Positions 1 to 64,000 of a stretch of DNA of 64,000 nt are shown one piece after another. The position numbers were made by a program, and so were the translations under genes. Each line of letters opens with the position of its first letter. Position 1 is the first letter of the stretch. Under the pieces are notes generated by a model. It was not told the origin of the DNA. It ran no database searches and worked only from the letters and a program-made list of their open reading frames with translations. Source of the DNA: Polaribacter dokdonensis (GTDB lineage: Bacteria; Bacteroidota; Bacteroidia; Flavobacteriales; Flavobacteriaceae); the NCBI RefSeq assembly GCF_024362345.1, contig NZ_CP101505.1:3023454-3087453 (forward strand), read 5' to 3'.

Positions 1-1572
1 AACTATGTTTAAGAATTGCCAATAAGTTCTTTCTTTATAGGCTTTTTGCTTATCTAAAGTATTTATTTTTAAGGTTTTATTTCTTAGATTGATTAAGCCA
101 GAATCGTCTAATAAATAATCTACAGCATTCATTAAGAAGTCTTTATTTCCAAATTCTTGATTTGTCCATTTATCTCTAGATAAATCTGTAGGTTGCCCTT
201 TTAAAATTTGATTTTTTGCAATATCACCATCAGAAATTACAATCATTTTATTGTTAGCAGTAGACCCTTGAAATAGATTGGTTTTAAAGGGTTTTACTCT
301 ATTTTTATAGGCTGATTTAAAATTACCCTCTAATAAAACTGCAAATAATTGATTACCTGCTGCATAATCTTCTTCCTTAGGTTCTTCAGCAATAGATTGT
401 AATTCAATTATTGATGGTGTACCCACTTTTCTGGTTAATGGAGAACTTACTAAAAGTGGTATTTTTTTAATATCATTTTTTAAAGTGTCTATTTGATTTG
501 CAAATTGCAAACGCACATTACCTACGTTTTTAGTTATAGGATGATAAGGATTGCCTGAAACTAAAGGATGATAAAACCAATCTAAATTTTGATACTGAGT
601 TTGGTTGCCAACATTTCCAGTAGCCAATGCAATTTGTGCAGCATATAAATCTTTAACTAAAGTTGAATTTATTCTTACTCCATAAGAAAATAATAAATCT
701 GTTAAATTTAAATCTCTTGGGTAAGCCAACATTTTACCTGTGGCTAACAAGCTGTCTTGATCTGCTTGTACATTATCTAACATCCAAAGAGTTTTACCAC
801 CATTTGTAATGTATTGGTCTAATGTGAATTTTTCTGCTTCTGTAAATTTTTGTGTTGGTTTTGTAATTATAGCTAAATCTATAGAAATTAAATCTTGTAA
901 AGTTTGCTGAGGGTTTGAAGCCACAGAATCTAAAGGAAACTTTGTTAATCTGTATTTTTTAGAAACTTCACTCAAAAAACTATATTGATAAATGTCTTGC
1001 AATTGTCCATTTCCTGTAAGCAGCACTACATTTTTTTGTTTTTCTTTTAATATGCTATTTGTAGCAGATAAAAAACTGTATTCTAAATTTTCAATGGCTT
1101 TTTGCAGTTGCTCTTCTTGGCTAGCAACAATGACTGTTGGTAAAAGTGAAACAACCTTAGTTTTATTGTCAAAATTAAGTTCTGCCCAAGGAAAAATAAT
1201 TGCTTCAGATAATTTACCATCTTCTTCTACAGTAAGTTGACTAGGCATCATGCCTTTTTTAATTAAGGTTTCTCTTTGATAATCAGGATTTTCGAAATGA
1301 ATTTTAATCTGACTATTTTCTGCAGCCAATTCTTCTAAAAACTGTCTGGTTTCTATCTGTAATCTTTTAAATTCTGATGGAAAATCGCCTTCTAAATAAA
1401 CAGTGATAAAAAGTGGTTCTTTTACCTCTGATAAGATTGCTTTTGTGGTTTCTGAAAGTGTATATCTTTTATCCGCTGTTAAATCGAATCTTTTATAAAA
1501 AGATTGATTTGCCACATTTAAAATGATTAAACCAAGGAATAAAACAGCTATATATTTTATGTTCTTATTCAT
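1..1572 (-). CDS. gldG: Gliding motility ABC transporter component GldG (3' end outside window)
   Basis: Partial gene running off the left edge: 524 codons are open from the ATG at 1572 with no stop. It was translated by hand from the minus strand. The product begins MNKNIKYIAVLFLGLIIL, an N-terminal membrane anchor at about residues 4-24, followed by a long periplasmic region of the ABC_transp_aux/GldG type. The last visible residues (YWQFLNIV) match the point where GldG enters its C-terminal membrane segment, so perhaps 30-40 residues are missing. With GldA (not in the window) and GldF it forms the ABC complex required for gliding in Flavobacterium johnsoniae. Its start overlaps the end of gldF by 8 bases, so the two are translationally coupled. 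The family call is firm, and the exact role of the complex is still unsettled in the literature. Confidence 0.88.
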   Translation of the reverse strand, partial: MNKNIKYIAVLFLGLIILNVANQSFYKRFDLTADKRYTLSETTKAILSEVKEPLFITVYLEGDFPSEFKRLQIETRQFLEELAAENSQIKIHFENPDYQRETLIKKGMMPSQLTVEEDGKLSEAIIFPWAELNFDNKTKVVSLLPTVIVASQEEQLQKAIENLEYSFLSATNSILKEKQKNVVLLTGNGQLQDIYQYSFLSEVSKKYRLTKFPLDSVASNPQQTLQDLISIDLAIITKPTQKFTEAEKFTLDQYITNGGKTLWMLDNVQADQDSLLATGKMLAYPRDLNLTDLLFSYGVRINSTLVKDLYAAQIALATGNVGNQTQYQNLDWFYHPLVSGNPYHPITKNVGNVRLQFANQIDTLKNDIKKIPLLVSSPLTRKVGTPSIIELQSIAEEPKEEDYAAGNQLFAVLLEGNFKSAYKNRVKPFKTNLFQGSTANNKMIVISDGDIAKNQILKGQPTDLSRDKWTNQEFGNKDFLMNAVDYLLDDSGLINLRNKTLKINTLDKQKAYKERTYWQFLNIV

Positions 1573-2284
1573 TTTCTAAACGTGTTTTAGTAATGAATAA
1601 AAAGAAAAATGTAATACTTAAAAAGTAAACAATATCTCTAGTGTCAATAACTCCTCTAGATATACTTTTAAAATGTTCGTTAATGCCCAATTGTTGAATT
1701 GCAAAACTGTTGCTATTAAAAGATGATGCAATAGCATCAAAACCATAGAAAAGAATAAAAGTGATAAATACACTTAAGATAAAAGCAACAATTTGATTTT
1801 TAGATAATGTTGATGTAAACAAACCAACAGCTGTATAAGTAGATGCTAAAAACAGCAAGCCTAAATAAGAGCCAATGGTACTTCCAAAATCAATATTACC
1901 TAAAGGATTCCCTAATTGATAAACTGTATAGACATATATAAAGGTTGGTATAATTGCTATAATAATTAATAAAAGAGATGCTAAAAATTTACCAAATATA
2001 ATTTGCCAATTAGAAACAGGGTTGGTTTTTAAAAGCTCTATTGTTCCAGTATTATATTCATCTGCAAAACTTTTCATTGTAATTGCAGGTATTAGAAATA
2101 AAAATACCCAAGGAGCTAAATAAAAAAACGGAGTTACATCTGCAAAACCAGCATTTAAAATATTAAAGTCATCATTAAAAATGAACAAGAATAAACCATT
2201 GATTAACAAGAAAACTCCAATTACTAAATACGCAATTGGGCTTGCAAAAAATGAAGTAAATTCCTTCTTTAGAATTGGGTACAT
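1565..2284 (-). CDS. gldF: Gliding motility ABC transporter permease GldF
   Basis: The 239-residue product is an ABC-2 type permease with about six membrane segments, beginning MYPILKKEFTSFFASPIAYL. The motif SFADEYNTGTIELLKTNPVS, about residue 70, is the cytoplasmic coupling region typical of this family. It is the membrane subunit of the Gld ABC transporter with GldA and GldG. Its start shares one base with the stop of the upstream acetyltransferase gene, and its end overlaps gldG, so the three are likely cotranscribed. The ATPase gldA is not in the window, which is usual because gldA lies apart from gldFG in F. johnsoniae. Confidence 0.92.
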   Translation of the reverse strand: MYPILKKEFTSFFASPIAYLVIGVFLLINGLFLFIFNDDFNILNAGFADVTPFFYLAPWVFLFLIPAITMKSFADEYNTGTIELLKTNPVSNWQIIFGKFLASLLLIIIAIIPTFIYVYTVYQLGNPLGNIDFGSTIGSYLGLLFLASTYTAVGLFTSTLSKNQIVAFILSVFITFILFYGFDAIASSFNSNSFAIQQLGINEHFKSISRGVIDTRDIVYFLSITFFFLFITKTRLENE

Positions 2285-2808
2285 TAATTGATATCTAATT
2301 TATAAATACGATTAAAATCGTAAGTTTTACATCTTCTTTCTGGTTGAAATACAAAGTTTAGCTTCTCTAATAACGCTATTGAAGCTAAATTATTTTTATG
2401 TGTAAATGCTTCAAGTGTTTTTAATTTCATTGATTTTTCTGCGAATGCTATTACTATTTCTAAAACTTCTGTCATTAAACCTTGCTGATGATATTCAGGC
2501 TTTAGTTTGTAACCAATTTCAGTATAATTTAAATCCAAATTAATGTTGTGAAAAACTACACTGCCAATAACTTTCTGATTAAATTCAATAAGCCAAAATA
2601 TTCTTTTTTTTACTTGAAAAAGCGCTTTACATGTTTCAATAAAATTTTTTGCTTCTTTGGTGCTTTCTATTCTTTTTGTGCCTACAAATTTATTAATTTC
2701 TTGGCTAGAACGTAATTCAAAAACGGATTTTATATCTTTTAAATTTGCTTCTCTAATAACTAGTCTTTCTGTATGTAATGTTGGTATTTCTAGAAAATTA
2801 TAATTCAT
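2284..2808 (-). CDS. GNAT-family N-acetyltransferase (RimJ/RimL-like)
   Basis: The 174-residue product opens with the RimJ-type pattern LHTERLVIREANLKDIKSV. The acetyl-CoA binding loop is visible as GYKLKPEYHQQGLMTEVLE at about residues 101-119. It ends with the usual family pattern LEKLNFVFQPERR. The family acetylates amino groups of proteins or small molecules, and no substrate can be read from the sequence. It sits in a tight minus-strand run between the ABM-domain gene and gldF, touching gldF by one base. The operon position does not by itself imply a role in gliding. Confidence 0.85.
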   Translation of the reverse strand: MNYNFLEIPTLHTERLVIREANLKDIKSVFELRSSQEINKFVGTKRIESTKEAKNFIETCKALFQVKKRIFWLIEFNQKVIGSVVFHNINLDLNYTEIGYKLKPEYHQQGLMTEVLEIVIAFAEKSMKLKTLEAFTHKNNLASIALLEKLNFVFQPERRCKTYDFNRIYKLDIN

Positions 2809-2825
2809 TTACATTGAATTTAATT

Positions 2826-3122
2826 CTAAGTAAGACTTACCATTTTATTAACACTCCAGGCTTCAGGTTTATCGTTAAAATATCCCTTAGTTTGTTGCCA
2901 AGTTGCTTTAAAAAAATCTGAATTTCTATAACGTTCTAAATCACTTTCGTCTTTCCAATAAGAATATGTAAAAAAGACTTCTGGATTGTTTTTATCTTGA
3001 TACAACTCTAATAACTCACATCCTTCAGAAGCTCTTATCTTCAGTTTCTTTTCTTCGAACATTGCTTGAAATTCAGCAATATATTTAGAGTGCAAACTCA
3101 TTTTTACAATTCGTACAAACAT
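2826..3122 (-). CDS. Antibiotic-biosynthesis-monooxygenase (ABM) domain protein
   Basis: This 98-residue single-domain protein has a dimeric ferredoxin-like ABM fold, judged by MFVRIVKMSLHSKYIAEF at the start, GCELLELYQDKNNPEVFFTY in the middle and a W at about residue 75 in TWQQTKGYF. ABM proteins include haem-degrading and quinol monooxygenases but many have no known activity, so the name should not be read as a reaction. It lies two bases downstream of the SAM hydrolase gene, so both are very probably on one transcript. Confidence 0.75.
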   Translation of the reverse strand: MFVRIVKMSLHSKYIAEFQAMFEEKKLKIRASEGCELLELYQDKNNPEVFFTYSYWKDESDLERYRNSDFFKATWQQTKGYFNDKPEAWSVNKMVSLT

Positions 3123-3124
3123 AG

Positions 3125-3985
3125 TTAAGTTAATGGTGTGAATTCTGGTTTAGATTCTGTAAAGAACTCAATAATTATTGGGTCTCTATAGGCTAACCCT
3201 AATAATGTGCAAGCACCTCCAACAGTATTTAGGTTGCTTTTATAAATTGCAATTTCTAAAAATCCTGCTGAATTAAAAATGGTTAATTTATTACCATCAA
3301 ATTGGCTAGAATTATTGGAATTATTGCCAGTAATTTCATTATACCTGCTATATATTTTATCGAAAGAATACCTAGAAGCGTTAATCTTAAAGGCTCTTCC
3401 TTTACCAACATCATTAAACATTTTCTTACTAATATTGGTAATTACATTTCCATAATTGTCAATATATAAAACCCCTCCAATAATTTGTGTTTGGGCCTGA
3501 TTTACTTTTGGTTGAATTTCAATTAACTTCTTGTACTCTTTAATTTCTCTACCAATTACTGTTAAATTACCACCTCTAGCAATAAAACAAGCCACTTTTA
3601 CAAAAACATCTAATACAGGAAAACTACTTTCAATACGATCATGAATATTGATTTCTACAATTTTGGTAGGCTGAATTTCTGAAGCTATCATCGAAATAAT
3701 TCCATTATCTGGACAAACAAAGTAATGATTGTCTAATTCAATAGCTATGTGTTTGTTATCTGCACTTAACTCAGAATCAACACCAACAATATGTATGGTT
3801 CCTTCAGGAAAACTCTTATACGAGTTTTTTAAAATATAGGCAGTTTCAGTAATATTAAAAGGAGAAATTTCATGAGTAATATCTACAATTCTAGCCTCAG
3901 CTAATTCTGTATAAATTGCTCCTTTTACAGCACCTACAAAGTGGTCTTTAGTTCCAAAATCTGTTGTTAATGTTATAAAAGACAT
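3125..3985 (-). CDS. S-adenosylmethionine hydrolase (SAM hydroxide adenosyltransferase, DUF62 family)
   Basis: The 286-residue protein starts MSFITLTTDFGTKDHFVGA, the DUF62 signature. FVCPDNGIISMI at about residue 89 and YIDNYGNVITNIS at about residue 174 are the conserved loops of the two-domain fold. Characterised members split SAM with water or hydroxide into adenosine and methionine. Chlorinase and fluorinase relatives carry halide-binding changes that I do not attempt to resolve here. It is the first gene of a minus-strand run (SAM hydrolase, ABM, GNAT, gldF, gldG), divergent from phoH across about 130 bases. Confidence 0.88.
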   Translation of the reverse strand: MSFITLTTDFGTKDHFVGAVKGAIYTELAEARIVDITHEISPFNITETAYILKNSYKSFPEGTIHIVGVDSELSADNKHIAIELDNHYFVCPDNGIISMIASEIQPTKIVEINIHDRIESSFPVLDVFVKVACFIARGGNLTVIGREIKEYKKLIEIQPKVNQAQTQIIGGVLYIDNYGNVITNISKKMFNDVGKGRAFKINASRYSFDKIYSRYNEITGNNSNNSSQFDGNKLTIFNSAGFLEIAIYKSNLNTVGGACTLLGLAYRDPIIIEFFTESKPEFTPLT

Positions 3986-4112
3986 TAATTATAGGTGTTA
4001 ATTAAATGTGTAAAAGTTGTTAATTACTTAACGCAAATCTAATGAATTTAGTACTTTTAATTACTACATTTAGTTTAATAATTCTTACTAACACACTAAT
4101 AAATCTAATCAT

Positions 4113-5066
4113 TTGAACGAACGCATTATAGAGTTAACAGAAATAGATCCTAAAGATTTTTTTGGAACACAAAATAGTACAGTAGAACAATTAAAAAGAT
4201 ATTTTCCAAAAATTAAAATTGTTGCAAGAGGCGCAAAATTAAAAATATATGGAGAATCAGATATTTTAGATGAATTCGAAATTCGTTTTGAACGATTGGT
4301 AAAGTATTTTAACAGATATAATAAGTTAGATGAAAATAGTATAGAACGTATTTTAACGTCTACAGGAAATGAAGAAAAAACAACTGCAGCTAAAAATAGT
4401 AAAGATGTTTTAGTGCATGGTGTAAATGGTAAATTGATAAAAGCCCAAACACAAAATCAACGTAAAATGGTTTCGTTGATGGAAAAAAATGACATGCTAT
4501 TTGCAGTAGGTCCTGCAGGTACAGGAAAAACGTATACAGCAGTTGCTTTAGCTGTTAAGGCTTTGAAAGAGAAGGAGGTGCGTAGAATTATTTTAACAAG
4601 GCCAGCAGTTGAGTCTGGAGAAAATTTAGGCTTTTTACCTGGAGATTTAAAAGAGAAATTAGATCCATACATGCAACCTTTATATGATGGATTAAGAGAT
4701 ATGATTCCTCATGAAAAACTAGAGTCTCATTTAGAAAAAGGAATCATTCAAATAGCACCTTTAGCATTTATGAGAGGTAGAACCTTAGATAATGCTTTTG
4801 TAATTTTAGATGAAGCTCAAAATACAACTCATAGCCAAATGAAAATGTTTTTAACAAGAATGGGTAAGAGTGCTAAATTTATTATTACAGGAGATCCAGG
4901 TCAAATAGATTTACCTAGAAAACAAGTTTCTGGTTTAAAAGAATCGTTGTTAGCCTTAAAAGATATAGATGGTATTGCACATGTATATTTAGACGATAAA
5001 GATGTAGTAAGACACAGACTTGTAAAACGTATTATAAAAGCTTACAAAAGTATAGAAACAGAATAA
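4113..5066 (+). CDS. phoH: PhoH-like ATPase
   Basis: The 317-residue cytoplasmic P-loop NTPase has Walker A GPAGTGKT at about residues 134-141 and Walker B FVILDEAQN at about 229-237. The preceding region (about 20-80) resembles the KH-like N-terminal part of PhoH2/YbeZ proteins. YbeZ-type PhoH works with the YbeY RNase in ribosome and RNA metabolism. The start is TTG at 4113: no ATG or GTG fits before the conserved NERIIELTEI, and the upstream in-frame stop is at 4089-4091. It is transcribed alone on the plus strand, divergent from the SAM hydrolase gene. Confidence 0.9.
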   Translation: MNERIIELTEIDPKDFFGTQNSTVEQLKRYFPKIKIVARGAKLKIYGESDILDEFEIRFERLVKYFNRYNKLDENSIERILTSTGNEEKTTAAKNSKDVLVHGVNGKLIKAQTQNQRKMVSLMEKNDMLFAVGPAGTGKTYTAVALAVKALKEKEVRRIILTRPAVESGENLGFLPGDLKEKLDPYMQPLYDGLRDMIPHEKLESHLEKGIIQIAPLAFMRGRTLDNAFVILDEAQNTTHSQMKMFLTRMGKSAKFIITGDPGQIDLPRKQVSGLKESLLALKDIDGIAHVYLDDKDVVRHRLVKRIIKAYKSIETE

Positions 5067-5223
5067 AGTAGAGTTTTAATCTTCATGAAATTTGTTTAGA
5101 TCTTTTTATTTATCTTAGAGATAAGAAGTAAGGAAGAATCACTAAAATCGACTCTTATTTTTTAACGGTATAATTTTTGATTCAATTCAGAGATAGTTTA
5201 TTTTTACTATTAGTTAATTTTGT

Positions 5224-7827
5224 ATGAGGTTATTAGCATTCTTTTTGCTTTTATTTTCTACACTTGCTTATGCACAGTGTCCACCTGCAGGTCAAGATCA
5301 TTTTCTTTCTTCTCAAGAAAAGGTAGATGCTTTTGTTGCTGCTTATAGTGGCTGTCAAAGAATTGAGGGTAATATAGATATTGTTCAAGGATTAGTTGGC
5401 ACTGCAGATACAGGTGAAGATCCAACACCGATAACTGATATTACAGGACTGTATTTCTTAAAAGTAATTAATGGCGATTTTCGTATTTCTGTAGATATTG
5501 CAGAACTAGATGGTTTTAATAACCTTACAGATGTAAATGGTCATTTTGTAATTACAAGTTCCAATTCTCTTACAAAAATTAGTGGCTTTAATAATTTAGT
5601 AAATGCAAAAAGTGTAACTATTGCTCTAAACCCTATTTTAACAGAAGTTGGTGGTTTTAGTAAATTAAATCGTGTTTTCGAAAGCTTAGAAATTGGTAAC
5701 AGTCCAGGAATTCAAACCATTACTGGGTTTGAGAATTTGCAACTAATTGGTGGTGAACTAAATATTAGTAAAAACCCTGTGCTTACAAGTATGCCTTCTT
5801 TTAATAAAGTAGAAACTATTGGAGAAGACTTAAACCTAACCTTAAACCCTGTTTTAGAGGAAGCAATTGGTTTCGAAAAATTAGTATCTATTGGAAATGA
5901 TTTAAATATCGAAAATGTAAAAATTATTAGAGGATTTGAACAACTTAGAACCATAGATCGTTTTTTCGATATTCGAGGTGAAGGAGTAGAAGAGGTGCCC
6001 AATTTTCCTTTGTTGGAAACAGTTGGTGCTGCTTTTAGAATAGAAAATACAAGCGTAAGAAATATAGAAGGTTATAATTCTTTAAAAAGAGTTGGTGAAC
6101 AATATTTTTTAGAAGATTGGTTCATTGTTAGTAATAACAGACTATTAAGTTCAGTAATTGGTTTTGGTCAATTTGAGAAAGTAGAAGGTAATGTAGAAGT
6201 TCAGAATAACCCACTATTGAGTGATTGTTCTTGGCTTTGTAATATTATCAATAATGGAGAAATTACAGGCTCATTAATCATTCAAGATAATATAGGCGAT
6301 TGTATCTCTGCAATTGCAGTAATTCTTATCTGTGATATTGATTTTGATGATGATACCATTGCAAATGTGGTAGATTTAGATGATGATAATGATGGTATTT
6401 TAGATACTTTAGAAGGTAATGGAACTAGAGATACAGATAACGATGGTTATCCAGATTCAATGGATTTAGATAGTGATAATGATGGTTGTTTTGATGTATT
6501 AGAATCTGGTTTCGAAGACCCAAATGATGATGGAGTTTTAGGTGATTTACCAGATGAAGTTGATTTTAATGGTCTAATCATTAATGAAATTACAGGCTAT
6601 ACAGATCCTGCAGATAGAAATAGCAATAGTTTATACGATTTTCAAGAACTGAACATTCCTAATCCAGGTAAGAATAATATAATAGAACTCTGTAAGAATT
6701 CTAATAATATAGATTTATTTGATGTGCTGTTGGGAACTCCAGATCCAGGAGGAACTTGGTCACCAGCTTTAAACTCAGGTTCAGGAGTTTTCAATGTATT
6801 AGAAGATGCAGAAGGTATCTACACATATACACATTCAGATCCAATATGTGGAGATTTAAGTGCAGAAGTAAAAGTTATATTCTCATCAGATTTAAACCCT
6901 GGTGTTAATACAGAAGTTGTAATTTGCGATGATTTAGTAGAGATTGATTTATTTAGAGCTTTAAAAGGTAATCCTACTCCAAATGGATTTTGGTCTCCTG
7001 AATTGGCAAGTGGTACTAATATTTATAACAAAAATCTCGATTTAGAATCTGAATATAATTACGTACTTATAGATAGAGATTGTGGTACATTACAGGCCAC
7101 AGTTTCTCTTGTAAAATCAGTAGAACCAAATAGTGGTGCTAATGGAGAGTTACAGATTTGTGAATTTGCAGATACTGTAAACTTATTCGATTATTTAGAA
7201 GGAGAACCAGATGAAGGAGGTATTTGGAGTCCATCTCTACCTGATGGAATTTTTAATCCTAGTCAAAATGCTTCTGGTGTTTATTCTTATACCATTGATA
7301 ATGGTGTTTGTGGTAGAGCAACATCAACTGTAAATGTAGAGGTTGTAAGAAATTCTGAATTAAATAACGTTAGAATTCAAGTAAATGATTTTTCATCTAC
7401 TAATAATTCAATAGAAGTTTTTGTTTTTTCTAAAAGAGCATATGAATATTCTTTAGATGGTTTAAATTATCAGCTAGACCCTGTTTTTAATGATGTTGAT
7501 GGAGGTTTACAAACCGTTTACGTAAGAGGTATAGATGGTTGTGAGTTTTATAGTGAAGAAGTTTTTGTAAGAACCTACCCATCATTTTTTACACCTAATA
7601 ATGATGGTGAGAATGACTTTTGGAGATTAAAAGATTTTCCAGACGTTAAATATACAATTCATATTTATTCCAGATTTGGTAGGCTTATTAAATCTTTAAG
7701 CAGCACTACAGGTTTTTGGGATGGTAAAGAAAATGGAAAAGAAATTCAATCTTCAGATTATTGGTTTAAAGTTGTTACAGAAACAGGAGAAGTATTACAT
7801 GGTAATTTTTCTTTATTAAGAAAATGA
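5224..7827 (+). CDS. T9SS type B cargo: secreted LRR/L-domain and thrombospondin type 3 repeat protein
   Basis: This is an 867-residue exported protein. A signal peptide (MRLLAFFLLLFSTLAYAQ) is followed by Receptor-L-like leucine-rich repeats at about 40-340. An acidic calcium-binding TSP type 3 stretch lies at about 370-440 (VDLDDDNDGI, DTDNDGYPDS, DLDSDNDG). Three tandem units of about 75 residues follow at about 487-706, each with an early Cys, a WSP core and a terminal CG. The C-terminal 80 residues (FFTPNNDGENDFW onward) are a gliding-type (type B) T9SS sorting domain. It is expected to be displayed on or released from the cell surface, perhaps as an adhesin. No catalytic motif was seen. 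A TAATTTTG box ends one base before the ATG. Confidence 0.88.
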   Translation: MRLLAFFLLLFSTLAYAQCPPAGQDHFLSSQEKVDAFVAAYSGCQRIEGNIDIVQGLVGTADTGEDPTPITDITGLYFLKVINGDFRISVDIAELDGFNNLTDVNGHFVITSSNSLTKISGFNNLVNAKSVTIALNPILTEVGGFSKLNRVFESLEIGNSPGIQTITGFENLQLIGGELNISKNPVLTSMPSFNKVETIGEDLNLTLNPVLEEAIGFEKLVSIGNDLNIENVKIIRGFEQLRTIDRFFDIRGEGVEEVPNFPLLETVGAAFRIENTSVRNIEGYNSLKRVGEQYFLEDWFIVSNNRLLSSVIGFGQFEKVEGNVEVQNNPLLSDCSWLCNIINNGEITGSLIIQDNIGDCISAIAVILICDIDFDDDTIANVVDLDDDNDGILDTLEGNGTRDTDNDGYPDSMDLDSDNDGCFDVLESGFEDPNDDGVLGDLPDEVDFNGLIINEITGYTDPADRNSNSLYDFQELNIPNPGKNNIIELCKNSNNIDLFDVLLGTPDPGGTWSPALNSGSGVFNVLEDAEGIYTYTHSDPICGDLSAEVKVIFSSDLNPGVNTEVVICDDLVEIDLFRALKGNPTPNGFWSPELASGTNIYNKNLDLESEYNYVLIDRDCGTLQATVSLVKSVEPNSGANGELQICEFADTVNLFDYLEGEPDEGGIWSPSLPDGIFNPSQNASGVYSYTIDNGVCGRATSTVNVEVVRNSELNNVRIQVNDFSSTNNSIEVFVFSKRAYEYSLDGLNYQLDPVFNDVDGGLQTVYVRGIDGCEFYSEEVFVRTYPSFFTPNNDGENDFWRLKDFPDVKYTIHIYSRFGRLIKSLSSTTGFWDGKENGKEIQSSDYWFKVVTETGEVLHGNFSLLRK

Positions 7828-7871
7828 TATCCTAAAAATTAAACTTATTTTTGTAGAAATAACAACACTCT

Positions 7872-8816
7872 ATGAACACAATTAACGAAACTAACTTCGA
7901 GTTTCCAGGTCAAAAATCAATATATAAAGGTAAAGTAAGAGAAGTTTATAATATCAATAATAACCTTTTGGTGATGATTGCCACAGATAGACTTTCTGCT
8001 TTTGATGTTATTTTACCAAGGCAAATTCCTTTTAAAGGGCAAATCTTAAATCAAATAGCAACTAAAATGATGAATGATACATCAGACATTGTTCCTAATT
8101 GGTTAATTGCAAACCCAGATGAGAATGTAGCTGTTGGTCATTTATGTGAACCATTTAAAGTAGAAATGGTTATTAGAGGTTATTTATCTGGTCATGCAGC
8201 TCGTGAATATAAAGCAGGCAAACGCACCTTGTGTGGAGTAGAAATGGCAGAGAATTTAAAAGAGAATGATAAATTTCCAACGCCAATAATAACGCCATCT
8301 ACAAAAGCAGATAATGGAGAACATGATGAAGATATTTCTAGAGAAGCAATTTTAGCAAACGGAATTGTTTCTGAAGAAGACTACCTAATTTTAGAAGATT
8401 ACACCAGAAAATTATTTAAAAGAGGTTCTGAAATTGCTGCTAAAAGAGGCCTAATTCTAGTTGATACTAAATACGAATTTGGTAAAACCAAAGAAGGTAA
8501 TATTGTTTTAATTGACGAAATTCATACTCCAGATTCATCTCGTTATTTTTATGCAGATGGCTATCAAGAAAGACAAAACAAGAATGAAGCTCAAAAACAA
8601 CTTTCTAAAGAATTTGTGCGTCAGTGGTTAATAGAAAATGGTTTTCAAGGTAAAGAAGGTCAAACGATTCCAGAGATGTCTGATGAGAAAATTATTGAAA
8701 TTTCTAATAGATATATAGAGTTGTTTGAACAAATTACTGGAGAGCAATTTGTTAAGGCACAAACAGAGAATGTTTTAGATAGAATAGAAAAAAATGTACT
8801 AGATTTTCTTTCTTAA
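7872..8816 (+). CDS. purC: Phosphoribosylaminoimidazole-succinocarboxamide (SAICAR) synthase
   Basis: The 314-residue enzyme joins CAIR and aspartate with ATP to make SAICAR in purine synthesis. Recognisable blocks are [11 protein letters not shown] near the start (ATP site), [32 protein letters not shown] at about 95-112 and [15 protein letters not shown] at about 213-227. The length fits the longer, eukaryote-like class rather than the 237-residue E. coli form. The stop and the start of the next gene share one base, so the downstream unknown gene is translationally coupled. A possible -7 box TATTTTTG lies at 7846-7853, but with no TTG at the expected distance. Confidence 0.95.
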
Positions 8817-9298
8817 TGAAGGCAAGTACAATAAAACAACTTAAAGACGAATTGTCTCATAAATCTGACCAAGAGCTAAAAGATTTATGTTTACAATTGG
8901 CAAGATTTAAAGTTGAAAATAAAGAATTGCTAACCTATTTGTTGTTTGAAGCTCATGATGAAGATCAATACATTGTAAATTGTAAAAATTTTATTGACAC
9001 TCAGTTTGCTGAAATAGACACGAAGAATGCTTATTATGTGAGAAAGAAAATTCGAAAGATTCTAACATCATCTAAAAAGCTAATCAGGTTTTCTAAAAAG
9101 AAAGATACAGAAGCAGAAATTTTACTTCATTTCTGTAAGAATTTAAAGAATTATAATCCTTATTTTAAAAGAAGCAACCGATTACAAAACATTTTTCAGA
9201 CACAAATAAAAATGGTAAGTAATGCAATTTTAAAATTACACGAAGATTTGCAATATGATTATCAGCAAGAATTAGATAACTTAAGAGATAATGGCTAA
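8816..9298 (+). CDS. Conserved flavobacterial hypothetical protein
   Basis: The 160-residue product is lysine-rich, soluble and probably all-helical, beginning [20 protein letters not shown]. There is no signal peptide, membrane segment or catalytic motif. It resembles small helical DUF proteins of Bacteroidetes, but I cannot assign a family. It is coupled to purC (one-base overlap) and overlaps the next gene by 8 bases, so the three are a transcription unit ending at the hairpin at 9664-9688. Membership of a purC operon is the only functional hint. The coding call is strong because of the tight overlaps and normal codon use. Confidence 0.75.
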   Translation: MKASTIKQLKDELSHKSDQELKDLCLQLARFKVENKELLTYLLFEAHDEDQYIVNCKNFIDTQFAEIDTKNAYYVRKKIRKILTSSKKLIRFSKKKDTEAEILLHFCKNLKNYNPYFKRSNRLQNIFQTQIKMVSNAILKLHEDLQYDYQQELDNLRDNG

Positions 9299-9656
9299 AG
9301 AAAGACCAGAATTACCTGGATTATTAAAACCTAATATTACACCAATAGAAGAATTTCAAAATTCAGTAATTAGGCCTATTATAAAAATGCAACACAATTT
9401 AATAGTTGCATTCTACAAACAAAACTTATTAAAAAGAAAGATAGATTTTAGTGCAATTAAAATTGAAAAAAAGAAAAGCACAATTAAAAATAATCTGCAG
9501 AAAGATATTGGTTTTAAGAAACTATTGCTAGGTAGTATTTTAGGACACTTCACAAAAGAGGAGTATCATACTTATCTTATTAATGCTTCTGAATACAATA
9601 GAAGAATAATCAATATTATTACAAAGCGACTCCAAGATAGCACCTCTGAGCTATAA
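9291..9656 (+). CDS. Conserved hypothetical protein (family often auto-labelled 'glyoxalase')
   Basis: The 121-residue soluble protein has the pattern EEFQNSVIRPIIKMQHNLIV in the first half and GSILGHFTKEEYHTYLINAS in the second. I recall this family from many flavobacteria, where database names sometimes say glyoxalase. I see no metal-binding vicinal-oxygen-chelate motifs, so I do not use that name. It is probably helical. It is the last gene of the purC transcript, overlapping the preceding gene by 8 bases and followed directly by an intrinsic terminator. Function is unknown. Confidence 0.72.
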   Translation: MAKERPELPGLLKPNITPIEEFQNSVIRPIIKMQHNLIVAFYKQNLLKRKIDFSAIKIEKKKSTIKNNLQKDIGFKKLLLGSILGHFTKEEYHTYLINASEYNRRIINIITKRLQDSTSEL

Positions 9657-9663
9657 CAAATAA

Positions 9664-9688
9664 AAACCGCTACTAAAAGTAGCGGTTT
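9664..9688 (+). terminator. Intrinsic terminator after the purC operon
   Basis: A perfect 11-bp stem (AAACCGCTACT / AGTAGCGGTTT) with a three-base AAA loop starts 7 bases after the stop codon at 9656. The trailing T-run is short, and the hairpin is unusually GC-rich for this DNA. Confidence 0.8.
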
Positions 9689-9871
9689 CAATCAATCAAC
9701 CAAAAAACTTCCTTTATCAATATTTCGTATGAGATACGAATTAATACGAGAAGTATTTTATATATGTTTTACCAAAACAATACTTAACAAAGATAATCAT
9801 ATTTTGTCTAATGAAATGTTAAAATACATAAACAATATATTAAAATTTGTAATGATTGTTATAAGTTAAAC

Positions 9872-10450
9872 TTATTTAGGCATTACTACTGAGTCAATTG
9901 CATGAATAACTCCATTAGATGCATCAACATCAGTCATAACTACTGTAGAAGTACCTCCTTTTTCATCAGTTAAAATTACTTTTCCATCATTTAAAGATGC
10001 AGTAATCATTCCACCTTGAACTGTTTTAATCATAAATTTACCATCATTATCATTAATTGCTTTAATAACATCAGCTGCCATAAATTTACCTGCAATTACA
10101 TGGTAAGTTAAAATTGAAGTTAACATGTCTTTGTTTTCTGGCTTCAATAAAGTAGCTACAGTTCCTTCTGGTAATTTATCAAATGCTCCATTTACAGGTG
10201 CAAAAACTGTAAAAGGTCCATCACTATTTAAAGTGGCAACTAAATCAGCAGCTTTTACAGCAGCTACTAAAGTTGTAAAGTTATCATTAGACGCAGCAAT
10301 TGTTACAATTGTTTCTTTCTGTTCTACAACTTCTTTTTTAGTTTCAACCTCTACTTCAGCTACTTTTGTTTCTTCCTTTTTTGATGATATACAAGAGAAA
10401 GATAAAAATGTTACTAATACAAGAGATGTAAGTTTAAACGCTAGTTTCAT
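9872..10450 (-). CDS. Fasciclin (FAS1) domain lipoprotein
   Basis: The 192-residue product starts at the ATG at 10450. It has a lipoprotein signal peptide (MKLAFKLTSLVLVTFLSFSC, lipobox Cys at residue 20), a charged linker of Glu/Lys/Val, then one FAS1 domain. That domain shows the typical H1 and H2 blocks DGPFTVFAPVNGAFDKLP and GVIHAIDSVVMP. FAS1 domains mediate adhesion or matrix binding. A longer frame reaches 10546, but its extra 32 residues would hide the lipoprotein signal, and a -7 box (CAAAGGTA on plus, 10473-10480) lies inside that extension, so 10450 is preferred. Confidence 0.9.
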   Translation of the reverse strand: MKLAFKLTSLVLVTFLSFSCISSKKEETKVAEVEVETKKEVVEQKETIVTIAASNDNFTTLVAAVKAADLVATLNSDGPFTVFAPVNGAFDKLPEGTVATLLKPENKDMLTSILTYHVIAGKFMAADVIKAINDNDGKFMIKTVQGGMITASLNDGKVILTDEKGGTSTVVMTDVDASNGVIHAIDSVVMPK

Positions 10451-10472
10451 AATATGTTTTTTAGATTTATTA

Positions 10473-10480
10473 CAAAGGTA
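10473..10480 (-). promoter_or_regulatory. Candidate -7 promoter box for the fasciclin gene
   Basis: Reads TACCTTTG on the minus strand, matching the Bacteroidetes -7 consensus TAnnTTTG, 22 bases before the ATG at 10450. No exact TTG is present 19 bases upstream, so only half of the promoter is convincing. Confidence 0.5.
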
Positions 10481-10549
10481 TAGCATTGATTGACTAAAAA
10501 TGTTTAATAAAATGTTAAATAAATTAAACAAAATATTATCACTCATAAA

Positions 10550-10575
10550 AAAAGCATTTCAGAAGAAATGCTTTT
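10550..10575 (-). terminator. Intrinsic terminator after terC
   Basis: A perfect 11-bp stem (AAAAGCATTTC / GAAATGCTTTT) with a four-base loop lies just past the terC stop at 10583 and is followed on the minus strand by a run of T. It separates terC from the fasciclin gene. Confidence 0.8.
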
Positions 10576-10582
10576 ACGATTT

Positions 10583-11380
10583 TTATTTTTTGGATTCTAG
10601 CAGCAGTTTCTTTTGATATCTTCCTTGCACAATATCTACAATAACTAAAATTGCAATAACAAAGTAGAAGGTAGTTTTACTCATTGGCACAATTTCATTA
10701 CCAAATAATTTTATATGAGCTAAATGTCCACCTTCAGTAACTAGCATTATACCTACAATAAAAAGAATAAATAAACCTAATACTTCATACATCCTGTTTT
10801 TAGCTAAGAATGTAGATACTCTATCTGCAAGAAATAACATTAACAAACCACTTGCAACAATAGCTATTGCCATAATTATAAAGGCAGTTGTAGGGTTTTC
10901 AATTTCACTTGTTAGGCCAATTGCAGCTAAAATTGAATCGAAAGAGAAAACTAAATTCATAATAACAATACTAACAATTGCTGCATTTGCTGTCTTCTTA
11001 GATTTACTGTTTACCATTTCTGAATTTTCTAAATCAGGTGTTCCAATCATATGCCATATTTCTTTAATGGCTGTATAAATAATAAATCCACCTCCAATTA
11101 AAACAATAATACTATGCCCATTAAAAGCAAATTCGGCTACATCTTTTATACCTCCAGATAAAAAGGCAAATGGTTCTTGAAAGTAATCAATAATAGATAC
11201 TAGTAGAAAAAGCAATCCTATTCTTAGAGCAATAGCAACAAGAATACCAACTTTACGTACTCGTTTTTGTTCTTCTAAAGGTGCTTTTTTAGATTCCAAA
11301 GAAATGTAAAGTAAATTGTCAAAGCCAAGTACAGCTTGCAACATTACTAGCATTAATAGTGTAAAAATATTTTCTAACAT
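10583..11380 (-). CDS. TerC-family integral membrane protein
   Basis: The 265-residue polytopic protein has about seven to eight membrane segments. It begins with a TerC-like acidic motif in a helix (AVLGFDNLLYISLESKK). A second acidic membrane motif, NLVFSFDSILAAIGLT at about 142-157, is the hallmark of TerC/Alx proteins. The family is linked to metal export (manganese for Alx/MntP-like members) and to loading metals onto exported proteins; tellurite resistance is only the historical name. It is a single gene with its own terminator. Confidence 0.88.
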   Translation of the reverse strand: MLENIFTLLMLVMLQAVLGFDNLLYISLESKKAPLEEQKRVRKVGILVAIALRIGLLFLLVSIIDYFQEPFAFLSGGIKDVAEFAFNGHSIIVLIGGGFIIYTAIKEIWHMIGTPDLENSEMVNSKSKKTANAAIVSIVIMNLVFSFDSILAAIGLTSEIENPTTAFIIMAIAIVASGLLMLFLADRVSTFLAKNRMYEVLGLFILFIVGIMLVTEGGHLAHIKLFGNEIVPMSKTTFYFVIAILVIVDIVQGRYQKKLLLESKK

Positions 11381-11468
11381 TGTTCATGTTTTAGTTGATT
11401 CGCCAAATATATTTCTTCAGTAGGTATAAAACAATCGTTATCCAAAATAATTTGAACTCAAACTAAAA

Positions 11469-12242
11469 TTAGAAAATAAAATCATACAAAATTTTAAGCC
11501 CTACAAATGCTATGAGAACAGCAGTTGCTTTTTTTAATTGAATTGGTGTAAAAAAGTTATTGCTAATTCTACTTCCAATTTGGCCACCTATAAATACAAT
11601 AATTAAAAGAATAGAAGTTAAATTCCAATCAATTTGGAAATCAGGATTTGATGTTTGCCCAATAAAACCAGCAATAGAATTTGCAAAGATAAATACACTT
11701 GCTGTGGCTGCAATTTTTTTAGGAGAATCCCAATTGATAAAGTGCAATATAGGTGCTAAGAATATGCCTCCTCCAATACCAACCATTCCAGAAATAAAGC
11801 CAATTAAACCACCAATTGCACCATTTTTTGCGCTGTTGTTTTGTTTTACAGATTTGGTTGATGTTATTATTTTTTTAGAGATATACATGGTTATAGAAGC
11901 AAATATCAAAGTTAATCCAAGTAGAATAAAAAAGAAATTCTCACTAATTTTTAAGTAGCCTCCTAAATAAGCAAAAGGAATACTTAATAAAACAAGAGGT
12001 AGTATTTTAGGAATGTTTAATTCCTCTTTTTGATAGTAAATAAAGACATTTCCAGATACTACCACAATATTACAAAGCAAGGCAGTTGCTCTAATTTGAG
12101 TAAAAGCGAGACTGGTTAAAGCCAAAATTGCTAAGTAACTAGAACCACCTCCAAAACCTACTGATGAGTATAAAATGGCCACAATAAAAAAGAGCAAAAT
12201 AATATGCCAATTATTTATAATTAAGGTAATAATTAAATCCAT
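11469..12242 (-). CDS. TauE/SafE-family anion exporter
   Basis: The product has about 257 residues and eight predicted membrane helices. Two internal repeat motifs are typical of the family: SSVGFGGGSSYLAILAL near residue 27 and GMVGIGGGIFLAPIL near 155. Members export sulfite or sulfonate-derived anions, and the substrate cannot be deduced here. The frame is open to 12257, so starts at 12248 or 12257 are also possible; I favour the ATG at 12242 (MDLIITLI) by family resemblance. It is divergent from acs. Confidence 0.85.
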   Translation of the reverse strand: MDLIITLIINNWHIILLFFIVAILYSSVGFGGGSSYLAILALTSLAFTQIRATALLCNIVVVSGNVFIYYQKEELNIPKILPLVLLSIPFAYLGGYLKISENFFFILLGLTLIFASITMYISKKIITSTKSVKQNNSAKNGAIGGLIGFISGMVGIGGGIFLAPILHFINWDSPKKIAATASVFIFANSIAGFIGQTSNPDFQIDWNLTSILLIIVFIGGQIGSRISNNFFTPIQLKKATAVLIAFVGLKILYDFIF

Positions 12243-12269
12243 ACTCATAGGTAACAAATATATTATTCT

Positions 12270-12312
12270 CTGTAAAATAAGCTTTTCTATTCCTGTAAAA
12301 TTTGCTTTTTAG
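12270..12312. repeat. 23-bp-period imperfect direct repeat between tauE and acs
   Basis: Two 20-base units (12270-12289 and 12293-12312) share CTGTAAAAT and GCTTTT, 15 of 20 positions identical, spaced 23 bases start to start. They lie just upstream of the tauE start and could be a regulator site for tauE, though AT-richness makes chance similarity possible. Confidence 0.35.
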
Positions 12313-12467
12313 CGATAATATACTGTTGTAAGTAGAAAAAATTAAATCAAAAAGAATTGGTTTGCTATTTTAGAGATTCATATTATCTATTAAAATAAAG
12401 CAGCTAGAACTCTAAAAGAAAAAATTAATTTCTATTTTTAGAAAGTTTTAAAACCTTCAAAAGCATT

Positions 12468-14375
12468 ATGAGTAACTACCATATTAAACATTTAGAAGAA
12501 TATTTTCAAGTATATCGAAAATCTGTGAGAGAGCCAGAAAATTTTTGGGAAGAAATTGCAGAAGAACACTTTGTTTGGCGAAAAAAATGGGATAAAGTTC
12601 TTGAATGGGATTTTACAAAACCAGAAGTAAAATGGTTTCAAGGAGCGCAATTAAATATTACAGAAAATTGTATTGATAGACATTTAGCTACAAGAGCAGA
12701 TAAAACAGCAATTTTATTCGAGCCTAATAATCCTGATGAAAAAGCAGAACAAATTACTTACAGGCAATTGCATCAAAGAGTAAATCAATTTGCAAATGTT
12801 TTAAAAGAAAATAGAATTCAGAAAGGAGATCGTGTTTGTATTTATGTGCCTATGATTCCTGAATTGGCAGTAGCAACTTTAGCTTGTGCAAGAATAGGAG
12901 CCATACATTCTGTAGTTTTTGCAGGTTTTTCAGCATCAGCTTTAGCTACAAGAATTAATGATGCAGATTGTAAAATGGTTATTACTGCAGATGGTTCTTT
13001 CAGAGGATCAAAAACAATAGATTTAAAAGGAATTGTAGATGAAGCTCTAGAAAATTGTACTTGTGTAGAAACTGTTTTGGTGGCAAAAAGAATCAATTCA
13101 GAAATTAATATGAAAGAAGGTAGAGACCAATGGCTGCAACCTCTATTAGATAATGCTTCTACAGAATGTGAAGCAGAAACTATGAATGCAGAAGATCCTC
13201 TATTTATTTTATATACTTCTGGCTCTACAGGAATGCCAAAAGGCATGGTTCATACAACTGCTGGTTATATGGTTTATTCAGCCTATACTTTTAAAAATGC
13301 ATTTCAATATAAAGAAAATGACGTGTATTGGTGTACAGCAGATATTGGTTGGATTACTGGCCATTCTTACATTGTGTATGGTCCTTTAGCAAATGGTGCA
13401 ACAACTGTAATGTTTGAAGGTGTACCAAGTTATCCAGATTTTGGTCGTTTTTGGCAAATTGTAGAAAAACATAAAATCAATCAGTTTTATACAGCACCAA
13501 CAGCTATTAGAGCTTTAGCAAAACATGGAACAGGATTGGTAGATAAATACGATTTAACATCATTAAAAGTTTTAGGTTCTGTAGGAGAACCTATAAATGA
13601 AGAAGCTTGGCATTGGTATAATGATAATGTAGGTAAAAAGAAAAGCCCAATTATAGATACTTGGTGGCAAACAGAAACTGGTGGAATGATGATAACTCCA
13701 ATTCCATATGTAACTCCAACAAAACCAACCTATGCAACTTTACCATTTATAGGTATTCAACCTTGTTTGATGGATGAAAATGGAAAAGAATTAGAAGGCA
13801 ATCAAGTAGAAGGTAGGTTGTGTATAAAACATCCTTGGCCAAGTATTGCAAGAACAATTTGGGGCAATCATCAACGATATAAAGAGACGTATTTTTCAGC
13901 ATTTGAAAACAAATATTTTACTGGAGATGGAGCTTTAAGAGACGAAGTTGGTTATTACAGAATTACTGGTAGAGTAGATGATGTAATTATTGTTTCTGGT
14001 CATAATTTAGGAACTGCACCAATAGAAGATGCTATAAATGAACATCCTGCAGTTGCAGAATCTGCTATTGTTGGTTTTCCACATGATATTAAAGGAAGTG
14101 CTTTGTATGGTTATGTAATTTTAAAAGATACAGGAGAAAGCAGAAATCACGATAATTTACGTAAAGAAATCAATCAAGCCATTTCAGAGAAAATAGGGCC
14201 AATTGCCAAATTAGATAAAATTCAATTCTCAGAAGGTTTACCAAAAACACGTTCAGGAAAAATAATGAGACGTATTTTACGTAAAATCGCATCAAATGAA
14301 ATGGATAATTTAGGAGATACAAGTACACTTTTAAATCCGGAAGTTGTGCAAAATATCATAGACAATAGATTGTAA
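12468..14375 (+). CDS. acs: Acetyl-CoA synthetase (acetate--CoA ligase)
   Basis: The 635-residue adenylate-forming enzyme makes acetyl-CoA from acetate, ATP and CoA through acetyl-AMP. Visible motifs are the phosphate loop YTSGSTGMPKGMVHTT at about 249-264, WWQTETGG at about 400, the hinge GRVDDVIIVSGHNLGT at about 502-517 and the C-terminal PKTRSGKIMRR. The lysine in that last motif is the catalytic residue, commonly controlled by acetylation. Length and architecture match AcsA. It appears monocistronic, with a 238-base spacer downstream that holds a structured repeat and a hairpin. Confidence 0.95.
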   Translation: MSNYHIKHLEEYFQVYRKSVREPENFWEEIAEEHFVWRKKWDKVLEWDFTKPEVKWFQGAQLNITENCIDRHLATRADKTAILFEPNNPDEKAEQITYRQLHQRVNQFANVLKENRIQKGDRVCIYVPMIPELAVATLACARIGAIHSVVFAGFSASALATRINDADCKMVITADGSFRGSKTIDLKGIVDEALENCTCVETVLVAKRINSEINMKEGRDQWLQPLLDNASTECEAETMNAEDPLFILYTSGSTGMPKGMVHTTAGYMVYSAYTFKNAFQYKENDVYWCTADIGWITGHSYIVYGPLANGATTVMFEGVPSYPDFGRFWQIVEKHKINQFYTAPTAIRALAKHGTGLVDKYDLTSLKVLGSVGEPINEEAWHWYNDNVGKKKSPIIDTWWQTETGGMMITPIPYVTPTKPTYATLPFIGIQPCLMDENGKELEGNQVEGRLCIKHPWPSIARTIWGNHQRYKETYFSAFENKYFTGDGALRDEVGYYRITGRVDDVIIVSGHNLGTAPIEDAINEHPAVAESAIVGFPHDIKGSALYGYVILKDTGESRNHDNLRKEINQAISEKIGPIAKLDKIQFSEGLPKTRSGKIMRRILRKIASNEMDNLGDTSTLLNPEVVQNIIDNRL

Positions 14376-14387
14376 GTAAATTAATTT

Positions 14388-14477
14388 GGGCGTGTTTTTG
14401 TGAAAAACAAAAACTGCGCTATTCACTTTATCTTTTTGCAGAAAAAGCAAAAAGGATATCGTTTCTATCGCTCACGC
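14388..14477. repeat. Structured interspersed (REP-like) intergenic element, type 1
   Basis: Begins GGGCGTG and ends CTCACGC, with GCGTG / CACGC as terminal inverted arms. Inside are two hairpins: TTTTTGT / ACAAAAA (14395-14413) and CTTTTTGC / GCAAAAAG (14432-14454). Between them is TGCGCTATTCACTTT. I recall this layout from intergenic repeats scattered through many flavobacterial genomes. Membership of a multicopy family is inference and cannot be proved from one window. Confidence 0.55.
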
Positions 14478-14514
14478 AAGCCTATTTGCCAACAATTAGA
14501 AATATTAAAAAAAT

Positions 14515-14549
14515 AAGACCTGTCAGCTTTCTAAAACCTGACAGGTCTT
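14515..14549. terminator. Strong hairpin between acs and the ABC exporter gene
   Basis: A perfect 12-bp stem AAGACCTGTCAG / CTGACAGGTCTT has an 11-base loop followed by TTTTTG, so it can act as a rho-independent terminator on the plus strand. Hairpins of the ACCTGTCAGG type recur in flavobacterial spacers, so it may be part of a repeat. Confidence 0.65.
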
Positions 14550-14613
14550 TTTGTTAACTTTGCATATCTGTCATAATAATTTCTAATGGCATATAAATTG
14601 ACCTTTATAAATT

Positions 14614-16380
14614 ATGCAGCATTTCAAAGAATCATCAAAAGATAAAAAGAAGCCAAAAGTAACCTTAAAACAAGCTTTTAAAACCATTATTTGGCCAAGA
14701 AGAAACCTAGTTTTTGTGGGTCTCATTTTAATAATTATTAGAAGTTTATCTGGTTTTGTTTTACCCTTACAAAGTAAAGTGTTGTTAGATGAGGTAGTAC
14801 CTAATAAAGATTACACTCAATTATACACGCTAATAGCTGTTGTTATTGGTGCAATTTCTGTACAAGCAATTACTTCTTTTTTACTAACCAAAGTACTAAG
14901 TATACAAGCACAATATTTAATTTCAGAATTAAGAGCAGAAGTGCAAAGAAAGGTATTAACCCTACCAATTAGTTTTTTTGATAATACAAAATCTGGGGCT
15001 TTAGTTTCTAGAATTATGAGTGATGTAGAAGGAGTTCGAAACTTAATTGGCACAGGTTTAGTGCAGTTAATTGGTGGTTCTTTTACAGCAATTGTAACGT
15101 TAGTTATTTTGATTAAAATGAATGTTTGGATGACGCTTTTTACCTTTGTTCCATTATCTATATTTGGATTAATTGCCTTAAAATCATTCAAATACATTCG
15201 ACCTATTTTTAGGGCAAGAGGTAAAATAAATGCAGAAGTTAAAGGACGTTTAACAGAAACTTTAGGTGGTATTCGAGTAATAAAAGCCTTTAATGCAGAA
15301 GAACAAGAAAGTAAAATTTTCGAAAAAGGTGTTGCAGATATTTTTATCAATGTTAAAAAAAGTATGACAGCAACTGCAATAATGACAAGTTCTTCTACTT
15401 TTTTAATTGGTTTAGCAACAACTGGAGTTATGGGAATTGGTGGTTATTATATGATACAAGGAACCTTAACCTTTGGAGATTTCATTCAGTTTACATTTCT
15501 GTTAGCCTTTATGGTTGCTCCAATAGTACAAATGAGTAATATTGGTAGTCAGCTTACAGAAGCATTGGCTGGTTTAGACAGAACAGAAGAATTAATGAAT
15601 ATGTCTGCAGAAGAAGATGATGTAAGTAGAACTATAGAATTAGATAAAGTTGATGGCGAAATTAAGTTTGATGATGTTTCTTTTTCATATGAAGCTGGTA
15701 AAGAAGTTCTACATAATATCAATTTTCAAGTTCCTGCAGGTTCTGTAACAGCTTTAGTGGGTAGTTCTGGTTCTGGTAAATCTACGATAGCAGGTTTATC
15801 AGCAACATTTTTAAATCCCAAATCAGGTACAATTACTATAGATAATCAAGATATGTCTAAAGTAAAATTGTCTAGTTATCGTAAAAACTTAGGAGTTGTT
15901 TTGCAAGATGAATTTTTATTTGAGGGTACAATTAGAGAAAACATACTTTTTCCAAGACCAAATGCAACTGATGAAGAGTTGCAAAATGCTGTAAATGCAG
16001 CTTATGTAAACGAATTTACAGATAGGTTTGATGATGGTTTAGATACCTTAATTGGAGAAAGAGGTGTAAAATTATCTGGAGGACAAAGACAGCGTTTGGC
16101 AATTGCAAGAGCCATTTTAGCAGATCCTAGAATTTTAATTTTAGATGAAGCAACATCAAGTTTAGATACAGAAAGTGAAGCATTGATTCAGAAAAGTCTA
16201 TCAGAATTAATAAAAAACAGAACAACAATAGTTATTGCTCATAGGTTGAGTACAATTAAAAAAGCAAATCAAATTTTAGTAATAGAATCTGGTAAAATTG
16301 CAGAAAGAGGTACACATGATGAGTTGATTGATGCAAAAGGTAGATATTTTGATTTGTATACTTACCAATCAAAAATTTAA
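14614..16380 (+). CDS. ABC exporter, fused permease and ATPase (type IV, MsbA-like)
   Basis: The 588-residue half-transporter, expected to dimerise, has six membrane helices at about 30-310 and an ATPase domain at about 345-588. The ATPase shows Walker A GSSGSGKST, signature LSGGQRQR, Walker B ILILDEATSSLD and the switch histidine in IVIAHRLS. The family exports lipids, peptides or drugs, and no substrate clue is present in the neighbours. It is followed 62 bases later by a lipoprotein gene in the same direction, which may be cotranscribed. Confidence 0.9.
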   Translation: MQHFKESSKDKKKPKVTLKQAFKTIIWPRRNLVFVGLILIIIRSLSGFVLPLQSKVLLDEVVPNKDYTQLYTLIAVVIGAISVQAITSFLLTKVLSIQAQYLISELRAEVQRKVLTLPISFFDNTKSGALVSRIMSDVEGVRNLIGTGLVQLIGGSFTAIVTLVILIKMNVWMTLFTFVPLSIFGLIALKSFKYIRPIFRARGKINAEVKGRLTETLGGIRVIKAFNAEEQESKIFEKGVADIFINVKKSMTATAIMTSSSTFLIGLATTGVMGIGGYYMIQGTLTFGDFIQFTFLLAFMVAPIVQMSNIGSQLTEALAGLDRTEELMNMSAEEDDVSRTIELDKVDGEIKFDDVSFSYEAGKEVLHNINFQVPAGSVTALVGSSGSGKSTIAGLSATFLNPKSGTITIDNQDMSKVKLSSYRKNLGVVLQDEFLFEGTIRENILFPRPNATDEELQNAVNAAYVNEFTDRFDDGLDTLIGERGVKLSGGQRQRLAIARAILADPRILILDEATSSLDTESEALIQKSLSELIKNRTTIVIAHRLSTIKKANQILVIESGKIAERGTHDELIDAKGRYFDLYTYQSKI

Positions 16381-16442
16381 AATAAAACTGTAAACTAGCT
16401 GTAAATTTTCGACAGATAATCTAAATATTCAAAAACCAAATA

Positions 16443-17219
16443 ATGAAAAAAATAGCATTTGTATTTATTTTAGCAATTACTATAGTCTCTTGTAAGAAAC
16501 AAGTTAAAAAAGAAACTGAGGATAAAAATAAAACAGAGATTAAATCTGAAGTAAACAAAAAGATTCCAGAAGAACTAGCTAAAGTTTTTAAAACGCATGG
16601 AGGTTTAGCAACTTGGAATAGTATGCAGGTTTTATCTTTTAATAAAGGAGAAGAAGCACATACAGCAGATTTGAAATCGAGAAAAACAGTTATAAATTCT
16701 CCTAAATATTCTTTAGGTTTTAATGGTAAAGAAGTTTGGTTAGATGAAGAGAATAAAGGCGATTACAAAGGAAATCCTGAGTTTTACTATAACTTATACT
16801 TTTACTTTTATGCAATGCCATTTGTGTTAGCAGATGATGGTATTATTTATGAAAAAGCAGATGCAATTTCTTTTGAAGGATTAGAATATCCTGGGTTTAA
16901 AATCTCTTATAAAGCAAACATTGGTACTTCTCCAGATGACAATTACATTGTGTATTACAACCCAAAAAACTTTCAAATGGAATGGTTAGCATACACAGTT
17001 ACGTTTAACTCTAAAGAACCAAGTAATAGATATAATTTAATTAAATACAATAAGTGGGAAAATGTGAATGGCTTAATTTTACCAAAAGAAATTACTTGGT
17101 ATAAGAAAGATGATAAAGGCATGCCAACAGAACCAGCAAGACCTGCAACAGAATTTACATTGCCTTTAGCAAGCAAAGCTAAATTAGTAGATTCATTTTT
17201 TGAGAAGCCTAAAAAGTAA
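16443..17219 (+). CDS. DUF6503-type lipoprotein
   Basis: The 258-residue product has a lipoprotein signal peptide (MKKIAFVFILAITIVSC, Cys at residue 17) and a lysine/glutamate-rich linker to about residue 40. A beta-rich domain follows with the pattern HGGLATWNSMQVLSF near 52 and GLILPKEITWYK near 203. This matches my recollection of DUF6503, a family with a LolA/LolB-like fold in Bacteroidetes. It probably sits on the periplasmic face of a membrane. Function is unknown. Confidence 0.72.
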   Translation: MKKIAFVFILAITIVSCKKQVKKETEDKNKTEIKSEVNKKIPEELAKVFKTHGGLATWNSMQVLSFNKGEEAHTADLKSRKTVINSPKYSLGFNGKEVWLDEENKGDYKGNPEFYYNLYFYFYAMPFVLADDGIIYEKADAISFEGLEYPGFKISYKANIGTSPDDNYIVYYNPKNFQMEWLAYTVTFNSKEPSNRYNLIKYNKWENVNGLILPKEITWYKKDDKGMPTEPARPATEFTLPLASKAKLVDSFFEKPKK

Positions 17220-17242
17220 TTTTACTACTATTGCTTATATTA

Positions 17243-17800
17243 CTAGTAGTTTGTTGTATTTTTAAGATATTCTATAATCTTGTCATAAACAAAAATATAA
17301 TAATCATGAAACCTTGAAAGCAATATGTTTTCGAGGTTTTTTGTTGATTTTAAGACAGATAAATCGAATAATTTAATATCGGCTACTTCTTCCTCTTGAA
17401 TTTTTAATTCGGAAACTGGCGATTTTAATTCAGCTATAAATACATGATGATGTTCATTATCTTGAATGCCATTTGCATGTGAAACTTGATGAATTCTTGT
17501 ACCTATTTTAATCAAGTCAGATTCTTTAATTTCTAAACCAATTTCTTCTAAGATTTCTCTTTTTGCTGATGTTAAAATTGTTTCACCAGCTGCAATATGC
17601 CCTGCAACAGAAATATCCCACAAACCAGGAAATACTTTTTTGGTTAATGACCTTTTTTGAAGTAATATTTTTTTATCCAAGGTATAGAGCCAAATGTGCA
17701 CAGTTGCATGAAACCAACCATGTTTATGGGCTTCAGATTTTAAGGCAGTTCTTCCTGTGGGTTGTCCTTCAGGAGTTAAAATATCAATCAATTCATCCAT
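17243..17800 (-). CDS. NUDIX hydrolase (YfcD-like)
   Basis: The 185-residue protein has a complete Nudix box, GHIAAGETILTSAKREILEE followed by IGLE, at about residues 67-90, with all required Gly, Glu and Arg positions. The N-terminus (MDELIDILTPEGQPTGRTA) and the KRSLTKKVFPGLWDIS loop resemble YfcD and isopentenyl-diphosphate isomerase-like Nudix proteins. It likely hydrolyses a nucleoside diphosphate derivative. The start overlaps the end of the aminotransferase gene by 8 bases, indicating coupling. Confidence 0.88.
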   Translation of the reverse strand: MDELIDILTPEGQPTGRTALKSEAHKHGWFHATVHIWLYTLDKKILLQKRSLTKKVFPGLWDISVAGHIAAGETILTSAKREILEEIGLEIKESDLIKIGTRIHQVSHANGIQDNEHHHVFIAELKSPVSELKIQEEEVADIKLFDLSVLKSTKNLENILLSRFHDYYIFVYDKIIEYLKNTTNY

Positions 17801-18959
17801 TTTGTAAACAAGCTAAAATACAATTGGTTAATTTTTTAAAATCTGCTTTACTATTGTATAAATGGCAAGACAAGCGAATGTAATTTCCTCGAAAAGAAAT
17901 GTAAATATTCTCTTCTTTTAGTTTTGCTTTTAGCTCATTTACATTTAATTCTTTAGGTAATTCTACTCCAAATAAATGATGGCTTCTATATGCTTCATCT
18001 TCAACAAAACAGCCAATTCCCTTTAAAGTGATTACTGCTTCATTTGTTATTTTTTTGCAGTAATTCTGAATCGCTTTTGGTGTCCATTCTAAAACTTGCT
18101 GTAAACCTGCAATTTGCATTTTAACATGTATAAAACTGGCATGTTCACCAACAGAATATCTATTTGCTAAAGGTTTATAACTGTTTTCATAATTGGTTAA
18201 ATCAGCCATTTTATGGCTATTTAAACGGTTAGACCAGTTTTCTTCAAGTGGTTTTCCATCATCAAAATAAGAACCAAAATATGCTAAAGCACATCCATAA
18301 GGTCCAAATAACCATTTGTAACCAGCACAGATTAATGCATCTGGCTGAATTTCTTTTACAGAAAAAGGTAAAGCTCCTATTGACTGACTACCATCAATAA
18401 TTAAAAGAGCATCAACTGAATTAGTTTTGTTTCGAATCGATTTTAAATCAAATAAAGTTCCATTTGCCCAATGAATATTTCCTAAAGCAACCACAGCTGT
18501 TTTTTCTGAAATTGAATCTAATATAGCTTTGTTCCAGTTTTTACCACGATTTTCATAGGTTTCTGGCATAGCAACAATGGTTAATTTAGCATCGAATTTT
18601 TTAGCTAATTTTTCCCAAACATAGTAGTTGCTTGGAAATTGACTATCTACTAAAAGAATCTCATCACCTTTGTTTAAATGAATATTATTTGCCACAGTTG
18701 CTAAGCCATAAGAAGCAGAAGGTATGTTTGCAATTCTATTATAATCATCTACATTAATAAGCTTTGCAAATAATTTTTTCAGTGTTATTACAGGTTCAAA
18801 ATAACTGTCTGTGGTAATTTTATAAGGATGACTTTTTTCTAAAACTCCTGCTAAACCAGCTTCTTCAATTGCTTTAAAAGATGGAGATTGGCTAGCAATG
18901 TTTAAATAGGTAATCTCTTTTGGTAAACTAAATAAATGACTTTGGTTTGTTAAACTCAT
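17793..18959 (-). CDS. Class V aminotransferase-fold PLP enzyme
   Basis: The 388-residue fold-type I PLP enzyme has the Schiff-base lysine in ALICAGYKWLFGPYG at about residue 215 and the PLP-binding aspartate in LLIIDGSQSIGALPF at about 187. It resembles the cysteine desulfurase/selenocysteine lyase/isopenicillin epimerase group. There is no obvious catalytic Cys loop, so a true desulfurase role is unlikely. It is coupled to the NUDIX gene, and the substrate is unknown. Upstream, the M42 peptidase has its own terminator. Confidence 0.82.
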   Translation of the reverse strand: MSLTNQSHLFSLPKEITYLNIASQSPSFKAIEEAGLAGVLEKSHPYKITTDSYFEPVITLKKLFAKLINVDDYNRIANIPSASYGLATVANNIHLNKGDEILLVDSQFPSNYYVWEKLAKKFDAKLTIVAMPETYENRGKNWNKAILDSISEKTAVVALGNIHWANGTLFDLKSIRNKTNSVDALLIIDGSQSIGALPFSVKEIQPDALICAGYKWLFGPYGCALAYFGSYFDDGKPLEENWSNRLNSHKMADLTNYENSYKPLANRYSVGEHASFIHVKMQIAGLQQVLEWTPKAIQNYCKKITNEAVITLKGIGCFVEDEAYRSHHLFGVELPKELNVNELKAKLKEENIYISFRGNYIRLSCHLYNSKADFKKLTNCILACLQNG

Positions 18960-18972
18960 AATTAGAAATAAA

Positions 18973-19000
18973 AAAAAGCGAAGATTTAACTTCGCTTTTT
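18973..19000 (-). terminator. Intrinsic terminator after the M42 peptidase gene
   Basis: A perfect 11-bp stem AAAAAGCGAAG / CTTCGCTTTTT with a six-base loop, followed on the minus strand by T residues. It separates the peptidase gene from the aminotransferase gene. Confidence 0.82.
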
Positions 19001-19010
19001 AGGTATAGTT

Positions 19011-20099
19011 TTATTCAAAATAAGAGAAAGTATCTCCGTCTTTAATTTGTAATAATGCTTCGTAAATCATTTTAATTACATTTTCTACATCATTTCTATG
19101 AACCATTTCTACAGTGGTATGCATGTATCTTAAAGGTAAAGAAATTAGAGCAGATGCAACCCCTCCATTACTATAAGCAAAAGCATCTGTATCTGTACCT
19201 GTTGCTCTAGAAAGTGCAGATCTTTGAAAAGGAATGTCTTTAGCTTCTGCAGCATCTATAATTAAATCTCTTAATTTTTGCTGAACTGCAGGTGCATAAG
19301 CAACAACTGGCCCTTTTCCAATTTCTAAATGCCCAGCTTTTTTCATTTCAATCATAGGTGTTGTTGTATCATGAGTTACATCTGTAACTATGGCAACATT
19401 AGGTTTTATGGTTTGGGTAATCATTTCTGCACCTCGTAAACCTATTTCTTCTTGCACAGAATTGGTTATGTAAAGTCCAAAAGGTAACTCAATATTATTT
19501 TCTTTTAACAACCTACCAACTTCAGCAATCATAAAGCCACCCATTCTATTGTCTAAAGCTCTACAAACAAACTTGTCTCCATTTAATACGTGAAATTCAT
19601 CAGGATAAGTAATTACACAGCCTACATGAATACCTAAAGCTAAAACTTCTTCTTTATTTGCACAACCAACATCTATGGTAATGTTATCTGGTTTTGGTGC
19701 TTGCTCATTAGATTTATCTCTAGTGTGTATTGCAGGCCATCCAAAAACACCTTTTACGATACCGTTTTTTGTGTGAATATTCACAATTTTACTTGGTGCT
19801 ATTTGATGGTCTGATCCTCCATTTCTTATTACATAAATTAAACCATTATCAGTAATGTAATTTACATACCAAGAAATTTCATCTGCATGCCCTTCTATAA
19901 CTACTTTGTATTTTGCATCAGGATTTATAACACCTACAGCAGAACCATAGGTATCTGTAATAAATTCATCTACATAAGGTTTTAGGTAGTTCATCCAAAT
20001 TTTTTGACCTTCCCATTCATAACCAGTTGGAGATGCATTATTTAAATATTTCTCTAAAAACGCTAGCGATTCTTTATTTAATATTGATTTATCTGACAT
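19011..20099 (-). CDS. M42-family metallo-aminopeptidase
   Basis: The 362-residue cytoplasmic peptidase of the TET/glutamyl-aminopeptidase family has recognisable dinuclear metal ligands. These are H and D in VVIEGHADEISW (about 70), the bridging Asp in CRALDNRMGGF (about 184), the Glu pair in NSVQEEIGLRGAEM (about 216), Asp in VTDVTHD (about 239) and the final His in PLRYMHTTVEMVH (about 330). Members form large tetrahedral assemblies that trim peptides. It is monocistronic by the terminator downstream. Confidence 0.9.
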   Translation of the reverse strand: MSDKSILNKESLAFLEKYLNNASPTGYEWEGQKIWMNYLKPYVDEFITDTYGSAVGVINPDAKYKVVIEGHADEISWYVNYITDNGLIYVIRNGGSDHQIAPSKIVNIHTKNGIVKGVFGWPAIHTRDKSNEQAPKPDNITIDVGCANKEEVLALGIHVGCVITYPDEFHVLNGDKFVCRALDNRMGGFMIAEVGRLLKENNIELPFGLYITNSVQEEIGLRGAEMITQTIKPNVAIVTDVTHDTTTPMIEMKKAGHLEIGKGPVVAYAPAVQQKLRDLIIDAAEAKDIPFQRSALSRATGTDTDAFAYSNGGVASALISLPLRYMHTTVEMVHRNDVENVIKMIYEALLQIKDGDTFSYFE

Positions 20100-20230
20100 A
20101 ATATCTATTCTGTTTTTTGTAAAAATAAAACGATTTTTTTAACTTTTCTTACAATTTAATCTTAAATATTGTAACATTATAGCTAAATAATACACATATA
20201 GCAGAACTTCTAAACTAATCAAAAATAACT

Positions 20231-20644
20231 ATGAAAATTTTTAAAACTACTTTGTTAATCTGTATAATGTTATTGTTTGTAAATTGTAATACAATTGTTG
20301 AAGGCAAATCTGATTTTCACCCTGATTTTAAAGTGGGAAAAACTGGATTTGAAAAAGAGCTAAAGAAACAAATCAATTTTGATGATTTAGCAATTGGAAC
20401 TTACTACACAAAGAAAAATAATATTTCTGAAGAAAGGGGCTTAAACCTTACTTTTAAGTTTGCAGAACAAGAATTACCTAATAAAGAGGAATCGAATAAT
20501 GATTCTGAATTTATAGTATCTAAAGTAAAAGAGTATTTATTAAATTTAGACAATTATGATTACGTAAATATTATCTTCGAAAATGAGAGAGAAGAAGGGG
20601 ATATTACAAAATCTTCTAGAATTAAAATTAAAAAAGAACTATAA
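20231..20644 (+). CDS. Small lipoprotein of unknown function
   Basis: The 137-residue product has a lipoprotein signal (MKIFKTTLLICIMLLFVNC, Cys at residue 19) and a short charged alpha/beta domain ending SSRIKIKKEL. I do not recognise the domain. It ends 10 bases before the ABC ATPase start, so it is probably the first gene of the ABC/M1-peptidase unit. Confidence 0.65.
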   Translation: MKIFKTTLLICIMLLFVNCNTIVEGKSDFHPDFKVGKTGFEKELKKQINFDDLAIGTYYTKKNNISEERGLNLTFKFAEQELPNKEESNNDSEFIVSKVKEYLLNLDNYDYVNIIFENEREEGDITKSSRIKIKKEL

Positions 20645-20654
20645 CCAAACTAAC

Positions 20655-21542
20655 ATGAAACTAAGCATACAGAATTTAACGAAAACGTATAAAAACGGAG
20701 TAAAAGCAATCGATAATTTAAGCATCGAAATTGGTACAGGTATGTTTGGTCTTTTAGGGCCAAATGGAGCAGGTAAATCTTCATTAATGAGAACTATTGC
20801 AACTTTACAAGCTCCTGATTCAGGTAGTATTACTTTTGGTGATATTAATGTGTTAGAAGATAACATGTCTTTAAGAAAGGTATTGGGTTATCTGCCTCAA
20901 TCTTTTGGTGTGTATCCAAAAATGTCTGCAGAAGATTTGTTAGATTATTTTGCAACGTTAAAAGGTGTTGCTAAAAAGTCTGATCGTGAAAAATTGGTAA
21001 AAGAAGTTTTAGAAATTACAAATTTATATGATGTAAGACACAAACATGTTGCAGGTTATTCTGGAGGTATGAAACAACGTTTTGGCATTGCTCAATTACT
21101 TTTAAATAATCCAAAATTAATTATTGTTGATGAACCAACTGCAGGTTTAGATCCTGCTGAAAGACATCGATTTTTAAATGTTTTAAGAGAAGTAGGTACC
21201 AATTGTACTGTAATTTTTTCTACGCATATTGTAGAAGATGTTAAAGAACTATGTAATGAAATGGCCATTTTAAATGGTGGTAAAATTTTAAAGCATACCA
21301 CTCCTCAAGAAGCAACTGCAGAATTGCAAGGTAAAATTTGGATAAAAATTATAGAAAGAGATGATTTAGAAGCAAATGAAAAAATGTTCTCTATTTTATC
21401 ATCAAATTATAACCAAGACAATACACTAAATATTAGAGTGCATGCAGAAGAAAAGCCAGCTGAAGAATTTGTTGAAGCAACTCCTCAATTAGATGATGTT
21501 TATTTTATTGCTTTAAAACAAGATGAACCAGAGTTAGCTTAA
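20655..21542 (+). CDS. ABC transporter ATP-binding protein
   Basis: The 295-residue ATPase starts at the ATG at 20655 (MKLSIQNLTKTYKNGVKAID); the longer frame from 20583 overlaps the lipoprotein gene and lacks support. It shows Walker A GPNGAGKSS near residue 37, the Q-loop LPQSFGVYP, signature YSGGMKQR and Walker B LIIVDEPTAGLDP. The C-terminal 60 residues form an extension typical of ABC-2 systems. Its partner is presumably the large permease/peptidase gene 107 bases downstream. Confidence 0.92.
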   Translation: MKLSIQNLTKTYKNGVKAIDNLSIEIGTGMFGLLGPNGAGKSSLMRTIATLQAPDSGSITFGDINVLEDNMSLRKVLGYLPQSFGVYPKMSAEDLLDYFATLKGVAKKSDREKLVKEVLEITNLYDVRHKHVAGYSGGMKQRFGIAQLLLNNPKLIIVDEPTAGLDPAERHRFLNVLREVGTNCTVIFSTHIVEDVKELCNEMAILNGGKILKHTTPQEATAELQGKIWIKIIERDDLEANEKMFSILSSNYNQDNTLNIRVHAEEKPAEEFVEATPQLDDVYFIALKQDEPELA

Positions 21543-21649
21543 GGGGTTCTTAGGTTTTTGAATTGTAAAAAATGTAATCTAAAAACCTACTGAGCTAAAG
21601 CTTTACTATCCACGAAATCAAATCATCTAATAATCAAATCATCAAAAAA

Positions 21650-24600
21650 ATGTTTTCTACAATATATAAACAAGAATTAAAATACTGGCTTGGTAGGCCA
21701 GCTTTCTATATTTACTTGGCTATTTTTATTTTTTTAGCCTTCTTTTTCTCAGCAACTTCTGCTGGTATTTGGGATTTTATAACTGTAACTACAGGTTCTT
21801 CTAGAATTGTAAATTCGCCAATAGGCGTTAATGGCTTATTCAATGGTTTAACCACATTTATCTTTTTCTTATTTCCCTCCATAATTGGTGTTTCTGTTTA
21901 TAGAGACTATAAAAGTGAAATGCATACCATTTTATATTCCTATCCATTTACAAAGGCAAATTACTTATTTGCAAAATTTTTAAGTGGAATTACTGTAGTT
22001 TCTATAATTGTTTTAGGAATTGGTTTAGGAATGATTATCGGATTTCGTTTTCCAGGTACAAACCCAGATATTGTAGGTCCATTTAGTCTTTTAACCTACG
22101 TAAAAACCTATTTGCTTTTTATCTTACCTAATGTAGTTTTCTTTGGTGCCATTGTTTTTGCAATTGTAACATTTACAAGAAATATAGCAGCCGGTTTTAT
22201 TACAGTAATTATCTTAATGTTTGCACAAGCTGTAGTTGTAAGTAATTTAATGGAGGCCGATTATAAAATGTTGGCTGCAATTTTAGATCCTTTTGGTTCT
22301 GCATCAATTTCTTATTATACAGAATATTGGACCATGTCAGAACAAAACAGCATGCAGATTCCTGTAGAATCTATGATTATTTACAATCGAATTTTATGGT
22401 CTGTAATTGCTGCAATTATTTTTGGAATAGTGTATAAAATCTTTTCATTTAGTCAGAATGCAATTTCATTTTCATTTAAGAAAGTAAAAGGAGAAAGAAT
22501 TATAAAAAGAAATTACAGTGGAATAACTAAAATTAACTTACCTAAAGTTACTCATGATTATTCTTTCGCCCAAAACCTAAAGGCTACTTGGAAATTGTCT
22601 AACATCGATTTTAAATATATCATTAAAAGTTGGCCTTTTATTTCTATAGTTTTAGTAGGTGTTCTTTTAATTGTGGTAGGTTTATTTACAGTGGGTAGCA
22701 TTTTTGGAACCCAAACTTTACCTGTTACTTGGCAAATGCTAAATGGAGGTGGTGTTTTTGTTTTATCGATAAACATTTGTACGTTTTTATATGCTGGTTT
22801 ACTAGTGCAAAGAGCGCAAATTGCTAGAGTAAATCATTTGGTTGATGCTACAACAATACCCAATTGGTCTTTATTGTTTTCTAAATTAATAGCCTTATTA
22901 AAAATGCAATTGGTATTGGTAAGTGTAATTATGATTTCTGGAATTATATTTCAGATATATAAAGGCTACTATAAGTTTGAAATTGGTCATTATATTTATG
23001 AGTTGTATGTATTAGATTTTTTAAACTATATAGTTTGGGCTTTATTAGCACTATTTATTCAAACGTTAATTAGAAATCCTTATTTAGGTCTTTTTGCTTT
23101 GTTAATCATAGCTATTGGTATGCCTTTATTATCTTTTATTGGTGTAGAGCAAGCTGTTTTTAAATACAATGAAGGGCCAGGTTTTAGTTATTCAGACATG
23201 AATGGTTATGGTTTTTCTTTAGGCCCTTATTTATGGTACAAAACCTATTGGCTTTTAGGAGGTGTCACTTTAATTATTGTGGCTTTAACTTTTTGGGTTC
23301 GTGGAATTCCATTTTCTTTTGCAGAACGTTTTTCTATTGCTAAAAATAGATTTACAGGAAAAATTGCCACAACTTTTATCATATTCTTAGTTGCTTTCTT
23401 AGGATTGGGTTTTACCATTTTTAAAGAAAATAATATTGATAAAGAAAGTTTTACTGGCAAAGAGATTGAAAAACGAAGAGTTGAGTGGGAAAAGAAATAT
23501 AAAAAATACGAAGATTATAAACAGCCAAGAATTATAGCTGTTAAAACTAACGTAGATATTTATCCTAAAGAAAGAACGTTTAAGGCCTCTGCAGTTATGC
23601 AAATGGTTAACAAAACAAACCAAGCTATAGACAGTGTTTTTCTTAATCATAATGCAGCCAAAAGTACGTTTGAGTTTACAAGATCTAATCAATTGGTTTT
23701 AGAAGATACTATTCATAATTTTGATATTTATCAGTTTGATGAGCCTATACTTCCTGGAGATACATTAGCGTTAAAAGTTACAGTAGAAAGTGATGAGAAT
23801 ACCATGTTTAGTCAAAATTCTCCAATTAGAGAAAATGGTACATTCATCAACAACTCAATGTTTCCTAATTTAGGATATTCTGCTGCAGGAGAATTGACAG
23901 ACAATCAAACTCGTAAAAAATACGATTTACCAAAGAACGATTTACGTCCTCATCCATCAGATTCAACAGCTTTAGGTAATACTTACATTTCAAAAGACTC
24001 AGATTGGATCGATTTTGAGGCAACTGTTTCTACTTCAGAAGATCAAATTGCAATTGCTCCTGGTTACCTACAAAAAGAATGGGTAAAAGATGGGCGTAAA
24101 TATTTCCATTATAAAATGGATAGTAAAATTTTAAATTTCTATGCCTTTAATTCTGCAAGATATGAAGTAAAAAAAGAAATGTATAAGGGCATTAGTTTAG
24201 AAATTTACTATCACAAAGGACATGAATTTAATTTAGATAGAATGATGAAGGGTATGAAAGCATCATTAGATTATAATTCAGAAAATTTTAGTCCTTATCA
24301 ACACAAACAAGTCAGAATTATCGAATTTCCAAAAACAGGAGGTACGTTTGCACAATCATTTCCAAATACAATTCCGTTTTCAGAAAGTATTGGTTTTATA
24401 GCAGATGTAAATGATGAAAGTGATGATGGTGTAGATTATCCTTATGCTGTTACTGTACATGAAGTTGCACATCAATGGTGGGCACATCAAGTAATTGGTG
24501 CTGATGTTTTAGGAGCTACAATGTTGTCTGAAAGTATGTCTGAATATGTTGCTTTAAAAGTGCTGGAAGAGGAGCTAGGTAAATCTAAAATGAGAACTTT

Positions 24601-25300
24601 TTTAAAAGAAGCTTTAGATGGTTATTTACAACAAAGAACCTTCGAAAGTAAACGTGAAAAACCTTTAATGTATAATGATGGTCAAGGTTACATTCGTTAT
24701 CAAAAAGGGTCGTTAGTTTTTTATGCTTTAAGTGATTATATAGGTGATGAAAATTTAAACGGAGCTTTAAAAAGGTATGTAGAAAAAGTTAAATTTCAAG
24801 AACCACCTTATACCACATCAATAGAAATGGTAGATTATATTAGAGAGGTTACTCCAGATTCTTTACAATACATTATAAAAGATATGTTCGAAACGATTAC
24901 ACTTTATAAAAATAGAATTTTAGAAGTGGAAACTAAAGAATTAGACAATGGAAAATATCAAGTAGATATAGAGTTTGAAGTAGCTAAATATAAGAATGAT
25001 GAAAAAGGTAAAAAATTCTATGGAGAACAAGTTGGTGATACTTTAATCTATAAAATGCCAGACTCAGATAAAGAAACCCTTTCTGTACAATTAAACGATT
25101 ATATTGATATTGGTATTTTTGCAGAAGAAGAGGTTGATGGAGTAAAGAAGGAGAAAGAAATCTACCTACAAAAGCATAAAATTACTGCTATTAATAATAA
25201 AATTTCGATTATTGTTGATGAAAAACCTACAGAGGTTGGTGTAGATCCTTACAATAAATTGATAGACACAAAATCTGATGACAATCGAAAAAAGATTTAA
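21650..25300 (+). CDS. ABC-2 permease fused to M1-type aminopeptidase domain
   Basis: This 1216-residue fusion has a membrane half with two ABC-2 permease-like blocks of six helices (about 15-275 and 325-590) followed by a large extracytoplasmic M1-like domain. The zinc motif HEVAHQWWAHQ lies near residue 937, and the downstream glutamate is in MLSESMSEY. The spacing from the HEXXH to that Glu is 19 rather than the usual 18 residues. I recall the same spacing in this Bacteroidetes fusion family, but not from a check. It pairs with the preceding ATPase. The layout suggests a transporter whose exported or imported peptide is processed by the attached peptidase; this is inference. Confidence 0.88.
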   Translation: MFSTIYKQELKYWLGRPAFYIYLAIFIFLAFFFSATSAGIWDFITVTTGSSRIVNSPIGVNGLFNGLTTFIFFLFPSIIGVSVYRDYKSEMHTILYSYPFTKANYLFAKFLSGITVVSIIVLGIGLGMIIGFRFPGTNPDIVGPFSLLTYVKTYLLFILPNVVFFGAIVFAIVTFTRNIAAGFITVIILMFAQAVVVSNLMEADYKMLAAILDPFGSASISYYTEYWTMSEQNSMQIPVESMIIYNRILWSVIAAIIFGIVYKIFSFSQNAISFSFKKVKGERIIKRNYSGITKINLPKVTHDYSFAQNLKATWKLSNIDFKYIIKSWPFISIVLVGVLLIVVGLFTVGSIFGTQTLPVTWQMLNGGGVFVLSINICTFLYAGLLVQRAQIARVNHLVDATTIPNWSLLFSKLIALLKMQLVLVSVIMISGIIFQIYKGYYKFEIGHYIYELYVLDFLNYIVWALLALFIQTLIRNPYLGLFALLIIAIGMPLLSFIGVEQAVFKYNEGPGFSYSDMNGYGFSLGPYLWYKTYWLLGGVTLIIVALTFWVRGIPFSFAERFSIAKNRFTGKIATTFIIFLVAFLGLGFTIFKENNIDKESFTGKEIEKRRVEWEKKYKKYEDYKQPRIIAVKTNVDIYPKERTFKASAVMQMVNKTNQAIDSVFLNHNAAKSTFEFTRSNQLVLEDTIHNFDIYQFDEPILPGDTLALKVTVESDENTMFSQNSPIRENGTFINNSMFPNLGYSAAGELTDNQTRKKYDLPKNDLRPHPSDSTALGNTYISKDSDWIDFEATVSTSEDQIAIAPGYLQKEWVKDGRKYFHYKMDSKILNFYAFNSARYEVKKEMYKGISLEIYYHKGHEFNLDRMMKGMKASLDYNSENFSPYQHKQVRIIEFPKTGGTFAQSFPNTIPFSESIGFIADVNDESDDGVDYPYAVTVHEVAHQWWAHQVIGADVLGATMLSESMSEYVALKVLEEELGKSKMRTFLKEALDGYLQQRTFESKREKPLMYNDGQGYIRYQKGSLVFYALSDYIGDENLNGALKRYVEKVKFQEPPYTTSIEMVDYIREVTPDSLQYIIKDMFETITLYKNRILEVETKELDNGKYQVDIEFEVAKYKNDEKGKKFYGEQVGDTLIYKMPDSDKETLSVQLNDYIDIGIFAEEEVDGVKKEKEIYLQKHKITAINNKISIIVDEKPTEVGVDPYNKLIDTKSDDNRKKI

Positions 25301-25316
25301 ATAGCGCAAAATAAAT

Positions 25317-25344
25317 AAATCTCTAAATTCATTTTTAGAGATTT
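25317..25344. terminator. Bidirectional terminator between convergent genes
   Basis: A perfect 11-bp stem AAATCTCTAAA / TTTAGAGATTT with a six-base loop and T-runs outward. The doxX stop codon (25335-25337) lies inside the right arm, so one hairpin serves both convergent transcripts. Confidence 0.75.
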
Positions 25345-25739
25345 TTTTTATTCCTTTTGTTCCCTAAAAATGGAATTTGATCTTTTTCTTTAAACAATAA
25401 ATATCCAGCAATTAGAAAAATATAAACAGCTGCACCAAATAGCAACCCATGATCATTATTATGGTTAATACCAATTATTGTAATGTGCCCAAGAATTGCA
25501 CCTGTCATAACTCCTAAAGTTAAAAATGCTCCAAGCCAAATTGTTTTAGGTCTAAACAATAAAATCGAGGCTATAAGTTCTATAATTCCTGTTCCTATTC
25601 TTAAGTAGGCTTCATGTTCTCCTACTAATTTACTAAACAGTTCCACACTTTGATCTGCAGCAGAAAACTTAAAAAGTAACGTTTGTAGCATAATAACTAC
25701 TGCTATCAGCTTTAAAGTGATAAGGAGGTATTTTTTCAT
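25335..25739 (-). CDS. DoxX-family membrane protein
   Basis: The 134-residue protein has four membrane helices. The family pattern FKFSAADQSVELFSKL near residue 24 and YLRIGTGIIELIASILLF near 46-63 is characteristic of DoxX/DoxD-like proteins. Members are associated with quinol-linked redox or thiosulfate oxidation in some organisms, but most bacterial copies have no assigned role. It is a single gene convergent with the permease/peptidase fusion. Confidence 0.82.
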   Translation of the reverse strand: MKKYLLITLKLIAVVIMLQTLLFKFSAADQSVELFSKLVGEHEAYLRIGTGIIELIASILLFRPKTIWLGAFLTLGVMTGAILGHITIIGINHNNDHGLLFGAAVYIFLIAGYLLFKEKDQIPFLGNKRNKKNL

Positions 25740-25851
25740 TATAGGTTGATTTTTCTTTTAGACGAGAAGGTCTAAAAACCCTTACAATATTGAGTTTTTC
25801 AAAAGAAAAAAGTAGTACTTTTACGTTCGTTTAACTACTAATTATAACCGA

Positions 25852-26358
25852 TTGAAAAAGAAGTTTATCAAAAGAAACTTTCAAAAACTACTTTTAGAAA
25901 AAGAGCAGAATAGGGTAGTAGCTACAGATGAAATTAAAACTGTAGGTATTATTTCTACAGAAGAAATCTCTAATTGGATAGATGTTAAACAAGCTGTGGA
26001 AGATCATTTTAAAGTACATAACACCAAGATTTACAGCTATAGACCTTATAGCAGAAAGCAAGAAACCTCTTTTAAACACTTTACAGAAAAAGATTTTAAT
26101 TGGAAAGGCCAGGTTTCACAACCTAATTTTAAGGTGTTTATAGAGCAGCCTTTCGATTTATTAATAGGTTTTTTTAATAAGAAAAACTTGTATGTAGAAA
26201 ATGCAGTTTTACGATCTAATGCCAAATTTAAAGCTGGTATTTCTAAGGTTAATCAAGACTTATATGATATTGAAATTGCAGGATATCCAAAAAACACAAA
26301 TCAATTTTTAGAAGAATTAAAAAAGTACTTGATAATTCTGAAAAAAGTAAAAAATTAA
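25852..26358 (+). CDS. DUF6913 family protein
   Basis: The 168-residue basic, soluble protein starts at TTG (25852), since the frame has no ATG before the conserved KKKFIKRNFQKLLLEK. The central pattern QPFDLLIGFFNKKNLYVENA at about 103-122 is what I associate with DUF6913 of Flavobacteriia, a family usually found next to dapA. It precedes dapA in the same direction here too. Function is unknown. Confidence 0.72.
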   Translation: MKKKFIKRNFQKLLLEKEQNRVVATDEIKTVGIISTEEISNWIDVKQAVEDHFKVHNTKIYSYRPYSRKQETSFKHFTEKDFNWKGQVSQPNFKVFIEQPFDLLIGFFNKKNLYVENAVLRSNAKFKAGISKVNQDLYDIEIAGYPKNTNQFLEELKKYLIILKKVKN

Positions 26359-26458
26359 ACTTCAATCTTAAAGTTGTGTATTCTTTATATTCTAATGGAA
26401 TTATACAATTTCATATTTCTAAATATTGTAATTTTACCACGTTAAAAAAATAAAACTA

Positions 26459-27334
26459 ATGCAAAAATTTGTTGGTACAGGTGTAGCTTTAATTACACCC
26501 TTTAAAGAAGATTTATCTGTAGATGTTGAGGCACTTAAAAAGTTAGTAAACTTTAATATAGAAAATGGTACAAATTATTTGGTAATTAATGGTACAACAG
26601 GTGAAAGTGCTACTATTACTAAAGAAGAAAAACAGCAGATTATAGATGTAATTATTAAAGAGAACAATAAAAGAGTCCCTTTAGTATTAGGTGTTGGTGG
26701 TAACAATACAGCTGAAGTTGTTAAAGAATTTAAAACTAGAGATTTTACAGGTATAGATGGTATTTTATCTGTAGCACCTTACTATAGTAAACCAACGCAA
26801 GAAGGGTTTTATCAACATTACAAAGCTTTAGCAGAAGCAACAGAGTTGCCAATAATTTTATACAATGTTCCTGGTAGAACTGCCAAAAATATGGAGCCAG
26901 CAACAACAATTAGGTTAGCCAATGATTTTACCAATATTGTAGGTGTAAAAGAAGCTGGTAATATACAGCAACAATACAATAGCTTATTAAAAGATAAACC
27001 AAAAGATTTCTTAGTTATTTCTGGAGACGATGATTTAGCTTTAGGTGTAGCCTTAGCAGGTGGTTCAGGAGTAATTTCTGTAATTGGTCAGGCTTTTCCA
27101 GCTGAATTTTCTAAAATGATTCAATTAGGTTTAGAAGGTAAAAACAAAGAAGCTTATCAAATTCATTTTAAGTTGATGGATATTATCGACTATATTTTTG
27201 AAGAAAACAATCCTGCAGGAATTAAAACTGTTTTAAAAGAGTTAAGTATTTGTGGTAATGAAGTGCGTTTACCATTAGTAAAAGCTAGTAATCAGTTAAC
27301 AGAAAAGATAGCTAAATATGTAGCTTCTTTCTAA
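26459..27334 (+). CDS. dapA: 4-hydroxy-tetrahydrodipicolinate synthase
   Basis: The 291-residue TIM-barrel aldolase condenses pyruvate with aspartate semialdehyde in lysine and diaminopimelate synthesis. The catalytic Tyr is in [10 protein letters not shown] at about 135 and the Schiff-base Lys in IVGVKEAGN at about 163. The N-terminal [17 protein letters not shown] and [11 protein letters not shown] (about 44-54) complete the signature. The product feeds peptidoglycan precursors. It is a probable single gene or partner of the upstream DUF6913 gene. Confidence 0.95.
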
Positions 27335-27527
27335 TTCTTAACAAACTTTTAGTATCTTCTTATTAAAATTTTAAGGCTTTTTAATGCATTATTGCATGGT
27401 AAATTCGTGGTTTAAACTTTGCTTGAAATTAAGGTAAACTGTAATACCAGAATTTAACAAAGTCGAAGTTTTATTTTGATAAAAATAAATGCTTTTATTA
27501 TCCATAATTAATTCATAATTTTGCAGG

Positions 27528-28397
27528 ATGCAAAAAATTAAAAATTTAGCGTATTTATTGGCTTTAAGTCTTTTATTAAACTCTTGTGGTGAATACCAAA
27601 AAGTGTTAAATAAAGGTAGTGTAGAAGAAAAATACAAGATGGCCGTAAAAATGTACGAAACAAAAAAATTTAGCAAGGCATTGCGTTTGTTCGAAAAAAT
27701 TACACCAGCTTACAGAGGTAAACCACAAATGGAGCGTATTCAGTTTATGGTTGCACAGGCTAATTTTAATGTAAAAAATTATACAACTGCTGGGTATTAT
27801 TTTGATCGTTTTACAAAAAACTATCCAAGTAGTTCTAAGAATGAAGAAGCAGCTTTTTTATCTGCATATAGTTACAAGTTAGCATCACCAGTTTCGAGTA
27901 AAGATCCTACAGATACTAGAAAAGCATTAGAAGCTTTTCAGATGTTTATTAACAACTATCCAGATTCAGATAAAGTAGAAGAAGCTAATGAGAACTATAA
28001 AGAATTAAGATATAAATTACAGAAAAAATATTTCGATATTGCAAAAGTGTATTACACAACTGCAGATTATGATATGAGAAACTACAAAGCTGCAATACAA
28101 GCTTTTGATAATCTTTTATCAGATTATTTAGGTTCTGAATTTAAAGAAGAAGCTTTATATTACAGATTAAAAGCAGCTCATGATTTTGTGCTTAAAAGTA
28201 CAGAAAGAAGAAGACCAGAAAGAATTAAGGATGCTATTGAAGCATATGATAAATTAGTAAGAAATTACCCAGAATCTCAGTTTTTAGAAGACGCTAATGA
28301 AATGTTAGCTACATTACAAAAAGAAGAAGTAAGAGTAGCTGCACTTATGGCAAAAGTAAAAGAAATAGAAAAAGGTAAGGTTTTAAATAATAATTAA
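27528..28397 (+). CDS. bamD: Outer membrane protein assembly factor BamD
   Basis: The 289-residue lipoprotein has a signal peptide MQKIKNLAYLLALSLLLNSC (Cys at residue 20) and TPR repeats across about 30-270, with the motif pattern YETKKFSKALRLFEKI and RNYPESQFLEDANEML. It partners with BamA in inserting outer membrane beta-barrels. It starts the conserved Bacteroidetes run bamD-rpoZ-coaBC-DUF4835-recN. A -7-like box TAATTTTG ends five bases before the ATG, so the transcript may have almost no leader. Confidence 0.92.
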   Translation: MQKIKNLAYLLALSLLLNSCGEYQKVLNKGSVEEKYKMAVKMYETKKFSKALRLFEKITPAYRGKPQMERIQFMVAQANFNVKNYTTAGYYFDRFTKNYPSSSKNEEAAFLSAYSYKLASPVSSKDPTDTRKALEAFQMFINNYPDSDKVEEANENYKELRYKLQKKYFDIAKVYYTTADYDMRNYKAAIQAFDNLLSDYLGSEFKEEALYYRLKAAHDFVLKSTERRRPERIKDAIEAYDKLVRNYPESQFLEDANEMLATLQKEEVRVAALMAKVKEIEKGKVLNNN

Positions 28398-28401
28398 TAT
28401 T

Positions 28402-28722
28402 ATGGATTATAAAGATACAAAAGCAGCTATAAGTACTATTACTTATAACAAGAATGAGATTGAAGCACCTACTGAAAATATCTACGAAGCAATTTCTATT
28501 ATTGCTAAAAGAGCAAATCAAATTAATTCTGATTTAAAGAAAGAATTAGTAGATAAATTAGATGAGTTTGCTACTTATAATGATAGTTTAGAAGAAGTTT
28601 TTGAGAACAAAGAGCAAATAGAAGTTTCTAAATTTTACGAGCGTTTACCAAAGCCAACTGCAATTGCTGTAGAAGAATGGTTAAATGACAAAGTATATTA
28701 CAGAACTCCAGAAGCAGAATAA
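28402..28722 (+). CDS. rpoZ: RNA polymerase omega subunit (Bacteroidetes type)
   Basis: The 106-residue protein is longer and more divergent than the E. coli omega. It has the flavobacterial pattern TENIYEAISIIAKRANQINS at about 25-44 and ends with SKFYERLPKPTAIAVEEWL. It assists assembly and stability of RNA polymerase. It lies 4 bases after bamD and 3 before coaBC. The conserved neighbourhood supports the call more than sequence similarity alone. Confidence 0.88.
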   Translation: MDYKDTKAAISTITYNKNEIEAPTENIYEAISIIAKRANQINSDLKKELVDKLDEFATYNDSLEEVFENKEQIEVSKFYERLPKPTAIAVEEWLNDKVYYRTPEAE

Positions 28723-28725
28723 ACC

Positions 28726-29937
28726 ATGTCTGTTTTAAGTGGTAAAAAAATTCTTTTAGGTATTACTGCAGGAATTGCTGCTTATAAAACAGCCAGTTTA
28801 GTTCGCTTACTTATAAAATTAGACGCAGATGTTAAAGTTATTATGACACCTGCGTCTAAAGATTTTATAACACCTCTTACACTTTCCACACTTTCTAAAA
28901 ACCCTGTTAACTCTACTTTTTATGATAAAGAAGATGAAAACGAGGTTTGGAACAACCATGTAGATTTAGGTCTTTGGGCAGATTATTTTTTAATTGCTCC
29001 AGCCACTGCAAATACATTGGCTAAAATGGCAAATGGTATTTGCGATAATTTATTATTAGCAACTTACTTATCTGCAAAATGTCCAGTTTATTTTGCACCT
29101 GCAATGGATTTGGATATGTATAAACATCCATCAACCATAGAAAGTTTATCTAAACTTCAATCCTTTAAAAACATTATGATTCCTGCTACTTCTGGAGAAC
29201 TAGCTAGTGGCTTAGTTGGCGAAGGTAGAATGGCTGAGCCAGAAGATATTGTTTCATTTATAGAGAAAGATGTATTTTCTAAATTACCTTTAAAAGGTAA
29301 AAAGGTATTAATTACTGCTGGGCCAACTTACGAGGCAATAGATCCTGTGCGTTTTATAGGTAATCATTCTTCAGGTAAAATGGGTTTTGCAATTGCTAAA
29401 ACTGCTGCAAATCTAGGTGCAGAAGTATATTTAATTTCTGGACCAAGTCATCAACAGATTAAACATTCATTAATACATAGAATTAATGTAGTTTCTGCAG
29501 AAGAAATGTATGCAGAAGCACATAATTATTTTAAAGATGTAGATATAGCAATATTATCTGCAGCAGTTGCAGATTATAAGCCAAAAAATGTTGTAGATCA
29601 GAAAATAAAAAAGAAAGATGCTTCGTTAACTATTGAGTTAGCACCAACAAAAGATATTTTAGCATCTCTTGGAGCTATCAAAAAGCAACAATTCTTAGTA
29701 GGTTTTGCTTTAGAGACGAATAATGAATTAGAAAATGCAAAAAATAAAATAAAGCGTAAAAATTTAGACGCTATTGTTTTAAACTCACTCAGAGATAAAG
29801 GTGCAGGTTTTGCAACGAATACAAATAAAATTACTATTATTGATAAAGATTTTAATGAGAAACCATTTAATTTAAAATCTAAAAATGAGGTTGCTAAAGA
29901 TATCATCAACGAAATTATAATTAAGCTACATGCGTAA
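28726..29937 (+). CDS. coaBC: Bifunctional phosphopantothenoylcysteine decarboxylase / phosphopantothenate-cysteine ligase
   Basis: The 403-residue coenzyme A pathway enzyme has two parts. The N-terminal FMN decarboxylase half at about 1-185 has the catalytic His in NHVDLGLWADYFLIAPATA and the substrate-clamp motif PAMDLDMY. The C-terminal ligase half at about 190-403 begins KKVLITAGPTYEAIDPVRFI with GNHSSGKMG. The PAMDLDMY motif has Asp and Tyr where E. coli has Asn and Trp. It overlaps the DUF4835 gene by 8 bases. Confidence 0.94.
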   Translation: MSVLSGKKILLGITAGIAAYKTASLVRLLIKLDADVKVIMTPASKDFITPLTLSTLSKNPVNSTFYDKEDENEVWNNHVDLGLWADYFLIAPATANTLAKMANGICDNLLLATYLSAKCPVYFAPAMDLDMYKHPSTIESLSKLQSFKNIMIPATSGELASGLVGEGRMAEPEDIVSFIEKDVFSKLPLKGKKVLITAGPTYEAIDPVRFIGNHSSGKMGFAIAKTAANLGAEVYLISGPSHQQIKHSLIHRINVVSAEEMYAEAHNYFKDVDIAILSAAVADYKPKNVVDQKIKKKDASLTIELAPTKDILASLGAIKKQQFLVGFALETNNELENAKNKIKRKNLDAIVLNSLRDKGAGFATNTNKITIIDKDFNEKPFNLKSKNEVAKDIINEIIIKLHA

Positions 29938-30820
29938 TCTATTAGTGCTTTTTATTTTGTTATTGTTTGCCAATGAAATTAATTCGCAAGAATTAAATTG
30001 TTCGGTAAAAATAAATTACGAGCAAATTGCTGGTTCTAATAGGCAAGTATTTGTAACCTTAGAAAATGCATTATCAGAATTTATCAATAAAACAAAATGG
30101 ACAGACAGAGTTGTTCAGGCAGAGGAAAGAGTAGATTGTGCAATGAACATAATTATTACCTCTAGAAACGATAATACTTTTAATGCAACTTTACAAGTGC
30201 AATCTTCAAGACCAATTTATGGCTCAAGTTATTTAACACCTATACTAAATATTAAGGATAACGATTTTACATTTCGTTACAATGAGTTTGATCCTTTAAA
30301 CTATAATAGAAACGCTTTTGATAGTAATTTAATTTCTACCATTGTTTTTTATGTATATACCATTTTAGGAGTAGATGCAGATACCTTCTCAAAATTTGGT
30401 GGAGATTTCGAATTAAAAGAAGCACAGAATGTGATGTTACAAGCACAGCAAAGTGGGTTAGCTTCTTGGCAAAATGTGGTTGGTAAACAAAATCGCTATT
30501 TGTTGATAGATAATATATTAGCTCCTAAACTTAAAAAGTATAGAGAGGTACTTTACGATTATCATATAAAAGGAATGGACAATTTTGTATCGAACAAAGA
30601 GTTTGCAAAACAGACTATAGAAGCCAGTGTGCTTTCTATGGAGCAACTTTTTAATAAAACAGTAGGTAACTATTTGATTAGAATCTTTTTTGATGCCAAA
30701 GCCAATGAGATTGTAAATATTTATTCAGATGGACCAAGAACTAAAAATAGTTCTAATGTTAGTAGAACCTTAAAAAGAATTTCTCCAAATAATAATGCAA
30801 AGTGGAGAAATATTGAGTAA
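29930..30820 (+). CDS. DUF4835 family periplasmic protein
   Basis: The 296-residue product has a cleavable signal peptide (MRNLLVLFILLLFANEINSQ) and conserved DUF4835 blocks: VFVTLENALSEFINKTKW at about 40-57 and FRYNEFDPLNYNRNAFDSNL at about 113-132. It is exported to the periplasm or outer membrane. The family is almost universally between coaBC and recN in Bacteroidetes, but its role is unknown to me. Overlap with coaBC implies coupling. Confidence 0.85.
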   Translation: MRNLLVLFILLLFANEINSQELNCSVKINYEQIAGSNRQVFVTLENALSEFINKTKWTDRVVQAEERVDCAMNIIITSRNDNTFNATLQVQSSRPIYGSSYLTPILNIKDNDFTFRYNEFDPLNYNRNAFDSNLISTIVFYVYTILGVDADTFSKFGGDFELKEAQNVMLQAQQSGLASWQNVVGKQNRYLLIDNILAPKLKKYREVLYDYHIKGMDNFVSNKEFAKQTIEASVLSMEQLFNKTVGNYLIRIFFDAKANEIVNIYSDGPRTKNSSNVSRTLKRISPNNNAKWRNIE

Positions 30821-30880
30821 TTTTTTCTTTTAATTTTCTAATTTTATTTCACTAATTTTAACCTATAAAAATTAGTACAC

Positions 30881-32533
30881 TTGCTTACACAACTTTCTAT
30901 TAATAACTATGCTTTAATCAATCAATTAGCCATTGATTTTTCTTCTGGTTTATCTATAATTACTGGAGAAACTGGTGCAGGTAAATCCATTTTATTGGGT
31001 GCATTAGGCTTGGTTTTAGGGAATAGAGCAGATTTATCATCTCTAAAAGATACCTCAAGAAAATGTGTGGTAGAAGCCAAGGTTGCTATAGAAAATTATA
31101 ACTTAAAAGCTTTTTTTAACGAAGTAGATTTAGATTACGAAGCAGAAACAATTATTAGAAGAGAAATTTTACCTTCAGGTAAATCTAGAGCTTTCGTAAA
31201 TGATACACCTGTTAAACTTAGTGTTTTAAACGAGTTGAGAGTAAAATTAATAGATGTGCATTCACAGCATCAAACCATGCAATTGTCAGATAATAGTTTT
31301 CAGTTTACAATTTTAGATGCACTTGCAAAAAATCAAAGCGAATTAGAGAAGTACGTTGTACATTTCAAAAAACTAAATCAGTTAAAAAAGGAATTTCAAG
31401 AATTAGAACAAGCTCAAAAAGAGGCCAATCAAAAACACGATTATAATTTACATTTGTTTAATGAGTTAGATGAAGCAAATGTAAAGGTAGATGAGCAAGA
31501 AGAGTTAGAAGAAAAGCTAGAAAAACTTAATAACATAGAAGATATAAAGCTTAATCTTTCAGAAGCTTTAGAAATATCAGAAAATGAAGAAATTGGGCTA
31601 CAGAATTTACTCTCTACATTAGAGAATAGATTGTCTAAAATATCTTCTTTTTCTAAAGAATATCAGAGTCTATCAGAAAGAATCACTTCAGTAAAAATTG
31701 AGTTCGATGATATTGTTGCAGAATTAGAAAATGCAAATGATAATGTAGATTTCAATCCTAATGAAATTGAGGAATTAAATGACAGGCTTCAATTAATCTA
31801 TAATTTACAGAAAAAGCATTATGTAAATTCTAACCAAGAGCTACTAACTATTCTAGAAGAATTGGCAGACAAAGTTTCTCAAGTAGAAAATGCAGAGGAA
31901 ACTATCAATAATAAAAAGAAGGAGATTGAAATTGTATCAAAAAAATTAGATGCAATTGCTTTAATCATCACAAAAAATAGAACAAAAGCAATACCTAATT
32001 TAACCAAAGAATTAGAAACACTTTTAGCAGATTTAGGAATGGAAAACGCTCGTTTTTCTATAAAAGTAAAACCTACAACTTCTTATTTTACCAATGGTAA
32101 AGATGAACTTTCGTTTTTATTTTCAGCAAATAAAGGAGGAAATTTCGGTGAATTAAAAAAAGTGGCTTCAGGTGGAGAGTTATCTAGAATAATGCTTTCA
32201 GTAAAAAAAGTGTTATCTGCAAATACACAATTACCAACTATTATTTTCGATGAAATAGATACAGGTGTTTCAGGAGAGGTTTCTAATAAAATAGCTGCTA
32301 TAATGCAACAAATGAGTAAAAATATGCAAGTAATTGCAATTACTCATTTACCACAAATTGCAGCAAAAGGTAATAACCATTACAAAGTATTTAAGAAGGA
32401 AATTAAGGGTGTAACTACAACCAACTTAAAACAACTTTCTACAGAAGAAAGAGTGGTAGAAATAGCAGAAATGTTAAGTGGTAAAGACATTTCAGATTCA
32501 GCTTTAACGCATGCAAAAGAGTTATTAAATTAA
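30881..32533 (+). CDS. recN: DNA repair ATPase RecN
   Basis: The 550-residue SMC-like protein acts in double-strand break repair. Walker A GETGAGKS lies at about 28-35, a long coiled coil covers about 150-360, and the C-terminal half has signature ASGGELSRIML and Walker B TIIFDEIDTGVSGEV near 465. The start is TTG at 30881: the canonical N-terminus (M)LTQLSINNYALI aligns exactly there and no ATG lies near. It is the last gene of the bamD run. Confidence 0.93.
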   Translation: MLTQLSINNYALINQLAIDFSSGLSIITGETGAGKSILLGALGLVLGNRADLSSLKDTSRKCVVEAKVAIENYNLKAFFNEVDLDYEAETIIRREILPSGKSRAFVNDTPVKLSVLNELRVKLIDVHSQHQTMQLSDNSFQFTILDALAKNQSELEKYVVHFKKLNQLKKEFQELEQAQKEANQKHDYNLHLFNELDEANVKVDEQEELEEKLEKLNNIEDIKLNLSEALEISENEEIGLQNLLSTLENRLSKISSFSKEYQSLSERITSVKIEFDDIVAELENANDNVDFNPNEIEELNDRLQLIYNLQKKHYVNSNQELLTILEELADKVSQVENAEETINNKKKEIEIVSKKLDAIALIITKNRTKAIPNLTKELETLLADLGMENARFSIKVKPTTSYFTNGKDELSFLFSANKGGNFGELKKVASGGELSRIMLSVKKVLSANTQLPTIIFDEIDTGVSGEVSNKIAAIMQQMSKNMQVIAITHLPQIAAKGNNHYKVFKKEIKGVTTTNLKQLSTEERVVEIAEMLSGKDISDSALTHAKELLN

Positions 32534-32585
32534 GTATCTTTGCTGCATCAACTAAAAAATAACCAGTAAACGAATATCTAGTATT

Positions 32586-33401
32586 ATGTACAATTTATTA
32601 AAAGGAAAAAGAGGAATAATTTTTGGAGCTTTAAATGAGCAATCAATTGCTTGGAAAGTAGCAGAAAGAGCACATGAAGAAGGTGCAACTTTCGTTTTAA
32701 CAAATGCACCAATTGCTTTAAGAATGGGTGAGTTAAATGCTTTAGCAGAAAAAACAAATTCTCAGGTTATTGGAGCAGATGCAACTTCTATGGATGATTT
32801 AAACAATCTTGTAGAAAAATCTATGGAAATTCTAGGAGGTAAAATAGACTTTGTTTTACATTCAATTGGTATGTCTGTAAACGTTCGTAAAGGAAAGCAC
32901 TATACAGATCCAAAATATGATTTTACCACAAAAGGATGGGACATTTCTGCAGTATCTTTTCATAAAGTTATGAATGTGTTATATAACAAAAATGCCATGA
33001 GTGAGTGGGGTTCTATTGTTGCTTTAACATATATGGCTGCACAGAGAGTATTTCCAGACTATAATGATATGGCTGATAATAAAGCCTATTTAGAAAGTAT
33101 TGCACGTAGTTTTGGTTACTTCTTTGGTAGAGATCACAAAGTTCGTGTAAACACAATTTCTCAATCGCCAACACCAACTACTGCAGGTAGTGGAGTTAAA
33201 GGTTTTGATGGTTTTATAGAATATGCAGAAAAAATGAGTCCATTAGGTAATGCAACAGCTTTAGAATGTGCAGACTATACCATTACAATGTTCTCAGATT
33301 TAACTAAGAAAGTAACTTTACAGAACTTATTTCATGATGGAGGTTTCTCTAATATGGGTGTAAGTGATCCAGTTATGGATAAATTTGTGGGCGAAGAATA
33401 A
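32586..33401 (+). CDS. fabI: Enoyl-[acyl-carrier-protein] reductase (NADH)
   Basis: The 271-residue short-chain dehydrogenase-like enzyme carries out the last step of fatty acid elongation. The FabI-specific active site is visible as VFPDYNDMADNKAYLES (Tyr-x6-Lys) at about 157-173, with the cofactor loop GALNEQSIAWKVAERA near 15. It is the target class of triclosan-type inhibitors. A TATCTTTG box at 32535-32542 upstream could be its own promoter. A T-tailed hairpin lies downstream at 33516-33544. Confidence 0.94.
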   Translation: MYNLLKGKRGIIFGALNEQSIAWKVAERAHEEGATFVLTNAPIALRMGELNALAEKTNSQVIGADATSMDDLNNLVEKSMEILGGKIDFVLHSIGMSVNVRKGKHYTDPKYDFTTKGWDISAVSFHKVMNVLYNKNAMSEWGSIVALTYMAAQRVFPDYNDMADNKAYLESIARSFGYFFGRDHKVRVNTISQSPTPTTAGSGVKGFDGFIEYAEKMSPLGNATALECADYTITMFSDLTKKVTLQNLFHDGGFSNMGVSDPVMDKFVGEE

Positions 33402-33409
33402 AAGTATTT

Positions 33410-33486
33410 GAAGCAATTTCCTTCTTTCACTACTCGCTTTTTTCGGCTCTCAGAAGAGCTCAAACAAGTCGTTCAATCAGGGCTAA
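33410..33486. repeat. Interspersed (REP-like) intergenic element, type 2
   Basis: Reads GAAGCAATTTCCTTCTTTC at the left and TTCAATCAGGGCTAA at the right, with a small hairpin GCTCT / AGAGC at 33446-33459. I recall intergenic repeats in flavobacteria with ends of the form GAAGCnATTTCCTnCTTT and CAATCAGGGCTAA. Copy number must be tested genome-wide. An open frame covering it is spurious. Confidence 0.55.
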
Positions 33487-33515
33487 ACTTGTTTGCCAAC
33501 TATAGTAAAATATTA

Positions 33516-33544
33516 AAATGCAAATCTAATTTAGGTTTGCATTT
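33516..33544 (+). terminator. Intrinsic terminator after fabI
   Basis: Near-perfect inverted arms AAATGCAAATCTAA / TTAGGTTTGCATTT (one G-T wobble) are followed by a T-run. It lies downstream of fabI and the repeat element. Confidence 0.7.
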
Positions 33545-33586
33545 TTTGTATTTTTACAACAACTACAATAGTAAAATCAGTTTTCA

Positions 33587-34546
33587 TTGCAGAATATCAA
33601 ATTTTCTATCATTATTCCAGTATACAATCGTCCAAAAGAAATAGATGAATTGCTGGCTAGTTTAGTAACTCAAAATTTTGATGCCGAATTTGAAGTTCTA
33701 GTTATAGAAGATGGCTCGTCTGAAACATGTAAAGCTATAGTAGAAAGTTATAATTCTCAACTGAGCAATGTATCCTATCATTTTAAAGAAAATTCAGGAG
33801 CAGGAGCTAGTAGAAATTATGGTATGCAAAAAGCATTAGGTAATTACTTTATCATTTTAGATTCAGACGTAATTTTACATAAAAATTACTTATCAGAAGT
33901 TAAAAAGGCTTTAGAAGAAAACTATACAGATGCTTTTGGTGGGCCAGATGCTGCTCATAAAAGTTTTACATATTTACAAAAGGCTATTAACTATTCTATG
34001 ACTTCTGTATTAACCACAGGTGGAATTCGTGGTAAAAAACAGGCTGTAGGTAAGTTTCAACCAAGAAGTTTTAATCTAGGAATCTCTAAAATTGCCTTTG
34101 AAAAAACACAAGGTTTCTCTAAAATGAAAAATGGAGAAGATATAGAGCTTACTTTTAGATTGTGGGATAATGGTTTTAAAACACAATTAATAGACAAAGC
34201 TTTTGTTTATCATAAAAGAAGAAGTTCTATACCACAGTTTTACAAGCAAACGTTTGGTTTTGGAACTGCAAGGCCAATACTAAACAAGAAATTTCCATCA
34301 ACTGCAAAAATCACTTATTGGTTTCCAAGTTTATTTATTTTGGGTTTAGCTTTAGGTATAGTTCTAGCTTTATTTGGTAATGTATATCTGATTAGTTTCT
34401 ATTATTTATACTTTATAGCACTCTTGTTAGATGCTATTTTCAAAAACGGAATAATAGTTGGTTTTTTAGCTATATTTACTTCATTAACCCAATTTTTAGG
34501 GTATGGTTTAGGTTTCTTAAAAACACAATTTAATAACAATAACTAA
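33587..34546 (+). CDS. Family 2 glycosyltransferase, membrane-anchored
   Basis: The 319-residue enzyme starts at TTG 33587 (QNIKFSIIIPVYNRPKEI). The GT-A nucleotide-sugar domain covers about 5-220. The metal-binding motif is in YFIILDSDVIL at about 92, the acceptor-side motif is GEDIELTFRLWD at about 180, and two or three C-terminal membrane helices follow at about 245-310. It transfers a sugar to an unknown acceptor at the inner face of the membrane. It is 25 bases upstream of the secreted haloperoxidase-like gene, but no link can be read from sequence. Confidence 0.85.
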   Translation: MQNIKFSIIIPVYNRPKEIDELLASLVTQNFDAEFEVLVIEDGSSETCKAIVESYNSQLSNVSYHFKENSGAGASRNYGMQKALGNYFIILDSDVILHKNYLSEVKKALEENYTDAFGGPDAAHKSFTYLQKAINYSMTSVLTTGGIRGKKQAVGKFQPRSFNLGISKIAFEKTQGFSKMKNGEDIELTFRLWDNGFKTQLIDKAFVYHKRRSSIPQFYKQTFGFGTARPILNKKFPSTAKITYWFPSLFILGLALGIVLALFGNVYLISFYYLYFIALLLDAIFKNGIIVGFLAIFTSLTQFLGYGLGFLKTQFNNNN

Positions 34547-34571
34547 CACTTAATTTAAATTATAACTAAAC

Positions 34572-37500
34572 ATGCAATTTCAGAAAAATAGCTTTTATTT
34601 TTTAGTAATTGTATTTTTTGTGTTTGTTGATAATGTAAGTGCTCAAAAGCTTTTTAAAAGAGTAGATAGTACTATTGGCTTTCAAAATTTAAAAGAAAAT
34701 AATGGAGTTTCTGTGGCTGATTTTGATGGTGATTATGATCTAGATGTGTTTGTAGTTTCTGTATGGAAAGATGAATCAGGAATTGAAGCTACTAAAAGTA
34801 AACTGTATAGAAATAATGGTAATGGCTCATTTACAGATGTTACTGTTGGTTCTGGTTTGGAAAACTTATTGCCTACTGAAGATCTAGATGCAACTTATGA
34901 TAATTTCTTAGGACTAAAAGGGTACAAATTTGGTGCTTTTTGGGGTGATTATGACAATGATGGAGATCCAGATATATTTTTTACTTATTTATCTAAAGTT
35001 CAATTATTCGAAAATTTAGGGAATGGAAAGTTTAAAGAGATTACAGAAGCTTCAGGTATCACAAAATTAAATGATTGTGAAAATACAGGGGCTGTTTGGT
35101 TTGATTATGATAATGATAGCTTTTTAGATTTGTATATCGTAGATTGGAAAGGCTGTAATTCAAATACCCTATATCATAATAATGGAAATGGAACTTTTAG
35201 TGATGTTACTTCTTCTACAAATATAATTACTCAAATAGATTTACCTGGTTATACTCCTTTTCCTTTTGACTTTAATAATGATGGTTGGATGGATCTTTAC
35301 CTCACCAACGATTTACGTAAGCAGAATCAATTATTTATCAATAATAATGGTGAAAGTTTCACAGAAGCTGCTGCAGATTATGGTTTAGAAGCTAATTTTA
35401 ATGATATGGGTATTGCTATTGGCGATTATAATAAAGATGGTTATTTCGATTTTTATATATCTACTATCGCCAATAATTCTCTATTAAAAGGTAGTGAGAA
35501 TAATACCTATACCAATGTTGCAGAAGCGCTTTTAATAAATAATACCAATTTTTCATGGGGAACTAAATTTGGCGATTTTGATTTAGATGGTGATGAAGAT
35601 TTAATCGTTGTTAATGGTTTTAAAAATTCAAGTGAAGTAGAATATAACAATGTCTTTTTTGAAAATCAAATCAATAATAATGATGCTACATTTACTACTT
35701 CTCAAATAACAGGTATAGAAGATTTAACTGTTAGTGTAGAGGTTCTTGATTTCGATTATGATTTTGATGGCGATTTAGATCTCTTTGTAACCAATTCAGA
35801 TCGAAATTCATATTTCTACGAAAACACCAAAAGAGATGCATCTAATTTTAATATCTCTAAATGGTTTCAATTAAGTTTAGAGGGTACTTTATCTAATAGA
35901 GATGCAATTGGTACAAGAATTACTTTAATTACAGATAAAGATACTTATGTAAGATATTATAATGGAGTAGGATTTTTAGGGCAGAGTTTAAAACCTGTTC
36001 ATTTTGGATTAGATAATTCAACAATTATTGAAGAACTACAAATTAATTGGCCTTCAGGTCATGTGGATACTTACACTAATTTAGAGCTAAATACATTTGC
36101 AAAAGCAGTAGAAAATAATTCTTACACCCAATTAAATGTTCAGCCAGCCAATAAAATATCTGGTTGTACAGACCCAAATTCGTGTAATTATAATCCACAA
36201 GCTACCATAGATGATGGCTCTTGTAGTTATTTAGAAGTGTCTAATGTTATCAATGGAAACTCAAATCCAGCATACTTTAGTACTGAAAATTATACATTTA
36301 ATGCTCCAGAAAACTCAAATATTACTTGGCAAATAGAAGGAGGAAAACTCATAGATGGTCAAGGTACATCAGAAATAATAGTTGAATGGGAATTTAAAAG
36401 CGAAGGAAAAATTAGTGTAGTTATAGGCACTGAGACTTGTAAAAGTGAGCTAGTTACTCTTGATATAAGTATTAGTTTAGAGAATATTGCAGCAAACAAA
36501 TCAATTGCACGTATTTGGAATGAAGCTTTGCTAGAAGCGATTAGAGGCGATTTTGCAAGACCAACTATTCATGCTCGTAATTTGTTTCATACAAGTATTG
36601 CTTTATTTGATGCTTGGGCTGTTTACAGCGAAACTGCTACTCCTTATTTAATAGGCAAAATAGTCCATAATTTTACCAGTAACTTAGAAAATTTTACACC
36701 ACTTGAAGATATAGAAACTTCTAGAAAAAAAGCAATTAGTTATGCTGCTTATCGATTATTAAGTTATCGATTTAGAAATTCTCCTAGTAAAAATACAACA
36801 CAAGAAAAGTTAGATGATTTAATGAATCAACTAAACTATGATATAAATTTTACTAGCATAAACTATCAAGAAGGAAATGCTGCAGCATTAGGAAATTATG
36901 TTGCAGCAATAATTATTAGTTATGGAAATCAAGATGGGTCTAATGAATTATCAGATTTTGAAAATCAGTTTTACAAACCTTTAAATAAAGCTTTAGCTCC
37001 AGAAAATCCTGGAAACCCAGAAATAACAGATCCTAATAGATGGCAATCTCTTAGTTTAGATACGTACATCGATCAAAGTGGAAACTTGATTGAAGGTGAT
37101 GTTATTGATTTTTTAAGCCCTGAATGGGGTTCAGTAACTCCTTTTTCACTGAAAGAAAAAGATAAAATAGATGAAGTTAAAGAGGGTAATAACTATTCTG
37201 TTTATCATGATTTTGTAGCTCCTCCTTATCTAGATGAAGCAAATACAGAATCATCAAACTTCTATAAAAACGGATTTACTCAAGTTGCAATTTGGAGTAG
37301 TCATTTAGATCCTAATGATAATGTAATGTGGGATATTTCTCCTAAATCAATTGGTAATTTATCTTCAAATGATTTGCCAGAATCGTATTCCAATTACGAT
37401 AATTTTTATAATCGTTTTACAGGTGGTGATATTAGCGAAGGTCATTCATTAAACCCAATTACGAATACAAGTTATGCATCTCATACTGTTCCTAGAGGAG

Positions 37501-38615
37501 ACTATACAAGAGTTTTAGCTGAATTTTGGGCAGATGGTCCAGATTCAGAAACTCCTCCTGGTCATTGGTTTACAATACTAAATGAAGTGAACGATCATAA
37601 TTTAATAATTAAAAAATTAGAAGGAAAAGGTGATGAGCTTTCTCATTTAGAATGGGATGTAAAATCTTATTTTGTCTTAGGAGGTGCAATGCATGATGCT
37701 GCAATTGCAGCTTGGAGTTTAAAAGGATATTATGATTATATCAGGCCAATTTCTGCAATTAGATACTTAGCAGATTTAGGGCAAAGTTCTAATGAAAACT
37801 TACCTAATTATCATCCTCAAGGAATTTTACTAGAACCAGGATATGTAGAGCTAGTATTGGAAGAAGACCCTATTGCCATTCGTAATCCTGAAAATGTCAA
37901 TAAAATTAAGCTCTATACCTGGAGAGGTCATAATGAAATTACTGATACAAATACAGATGTAGCTGGTGTTGGTTGGATTTTAGCCGAAAATTGGTGGCCT
38001 TATCAAAGGCCTAGTTTTGTAACTCCTCCTTTTGCAGGTTTTGTCTCTGGGCACTCAACATTTTCGAGAGCTGCAGCAGAAGTCCTATCTTTATTCACAG
38101 GAGATGATTTTTTTCCTGGAGGTTTGGCTGAATTTACAGCAAAAAAGAATGAATTTTTAGTTTTTGAACAAGGCCCATCTGTAGATGTAAAATTACAATG
38201 GGCAACTTATAGAGATGCTTCAGACCAATGCAGTTTATCACGTATTTGGGGAGGTATTCATCCTCCAGCAGATGATATTCCTGGTAGAATAATTGGTGAG
38301 AAAGTAGGAATTCAAGCGTTCAATTTTGCCTTGCCTTATTTCGATAGTTCTGTGCTTTCATTAGAAGAAAATGCTAGGGATGCATTAAGTCGCGTTTTTC
38401 CTAATCCCACAAATAAATTACAAGAATTAGTTGTTACTAATACTAAAGTTAATGATGAATTTTATGTAATAGATATGAGTGGAAGAATCATAAATATTAC
38501 TCAAAATTTTAATTCAATCAATAACCAGACTGAGATTAGCTTGGTAAAGCTTTCTGCAGGGGTTTACATTCTTTCAAATTCCAAAGGCAAGTCTTTTAAA
38601 ATTATTTTACAGTAA
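34572..38615 (+). CDS. Secreted FG-GAP/ASPIC-UnbV - vanadium haloperoxidase-like fusion with T9SS type A signal
   Basis: The 1347-residue multidomain protein has a signal peptide ending at VSAQ and FG-GAP/VCBS repeats at about 40-430 (repeated DYDNDGDPDIFF and DFDLDGDEDLIV blocks). An ASPIC/UnbV domain lies at about 433-510 (INWPSGHVDTYTN), then a GCTDPNSCNYNPQATIDDGS spacer near 533 and a PKD-like segment. A PAP2/vanadium-haloperoxidase region follows at about 645-1265. There, YQRPSF (about 1143), SGHSTFSRA (about 1158) and SRIWGGIHPPADD (about 1223) give the Arg, Ser-Gly-His and Arg/His residues. The first-motif Lys of characterised enzymes is not evident. The last 70 residues are a type A sorting domain (FPNPT...). 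Activity is unproven. Confidence 0.85.
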   Translation: MQFQKNSFYFLVIVFFVFVDNVSAQKLFKRVDSTIGFQNLKENNGVSVADFDGDYDLDVFVVSVWKDESGIEATKSKLYRNNGNGSFTDVTVGSGLENLLPTEDLDATYDNFLGLKGYKFGAFWGDYDNDGDPDIFFTYLSKVQLFENLGNGKFKEITEASGITKLNDCENTGAVWFDYDNDSFLDLYIVDWKGCNSNTLYHNNGNGTFSDVTSSTNIITQIDLPGYTPFPFDFNNDGWMDLYLTNDLRKQNQLFINNNGESFTEAAADYGLEANFNDMGIAIGDYNKDGYFDFYISTIANNSLLKGSENNTYTNVAEALLINNTNFSWGTKFGDFDLDGDEDLIVVNGFKNSSEVEYNNVFFENQINNNDATFTTSQITGIEDLTVSVEVLDFDYDFDGDLDLFVTNSDRNSYFYENTKRDASNFNISKWFQLSLEGTLSNRDAIGTRITLITDKDTYVRYYNGVGFLGQSLKPVHFGLDNSTIIEELQINWPSGHVDTYTNLELNTFAKAVENNSYTQLNVQPANKISGCTDPNSCNYNPQATIDDGSCSYLEVSNVINGNSNPAYFSTENYTFNAPENSNITWQIEGGKLIDGQGTSEIIVEWEFKSEGKISVVIGTETCKSELVTLDISISLENIAANKSIARIWNEALLEAIRGDFARPTIHARNLFHTSIALFDAWAVYSETATPYLIGKIVHNFTSNLENFTPLEDIETSRKKAISYAAYRLLSYRFRNSPSKNTTQEKLDDLMNQLNYDINFTSINYQEGNAAALGNYVAAIIISYGNQDGSNELSDFENQFYKPLNKALAPENPGNPEITDPNRWQSLSLDTYIDQSGNLIEGDVIDFLSPEWGSVTPFSLKEKDKIDEVKEGNNYSVYHDFVAPPYLDEANTESSNFYKNGFTQVAIWSSHLDPNDNVMWDISPKSIGNLSSNDLPESYSNYDNFYNRFTGGDISEGHSLNPITNTSYASHTVPRGDYTRVLAEFWADGPDSETPPGHWFTILNEVNDHNLIIKKLEGKGDELSHLEWDVKSYFVLGGAMHDAAIAAWSLKGYYDYIRPISAIRYLADLGQSSNENLPNYHPQGILLEPGYVELVLEEDPIAIRNPENVNKIKLYTWRGHNEITDTNTDVAGVGWILAENWWPYQRPSFVTPPFAGFVSGHSTFSRAAAEVLSLFTGDDFFPGGLAEFTAKKNEFLVFEQGPSVDVKLQWATYRDASDQCSLSRIWGGIHPPADDIPGRIIGEKVGIQAFNFALPYFDSSVLSLEENARDALSRVFPNPTNKLQELVVTNTKVNDEFYVIDMSGRIINITQNFNSINNQTEISLVKLSAGVYILSNSKGKSFKIILQ

Positions 38616-38722
38616 GCTCTAGACTAAACTTATTATTTCTGCTCTTTAAGTTTCATAAAAGCGTTTGACTTTTAAAATTCATTTTCATTATCTTGTGAGA
38701 ATCTTATAAATCTCTTTTTAGA

Positions 38723-41659
38723 ATGAAACTACAATCAGTATTTTATTTTAGCCTAATTTTTCTTCTTTCTTGTCAAAATAATAATTCAGATTCTATTGAA
38801 TCTGCTGATGAAAATTTAATTTCTTACGTAAATCCGTTTATTGGTACAGGTGGTCATGGACATACATATCCAGGTGCAACTTTGCCTTTTGGAATGATCC
38901 AATTATCTCCTGACACAAGGTTAGAGGGTTGGGATGGCTGTTCAGGTTATCATTATTCAGACAATGAGATTTACGGGTTTTCACATACACATTTAAGTGG
39001 AACTGGAGTTTCTGATTATGGAGATGTTTTGTTAATGCCTACCAATAAGCAAGTCTTTAACAATGGTGCAGATGGCAAAGAAGGGTATAAATCTAAATTT
39101 TCTCATGATAAAGAAATTGCAGAACCAGGTTTCTACAAAGTTCATTTAGAGGATACCAATATTGATGTAGAACTCACAACTTCTAAACGAAGTGGAATTC
39201 ATAAATACAATTTTCCATCTAAAGATAATCAGTATTTAATTTTAGATTTATTACATAGAGATAAGGTGTTAAATGCGAAAATTAATAGAGTTTCTGATAC
39301 TAAAATTACAGGATATCGATTTTCAAGTGCTTGGGCAACAGATCAACGTTTGTTTTTTGCCATTGAAACTTCACATGCTTTTACTGATGTTTTACAATCG
39401 CCACCCAAAGAAGGAATGAAAGGAGCACAAAAAATGGCAATGCAATTCATCAACCCAAAAAATGAACCTATTTATATTAAAATAGGAATCTCAGCTGTTG
39501 ATATTGAAGGTGCCAACCAAAATCTAAAACAAGAAATAGGTGCTAAAACTTTTGATGATATTAAGACTGAAGCTCAAAATATATGGGAAAAACAGTTAAA
39601 GAAAATTGTAATAGAAGATAAGAATGTAGACTATAAAACAAACTTTTATACTTCTATGTATCATGTAGCTTTGGCTCCAAACTTGTATCAAGATGTGGAT
39701 GGAAGGTATAGAGGAATGGATTTAGAAATCCATAAAACCAAAGATTTTGATTATTATACAGTATTTTCTTTATGGGATACGTATAGAGCTGCACACCCTT
39801 TATATACTATTATAGAACAAGAAAAAACCAACGATTTTATCAATACTTTTATAGCCAAGTATGATGAAGGAGGCATCATGCCAATTTGGGATTTAGCTGC
39901 AAATTATACTGGCTGTATGATTGGTTATCATGCAGTGCCTGTAATTGCAGATGCGTATTTAAAAGGAATTCGAGATTATGACGTAGATAAAGCTTATACA
40001 GCTATGAAGCATTCTGCAAATCAAGATAAGTTAGGGCTGCAGTTTTATAAAGATTATGGTTTTATTCCTGTAGAAAACGAATCTGAATCTGTTTCAAAAA
40101 CCTTAGAATATGCTTATGATGATTGGTCAATTGCACAAATGGCTAAAGAATTAGGAAAAAAAGAAGATTATAAAACCTTTTTAGAAAGAGCTCAGTATTT
40201 TAAAAACAGTTACGATCCAGAATCTCAGTTTATGAGAGGTCGCTTTAGAAATACATGGTTTTCACCTTTTGATCCTTATGAAGTCAACTTTAACTATACA
40301 GAAGCCAATGCTTGGCAATATAGTTTTTATGTTCCACAAGATATTTCTGGGTTTACAAAGTTAATGGGTGGTAAAATTCAATTAGAAAATAATTTAGACA
40401 AGTTGTTTTCAGCAAGTAAAAATACATCTGGAAGTCATCAAGCAGATATTACAGGTTTAATTGGTCAATATGCACATGGTAATGAACCAAGTCATCATAT
40501 GGCTTATTTGTATAACTTTGTAAATAAACCTGCTAAAACTCAAGAAAAAGTAAATCAAATTTTAACAGAATTGTATACCAATACTCCAGATGGAATTTCT
40601 GGAAATGAAGATTGTGGACAAATGAGTGCTTGGTATATTTTTAGTTCTCTAGGTTTTTATCCTGTAGCTCCAGGCTCCAATCAATATATTATTGGAACTC
40701 CTTTATTTGATAAAGCCACTATCAATTTAGAAAATGGAAAATCATTTACTGTAAAAACAAAAAACAAGTCTGATGATAATATTTACATTGCGTCTGCTAC
40801 TCTAAATGGAAAAGAATATCCATATTCTTACATTAATCATCAAGATATTATTATTGGAGGAGAATTGGTTTTAACAATGACCAATTCACCTTCAAATTGG
40901 GCAATAGAAAATGAATTTATACCATCAACATCCATAGATGAACACCTCATTGTAGCTGCTCCATTTATTGCAGAAGGAGATGTTGCTTTTAAAGGGAAAA
41001 CCGAAGTTACATTGGCGAATGTAGATAGAGAAGCATCTATTTTTTATAGAGTAGGTTTTAAAGGTGGATTTAAAAAGTATCAGCAACCATTTACGATTGA
41101 TAAGACAATTACAATTTACGTATATGCTGAGAAAAATGATGTTAAAAGTGCTACAATTACTACCGATTTTTATAAGATTAACCCAAATATTAAAATTGAA
41201 TTAAAGTCAGAATATGCAAACCAATATAATGCAGGTGGCAATAATGCTTTAATTGATGGAATTTTAGGAGCAGAAGACTTCAGAACAGGAACTTGGCAAG
41301 GTTATTTTGATACTGATTTAGTGGCTATTGTTGATATTGGAAATGTAAAAACAAATGAAGACCGAATTAAAGTTCAGTTTTTAGAAGATCAAAGAAGCTG
41401 GATTTTTCTACCAACCAAAGTTTCTTGTTTAGTTTCAAAAGATGGTAAAAATTACACATCTTTAGGTGATTTTAATGTTGATATTATTGAGAAAGAGAAT
41501 AGAAGCATTCAAGGCTATACATTTAAATATCCAAAGAACTCAAATTTTAGATATGTAAAAATTATCGCAAAAAAATTAGGAAAACTTCCAAGTTGGCATT
41601 TAGGGGCAAAACATGATGGAAAAAGTTGGTTGTTTGTAGATGAAATTCAAATTAATTAA
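38723..41659 (+). CDS. GH92 family alpha-mannosidase, lipoprotein
   Basis: The 978-residue product has a lipoprotein signal (MKLQSVFYFSLIFLLSC, Cys at 17). The GH92 N-terminal domain carries YVNPFIGTGGHGHTYPGATL and GFSHTHLSGTGVSDYGDVLL, and the catalytic (alpha/alpha)6 region has GNEPSHHMAYLYN near 586 and GNEDCGQMSAWYIFSSLGF near 630. These are the calcium-dependent alpha-mannosidase signatures. A chitobiase-C-like and an F5/8-type C domain follow at about 745-978. It is cell-surface or periplasmic and trims alpha-mannose from N-glycans. It is followed after two bases by the glycosylasparaginase gene, forming an operon with it and the symporter. Confidence 0.92.
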   Translation: MKLQSVFYFSLIFLLSCQNNNSDSIESADENLISYVNPFIGTGGHGHTYPGATLPFGMIQLSPDTRLEGWDGCSGYHYSDNEIYGFSHTHLSGTGVSDYGDVLLMPTNKQVFNNGADGKEGYKSKFSHDKEIAEPGFYKVHLEDTNIDVELTTSKRSGIHKYNFPSKDNQYLILDLLHRDKVLNAKINRVSDTKITGYRFSSAWATDQRLFFAIETSHAFTDVLQSPPKEGMKGAQKMAMQFINPKNEPIYIKIGISAVDIEGANQNLKQEIGAKTFDDIKTEAQNIWEKQLKKIVIEDKNVDYKTNFYTSMYHVALAPNLYQDVDGRYRGMDLEIHKTKDFDYYTVFSLWDTYRAAHPLYTIIEQEKTNDFINTFIAKYDEGGIMPIWDLAANYTGCMIGYHAVPVIADAYLKGIRDYDVDKAYTAMKHSANQDKLGLQFYKDYGFIPVENESESVSKTLEYAYDDWSIAQMAKELGKKEDYKTFLERAQYFKNSYDPESQFMRGRFRNTWFSPFDPYEVNFNYTEANAWQYSFYVPQDISGFTKLMGGKIQLENNLDKLFSASKNTSGSHQADITGLIGQYAHGNEPSHHMAYLYNFVNKPAKTQEKVNQILTELYTNTPDGISGNEDCGQMSAWYIFSSLGFYPVAPGSNQYIIGTPLFDKATINLENGKSFTVKTKNKSDDNIYIASATLNGKEYPYSYINHQDIIIGGELVLTMTNSPSNWAIENEFIPSTSIDEHLIVAAPFIAEGDVAFKGKTEVTLANVDREASIFYRVGFKGGFKKYQQPFTIDKTITIYVYAEKNDVKSATITTDFYKINPNIKIELKSEYANQYNAGGNNALIDGILGAEDFRTGTWQGYFDTDLVAIVDIGNVKTNEDRIKVQFLEDQRSWIFLPTKVSCLVSKDGKNYTSLGDFNVDIIEKENRSIQGYTFKYPKNSNFRYVKIIAKKLGKLPSWHLGAKHDGKSWLFVDEIQIN

Positions 41660-41661
41660 AA

Positions 41662-42657
41662 ATGAAAAGAAGAAACTTTATAAAAAAAGCATCGGCTACA
41701 GGTTTAGGTTTGGCTACTGTTTCATCATCAATTTTAAATTTTGATAAAACTAAACTTGTACAAAATAGTAAAACATCTAAGATTGTAAAACCTTTAGTAA
41801 TTGCAACTTGGAGAACAGATTTAGCTGTAGAAACTGCAGCAGCAGTTTTAGAAAAAGGAGGTTCTGCTTTAGATGCTGTAGAGCAAGGTTGTAGAATTGA
41901 AGAAGCTAATGAAAAAAATCAAACAGTAGGTCTAGGTGGTTTGCCTGATAGAGATGGTAATGTAACACTAGATGCTTGCATTATGGATGACAAAGGCAAT
42001 TATGGATCTGTTTTAGGAGTAAAAAATATTAAACATGTAATTTCTGTAGCTAGAAAAGTTATGGAAGAAACACCTCATGTAATGTTGGTAGGAGATGGAG
42101 CAGAGCTATTTGCTGTAACACAAGGTTTTGAAAGAGAAAATTTACTCACAGAACAATCGAAAAAGGCTTGGGAAAAATGGAAAGAAAAATCGGAATACAA
42201 ACCTATTATTAATATAGAAAATCACGATACTATTGGTATGCTTGCTTTAGATAAAGAAGGTAATATTTCTGGAGCTTGTACCACAAGTGGTTTGGCTTAT
42301 AAAATGGCTGGTAGAGTAGGCGATTCGCCAATAATTGGTGGGGGTTTATTTGTAGATAATGAAATTGGTGGAGCAGCTGCTACTGGTTTAGGAGAAGAAG
42401 TTCTAAAAACAGTAGGTAGCTTTTTAATTGTTGAATTAATGAGACAAGGAAAAACTCCTCAAGCAGCTTGTGAAGAGGCTATTGGTAGAATTGTAAATAA
42501 GCTAGGTAAAAACTACAAAGATTTCCAAGTGGGTTATATTGCAGTGAACAAGCAAGGTGAAACTGGTGCTTATTCAATACATGAATGGTTTAGTTACAAT
42601 GTGTATAAGGATAAAAAGAACCAAAATATAAAGTCAGATTACTTTAATAAATCATAA
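41662..42657 (+). CDS. N4-(beta-N-acetylglucosaminyl)-L-asparaginase
   Basis: The 331-residue Ntn-hydrolase cleaves the GlcNAc-Asn bond left after N-glycan trimming. The nucleophile Thr is Thr190 in NIENHDTIGMLALD, where autocleavage would create the beta chain. GRVGDSPIIGGGLFVDNEIG and AAATGLGEEVLK complete the site. A Tat-like leader (MKRRNFIKKASATGLGLATV) marks export. It lies between GH92 and the sugar symporter with 2 and 9 base gaps, strongly suggesting a shared task. Confidence 0.93.
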   Translation: MKRRNFIKKASATGLGLATVSSSILNFDKTKLVQNSKTSKIVKPLVIATWRTDLAVETAAAVLEKGGSALDAVEQGCRIEEANEKNQTVGLGGLPDRDGNVTLDACIMDDKGNYGSVLGVKNIKHVISVARKVMEETPHVMLVGDGAELFAVTQGFERENLLTEQSKKAWEKWKEKSEYKPIINIENHDTIGMLALDKEGNISGACTTSGLAYKMAGRVGDSPIIGGGLFVDNEIGGAAATGLGEEVLKTVGSFLIVELMRQGKTPQAACEEAIGRIVNKLGKNYKDFQVGYIAVNKQGETGAYSIHEWFSYNVYKDKKNQNIKSDYFNKS

Positions 42658-42666
42658 TAGAAATAC

Positions 42667-43992
42667 ATGTCAAGTAGCAATAAATCATTCAAAAGTGCAT
42701 TTATTTTTTTAACCACTTTGTTTTTTCTCTGGGGTTTTATTACAGTTCTTGTAGATAGTTTAGTTCCAAGATTAAAGGATGTTTTTGAAATCTCATACGC
42801 AAAAACAGTATTAATTCAATTTGCGTTTTTTACAGCGTTTTTTGTTTTTTCTTTACCTGCAGGTTTTATTCTATCTAAAATTGGTTACAAAAAAGGTATT
42901 GTTCTAGGCTTACTAACAATGGCTTTGGGTTGTTTGTTGTTTTATCCTGCAGCAGAACTTAGAAACTTTTCGGTTTTTTTAGTAGGTTATTTTACATTGG
43001 CTGGTGGTATAACAGTTTTACAAGTAGCAGCAAATCCTTATGTGGCTTTACTTGGTAATGAAGAAGGAGCTAGTAGTAGATTAAATCTTTCGCAAGCTTT
43101 TAATTCTTTAGGAACTACAATTGCACCTATTATTGGAGCATTATTTTTATTGAGTAGTTCTGTAAAAACATCCACAGAAATTAATGATTTAACCGATATT
43201 GAAAAGTCAGATTATTACATGGCAGAAGCTGCTACTGTACAAACTCCTTTTTTAATTATATCAATATTTATAATTGCTTTGGCTATTGTTTTTGCATTTA
43301 TAAAGCTACCAACAGTAATGCAAGAAGCACCAAAAGGTGGATATCTTACTTTATTAAAAAACAAATTAATGTTAATGGGGGCTTTTGGTATTTTTGTTTA
43401 TGTAGGTGCAGAAGTAGCTATAGGAAGTTTTTTAGTAAATTATTTCGACGCTATGAATCTAGCAGTTTTGGTTTCTCAAAATGAAACCATGATGAGTATT
43501 GCTAATACTATTGCTAGTGTTTTTAATAAATCTTTCTCAGAGGCAGATTCAAAATCTTTATTAGGAATTTTTGTCATTTTTTATTGGGGAGGAGCAATGA
43601 TTGGCAGATTTATAGGTGCTTATTTAACTAAAACATTGGCTCCAGGTAAAGTGCTTGCAATTTTTGCAACGTTGGCAATTACAATGATTGTAGTATCTAT
43701 TAATACATCTGGTTTACTATCTATGTGGTCTATTTTAGGTGTAGGTCTATTTAATTCTATTATGTTTCCTACCATATTTACATTAAGTTTAGAAGGTTTA
43801 GGCGATTTAAAAGCCCAAGCATCTGGCTTATTATGTATGGCAATTGTTGGTGGAGCAATAATTCCTTTTGCTTTTGGTAGTCTAATAGATAATTTCGGAT
43901 TTAAAACTGCTTTTATCTTAGCTATTTTGTGCTATGGATATATCTTATTTTATGGTCGATTTAAAAGTAAGAAATCAATATTTAAACATTAA
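42667..43992 (+). CDS. Sugar MFS transporter, FucP/GluP (FHS) family
   Basis: The 441-residue protein has 12 membrane helices. FHS-family markers are FFLWGFITVLVDSLVPRLKD at about 19-38, FSLPAGFILSKIGYKKGI near 56 and GITVLQVAANPYVALLG near 114. Relatives are proton-coupled importers of fucose, glucose, galactose, mannose or GlcNAc. By context it would import monosaccharides released from N-glycans (mannose or GlcNAc). Its last four bases overlap the convergent small membrane protein gene. Confidence 0.9.
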   Translation: MSSSNKSFKSAFIFLTTLFFLWGFITVLVDSLVPRLKDVFEISYAKTVLIQFAFFTAFFVFSLPAGFILSKIGYKKGIVLGLLTMALGCLLFYPAAELRNFSVFLVGYFTLAGGITVLQVAANPYVALLGNEEGASSRLNLSQAFNSLGTTIAPIIGALFLLSSSVKTSTEINDLTDIEKSDYYMAEAATVQTPFLIISIFIIALAIVFAFIKLPTVMQEAPKGGYLTLLKNKLMLMGAFGIFVYVGAEVAIGSFLVNYFDAMNLAVLVSQNETMMSIANTIASVFNKSFSEADSKSLLGIFVIFYWGGAMIGRFIGAYLTKTLAPGKVLAIFATLAITMIVVSINTSGLLSMWSILGVGLFNSIMFPTIFTLSLEGLGDLKAQASGLLCMAIVGGAIIPFAFGSLIDNFGFKTAFILAILCYGYILFYGRFKSKKSIFKH

Positions 43993-44210
43993 AAGTAAAT
44001 TAAGAAGACACTTAGTGTTGCAACAATTCCAAGTGTAAACATTAAAACACTTGATTTTTTTAAACGCTTCTTTTTGCTGATAATATAAACGCTTATCAAT
44101 AACGTAAATATAAGATAGATAATTTCGTAGTTAAAGCTAATATGTGGTTTGATGAAGTAATAAATTCCTAAAAGAAATAAAGGAATTAAATTAAATGTTT
44201 TCTTAGACAT
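43989..44210 (-). CDS. Small two- or three-helix membrane protein, hypothetical
   Basis: The 73-residue hydrophobic product (MSKKTFNLIPLFLLGIYYFI ...) has helices at about 7-17, 27-45 and 55-73 and a basic KKKRLKKS loop. No family is recognised. It is downstream of yidC but separated by a strong terminator. Codon use and membrane pattern support a real gene. The four-base tail overlap with the symporter gene is unproblematic. Confidence 0.55.
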   Translation of the reverse strand: MSKKTFNLIPLFLLGIYYFIKPHISFNYEIIYLIFTLLISVYIISKKKRLKKSSVLMFTLGIVATLSVFLIYF

Positions 44211-44225
44211 GTTTAAAGATAAATA

Positions 44226-44258
44226 AAAAACCCAAAACTGAATTAGTTTTGGGTTTTT
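44226..44258 (-). terminator. Intrinsic terminator after yidC
   Basis: A perfect 14-bp stem AAAAACCCAAAACT / AGTTTTGGGTTTTT with a five-base loop, just past the yidC stop at 44285, and T-rich on both flanks. It is one of the strongest hairpins in the window. Confidence 0.85.
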
Positions 44259-44284
44259 GTTATTTACTAATAAATATTCTTTCT

Positions 44285-46162
44285 CTATTTCTTTTGTTGT
44301 TTTGCTTGCTGCTCTTGAGCTTGCTTCATTGCAGCATCAATTCTTTGTCTAAATTTGCTTTTTGCTTTTTCAGGACGTTTTTTATTTTCTTCTATTTGTG
44401 CATGAATTTTATCTTCATCAATTACATAATTCTTAATTACTAACATAATAGATATCGTTAATAAGTTAGAAATAAAGTAATACAAACTTAATCCACTAGC
44501 ATATCTATTAAAGAAAATAAGCATCATTATTGGAGAGAAGTAAATCATATACTTCATCATTTTACTCATATCTGGCATTCCTTCTTGAGGAGGCGCTTGC
44601 ATATTTGCTTGCTGACTTTGATTCATTTTCATATAAAAGAAAATAGCAATAGAAGCTAAAATTGGAAATAAACTTACATGATCTCCATAAAAAGGAATCT
44701 CAAATGGTAAGTTAAAAATAACATCATAAGATGATAAATCTGGTGCCCATAAAAAGCTTTCTTGACGTAAAGCAATATTGGTTGGAAAGAATTTAAATAA
44801 TGCAAAGAAGATTGGCATTTGCAATAATGCAGGAATACAACCAGACATCATATTAACTCCTGCTTTTCTTTGAATCGCCATTGTTTCTTGCTGACGTTTC
44901 ATAGCATTCTCTTTACCAGGATATTTTTTATTTAATTCTTGTAATTCTGGACGAATTACTTTCATTTTTGCACTTGATAAGTACGATTTATATACTAAAG
45001 GAGACATTAAAATACGTACTACAATCGTCATTAAAATAATAATTAAACCATAGTTTGTTAAGAATCCTTCTAAGAAATTAAATACAGGATAAAATACATT
45101 TCTATTCAAGAAACCAAAAATACCCCAACCTAAATCTGCTGTTTCATCTAAATCTGTACCTTCATATTTTTTTAATAAATTATAATCACTTGGCCCATAG
45201 AACCATTTCATATTATAATTTAGTTCACCACCAGTTAAAACTAAAGGTGTTTTTAATTCATACTTTTTAGTAAAAACGGTATCTAGTTTTTCATCTTCAA
45301 CTAAATCTGTAGAGGTTACAGTAGCATTGTTAAAAGGTGTATCTGTTAATAAATTAGACATAAAAAAGTGTTGCTTGTAAGCAACCCAGTCAACATCATT
45401 TGCAATTTCTGTATTACCTGCATTTAAATACTCTACTTCATCTTCACTTTTATAGTAGAAGTAAGAATACATAGTGTTTTCAGTTTTTTGACTTCTTTCG
45501 TGTCTAAAACCTTTTAATGACCAATCTAAATTAATTGGGTTAGATGAGTTAAAAACACCATCTAAACCTTGAGATCTTATAGAAAAATCTACAAAATATT
45601 TTTTTGGTTTAATTTCATACCTGTATTCTAAATACTGGCTATCAGAAACTTTTAATTTCATAGATAGTATTTGATTGTCGCCACTTTTAGTTAAAGTAGG
45701 TTCAAAAAATAAGTCTTTGGTATTTAAAATTCTATTGTCTGTAGTTCCAAAATTAATATTGAAAGAGGCATTGTTATCCTTTATCATATATAAAGGAAGC
45801 GAATCGTAAGTTTGGTAGTTTTTAATTAAAGCCTTTACAATTTGACCACCTTTATTATCTATAGTTAAACGAACTAAATTGTTTTCTATAACAGTTGTTC
45901 CTTCAGTTCCATTGATAGCACTTTGTGCAAATGCACCTAGTTTGTTTTGTAATGCAACTTGTTGTAATGAATCGTTTTGAAAAACAGGAGCTGCAATTTC
46001 TTTTGTGTTCTCTTTTTTAGTATTTTCAGTTGTTTCAACAACTTCTTGAGGTTGTTGTTCTTCTAAATCTTCTGGTTTGTTAGTATTAAAATACCATAAC
46101 ATAATTCCTGCAAGAAGAATCATTCCTATAAAAGAATTGTAATCGAATTTTTTTTGTTCCAT
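44285..46162 (-). CDS. yidC: Membrane protein insertase YidC
   Basis: The 625-residue protein has an N-terminal membrane anchor (YNSFIGMILLAGIMLWYF), a large periplasmic P1 domain at about 70-340 and five C-terminal helices from about 365. The 60KD_IMP core carries IVVRILMSPLVYKSYLSSAK and MSGCIPALLQMPIFFALFK. The Lys/Gln-rich tail (QAKQQKK) can contact the ribosome. It inserts proteins with or without SecYEG. It is downstream of pyrG in the same direction. A TACATTTG box (46222-46229 on plus as CAAATGTA) offers a promoter of its own. Confidence 0.95.
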   Translation of the reverse strand: MEQKKFDYNSFIGMILLAGIMLWYFNTNKPEDLEEQQPQEVVETTENTKKENTKEIAAPVFQNDSLQQVALQNKLGAFAQSAINGTEGTTVIENNLVRLTIDNKGGQIVKALIKNYQTYDSLPLYMIKDNNASFNINFGTTDNRILNTKDLFFEPTLTKSGDNQILSMKLKVSDSQYLEYRYEIKPKKYFVDFSIRSQGLDGVFNSSNPINLDWSLKGFRHERSQKTENTMYSYFYYKSEDEVEYLNAGNTEIANDVDWVAYKQHFFMSNLLTDTPFNNATVTSTDLVEDEKLDTVFTKKYELKTPLVLTGGELNYNMKWFYGPSDYNLLKKYEGTDLDETADLGWGIFGFLNRNVFYPVFNFLEGFLTNYGLIIILMTIVVRILMSPLVYKSYLSSAKMKVIRPELQELNKKYPGKENAMKRQQETMAIQRKAGVNMMSGCIPALLQMPIFFALFKFFPTNIALRQESFLWAPDLSSYDVIFNLPFEIPFYGDHVSLFPILASIAIFFYMKMNQSQQANMQAPPQEGMPDMSKMMKYMIYFSPIMMLIFFNRYASGLSLYYFISNLLTISIMLVIKNYVIDEDKIHAQIEENKKRPEKAKSKFRQRIDAAMKQAQEQQAKQQKK

Positions 46163-46327
46163 GTGTAAATTAAAATGTCAGTTTGTCACTTTATCAAGAG
46201 AAATTCTTGTTTCAAACGCGACAAATGTAGTTAAAAAGCAGATTTTTAATTGTTTTTCTACCTTTAAATAATATACTTTTTAATAGTTCAATTAGTGTTC
46301 CATTTTAAAATGGACCTTCTAATAATT

Positions 46328-47941
46328 TTATTTTTTTGATTGTTTTAAAGCAGCTTTAATAAAATCTACAAATAATGGATGAGGTTTTAAAACAGTACTT
46401 TTATATTCAGGATGATATTGTACACCTACAAACCAAGGATGGTTTTTTAGCTCCACAACTTCTACTAAACCAGTTTTTGGGTTTATACCTGTAGCTTTTA
46501 ATCCAGCTTCCTCAATTTGTGATAAATATTTGTTGTTAAACTCATATCTATGTCTATGTCTTTCGCTAATTAATTCAGATTTATAAGCGTTGTAAGCTTT
46601 AGAGTCTTTTTTAATTTCACAATCCCAAGCTCCTAAACGCATTGTACCACCTTTTTCAGTTATATTTTTCTGACTATCCATTAAATTAATAACAGGATGC
46701 TTTGCGCTTTTATTCATTTCAGAAGAACTAGCACCTTCTAAATTAAGTACATTTCTGGCAAATTCTATAACTGACATTTGCATACCTAAACAAATACCAA
46801 AAAATGGAATGTTATTTTCTCTAGCGTATTTAACTGCTTTTATTTTTCCTTCAATTCCTCTGTCTCCAAAACCAGGTGCTACAAGAATTCCATTTAAACC
46901 TTCTAATTTCTTTTCTACAGATTTTGGTGATAAGCTTTCAGAATGAATCCATCTTACCTTTACTTTAGTTTCATTAGAAGAACCTGCATGTATAAAAGCT
47001 TCTGTAATAGATTTATAAGAATCTTGTAATTCTATATACTTACCAATTAAACCAATCTCAACTTCAGATTTAGGATTTTTATGTTTCTGTAAAAAGTTAT
47101 TCCACGTTTTTAATGCAGGCTTTTGTTTAGATTCTAATTGAAGTTTCTTTAAAACCACTTCATCTAAACCTTCATCTAGCATTAAATTAGGAACGTCATA
47201 AATAGTTTCAGCATCTATAGATTGTATAACATCTTCTTTTTTAACATTACAGAATAAAGCTAATTTACGTTTAATGTCATCAGAAATTTCATGCTCTGTT
47301 CTACAAACCAAAATATCTGGGCTAACACCACTTTGCATCAACATCTTTACAGAGTGTTGAGTGGGTTTTGTTTTTAATTCACCAGCAGCAGCTAAATAAG
47401 GTACTAATGTTAAATGAATAACAATGGCATTTTCTTCTCCTTTTTCCCAAAGCATTTGTCTTACAGACTCTACATAAGGTAAAGATTCAATATCGCCAAC
47501 TGTTCCACCAATTTCAGTAATTACAATATCATACTCGCCAGTTTCACCTAAAAGTTGAATTCTACGTTTTATTTCATCAGTAATGTGTGGTATAACTTGT
47601 ACAGTTTTACCTAAAAACTCACCTTTTCTTTCTTTGTTAATTACAGATTGATAAATTCTACCTGTAGTAACATTGTTTGCCTGAGAAGTTGGTATGTTTA
47701 AATAACGCTCATAGTGCCCTAAATCTAAGTCAGTTTCTGCACCATCATCAGTAACATAACATTCTCCATGTTCATATGGATTTAATGTTCCTGGGTCTAT
47801 ATTAATGTATGGATCTAATTTTTGAATAGTTACAGAGAAGCCTCTTTCTTGTAGGAGTTTTGCTAATGATGCTGCTATAATTCCTTTTCCAAGTGATGAA
47901 GTTACGCCTCCTGTTACAAAAACGTATTTAGTATTGTGCAT
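46328..47941 (-). CDS. pyrG: CTP synthase
   Basis: The 537-residue enzyme aminates UTP to CTP with glutamine. The amidoligase domain (about 1-265) starts TKYVFVTGGVTSSLGKGI. The glutaminase domain (about 285-537) has the nucleophile Cys in FFGICLGMQMS and the His-Glu pair in GVQYHPEYKS. I start it at the ATG at 47941 (MHNTKY). An upstream in-frame ATG at 47962 is inside the -7 promoter box at 47960-47967 and so cannot be on the mRNA. Confidence 0.95.
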   Translation of the reverse strand: MHNTKYVFVTGGVTSSLGKGIIAASLAKLLQERGFSVTIQKLDPYINIDPGTLNPYEHGECYVTDDGAETDLDLGHYERYLNIPTSQANNVTTGRIYQSVINKERKGEFLGKTVQVIPHITDEIKRRIQLLGETGEYDIVITEIGGTVGDIESLPYVESVRQMLWEKGEENAIVIHLTLVPYLAAAGELKTKPTQHSVKMLMQSGVSPDILVCRTEHEISDDIKRKLALFCNVKKEDVIQSIDAETIYDVPNLMLDEGLDEVVLKKLQLESKQKPALKTWNNFLQKHKNPKSEVEIGLIGKYIELQDSYKSITEAFIHAGSSNETKVKVRWIHSESLSPKSVEKKLEGLNGILVAPGFGDRGIEGKIKAVKYARENNIPFFGICLGMQMSVIEFARNVLNLEGASSSEMNKSAKHPVINLMDSQKNITEKGGTMRLGAWDCEIKKDSKAYNAYKSELISERHRHRYEFNNKYLSQIEEAGLKATGINPKTGLVEVVELKNHPWFVGVQYHPEYKSTVLKPHPLFVDFIKAALKQSKK

Positions 47942-47959
47942 GGTTCTTTTAGGTTTGGG

Positions 47960-47989
47960 CAAAAGTACTAACTCTGTGTTTTATCTCAA
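47960..47989 (-). promoter_or_regulatory. pyrG promoter (TTG-N19-TACTTTTG)
   Basis: On the minus strand, TTG at 47989-47987 is followed after exactly 19 bases by TACTTTTG at 47967-47960, a full match to the Bacteroidetes housekeeping consensus. It sets transcription start near 47954, just upstream of the ATG at 47941, giving a leader of about a dozen bases. Confidence 0.75.
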
Positions 47990-48047
47990 ATAAAAAGATG
48001 CATTATTGTAAAATTATTTTTGGAACAACTTTTGATATAAAGAGAGG

Positions 48048-48710
48048 ATGAGAAAAATATTATTTTGTGTAGTAATTTTATTGTTTAGTAGGTGTACTTT
48101 TCTATTTCCAAAACACTTTGATCGCAAACCAGCAAGTTTTATGATAGAAGATCTTTGGTTTACCTCTCAGTTAGATAAAAATCCGAATGCAAAGTATTTA
48201 GTTAGTACTACTCAAGAATCTCATTTTGCAAAAAGTGGTGATTTATACAATCAACAATTGATCGATTTTTTTAAAGATGAATTATCGCAAGAAATTTATG
48301 ATAAATCAAATTATAAAGATGCATCAGGCAAAATGATTGTTCCAGTTGTTTTAGATTACAACTTGCCAAAAGAATATAAAGCCTTATTTCAACAGAAAAC
48401 AGATATAGATTATGTGGTATTAACTAAAATTTTAAGTGCTAATGAAATTAATAATTCTAACTTAAGTAATTACAAGCATTTAAAATATAGAAGTAACCTT
48501 TTAGCAGGTTCTGTGGTGTTTTTAAAGATTATAGATGTTAAAAACAATACTACAGCTTTAGAAATTAGTTGTAAAAGTGCTGTTTATGACGATTTAGATT
48601 TTAATTTTGAAACTAATTCTTATGAAGATGATGGTAAAATAGCAACTCATAAGAGCGAAGATCAGCTAATAAAGAAGTGTTTTAAAAGAATTTTTAAAAG
48701 GATTAAATAA
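48048..48710 (+). CDS. Putative lipoprotein of unknown function
   Basis: The 220-residue product has a hydrophobic leader and a plausible lipobox (MRKILFCVVILLFSRC, Cys at 16). The remainder is a mixed alpha/beta domain with no recognised family. The basic C-terminal end (KKCFKRIFKRIK) is odd for a lipoprotein domain. It is divergent from pyrG and upstream of the rpmH promoter, so it is probably monocistronic. Confidence 0.65.
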   Translation: MRKILFCVVILLFSRCTFLFPKHFDRKPASFMIEDLWFTSQLDKNPNAKYLVSTTQESHFAKSGDLYNQQLIDFFKDELSQEIYDKSNYKDASGKMIVPVVLDYNLPKEYKALFQQKTDIDYVVLTKILSANEINNSNLSNYKHLKYRSNLLAGSVVFLKIIDVKNNTTALEISCKSAVYDDLDFNFETNSYEDDGKIATHKSEDQLIKKCFKRIFKRIK

Positions 48711-48735
48711 TTTTTTATTTTTTTTCAAATAGTAT

Positions 48736-48765
48736 TTGTCAAAAATAAAAACAGTTGTATATTTG
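48736..48765 (+). promoter_or_regulatory. rpmH promoter (TTG-N19-TATATTTG)
   Basis: TTG at 48736-48738 and TATATTTG at 48758-48765, separated by 19 bases, are an exact match to the Bacteroidetes sigma-A consensus. It lies 72 bases upstream of the rpmH ATG. Confidence 0.78.
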
Positions 48766-48837
48766 CACACGCTTTTAATAAGGTGATAATCTTATAGCGA
48801 AAAGAAATAATTAAGAAGATTTTTAAAAATACAGATA

Positions 48838-48999
48838 ATGCCAAAAAGAACGTATCAACCATCAAAGAGAAAGAGAAGAAACAAACACGGTTTCATGGAA
48901 AGAATGGCTTCTGCTAATGGTAGAAAGGTATTAGCACGTAGAAGAGCTAAAGGAAGAAAGAAATTATCTGTTTCATCTGAAGCAAGACCAAAAAGATAA
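48838..48999 (+). CDS. rpmH: 50S ribosomal protein L34
   Basis: The 53-codon gene was read directly: [20 protein letters not shown], then [20 protein letters not shown] and [13 protein letters not shown]. It has all hallmarks of bacterial L34, with a short basic C-terminal tail. It has its own promoter upstream and an intrinsic terminator 25 bases downstream. Unlike many bacteria it is not next to rnpA or dnaA here; carB follows. Confidence 0.97.
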
Positions 49000-49023
49000 A
49001 TGATTAACAATTGTTAATATATT

Positions 49024-49049
49024 AGGTGTTACTTTTTTAAGTAACACCT
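49024..49049 (+). terminator. Intrinsic terminator after rpmH
   Basis: A perfect 11-bp stem AGGTGTTACTT / AAGTAACACCT with a four-T loop and a run of seven or more T after it. It isolates rpmH from carB. Confidence 0.88.
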
Positions 49050-49106
49050 TTTTTTATACCCAAACCCTAACTATTTTTGTAAAACTAATAAATACAACAA
49101 CTTACA

Positions 49107-51962
49107 ATGCCAAAAAGAAAAGACCTCAAATCAATTTTAATTATAGGATCTGGACCTATTGTTATTGGTCAAGCTTGCGAATTCGATTATTCTGGTTCAC
49201 AATCTTTACGTTCTTTAAGAGAAGATGGTATAGAAACTATCTTAATTAATTCGAATCCTGCAACTATCATGACAGACCCATCAATGGCAGATCATGTGTA
49301 TTTGTTGCCTTTAACTACAAAATCTATTATTCAAATATTAAAAGAGCATCCTCAAATTGATGCTGTTTTACCAACAATGGGTGGTCAAACTGCATTAAAT
49401 CTTTGTATTGAAGCAGATGACAAAGGTATTTGGGCAGATTTTAATGTAAAGATGATTGGTGTAGATATTAATGCCATTAATGTTACAGAAGATAGAGAAC
49501 AGTTTAGAGAATTAATGGGTAAGATTGGGGTTGCAATGGCTCCTCAAGAAACAGCGACTTCTTTCTTAAAAGGTAAAGAAATTGCACAACGTTTTGGTTT
49601 TCCATTAGTAATTCGTTCTTCATATACTTTAGGAGGTGCAGGTGCATCAATTGTATATGAGCCAGAAGATTTTGATGAATTATTAAGTAGAGGTTTAGAA
49701 GCATCTCCAATTCATGAGGTGATGATTGATAAAGCCATGATGGGTTGGAAAGAGTATGAATTAGAGTTGTTAAGAGATAAAAATGATAACGTTGTTATTA
49801 TTTGTTCTATCGAAAACATGGATCCAATGGGTATTCATACAGGAGATTCTATTACAGTTGCTCCTGCAATGACTTTATCCGACAAAACCTACCAAAAAAT
49901 GCGTGATATGGCTATACATATGATGCGTTCTATAGGTGATTTTGAAGGTGGATGTAATGTGCAGTTTGCAGTTTCTCCAGACGAAAAAGAAGAAATTATT
50001 GCTATTGAAATTAATCCAAGAGTTTCTCGTTCATCAGCTTTAGCTTCTAAGGCAACAGGTTATCCTATTGCAAAAGTAGCTACAAAGTTAGCCATTGGTT
50101 ATACTTTAGATGAATTAGAAAACGGAATTACTAAATCTACATCTGCTTTATTTGAGCCAACATTAGACTATGTTATTGTAAAAATTCCACGTTGGAACTT
50201 TGATAAATTTGAAGGTTCAGATAGAACTTTAGGTTTACAGATGAAAGCTGTAGGTGAAGTAATGGGTATTGGACGTTCTTTTCAAGAAGCGTTGCACAAA
50301 GCCACTCAATCTTTAGAAATAAAAAGAAATGGTTTAGGAGCAGATGGTAAAGGTTATACCAACTACAATCAAATTATAGAAAAATTAACCAACGCAAGTT
50401 GGGATAGAGTATTTGCAATTTACGATGCAATTGCAATGGGAATTCCTCTAAGTAAAATTTACGATATCACAAAAATAGACATGTGGTATTTAAAACAATA
50501 TGAAGAGTTATTTCAGTTGCAAAAAGAAATTTCTACTTATACTATAGATACTATTGAAAGAGATTTATTGCTAGAAGCAAAACAAAAAGGATATGGAGAT
50601 AGACAAATAGCACATATGTTAGATTGTCTAGAAAGTGAAGTATATAATAAAAGAGAAGAGCTTAAAGTTCAAAGAGTTTACAAGTTAGTTGATACTTGTG
50701 CAGCAGAATTTACGGCAAAAACACCTTATTATTATTCAACTTTCGAAAATGAAATAGAAACTGCAGATGGAGAAATTACCATTGCAAACGAAAGTATTGT
50801 TTCAGATAGAAAAAAAGTAATTGTTTTAGGTTCTGGGCCAAACAGAATTGGGCAAGGAATTGAGTTCGATTATTGTTGTGTACATGGGGTTTTGGCAGCT
50901 GCAGAATGTGGTTATGAAACTATTATGATTAACTGTAATCCTGAAACTGTTTCTACTGATTTTGATACAGCAGATAAATTATATTTTGAACCTGTTTTCT
51001 GGGAGCATATTTATGACATTATTCGTCATGAAAAACCAGAAGGAGTAATTGTACAATTAGGAGGACAAACTGCTTTAAAATTAGCAGAGAAACTTACTAA
51101 ATACGGAATTAAGATAATTGGTACTTCTTTTGAAGCATTAGATATTGCAGAAGATAGAGGTAGATTCTCATCAATGTTAAAAGAAAATAACATTCCTTAT
51201 CCAGAATTTGGTATTGCAGAAACTGCAGATGAGGCTTTAACTTTAGCAGATCAATTAAACTTTCCAATATTAGTAAGGCCTTCTTATGTTTTGGGTGGTC
51301 AAGGAATGAAAATTGTTATCAATAAAGAAGAACTAGTAGAACATGTTGTTGATTTATTAGGTAGAATGCCAGGTAATAAATTATTACTAGATCATTATTT
51401 AGATGGTGCAATAGAAGCTGAAGCTGATGCAATTTGTGATGCAGATGGTAATGTGTATATCATAGGAATTATGGAGCACATAGAACCTTGTGGAATACAT
51501 TCAGGTGATTCTAATGCAACTTTGCCAGCATTTAACTTGGGTGAATTTGTAATGCAACAAATTAAAGATCATACACATACAATTGCAAGAGCTTTAAAAA
51601 CTGTTGGTTTAATAAACATTCAGTTTGCTATTAAAGATGATGTAGTTTATATTATTGAAGCAAACCCAAGAGCCTCTAGAACTGTGCCTTTTATAGCAAA
51701 AGCGTATAAAGAACCTTATGTAAATTATGCAACAAAGGTAATGTTAGGCGAAAAGAAGGTAACTGATTTCGATTTTAATCCGCAGTTAGATGGCTTTGCA
51801 ATTAAGCAACCAGTATTCTCATTTAATAAGTTTCCAAATGTAAATAAGAAACTAGGACCAGAGATGAAATCGACAGGAGAAAGTATATTATTTATTGATA
51901 GTTTAAAAGACGATGAATTTTACGATTTATATTCAAGACGTAAAATGTATTTAAATAAATAA
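49107..51962 (+). CDS. carB: Carbamoyl-phosphate synthase large subunit, lacking the allosteric domain
   Basis: The 951-residue synthetase has both ATP-grasp halves: first half GSGPIVIGQACEFDYSG and ATP site SYTLGGAGASIVYE, second half GSGPNRIGQGIEFDYCC and SYVLGGQGMKIVI. It ends shortly after LGPEMKSTGE with DLYSRRKMYLNK. The E. coli protein (1073 residues) continues there into an MGS-like allosteric domain that binds UMP, IMP and ornithine, and that domain is absent. It makes carbamoyl phosphate for pyrimidines and arginine. The small subunit carA is not in the window. Confidence 0.95.
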   Translation: MPKRKDLKSILIIGSGPIVIGQACEFDYSGSQSLRSLREDGIETILINSNPATIMTDPSMADHVYLLPLTTKSIIQILKEHPQIDAVLPTMGGQTALNLCIEADDKGIWADFNVKMIGVDINAINVTEDREQFRELMGKIGVAMAPQETATSFLKGKEIAQRFGFPLVIRSSYTLGGAGASIVYEPEDFDELLSRGLEASPIHEVMIDKAMMGWKEYELELLRDKNDNVVIICSIENMDPMGIHTGDSITVAPAMTLSDKTYQKMRDMAIHMMRSIGDFEGGCNVQFAVSPDEKEEIIAIEINPRVSRSSALASKATGYPIAKVATKLAIGYTLDELENGITKSTSALFEPTLDYVIVKIPRWNFDKFEGSDRTLGLQMKAVGEVMGIGRSFQEALHKATQSLEIKRNGLGADGKGYTNYNQIIEKLTNASWDRVFAIYDAIAMGIPLSKIYDITKIDMWYLKQYEELFQLQKEISTYTIDTIERDLLLEAKQKGYGDRQIAHMLDCLESEVYNKREELKVQRVYKLVDTCAAEFTAKTPYYYSTFENEIETADGEITIANESIVSDRKKVIVLGSGPNRIGQGIEFDYCCVHGVLAAAECGYETIMINCNPETVSTDFDTADKLYFEPVFWEHIYDIIRHEKPEGVIVQLGGQTALKLAEKLTKYGIKIIGTSFEALDIAEDRGRFSSMLKENNIPYPEFGIAETADEALTLADQLNFPILVRPSYVLGGQGMKIVINKEELVEHVVDLLGRMPGNKLLLDHYLDGAIEAEADAICDADGNVYIIGIMEHIEPCGIHSGDSNATLPAFNLGEFVMQQIKDHTHTIARALKTVGLINIQFAIKDDVVYIIEANPRASRTVPFIAKAYKEPYVNYATKVMLGEKKVTDFDFNPQLDGFAIKQPVFSFNKFPNVNKKLGPEMKSTGESILFIDSLKDDEFYDLYSRRKMYLNK

Positions 51963-51982
51963 TACGTTTATTATTATACTTT

Positions 51983-52011
51983 AAAAGCCAATGAATTTTT
52001 CATTGGCTTTT
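51983..52011. terminator. Bidirectional terminator between carB and the DUF5777 gene
   Basis: A perfect 13-bp stem AAAAGCCAATGAA / TTCATTGGCTTTT with a TTT loop between convergent genes; T-rich flanks on both sides allow it to serve both. Confidence 0.85.
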
Positions 52012-52012
52012 T

Positions 52013-52912
52013 TTATTTTAGTTTGTTCTTCTTAGTGTGCAGTACAAACGTGGCATTAAAACCAAAGTGAAAGTTACCATCTTTAGCATTAAAATTATTT
52101 CTAGTTTGCGTAATAAAAGTATCTTCAGCAAAATTTCTAGCATTTGTCATTTGAAATTGGAGTAATAAATGACTTAACTCCCAATTAACGCCAACCATAA
52201 AGGCATTATAGGTTTCTATAGATTTTAAAGGATTTGCAACCAAATAATATTCAGAAACAATAGAGGCATGATTGCTAATTTTATGTCTACCACCAAAACC
52301 AATTGCAAATTGATTATTAGGGTCGTCTGTAGTGTCATTATTTTCTCTTCTTATATAAGTTGGCGCAATTTGTAATGATAAGTTAGCATTAAATTTTCTC
52401 GCAATTAAAACCTGACTTGTAAAAGAGTATTTATTTTCAGAGCTGCTAGGTTGATATAAATTAGAACTTGTATTTTCTAAAGATCTATGAGTAATGGTTT
52501 GCAATAAGGTAATGCTTAGAGGTCTTTTTTTATTTTGATGTAGTAATTTGTATTTTATAAAACCGTCTGCAATCTCATCATGATCTTCATAACCAATACC
52601 AAAGCTTAAAATATCTGTAAACGAATAAGTTAATCCATATCTTCTACTTACAACATCAGCTAAAAAACGTTGCCCTTCAAAATTAGGAATGTTCCAATAT
52701 CTATTATATAAAGAAATCTCTAAAGCACCCTTTTTTCTAGTTTCAACAGAATGACCTAACCCAATTCTAGTTGTTTTAAATGTGGCTATAGTATTTGTAG
52801 TTTCATCAGGAAACTCTTTATTTAATTGATTTAATAAATCTTGAGCAAATGAGTTGTAGTTGCTTAACAAGAAAAACAAAAAACCAAGTAGTGTTATTTT
52901 ATTATTCTTCAT
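52013..52912 (-). CDS. DUF5777 beta-barrel protein, leftward module copy
   Basis: The 299-residue product starts at the ATG at 52912 (MKNNKITLLGFLFFLL, signal peptide cut after SFAQ). The mature part opens with TFKTTRIGLGHSVETRKKGA, the DUF5777 marker, and continues as alternating amphipathic strands ending FGFNATFVLH, as for an outer membrane beta-barrel. It is the last gene of the leftward OB-YceI-DUF5777 operon, overlapping the YceI gene. Its paralog at 56566-57432 shares the T-R-I...GHSVE-R core. Function is unknown. Confidence 0.82.
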   Translation of the reverse strand: MKNNKITLLGFLFFLLSNYNSFAQDLLNQLNKEFPDETTNTIATFKTTRIGLGHSVETRKKGALEISLYNRYWNIPNFEGQRFLADVVSRRYGLTYSFTDILSFGIGYEDHDEIADGFIKYKLLHQNKKRPLSITLLQTITHRSLENTSSNLYQPSSSENKYSFTSQVLIARKFNANLSLQIAPTYIRRENNDTTDDPNNQFAIGFGGRHKISNHASIVSEYYLVANPLKSIETYNAFMVGVNWELSHLLLQFQMTNARNFAEDTFITQTRNNFNAKDGNFHFGFNATFVLHTKKNKLK

Positions 52913-53450
52913 AAGATTGGTATTTAAAATCAAAATTTACTAAAATAGTTTTGGCAATATTACTAGCTAGAATTGGTGGAATCTGAATTTGAAAATCATT
53001 TACATTTATTTTGAAGTCACCAAATATGTTATACTTGCCATTTATATTTTCAATATTAGCTTTAATTTCTACAGGTTTTGTAATTCCATGAATGGTTAAA
53101 TTACCACGAATAATTCTAGTTTGACTCTCTGTTTTACTAGCATCAAAATCTATGATAGTGCCTACAAAATTAGCTTTTGGATACATGTCAGACTCAATAT
53201 AAGCCTCATTAAAATGCTCATACATCAAATCTTTTTTAAATACAAAAGCACGCATTAACATGCTTATAGCAATTTCATTTTTATCAATATCTAAAATGCT
53301 TAAGACTTGGTTGTTTTTTGCTTCAATATTTTCTGCAGAAGTATAAGAGAAAAAAGTAACCTGACCTTGCCTAGCAATAAACTGATTTTTGTTTGTATCA
53401 GTTTTAGCTAAAGTCGCAAATAAAATCAGAAACAGTAATAATTTATTCAT
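52902..53450 (-). CDS. YceI-like lipid-binding protein, leftward module copy
   Basis: The 182-residue product has an N-terminal signal (MNKLLLFLILFATLA). The single lipocalin-like YceI domain shows GQVTFFSYTSAENIEAKNNQ, MYPKANFVGTIIDF and GNLTIHGITKPVEI. Structurally known YceI proteins bind polyisoprenoids or fatty-acid-like ligands in the periplasm. It overlaps both the DUF5777 gene (11 bases) and the OB-fold gene (8 bases). It is clearly paralogous to the gene at 56015, sharing NNQVLSI, EHFNE and ESD-YPKA. Confidence 0.87.
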   Translation of the reverse strand: MNKLLLFLILFATLAKTDTNKNQFIARQGQVTFFSYTSAENIEAKNNQVLSILDIDKNEIAISMLMRAFVFKKDLMYEHFNEAYIESDMYPKANFVGTIIDFDASKTESQTRIIRGNLTIHGITKPVEIKANIENINGKYNIFGDFKINVNDFQIQIPPILASNIAKTILVNFDFKYQSYEE

Positions 53451-53880
53451 TTGGTGTTAGTTCTATGGAACAATTTAGCAGAATTACATCTTTTAAAAAA
53501 CCTTTGCAAATACCTTTTACACGTATTTTTTGATTTTTTTGTACTTGATTAAATTCAGTCGTGAAATTAGGGTTAATATCGCAAATAATTCCAAAAGATT
53601 TATTTTTGCTGGCTAAAATAATGGTGTTTCTATTGTTTAATAGCGTAGTTTCCTCAACATAACCAGTAACTTCAATAATTTTTCCTGCATATATTTTATT
53701 TGATTTTTCTTCATCAATTAAATATGCATTAATAAGATCATTGGAATTTAAAACCAACTCAGGAACCTTATTTCTTAAATTTTCAGTTTGTACACTCTTA
53801 GCAGGGGTATAAGCATATTTAATTACAAACATTATTAATAATAATGCAGCTATAAAGAATATGTACTTTTTTGTTTTCAT
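53443..53880 (-). CDS. OB-fold (tRNA_anti-like) membrane-anchored protein, leftward copy
   Basis: The 145-residue product has an N-terminal membrane anchor (YIFFIAALLLIMFVIKYAY) and an OB-fold domain at about 60-140 with KIIEVTGYVEETTLLNN and KIRVKGICKGFLKDVILLNC. It matches the tRNA_anti-like family, in which the name reflects fold and not tRNA binding. The domain is expected outside the cytoplasm. It is the first gene of the leftward operon and is paralogous to 55592-56011 (shared VKGIC-G-L-DV). Confidence 0.82.
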   Translation of the reverse strand: MKTKKYIFFIAALLLIMFVIKYAYTPAKSVQTENLRNKVPELVLNSNDLINAYLIDEEKSNKIYAGKIIEVTGYVEETTLLNNRNTIILASKNKSFGIICDINPNFTTEFNQVQKNQKIRVKGICKGFLKDVILLNCSIELTPNE

Positions 53881-53929
53881 GCTCTTGCTAAATTAATAAG
53901 AATGTAAGTTTCTTATGTAAAAATTTAAG

Positions 53930-53960
53930 TAAAAAGGAAATATTAGCTTTAAAGCCGAAT
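53930..53960 (-). promoter_or_regulatory. Candidate LytTR operator upstream of the leftward module
   Basis: On the minus strand a proximal site TTTCCTTTTTA (53940-53930) is preceded, exactly 20 bases upstream, by a weaker ATTCGGCTTTA (53960-53950). The proximal site matches those upstream of the rightward module (TTTCCTNTTTA) at 10 of 11 positions, and the following CTTA is shared too. It lies 49 bases before the OB-fold start codon. Confidence 0.5.
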
Positions 53961-54014
53961 AAAATCTGAAGCTATAACTAAGAATAATATTATCTTGTTC
54001 ATTTTTAATATCAT

Positions 54015-55097
54015 ATGAAAAAAGACAAACTTTATTTATTTACTTTTATATCTATAGCACTTATTTTTCTTTTGGGATCCATTTTTATATCTCAATTTTT
54101 AATTAAGGCAAGTGCAAAGCAACTAATAGAAGTACAGGTTGAATCTGCAAAAAGAGAGGTGAATGAAATAGCAGATTTTATAAACTTTCAATTAGAGAAT
54201 GGTATTTCTAAACAGAATAGTATTGAAAGAATCCAGGAAAGCTTAGCAAATAGTAAGGCTGATACTTGGTTTATAAGCTTATTTAATTGGAGTGGAACTG
54301 AAGTTGCAAATCCTAATAAATTGAATGTTGGGCAACCTTTAAATTCTAATGAGAAATTGTTGGCTTCTTTGGTTGGGCAAAACTATTCAGATGAGTTTTA
54401 TGATATTTTAACGAGTAACACAGATGCCAAATCTGAGGTTATTTACATTTCTCCTGTTAAAAATTCTGATTTAATTGTAGCAGCCAATGTAGATATTAAA
54501 AATGTAAGAACTCAGTTATCGGTTTTAAAATCAGATTTTTATCTTATATTTTTTATAATGGGTATTTTAATAACGCTCCTAACATTTTTGGTAGTTCGTT
54601 ATTTAGGTAGTGCTTATGAAAAACACTTAGAAGCAAAATATGCTTCTCTTACTTCAGAAGTTTTAAATCTATCTAAACTAAATGCAGATTTAGTTTCTTA
54701 CAAAGAAAAAGTGGTTGAAGAGCCTGTTGTAAATAGTTCTGAAGATAATTTAGAACAGGAGAAAAAAAGAATTTTAACCTATATTAGAAACGAGTTAGTA
54801 CCTATTGCTATAGCAGATATTGCTTATGTTTATACAGAAAATACAATTACCTATGTAGTTTGTTTTGATGGTAAAAAATCTACAACCAATATGAGTTTAG
54901 ATGATATTTATAATAATTTCGATCCTACCTTATTCTTTAGAGCAAACAGACAATTTATTATAAGTATAGCTGCCATAGATAAGATTATTAAGTATGGTAA
55001 AAGTCAACTAAAAATACTTTTGCAATCTAAAACTTCTGAAGAAATAATTATAAGTAAAAATAAAGCAGCTGAGTTTAAGCAATGGCTAAATATGTAG
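54015..55097 (+). CDS. Membrane-bound sensor-regulator with LytTR DNA-binding domain
   Basis: The 360-residue one-component regulator has a membrane helix at about 6-30 and an extracytoplasmic sensor region at about 31-175 (Cache-like length, containing ADTWFISLFNWSGTEVANP). A second helix lies at about 178-198, a coiled linker at about 215-255, and a C-terminal LytTR domain at about 260-358 (IADIAYVYTENTITYVVCFD, FFRANRQFIISIAAIDKI). There is no kinase or receiver domain. It lies between two paralogous modules, each preceded by the same repeat pair, making it their likely activator. The signal sensed is unknown. Confidence 0.88.
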   Translation: MKKDKLYLFTFISIALIFLLGSIFISQFLIKASAKQLIEVQVESAKREVNEIADFINFQLENGISKQNSIERIQESLANSKADTWFISLFNWSGTEVANPNKLNVGQPLNSNEKLLASLVGQNYSDEFYDILTSNTDAKSEVIYISPVKNSDLIVAANVDIKNVRTQLSVLKSDFYLIFFIMGILITLLTFLVVRYLGSAYEKHLEAKYASLTSEVLNLSKLNADLVSYKEKVVEEPVVNSSEDNLEQEKKRILTYIRNELVPIAIADIAYVYTENTITYVVCFDGKKSTTNMSLDDIYNNFDPTLFFRANRQFIISIAAIDKIIKYGKSQLKILLQSKTSEEIIISKNKAAEFKQWLNM

Positions 55098-55134
55098 TTT
55101 TTTGTCTGAACTAGTGTTTTTTTGATGGCTAATT

Positions 55135-55165
55135 TTTCCTGTTTAAGCATTTTATTTCCTCTTTA
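55135..55165 (+). promoter_or_regulatory. Candidate LytTR operator upstream of the rightward module
   Basis: Two direct copies, TTTCCTGTTTA (55135-55145) and TTTCCTCTTTA (55155-55165), 10 of 11 identical and exactly 20 bases apart, about two helical turns. The second ends 30 bases before the putative -7 box at 55196. LytTR regulators bind paired direct repeats with this sort of spacing. Assignment to this regulator is inference. Confidence 0.6.
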
Positions 55166-55195
55166 CTTACTCTTCTGAATCATTTTTAAATATAA

Positions 55196-55203
55196 TATGT
55201 TTA
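55196..55203 (+). promoter_or_regulatory. Possible -7 box of the rightward module
   Basis: TATGTTTA matches TAnnTTTG at all but the last base, 26 bases before the ATG at 55230. It covers an upstream in-frame ATG (55197), which argues that translation starts at 55230. No TTG is seen at -33, fitting an activator-dependent promoter. Confidence 0.4.
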
Positions 55204-55229
55204 ATTTACTGTCAAATAAAATAACCAAC

Positions 55230-55586
55230 ATGAAATTATTTATCAAATTAAAAACGACTTTACCTTTAGTTTGTATCTCGCTTTTTTTTATGTCTTGTTT
55301 AACAAATGTAGAAGAGCCTATTGTAGATGAAAATCCAAATGTAGATCCTTGCTCAACAATTACCTATTCAGCAAATATTAAATCTATTATAGATATTAAT
55401 TGTGTACAATGCCATGGAAATGGAGGTAATTTTCCAGATTTAACTACGTATGAAAATACAAGGGCTAATGCAGATTTGGTAAAAGCAGAAACACAAAGTA
55501 GAAGAATGCCTCAAGGAAGCTCTTTAACAAATACTGAAATTGAAGCGATTGCTTGTTGGGTAGATGCAGGAGCTTTAAATAACTAG
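55230..55586 (+). CDS. Monohaem c-type cytochrome lipoprotein
   Basis: The 118-residue product starts at the ATG at 55230. A signal peptide with lipobox ends FFMSC (Cys near residue 24). A short acidic linker leads to a single haem-binding CxxCH (NCVQCHGNGG, near residue 68). A possible axial Met lies in RRMPQGSS, and the end is ACWVDAGA, a class I-like layout. The haem is attached in the periplasm. It is the first gene of the rightward module and is absent from the leftward one. It should donate or accept one electron; no oxidase or dehydrogenase gene is adjacent. Confidence 0.85.
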   Translation: MKLFIKLKTTLPLVCISLFFMSCLTNVEEPIVDENPNVDPCSTITYSANIKSIIDINCVQCHGNGGNFPDLTTYENTRANADLVKAETQSRRMPQGSSLTNTEIEAIACWVDAGALNN

Positions 55587-55591
55587 ATGCT

Positions 55592-56011
55592 ATGAAGTTT
55601 AAAAAAATAGTTTTACCATTAATTTTACTTTCTGTAGGTATTGCAATTGTTGCTTATAACGTTTATAACAAACCACACATAGATGTTGTAGATGCGAAAG
55701 CAGATGTTTTAGTAACAGCAGAAAACTTATTTACAGAATTCTCTACAGATGAAGCTACTGCAAATGCTGAATATTTAGATAAAATTATTCAGGTTAAAGG
55801 TATTGTGCAAAAGTTAGAAATAGAGAATGGGATAGGTATTGTAACCTTGAAAACAGAAGATGATTTTGGCTCTGTACAATGCAATCTCTCTACAGAAGCT
55901 AAAAATGATTTTAACGTGCTAAAAGAGAATGAATTGGTAACTATAAAAGGTATTTGTACAGGTTATCTAATGGATGTTGTTTTAGTAAAATCAGAAATTG
56001 TAAATCAATAA
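55592..56011 (+). CDS. OB-fold (tRNA_anti-like) membrane-anchored protein, rightward copy
   Basis: The 139-residue product has an N-terminal anchor (FKKIVLPLILLSVGIAIVAY) and an OB domain at about 55-135 with KIIQVKGIVQKLEIENG and VTIKGICTGYLMDVVLV. It is a paralog of 53443-53880. It lies 5 bases after the cytochrome gene and 3 before the YceI gene, so they are a single operon. Confidence 0.82.
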   Translation: MKFKKIVLPLILLSVGIAIVAYNVYNKPHIDVVDAKADVLVTAENLFTEFSTDEATANAEYLDKIIQVKGIVQKLEIENGIGIVTLKTEDDFGSVQCNLSTEAKNDFNVLKENELVTIKGICTGYLMDVVLVKSEIVNQ

Positions 56012-56014
56012 ATT

Positions 56015-56560
56015 ATGAAATCAATTATAACCATATTTTGTATTTGCTTTTGTTTATCAACTGTAAATTCTCAAGATCGCTATTTTACAAAAAGCGGTGC
56101 TATCAACTTTTTTTCTAAAGCGCCTTTAGAAGATATTACTGCAGATAATAATCAGGTACTTAGTATTATAGATGCTTCTAATTCTAAAATGGCTATTTCT
56201 ATTTTAATGAAGTCTTTTTTGTTTGATAAAGCATTAATGCAAGAACATTTTAATGAAAACTATGTTGAATCAGATAAATATCCCAAGGCTACATTTAAAG
56301 GGGAAATATTAGATTTTAATACACTTTCTGAAGATCTTAAAGAATTTAAAGTTAAAGGTGTAATAAATATTCATGGTGTTTCTAAAGATATTGTTGTTAT
56401 TGCAACAATGAATAAAGTAAATAATACTATAACTGCTGTTGGTAATTTTATAATTAATCTAGAAGATTTTGACGTTGAAATTCCTGCTGTAGTTGCAAAA
56501 AATATAGCAAAGAATATTAAAGTAACTTTTAACTTTAAGCATACACCATTTAAAAAATAA
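56015..56560 (+). CDS. YceI-like lipid-binding protein, rightward copy
   Basis: The 181-residue product has a signal peptide (MKSIITIFCICFCLSTVNSQ) and a YceI domain with GAINFFSKAPLEDITADNNQ, KYPKATFKGEILDF and GVINIHGVSKDIVV. It is paralogous to 52902-53450. It probably binds a hydrophobic ligand in the periplasm. Gaps to the neighbours are 3 and 5 bases. Confidence 0.87.
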   Translation: MKSIITIFCICFCLSTVNSQDRYFTKSGAINFFSKAPLEDITADNNQVLSIIDASNSKMAISILMKSFLFDKALMQEHFNENYVESDKYPKATFKGEILDFNTLSEDLKEFKVKGVINIHGVSKDIVVIATMNKVNNTITAVGNFIINLEDFDVEIPAVVAKNIAKNIKVTFNFKHTPFKK

Positions 56561-56565
56561 TACCA

Positions 56566-57432
56566 ATGAAAAATATTCTAACCACACTTTGTTTCCTTTT
56601 TTTAAGTTCATTTAGTTTCGCCCAAGATGATTTATTAGATATTTTAGATGATGAAAATACAGAAACAGATCAATCTATAGTAACTTCAACTTTTAAAGGA
56701 ACACGTATTATTAATGGGCATTCTGTAGAAAATAGAAAGGATAGTGAACTAGAGTTTATTATTTCTCATAGATTTGGACGAATAAATTCTGGGTTTTATG
56801 ATTTGTTTGGTTTAGATAATTCAAACATTCGATTTTCATTAGAATATGGTTTAACAGACGATTTAACCATTGGTGCAGGTAGAAGTAGTTTTGAAAAAAC
56901 TTATGATGGTTTTCTAAAATATAGTTTGTTCAAGCAAAAAACAGGCGCAAAATCATTTCCGTTTGCAATTTCATTATTTAGCAGCATTGCTGTAAAAACA
57001 TTAAAAGATTATGATCCAGATGATAAAAGAACATTTGCAGAAAGTTTGTCTTATGTGTCACAAGTTTTAATTGCTAGAAAGGTTAGTTCATCTTTTTCGT
57101 ATCAAGTAACTCCTACTTATATTCATAGAAATACAGTAAGTATTGCAGAAGATCCTCATGATATTTTTGCACTAGGTTTTGGTTCTAGAATTAAAGTAAG
57201 CAAAAGAGTATCTATAAATGGTGAGTATTTTTATGCTTTTGATAAATCAACCTCAATAAATGCAAGAAATTCTTTAGCATTTGGTGTTGATATAGAAACA
57301 GGGGGTCATGTATTTCAATTGATATTATCAAATGCAATTACAATGATTGAAAAAAGTTTTATTGCAGAAACTACTGGAGATTTCTTTGGTGGAGATATCC
57401 ATTTTGGATTCAATATTTCTAGAACTTTTTAA
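56566..57432 (+). CDS. DUF5777 beta-barrel protein, rightward copy
   Basis: The 288-residue product has a signal peptide (MKNILTTLCFLFLSSFSFAQ) and an acidic linker (DDLLDILDDENTET). The DUF5777 marker TFKGTRIINGHSVENRKDSE is followed by amphipathic strands ending HFGFNISRTF, with a terminal Phe as in outer membrane barrels. It is a paralog of 52013-52912. It is the last gene of the rightward operon, with its stop abutting the convergent prmC stop; I see no clear terminator between them. Confidence 0.83.
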   Translation: MKNILTTLCFLFLSSFSFAQDDLLDILDDENTETDQSIVTSTFKGTRIINGHSVENRKDSELEFIISHRFGRINSGFYDLFGLDNSNIRFSLEYGLTDDLTIGAGRSSFEKTYDGFLKYSLFKQKTGAKSFPFAISLFSSIAVKTLKDYDPDDKRTFAESLSYVSQVLIARKVSSSFSYQVTPTYIHRNTVSIAEDPHDIFALGFGSRIKVSKRVSINGEYFYAFDKSTSINARNSLAFGVDIETGGHVFQLILSNAITMIEKSFIAETTGDFFGGDIHFGFNISRTF

Positions 57433-58293
57433 TTATAGAGTAGCCTTTAGCATTCTATCATTTTTAAAAATATCTTGTTTTAATTCAATATTTTTAAAAG
57501 CTTTGTTTTTTAGAAGGGTAGAGGTTTCTTTACCTAAATATTGGTTGATTTCAAAAAACAAACATCCATTTTTATTCAAATGATTTTTAGCTAAATCAGC
57601 AATTTTATCGTAAAAAATTAAAGCATTATTGTCCTCTACAAATAGGGCTAAATGAGGTTCATTCTCTAAAACATTATTATTAATTTCTGCTTTTTCTAAA
57701 TTTCTAACATAAGGAGGATTTGAAATTATGATATCAAATTGCATATTTAAATCTATTGTTTGTAGAATATCTTTTGTAATAAAGTTGATGTTAACCTGAT
57801 TTTCAATTGCGTTTTTTTTAGCAATTTCTAGAGCTTTTTCAGAAACATCAATTGCAGAAATACTAGCGTTATTCAACTCTTTAGCCAAGCTAATAGGTAT
57901 GCAACCACTTCCTGTGCCAATATCTAAAATTGAGATTTGTTTATTTGTATAGTTAGAATTGTTTCGTACTTCATCAATAATCCAAGCTACTAATTCTTCA
58001 GTTTCAGGTCTTGGTATCAAAGTATTTTGATTTACAAAAAATGGATGTCCAAAAAACTCAGTATGACCAATTATATATTGAATAGGTTCTTCTTTTTGCA
58101 GTCTTTCTAGTGCTTTATTTAGAATAAGTAATTTAGAATCTTCAATTTTGGAGTCTGCTTTTATGACTAAATCTACACGAGTTAATCCTAAATACTCTTC
58201 AATTAATAGTATAAGAAAAGTATCGATTTCTGTTTTGGGATACAATTCAGAAAGAGAAGTGTTAAATAAAGTTCTGTATTCTTTTAAGGTCAT
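57433..58293 (-). CDS. prmC: Peptide chain release factor N5-glutamine methyltransferase
   Basis: The 286-residue SAM-dependent enzyme methylates the GGQ glutamine of release factors. The SAM motif ISILDIGTGSGCIPISLAKE lies at about 112-131 and the catalytic NPPY in IIISNPPYVRNLE at about 184-196. The N-terminal helical domain (about 1-75, ending EPIQYIIGHTEFFG) is PrmC-specific. It is downstream of cls by two bases, so the two are probably cotranscribed. Confidence 0.94.
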   Translation of the reverse strand: MTLKEYRTLFNTSLSELYPKTEIDTFLILLIEEYLGLTRVDLVIKADSKIEDSKLLILNKALERLQKEEPIQYIIGHTEFFGHPFFVNQNTLIPRPETEELVAWIIDEVRNNSNYTNKQISILDIGTGSGCIPISLAKELNNASISAIDVSEKALEIAKKNAIENQVNINFITKDILQTIDLNMQFDIIISNPPYVRNLEKAEINNNVLENEPHLALFVEDNNALIFYDKIADLAKNHLNKNGCLFFEINQYLGKETSTLLKNKAFKNIELKQDIFKNDRMLKATL

Positions 58294-58295
58294 GT

Positions 58296-59720
58296 TTACA
58301 ATAGTGGACTAAAAAAACGACAGATTCTTTCGAGCGTTTTTTGTTTATTAGATCTTTTTTTAAAGGTTGCTAACTCCAATTTATTGGCTAATTTTTTGCG
58401 CTCTTCAAATTCCTGTTTGATTTCAGAGGTTATTTTTTCGCAATAAATAATAGCATTTAATTCATAGTTATGCTCAAAACTTCTGCAGTCAAAATTTGTA
58501 GACCCAACAGAAGCTACATCATCATCTATAAAGATTACTTTACTGTGAGAAAAATCCTCTCTCAAATAAATTTCTACACCTGCAGCTAATAAAGTCTCAA
58601 AATATGAGTACATACTATAGGTTGCAACTTTAGAATCGCTTTTTTTAGGTAGTAATAGCGTTACTTGAATTCCACTTAAAGCTGCAATTTTAAAAGCCTC
58701 TAAAATGGCAAAAGTAGGTACAAAATAAGGGTTTAAAACACAAATGCTTTTCTCTGCTAAGTTGATAAAACTTAAGTATTGTTGCATTACTACAGATTGA
58801 TCATAATCTGGTCCACTTGAAACTATTTGCAAAGTAGTATCACCTTCATCTTTACATAGTTCTGTGTATTTGTCTGTGGTTGTTAAATCTTGTTCTGTTG
58901 CGTAATAAAAGTCTCTTAAGAATGATTTATGAATGCTGTTTACAGCACAACCATTGATTCGTAAATGAGTGTCTTGCCAAACACCAAGATTATCATCATT
59001 AATGTATTCGTCAGTAATATTTACACCTCCTGTAAAACCAATTTTATTATCTATTATTGCTATTTTTCTATGGTTTCTAAAGTTTAACGAAAACAGAAAA
59101 CTACCAAATTTAAAAGGCGTTTCAGGATAAATTTCTACACCAATTTCTTTTAAATGTTTCTTAGTTTTATTCTTTAAATAGTAACTTCCAATAGTATCAT
59201 AAAGAATTCTAACTTCTACACCTTCTTTTCTTTTTTGTTCTATTATTTTCAAAATCTCAGACAAGACTTTACCATTCTCTATAATGTAATATTGTAAGTG
59301 AATAAACTTTTTTGCATTTCGTAAGGCTTCATAAAGTGCCTTAAAAGTTTCTTCTCCATTCTTTAAAAGGGTAACATTATTTTTATCCTCTGTACTTATA
59401 TTTGTGGTATTGTAAATGAGCTGAGAAATCTTTTTTTGTTTAATGTTTTTTAGAACATCAAGATTGGCATCATCTTTTGTTTTAAAAGATTTTGAAATAA
59501 AGTCTTTTCGTTTTTTAGTTTCCTTAAGTTCAAAAAACTTAATTTTTCTACGATTTATTCCAAATAAAATAAATGCAAAAACTCCAAAAAATGGAAAGAA
59601 GAAAGTTATTAAAATCCAACTTAAAGATTTAGAAGGTTTTACTCCAAAATATAAAATGTTATAAAATGCCCAAAAGAATAATAATAAATGAGTACCTCCT
59701 AAAATGTAATAAGTCATCAT
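58296..59720 (-). CDS. cls: Cardiolipin synthase (phospholipase D superfamily)
   Basis: The 474-residue protein has two N-terminal membrane helices (about 5-58) followed by two HKD motifs, NFRNHRKIAIIDNKIGFTGG near residue 215 and FSHSKVIFIDDDVASVGSTN near 400. Each has the H-x-K-x4-D/E pattern. It condenses two phosphatidylglycerols (or related lipids) to cardiolipin at the inner membrane. It lies between a GNAT gene (3 bases) and prmC (2 bases). Confidence 0.92.
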   Translation of the reverse strand: MMTYYILGGTHLLLFFWAFYNILYFGVKPSKSLSWILITFFFPFFGVFAFILFGINRRKIKFFELKETKKRKDFISKSFKTKDDANLDVLKNIKQKKISQLIYNTTNISTEDKNNVTLLKNGEETFKALYEALRNAKKFIHLQYYIIENGKVLSEILKIIEQKRKEGVEVRILYDTIGSYYLKNKTKKHLKEIGVEIYPETPFKFGSFLFSLNFRNHRKIAIIDNKIGFTGGVNITDEYINDDNLGVWQDTHLRINGCAVNSIHKSFLRDFYYATEQDLTTTDKYTELCKDEGDTTLQIVSSGPDYDQSVVMQQYLSFINLAEKSICVLNPYFVPTFAILEAFKIAALSGIQVTLLLPKKSDSKVATYSMYSYFETLLAAGVEIYLREDFSHSKVIFIDDDVASVGSTNFDCRSFEHNYELNAIIYCEKITSEIKQEFEERKKLANKLELATFKKRSNKQKTLERICRFFSPLL

Positions 59721-59723
59721 AGC

Positions 59724-60215
59724 TTATATTTCTTTTATCATCCATACATTACAATTGTAATGTGCAGTGTTACCCATTGGTTTATCTAAATTGATAAAAC
59801 CATTTCGTTTGTATAATTTTACTGCTGCTTGCATGTAAGGTAAGGTTTCTAAATAACAATTGGTAAAACCTATCTCTTTAGCTTTATGTAAACACTGTTT
59901 TATAAGTTTAGAGCCAAGACCTTTTCCTCTGGCAATAGGTAAAAAATACATTTTTTGTAGTTCACATGTGTTTCCTTCAAAATTATCTAACTGAGCAATA
60001 CCTGCACCACCAACAACAGTATTGTTATGCGTAACTACATAATATTTACTTGTAGTTTTTTGATATTGCTTATACATGTTATCTGTGGCTTTATCTTCAT
60101 AAGCTGTACCAACTTTTGGAGCACCCATTTCTAGAATTACCTCACGAATTACTTTAGCAAGAGCTGCATCATCTTCTGGTTGAATTTCTCTAATGATAAA
60201 ATCTTCACTTGTCAT
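59724..60215 (-). CDS. GNAT-family N-acetyltransferase
   Basis: The 163-residue GNAT begins FIIREIQPEDDAALAKVIRE. The acetyl-CoA loop is MYFLPIARGKGLGSKLIKQC at about 91-110, ending with the typical LYKRNGFINLDKPMGNTAHY. The family resembles the small GNATs found next to ribD in flavobacteria. The substrate is unknown. It is first in a run with cls and prmC, divergent from ribD. Confidence 0.86.
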   Translation of the reverse strand: MTSEDFIIREIQPEDDAALAKVIREVILEMGAPKVGTAYEDKATDNMYKQYQKTTSKYYVVTHNNTVVGGAGIAQLDNFEGNTCELQKMYFLPIARGKGLGSKLIKQCLHKAKEIGFTNCYLETLPYMQAAVKLYKRNGFINLDKPMGNTAHYNCNVWMIKEI

Positions 60216-60339
60216 TTAATACTGTATTTTTGCTGCAGCAAGTTACCTAATTTTTTAAAGAAATATTAGATAAATTAGAGGCTATATTTTTAAGTTTGTT
60301 TTAGAAATTAGCTCACTTTTATTAAAAATATAATACGCT

Positions 60340-61383
60340 ATTAATCACGAAGTTTACATAAAACGTTGTTTGCAAATTGCCAAAAACGGGCTGGGTACTA
60401 CAAGACCAAACCCTTCTGTTGGAGCTGTAATTGTGCACAATAATAAAATAATTGCAGAAGGTTTTACCTCTAATTACGGAAGCAATCATGCAGAAGTAAA
60501 TGCAATTACTGCAGTTTTAGATAAGAGCTTGTTAAAAGAGGCTACAATTTATGTTACTTTAGAACCTTGTTCTCATTTTGGCAAGACTCCACCTTGTGCA
60601 GATTTAATTGTAAAACACAACTTTAAAAAAGTGGTAATTGGTACTTTAGATACTAATAGTATGGTTGCAGGTAAAGGTGTTGAAAGATTAAAAAATGCAG
60701 GAATTGAAGTAATTGTAGGTGTTTTAGAAGAGGAATGTAAAAAGCATCACAAACGGTTTTTTACCAATCAAAATAAGAAAAGACCTTACACTATCTTAAA
60801 ATGGGCAGAATCTCAAGATGGTTTTATAGCACCAAATTATAAAGAAAAACAGCAACCTGTCTGGATTTCAAATCAATACTCGCAACAAATTGTACACAAG
60901 CTTAGAAGCAAAGAACATGCTATTTTAGTAGGTACAAATACTGTAATTGCAGATAACCCTAAATTGAATGTTAGGTCTTGGACAGGCAATAATCCTACAA
61001 GAGTTGTTTTAGATAATCATTTAAGGCTACCTAAATCTTTGCACGTGTTTGATAATTCAGTAAAAACCATTTTTATCACTGATAAAAATACAGATGCAAA
61101 TTCAAAGCAGGAAAACATGGTCTTTGAAAAGATTGATTTTCAAAATAATGTTGCCAAGCAAATTATATCGATTTTGCAAAAACATAAAATTCAGTCTTTA
61201 ATTGTAGAAGGAGGAGCAAAGACACTGCAAACCTTTATAGATGAAAACCTTTGGGATGAGGCTATGGTTTTTGTAGGTGATGTTGAACTTAAAGAAGGTG
61301 TAAAAGGGCCTGAGTTTGATGTGCAATTAGCTCATCAACAAAAAATTAAAAACGATACTTTAAAAGTATATATCAATGATTAA
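60340..61383 (+). CDS. ribD: Riboflavin biosynthesis deaminase/reductase, apparent ATT start
   Basis: This bifunctional enzyme does the second and third steps from GTP to riboflavin. The deaminase domain at about 1-145 has the zinc motifs NHAEVNA and PCSHFGKTPPC, and the reductase domain at about 155-347 ends IQSLIVEGGAKTLQTFI. The frame's only usual start is TTG at 60370, but the codons before it read NHEVYIKRC, the conserved family N-terminus, preceded by ATT at the Met position (60340) and a stop at 60331. I therefore start at ATT. TTG would cut ten conserved residues. Confidence 0.88.
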   Translation: MNHEVYIKRCLQIAKNGLGTTRPNPSVGAVIVHNNKIIAEGFTSNYGSNHAEVNAITAVLDKSLLKEATIYVTLEPCSHFGKTPPCADLIVKHNFKKVVIGTLDTNSMVAGKGVERLKNAGIEVIVGVLEEECKKHHKRFFTNQNKKRPYTILKWAESQDGFIAPNYKEKQQPVWISNQYSQQIVHKLRSKEHAILVGTNTVIADNPKLNVRSWTGNNPTRVVLDNHLRLPKSLHVFDNSVKTIFITDKNTDANSKQENMVFEKIDFQNNVAKQIISILQKHKIQSLIVEGGAKTLQTFIDENLWDEAMVFVGDVELKEGVKGPEFDVQLAHQQKIKNDTLKVYIND

Positions 61384-61984
61384 AAATATAATTTTCGATT
61401 TTGGTGATATTTTCATCAATCTAGATAAACAAGGCACATATAAAGCTATGGCTGCTTTAGGTGTTACTGAAATTTCTGATGATATGATTCACGTATATCA
61501 TCAGTATGAAAAAGGATTAATCTCTACAGAAGAGTTTATTGATTTTTATGAGCAAAAAGTTCATTTAAAAAGGGAAGACTTGGTTAATGCTTGGAATGCA
61601 GTTTTATTAGATTTCCCAAAAAGAAGATTAGATTTTATTATAGAATTAGCAGCTAGTAAAAAGTACAGATTGTTTTTATTGAGTAATACTAATGATTTAC
61701 ATATAAAATGGATACAAAATAGTTTAGGAACTGCTTTTTATAACGAGTTTAAAAATGCTTTTGAGCAATTTTATTTATCGCATGAAATTCATTTCAGAAA
61801 GCCAGATTCTGAAATATATGAGTTTGTTTTAGAACAAAATAAATTAAATCCAAAAGAAACTTTATTTGTAGATGATTTGAAAGAAAATACAGATTCTGCA
61901 CATAAATTAGGTATTCAGGTTTGGAATTTAGATCCTAAAACTGAAGATGTAACAGCGTTATTTACTAAAAACTACAGTCTTTGA
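61376..61984 (+). CDS. HAD-family hydrolase (YihX-like)
   Basis: The 202-residue HAD phosphatase has the nucleophile Asp in KNIIFDFGDIFINLD near residue 8, the Thr/Ser motif LFLLSNTNDLH at about 100, the Lys in HFRKPDSEIYEF near 140 and the acidic motif TLFVDDLKENTDSA at about 162. The DFGD pattern in place of DxD is typical of the YihX/epoxide-hydrolase-like group. It likely dephosphorylates a small metabolite, possibly the riboflavin intermediate after RibD (inference from coupling). It overlaps ribD by 8 bases. Confidence 0.85.
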   Translation: MIKNIIFDFGDIFINLDKQGTYKAMAALGVTEISDDMIHVYHQYEKGLISTEEFIDFYEQKVHLKREDLVNAWNAVLLDFPKRRLDFIIELAASKKYRLFLLSNTNDLHIKWIQNSLGTAFYNEFKNAFEQFYLSHEIHFRKPDSEIYEFVLEQNKLNPKETLFVDDLKENTDSAHKLGIQVWNLDPKTEDVTALFTKNYSL

Positions 61985-62844
61985 TTTACCTATTATTAAG
62001 CATATTAATTTCTACAGGACTATTTGTAATTTTTAAATACTTTGGTATTTATAAAGTTGATGTACTTAAGGCAATTTTCATCAACTATATTGTAGCTTTT
62101 ATTTTAGGTTTTACTTTTGCAGAAAGAGATTTTTCAGTAATTGAAATTCCAAATCAACCTTGGTTTTTAGGAGCTTTGTTTTTAGGAGCTCTTTTTGTGT
62201 CAATCTTTTTTGTAATGGCAATGACTGCTCAAAAAAATGGAGTTTCTGTAGCTTCTGTAGCAGGTAAAATGTCTGTGGTAATTCCTGTTTTTTTTGGAGT
62301 TTTTCTGTATAACGAATCAGTAACTGTTTTAAAAATAGTGGGCATTGTAATTGCTCTAATTGCTGTGTATTTGGCTTCTGTAAAAGAGGATAAAATTGCT
62401 ACTGAAAAAGCAGGATTGTTATTTCCTGTGTTACTTTTCTTAGGTTCAGGTACTATAGATACTACTTTAAAATATGTAGAAACTAATTTTGTTGATAAAG
62501 CAGATGTTTCTATTTTTTCTGGAAGTCTTTTTGCGATAGCAGCTTTCTTTGCAGGAATTATTCTAATTATAAAAGCAATTAGAAAGAGAGAGAAATTTGA
62601 AATTAAAAATTGTATTGCAGGATTAATTCTAGGTGTGCCCAATTACTTTTCTATAGTTTTCTTAATAAAAGCATTGCAAACAGAAGGTTTTGAAAGTTCT
62701 ACACTTTTTACTATAAATAATGTAGGTATTGTAATTGTATCTACGCTTGTAGGTATTTTAATTTTTAAAGAGCAGTTTAGTATAAAAAATAAGTTAGGTG
62801 TTGCTTTAGCTATTTTAGGAATCATAATTGTAGCACTGGCCTAA
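61981..62844 (+). CDS. EamA/DMT-family transporter
   Basis: The 287-residue protein has ten predicted membrane helices in two EamA halves. The first half ends GIVIALIAVYLASVKEDK and the second LGVALAILGIIIVALA, the duplicated DMT ending. It starts at TTG 61981, overlapping the HAD gene stop by four bases. The substrate is unknown; relatives export metabolites or amino acids. Confidence 0.84.
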   Translation: MIYLLLSILISTGLFVIFKYFGIYKVDVLKAIFINYIVAFILGFTFAERDFSVIEIPNQPWFLGALFLGALFVSIFFVMAMTAQKNGVSVASVAGKMSVVIPVFFGVFLYNESVTVLKIVGIVIALIAVYLASVKEDKIATEKAGLLFPVLLFLGSGTIDTTLKYVETNFVDKADVSIFSGSLFAIAAFFAGIILIIKAIRKREKFEIKNCIAGLILGVPNYFSIVFLIKALQTEGFESSTLFTINNVGIVIVSTLVGILIFKEQFSIKNKLGVALAILGIIIVALA

Positions 62845-63455
62845 TGAAATCAGATAGTTATAAAACCATTTTAGAAGCTACAAAAGAAACTCTTTTTAAA
62901 GATAGAAATAGTAAATTTTTTGGTTTTGCTTTTCCTGTAACGAATGAGGAGGCAGTAAAAGACTGTTTGGAGGAGGTAAAAAAAATACATTATTCAGCAC
63001 GTCATTTTTGCTATGCCTATCAAATAGGAGTAGAAGATATTAAATATAGAGCAAATGATGATGGAGAGCCTAATAATTCTGCAGGAATGCCTATTTATGG
63101 ACAAATTCAATCTTTTGAAGTTACCAATATTTTAATAGTTGTTGTTCGATATTTTGGTGGAACAAAATTGGGAGTAGGTGGTTTAATAAATGCCTATAAA
63201 ACATCCGCTCAAATTACTATAGAGGCTTCAGAAATTGTTGAGAAAACAATAGATGTTTTTTATCAATTAAATTTTGAATATGACATGATGAATAAAGTGA
63301 TGCGTATTTTAAAAGAGAAGAACATCAATTTAGTATATCAAAAAATGGAATTAGCTTGTGAATATGTGATTTCAATTAGAAAAAAAGAGTCAAAAGCTAT
63401 TTTTGATATTTTTAATAATTTATATAAAGTTGATATTCTGAAACTAGAAGCCTAA
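62844..63455 (+). CDS. YigZ/IMPACT family protein
   Basis: The 203-residue protein has the N-terminal IMPACT domain, with HYSARHFCYAYQIG near 48, the conserved DDGEPNNSAGMPI and VVVVRYFGGTKLGVGGLINA at about 94-113. A C-terminal DUF1949 domain lies at about 135-200. The family is conserved but its bacterial function is unsettled. It shares one base with the transporter stop, so ribD-HAD-EamA-YigZ form one operon. Its end overlaps the convergent thioesterase gene by 12 bases. Confidence 0.9.
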   Translation: MKSDSYKTILEATKETLFKDRNSKFFGFAFPVTNEEAVKDCLEEVKKIHYSARHFCYAYQIGVEDIKYRANDDGEPNNSAGMPIYGQIQSFEVTNILIVVVRYFGGTKLGVGGLINAYKTSAQITIEASEIVEKTIDVFYQLNFEYDMMNKVMRILKEKNINLVYQKMELACEYVISIRKKESKAIFDIFNNLYKVDILKLEA

Positions 63456-63869
63456 TTTATCTAGTAAATAATCTGGGCATCTGGTTGGTTTTTCGGTTTT
63501 CATATCTATAAAAGCCAAAGTAGAGTTACCAGTACAAATCATTTCATTTTGTTCGTTTACAATCTCATAAATAAAATCAATTTTTACCATTGGTTTTTTT
63601 ACAAGAAAAGTTGTGATTGTAAGCATATCATCATACAAGGCAGATTTTTTAAAATTACAGGTTAATGATATTACAGGCAGCATTATGCCTTTATTTTCCA
63701 TATCTTTGTAAGTAACACCCAGATTTCGAAGCCATTCAGTTCTTCCAAGTTCAAAATACTGTGCATAATTTCCATGGTAAACCACACCCATTTGATCTGT
63801 TTCTGAATAACGAACTCTAGTTTTTGTTGATGATTTTTTCAATTTATATAAACATTTTCTATTAGGCAT
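63444..63869 (-). CDS. Acyl-CoA thioesterase, 4-hydroxybenzoyl-CoA thioesterase type
   Basis: The product is a hotdog-fold enzyme of about 141 residues with RVRYSETDQMGVVYHGNYAQ, containing the active-site Asp and His of the YbgC-like group. It ends AFIDMKTEKPTRCPDYLLDK. The ATG at 63869 (MPNRKCLY) is the first reasonable start. A TTG at 63842 (KKSSTKTRVRY) would give the more usual length and cannot be excluded, given TTG use nearby. The longer frame to 63989 is unsupported. It hydrolyses acyl-CoA; the substrate is unknown. Confidence 0.87.
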   Translation of the reverse strand: MPNRKCLYKLKKSSTKTRVRYSETDQMGVVYHGNYAQYFELGRTEWLRNLGVTYKDMENKGIMLPVISLTCNFKKSALYDDMLTITTFLVKKPMVKIDFIYEIVNEQNEMICTGNSTLAFIDMKTEKPTRCPDYLLDKLGF

Positions 63870-63924
63870 TTTACGTAAAAAAAAGTTAATAATCAATAGT
63901 AAAATCGTTTTTTTATAATGTTTT

Positions 63925-63933
63925 TTATTCACA
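63925..63933 (+). promoter_or_regulatory. Candidate DnaA box
   Basis: TTATTCACA fits the relaxed consensus TTATNCACA, in an AT-rich stretch reaching the right edge where no gene is complete. A single match may be chance, but a flavobacterial dnaA often lies next to this thioesterase. Confidence 0.4.
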
Positions 63934-64000
63934 TTTTTGTAGGGCTTAAGAAAAGAACCAACCAACAAAATTTTAACCAAGAAAAACAAGTTAGTAATTA

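Follow-up and report, generated by a model that had tools for sequence, protein, structure and literature searches.

A locus at positions 52013–57432 of a 64,000-nucleotide stretch of Polaribacter dokdonensis DNA (hereafter the window) is, on balance, probably a one-component regulon that controls envelope redox modules with a role in lipid or quinone chemistry, and this is the best overall explanation we can offer for it. The architecture of the modules and of the regulon, as read from the sequence, is very probably right; the biochemical role of the modules, for which redox-lipid or antioxidant shuttling is suggested by analogy, is a tentative assignment. Sequence comparison supports the gene content, an ancient split between the two modules, the operator, a distant target and a link to aerobic genomes.

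Results

The original prediction described two divergent sets of genes for an OB-fold protein, a YceI protein and a DUF5777 barrel, with a membrane LytTR regulator between them, and the open reading frames and their Pfam matches bear this out. On the minus strand, module A comprises a membrane-anchored, tRNA_anti-like OB-fold protein (53443–53880; the anchor is read from its hydrophobic N-terminus), a YceI lipocalin (52902–53450; Pfam and BLASTP) and a DUF5777 outer-membrane barrel (52013–52912), probably starting at the ATG at 52912 and thus overlapping YceI by 11 nt; it has no cytochrome. Module B, on the plus strand, begins with the predicted cytochrome c lipoprotein, which is indeed present and of the mono-haem type (55197–55586, with a probable start at the ATG at 55230; a single CxxCH, reading CVQCH), followed by an anchored OB-fold protein (55592–56011), a YceI lipocalin (56015–56560) and a DUF5777 barrel of 12 modelled strands (56566–57432). 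Pfam scores, leftward and rightward, are 228.4 and 324.1 bits for DUF5777 (PF19089; curated cut-off 23.1), 56.1 and 60.9 for YceI (PF04264) and 121 and 117 for tRNA_anti-like, all above cut-off, and the cytochrome matches Cytochrome_CBB3 at 28.9 bits against a cut-off of 27. Among the shared motifs reported earlier, GHSVE-R, NNQVLSI and YPKA are present as given, and that of the OB-fold proteins needs to be corrected from VKGIC-G to [VI]KGIC-G. Exactly two DUF5777 matches occur in the whole 3.09 Mb genome, both at the twin locus, and the twin arrangement is not a matter of chance because it is found again in 15 of 58 genomes of the genus sample, the window counted.

Between the modules, on the plus strand, lies a predicted one-component transmembrane sensor (54015–55097) with a Cache/PAS-like extracytoplasmic domain and a LytTR DNA-binding domain, the latter recognized in the chain by Pfam at 66 bits, above cut-off. 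In the predicted structure, long helices with hydrophobic stretches (residues 3–61 and 161–235) flank an alpha/beta domain. The sensor adjoins a module in all 20 sensor-bearing genomes of the genus, and none of the 19 genus genomes without DUF5777 has it. DUF5777 lies beside the sensor at 22 of 25 full-length sensor-family loci (window counted; missing at three) and at 51 of 72 named loci, some of them from the same genomes (80 minus eight, L258–L265, that match the LytTR domain only). At 17 of the 21 named loci without DUF5777 a haem protein, P460-type where scanned, is the neighbour instead, so that the sensed signal may differ from lipid stress.

Upstream of both modules is a direct repeat of consensus TTCCYYTT-N12/13-TTCCYYTT, a predicted LytTR-type operator. 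The module A copy (TTCGGCTT-N12-TTCCTTTT; 53932–53959, minus strand) lies 52 bp before the OB-fold gene and has two mismatches to the consensus; the module B copy (TTCCTGTT-N12-TTCCTCTT; 55136–55163, plus strand) lies 67 bp before the ATG at 55230. Direct repeats 10–13 bp apart at target promoters are what a transmembrane LytTR regulator should have, and the spacing here agrees with that of the LytTR sites described in passages of two papers (10–13 bp; PMC11347149, PMC6193735). A -7-like box follows the repeats after about 35 bp, a position that suggests activation. An operator common to modules A and B argues, at the level of sequence, for the single regulator of both gene sets that had been proposed. 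In regions from the genus, 40 operator matches have gaps of 11–13 and four have other gaps (2–39), counts that are partly circular because the consensus itself came initially from the alignment of the genus; a loose pattern leaves two of the 15 B-side regions and five of the 20 A-side regions unmatched. More independent are 58 loci from outside the genus (ten same-genus loci and four recognized duplicates were left out; further duplicates are possible), with 14 matches at gaps of 11–13 against six at other gaps (2–40). With a relaxed pattern these loci give 27 matches at gaps of 11–13, 23 intergenic and four within genes, and the relaxed half-sites match 19 times at other gaps too. S-type modules carry the operator in 2/5 cases in sensor-bearing genus genomes (L085 and L088; not L079, L080 or L091) and 0/13 in sensor-less ones, a comparison that used slightly different loose patterns and is suggestive only.

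The predicted regulon extends beyond the twin locus. In the same genome, 2 Mb away, the operator precedes a gene for a Reeler-domain, CxxCH-containing protein exported by the type IX secretion system (T9SS), and at a cut-off of 15/16 it does so in 9/12 genomes with the sensor and 0/13 without it, two groups that are phylogenetically non-independent; the three misses score 14 (G434), 13 (G446) and 11 (G397), and other spacings score up to 14/16. Four transcription units of the window's genome, and a doubtful fifth, have the operator in front; of 20 loose matches there, 13 fall inside genes and two are intergenic without a close gene, and a two-mismatch site 31 bp ahead of a FabG-like gene is probably a chance hit. 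Strict matches number 70 in the 20 sensor-bearing and 50 in the 38 sensor-less genus genomes, and those of a reversed control 38 and 33 (p=0.004; site minus control, p=0.047). Since the reversed control is also higher in sensor-bearing genomes, the genome-wide count is weak evidence for a regulon, and we have set it aside as proof. Twenty of the 70 strict matches, outside module regions and chosen by eye for consensus likeness, were inspected: six precede the Reeler gene, two a 140-aa lipoprotein, two TonB_C proteins, one an LTD lipoprotein, one an ankyrin gene with a DOMON gene behind it, and one (L147) a 298-aa protein that is not export-like; one (L160) has no target and six lie inside genes (L144, L148, L149, L151, L157, L159). 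At one distant locus, L251, an MsrA-MsrB pair, enzymes that repair oxidized methionine, has a relaxed site 66 bp upstream.

By BLASTP the leftward and rightward copies are 37% (DUF5777), 40% (YceI) and 27% (OB-fold) identical, which makes the three gene pairs true paralogs, as predicted. The gene trees of all three families place the twins in separate, concordant clades A and B, the leftward DUF5777 falling in clade A, and this marks A and B as lineages of old standing, each of which has been passed on as an intact set. The suggested check for block duplication thus came out in part: inheritance as blocks holds, and a recent duplication of the twins does not.

At 20 class-level DUF5777 loci a cytochrome c gene is adjacent in 20/20, YceI in 18/20 and OB-fold in 13/20, so by raw counts the proposed co-occurrence is near constant. 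The cytochrome had been taken for an extra of the rightward copy; its presence at every one of these loci makes it core instead and rules out a late addition. Of 395 sampled genomes of the class, 343 have DUF5777: 339/376 of those that bear the haem-copper oxidase gene COX1 and 4/19 of those that do not (p=2e-11, a statistic that ignores kinship, the COX1-less genomes being clustered, 9/19 in two families). The core gene set is found in most of the sampled oxygen-respiring relatives.

Discussion

In the mechanism that we favor, the cytoplasmic LytTR domain of the sensor would bind TTCCNNTT-N12/13-TTCCNNTT direct repeats upstream of promoters, and the bound sensor would activate module A (OB-YceI-DUF5777), module B (cytochrome c-OB-YceI-DUF5777) and further genes for exported proteins, foremost the T9SS-secreted Reeler/CxxCH protein. 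The YceI lipocalin might then ferry an isoprenoid or quinone-type lipid across the periplasm while the mono-haem cytochrome exchanges electrons and the OB-fold protein tethers the process to the inner membrane. The DUF5777 barrel could connect all this with the outer membrane and with interchangeable proteins of the cell surface (haem, copper, CHRD, LTD or PF03640). The likeliest use, by analogy with BcnA-LcoA, would be to maintain lipids or quinones of the envelope in the reduced state when oxygen is present. Passages of PMC9113575 describe YceI lipocalins that hold ubiquinone-8 or isoprenoids, and BcnA as a guard against lipid peroxidation. A quinone ligand is here a matter of family analogy only, as none of the eight window genes is a cytochrome b561 by Pfam and the rightward YceI has no PDB sequence relative at E 0.01. 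It is possible, if doubtful, that the modules belong to a hitherto undescribed envelope redox pathway nearly class-wide in aerobic Bacteroidia, in which a lipocalin-borne redox lipid would join the inner membrane to interchangeable extracellular haem and copper proteins by way of the mono-haem cytochrome, OB-fold partners and the DUF5777 barrel; in Flavobacteriaceae a second, cytochrome-free lineage A would have been captured by the Cache-LytTR sensor, which would sense the envelope and control all of these genes, both in cis and in trans.

Module neighbors and predicted targets are haem, copper or surface proteins, and the sharing of operator or module among haem, cupredoxin, DOMON, Reeler and P460 proteins would also fit a transenvelope electron conduit. 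Electrons would leave the inner membrane, cross the periplasm on carriers and arrive at haem and copper proteins on the cell surface, which would pass them to acceptors outside the cell, metals or oxidants for example. Among lipobox-bearing cargo lipoproteins, 26 of 28 have an acidic pair right behind the cysteine, which resembles the surface-export signals of the phylum and points the same way. We consider such a conduit unlikely, however, as the only cytochrome of the window is mono-haem, a multihaem protein that could thread the barrel is missing, the barrel has just 12 strands, and DUF5777 is associated with oxygen respiration rather than its absence.

The cargo slot is variable (cytochrome, PF03640, CHRD, LTD or cupredoxin) and OB-YceI-DUF5777 remain constant, as they would in a dedicated export or assembly path in which these three serve as chaperone and outer-membrane partner for the adjacent surface lipoprotein. 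The model of the rightward barrel (pLDDT 88) has FapF and autotransporter barrels among its structural neighbors. Yet this similarity of predicted fold is unspecific and silent on substrate, 18 of the 19 A modules in the genus (all but L037) lack a cargo gene, and the YceI ligands named in passages of PMC9113575 are lipids and small hydrophobic molecules, so that an export path seems quite improbable. Sequence searches of the PDB with the rightward proteins gave no relative of DUF5777 at E 1 and chance-level matches only for the OB-fold protein (best E 0.16).

We would give little credence to a nitrogen-oxide or copper response, with nitrosative or copper stress as the signal for the sensor and P460 haem and HMA-like proteins as the effectors. 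Deep sensor relatives do adjoin Haem_bd and Cytochrome_P460 proteins, cupredoxins are among the likely operator targets, and a mostly CxxC-containing, HMA-like gene follows many S-type modules; but its HMA matches are weak and below the Pfam cut-off, no such gene was noticed in the twin maps of the genus, and P460 is absent from the eight window genes. Finally, that the twins are a recent tandem duplication without special regulation, as the identical gene order on either side might suggest, is contradicted by exact old clades in three trees, by identities of 27–40% and by the common operator, and can be dismissed almost entirely.

The regulon of redox modules that we prefer appears to lack a published description: in keeping with the original prediction, no named system of this composition was found in the literature searched (listings, abstract starts and passages), where neither "DUF5777" by name nor "choice-of-anchor V" nor combined searches returned a relevant paper. 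DUF5777 is in 343/395 genomes, always beside a cytochrome at the 20 loci, and unnamed in that literature, so it seems that a major group of marine, soil and host-associated bacteria has a core envelope operon with no function assigned to it. The locus offers a handle on this operon: its operator is defined, there is one regulator, and the regulon predicted for a single genome is short, all of which makes the function testable.

Among known systems, MtrCAB-type porin-cytochrome conduits combine a multihaem cytochrome with a large barrel; the window has one CxxCH cytochrome and a 12-strand barrel, and so does not belong with them. To the solved structures of KdgM/NanC porins, FapF and the COG4313 channel, DUF5777 is related by a fold match only. 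BcnA-LcoA of Burkholderia, which acts in lipid peroxyl detoxification, shares with the modules a YceI lipocalin and a redox haem protein in a Gram-negative envelope; according to passages of PMC9113575, BcnA (the lipocalin) and LcoA (a cytochrome b561) are encoded in one operon, whereas here there is a c-type cytochrome with an OB-fold protein, an outer-membrane barrel and a LytTR regulator, and no b561 among the eight genes. LytTR Regulatory Systems (LRS) likewise have repeats 11–13 bp apart just upstream of the promoter but, in the passages of PMC6193735, a separate membrane inhibitor; the open reading frames and Pfam matches of the eight window genes include no such inhibitor, and sensor and LytTR domain form one polypeptide. 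Similar in regulator design are CoxC, a one-component transmembrane LytTR protein, and, for the repeats, RcoM, with a sensor-LytTR fusion and repeats about 12–13 bp apart. As described in passages of PMC11347149, CoxC has an MHYT sensor and three repeats and represses, whereas the present regulator has a predicted Cache/PAS-like sensor and two repeats, and the position of these suggests that it activates.

Conservation and age of the twin modules

Reading frames and Pfam families bore out the positions and family names originally predicted for all eight genes, and the OB-fold, YceI and DUF5777 genes of leftward module A and rightward module B, which had been taken for paralogs, are 27%, 40% and 37% identical, respectively. 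The host genome is a single contig of 3,087,453 bases, and the window's two DUF5777 genes are the only matches in the whole genome. Among loci with names, those whose sensor (the one-component transmembrane LytTR regulator between the modules, 54015..55097, forward strand) is closest to that of the window belong to Polaribacter and Tenacibaculum.

A class sample has DUF5777 in 343 of its 395 genomes, a family sample in 96 of 199 and a genus sample in 39 of 58. At 20 class-level DUF5777 loci from 19 genomes, chosen non-randomly as the top of the match list plus matches with long reading frames, YceI co-occurs at 18 and OB at 13, each no more than 4 kb away and on the strand of DUF5777. A cytochrome c gene, likewise on that strand and within that distance, is present at all 20, and the cytochrome must therefore be counted as part of the core rather than as an addition to the rightward copy. 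LytTR-domain regulators of 253-255 aa lie directly upstream of distant cytochrome-YceI-DUF5777 operons at three of these loci (L103, L110, L111), and LytTR control may have more than one origin.

Mapping of the fetched regions gave 100 modules, 83 of them with all three genes, and the DUF5777, YceI and OB trees built from these 83 are concordant (distance correlations 0.87-0.91 vs 0.15 for the largest of 500 permutations). Module A (35 modules, an operon without cytochrome), the genus A (19) and genus B (16) sets and the S type (15 modules ordered cytochrome-YceI-OB-DUF5777) each form an exact clade in all three trees; support for A is 0.95-1.0, but in the OB tree genus B reaches no more than 0.64 and S 0.86. 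L068, a module that lacks a cytochrome upstream, groups with B; its cytochrome gene sits behind DUF5777. The trees reject a recent block duplication, and the twins are old: 2.6-3.3 substitutions per site separate A from B in the window, compared with only 0.08-0.33 between each copy and its closest orthologs. Each of the 35 A modules has a linked sensor, a count biased in its family part because family loci were fetched via the sensor; in the genus, where all 59 DUF5777 matches were fetched, the window included, all 19 A modules adjoin one. The last seven genus loci fetched are all from sensor-less genomes and contain no A module, being S-like where the order is readable.

A predicted operator and its candidate distant targets

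When the OB-sensor and sensor-cytochrome gaps were aligned within the genus, both showed one repeat, on opposite strands. In 947 kb (L032-L091 and the window), a set that contains the sequences that supplied the pattern, AARRGGAA...AARRGGAA has 40 matches at gaps of 11-13 vs 4 at all other gaps from 2 to 39. Outside the genus, 58 named loci (1.02 Mb) give 14 vs 6 (range 2-40), or 27 vs 19 with relaxed half-sites. These 27 comprise 4 sites inside genes and 23 intergenic ones, 21 of which have the next gene in their direction 54-182 bp on, mostly OB, a cytochrome or P460 protein, or a cargo lipoprotein encoded beside the module; genus and family sites are similarly positioned. With up to 3 mismatches allowed, the window has 6 matches, of which the module A and B operators score best; 1.42 matches are expected, and 2 of 100 shuffles yield as many as 6. 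LytTR sites are described as 9-bp repeats spaced by 10-13 bp, mostly 12 (PMC11347149, PMC6193735).

About 35 bp downstream of the repeats lies a TTACTTT box on the B side (8/15) or a TTTCTTTG/TTACTTTG-like box on the A side (11/20), neither of which occurs in exact form in the window. Both resemble the Bacteroidetes -7 element, and this placement suggests that the regulator would act as an activator.

Genus-wide, the strict operator pattern has 70 matches in 20 sensor-bearing genomes vs 50 in 38 sensor-less ones, but the reversed control is also higher in the former (38 vs 33; p=0.047 for the difference), so that the genome-wide count is weak evidence. Twenty candidate sites beyond the module regions, selected by eye, were inspected. 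When the pattern is lengthened slightly and up to 2 mismatches are allowed, the window's own genome has 20 matches vs 5 for the reversed control. Those that are intergenic and no more than 150 bp from a gene start stand before the genes for a 140-aa lipoprotein, the module B cytochrome, the module A OB protein, a Reeler protein and, probably by chance, a FabG-like protein. In two close genomes (L142:3576-3998, the window's own, and L145, from G434) an operator lies 70 bp before the lipoprotein gene; the copy in the window's genome has no Pfam match. Matches also precede TonB_C-type proteins of 213 aa (L153, the one covered by the domain scan) and 217 aa (L156) in two sensor-bearing genomes.

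The candidate target that recurs among the inspected sites is a CxxCH protein of 255-260 aa, whose copy in the window's genome combines a Reeler domain with a type IX secretion tail. Orthologs, compiled independently of the motif, occur in 25 of 58 genus genomes; of these, sensor-bearing genomes have a site scoring at least 15/16 before the gene in 9 of 12 cases and sensor-less ones in 0 of 13 (p=1e-4, uncorrected for kinship). It is far from the modules in five of the nine (G000, G399, G421, G438, G409), 10-14 kb away in G395 and G439 and within 3 kb in G398 and G418. In sensor-less relatives (L047-L049, L051, L076) it is located within the DUF5777 operon, independent support for its membership of the same system.

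Neighbouring genes in relatives

An HMA-like protein of 75-157 aa, mostly with CxxC, is encoded directly behind DUF5777 in 12 of 15 loci examined, two of which (L052, L197) are from one genome (L056:11194-11466, L058:4517-4891, L207:6316-6570 and others); three of four scanned proteins matched HMA, every score under the Pfam cut-off. Several genus genomes have, behind the DUF5777 gene of a module, a 140-aa gene (L032:4246-4668, L037:11869-12291 and similar) that is absent from the window; at L032 it encodes a 4HBT_2 thioesterase-like protein. L187 has one module with two successive DUF5777 reading frames, perhaps a frameshift. Genes for deep sensor relatives (L226, L229, L235, L239, L247, L251) run divergently from those for Haem_bd/P460-type proteins and for a lipoprotein of 156-181 aa; the score of the L226 lipoprotein falls just short of the P460 cut-off. 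At L251:5966-7175, genes for a lipoprotein-like MsrA (PMSR) and a SelR-domain MsrB adjoin the sensor and P460-type gene, and a relaxed operator precedes them by 66 bp.

Discussion

The module architecture and its predicted regulation are well supported by comparison. As to function, which is inferred, the reading we prefer is a redox or antioxidant role in the envelope, linked to oxygen and with the lipocalin as lipid carrier. The chief alternatives are that the system conducts electrons to the cell surface, exports surface lipoproteins, or responds to nitrogen oxides or copper. The weak reversed-control result and the MsrA-MsrB case pull the odds in opposite directions and leave them unchanged. 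In agreement with the original prediction, the literature searched held no named system of such composition.
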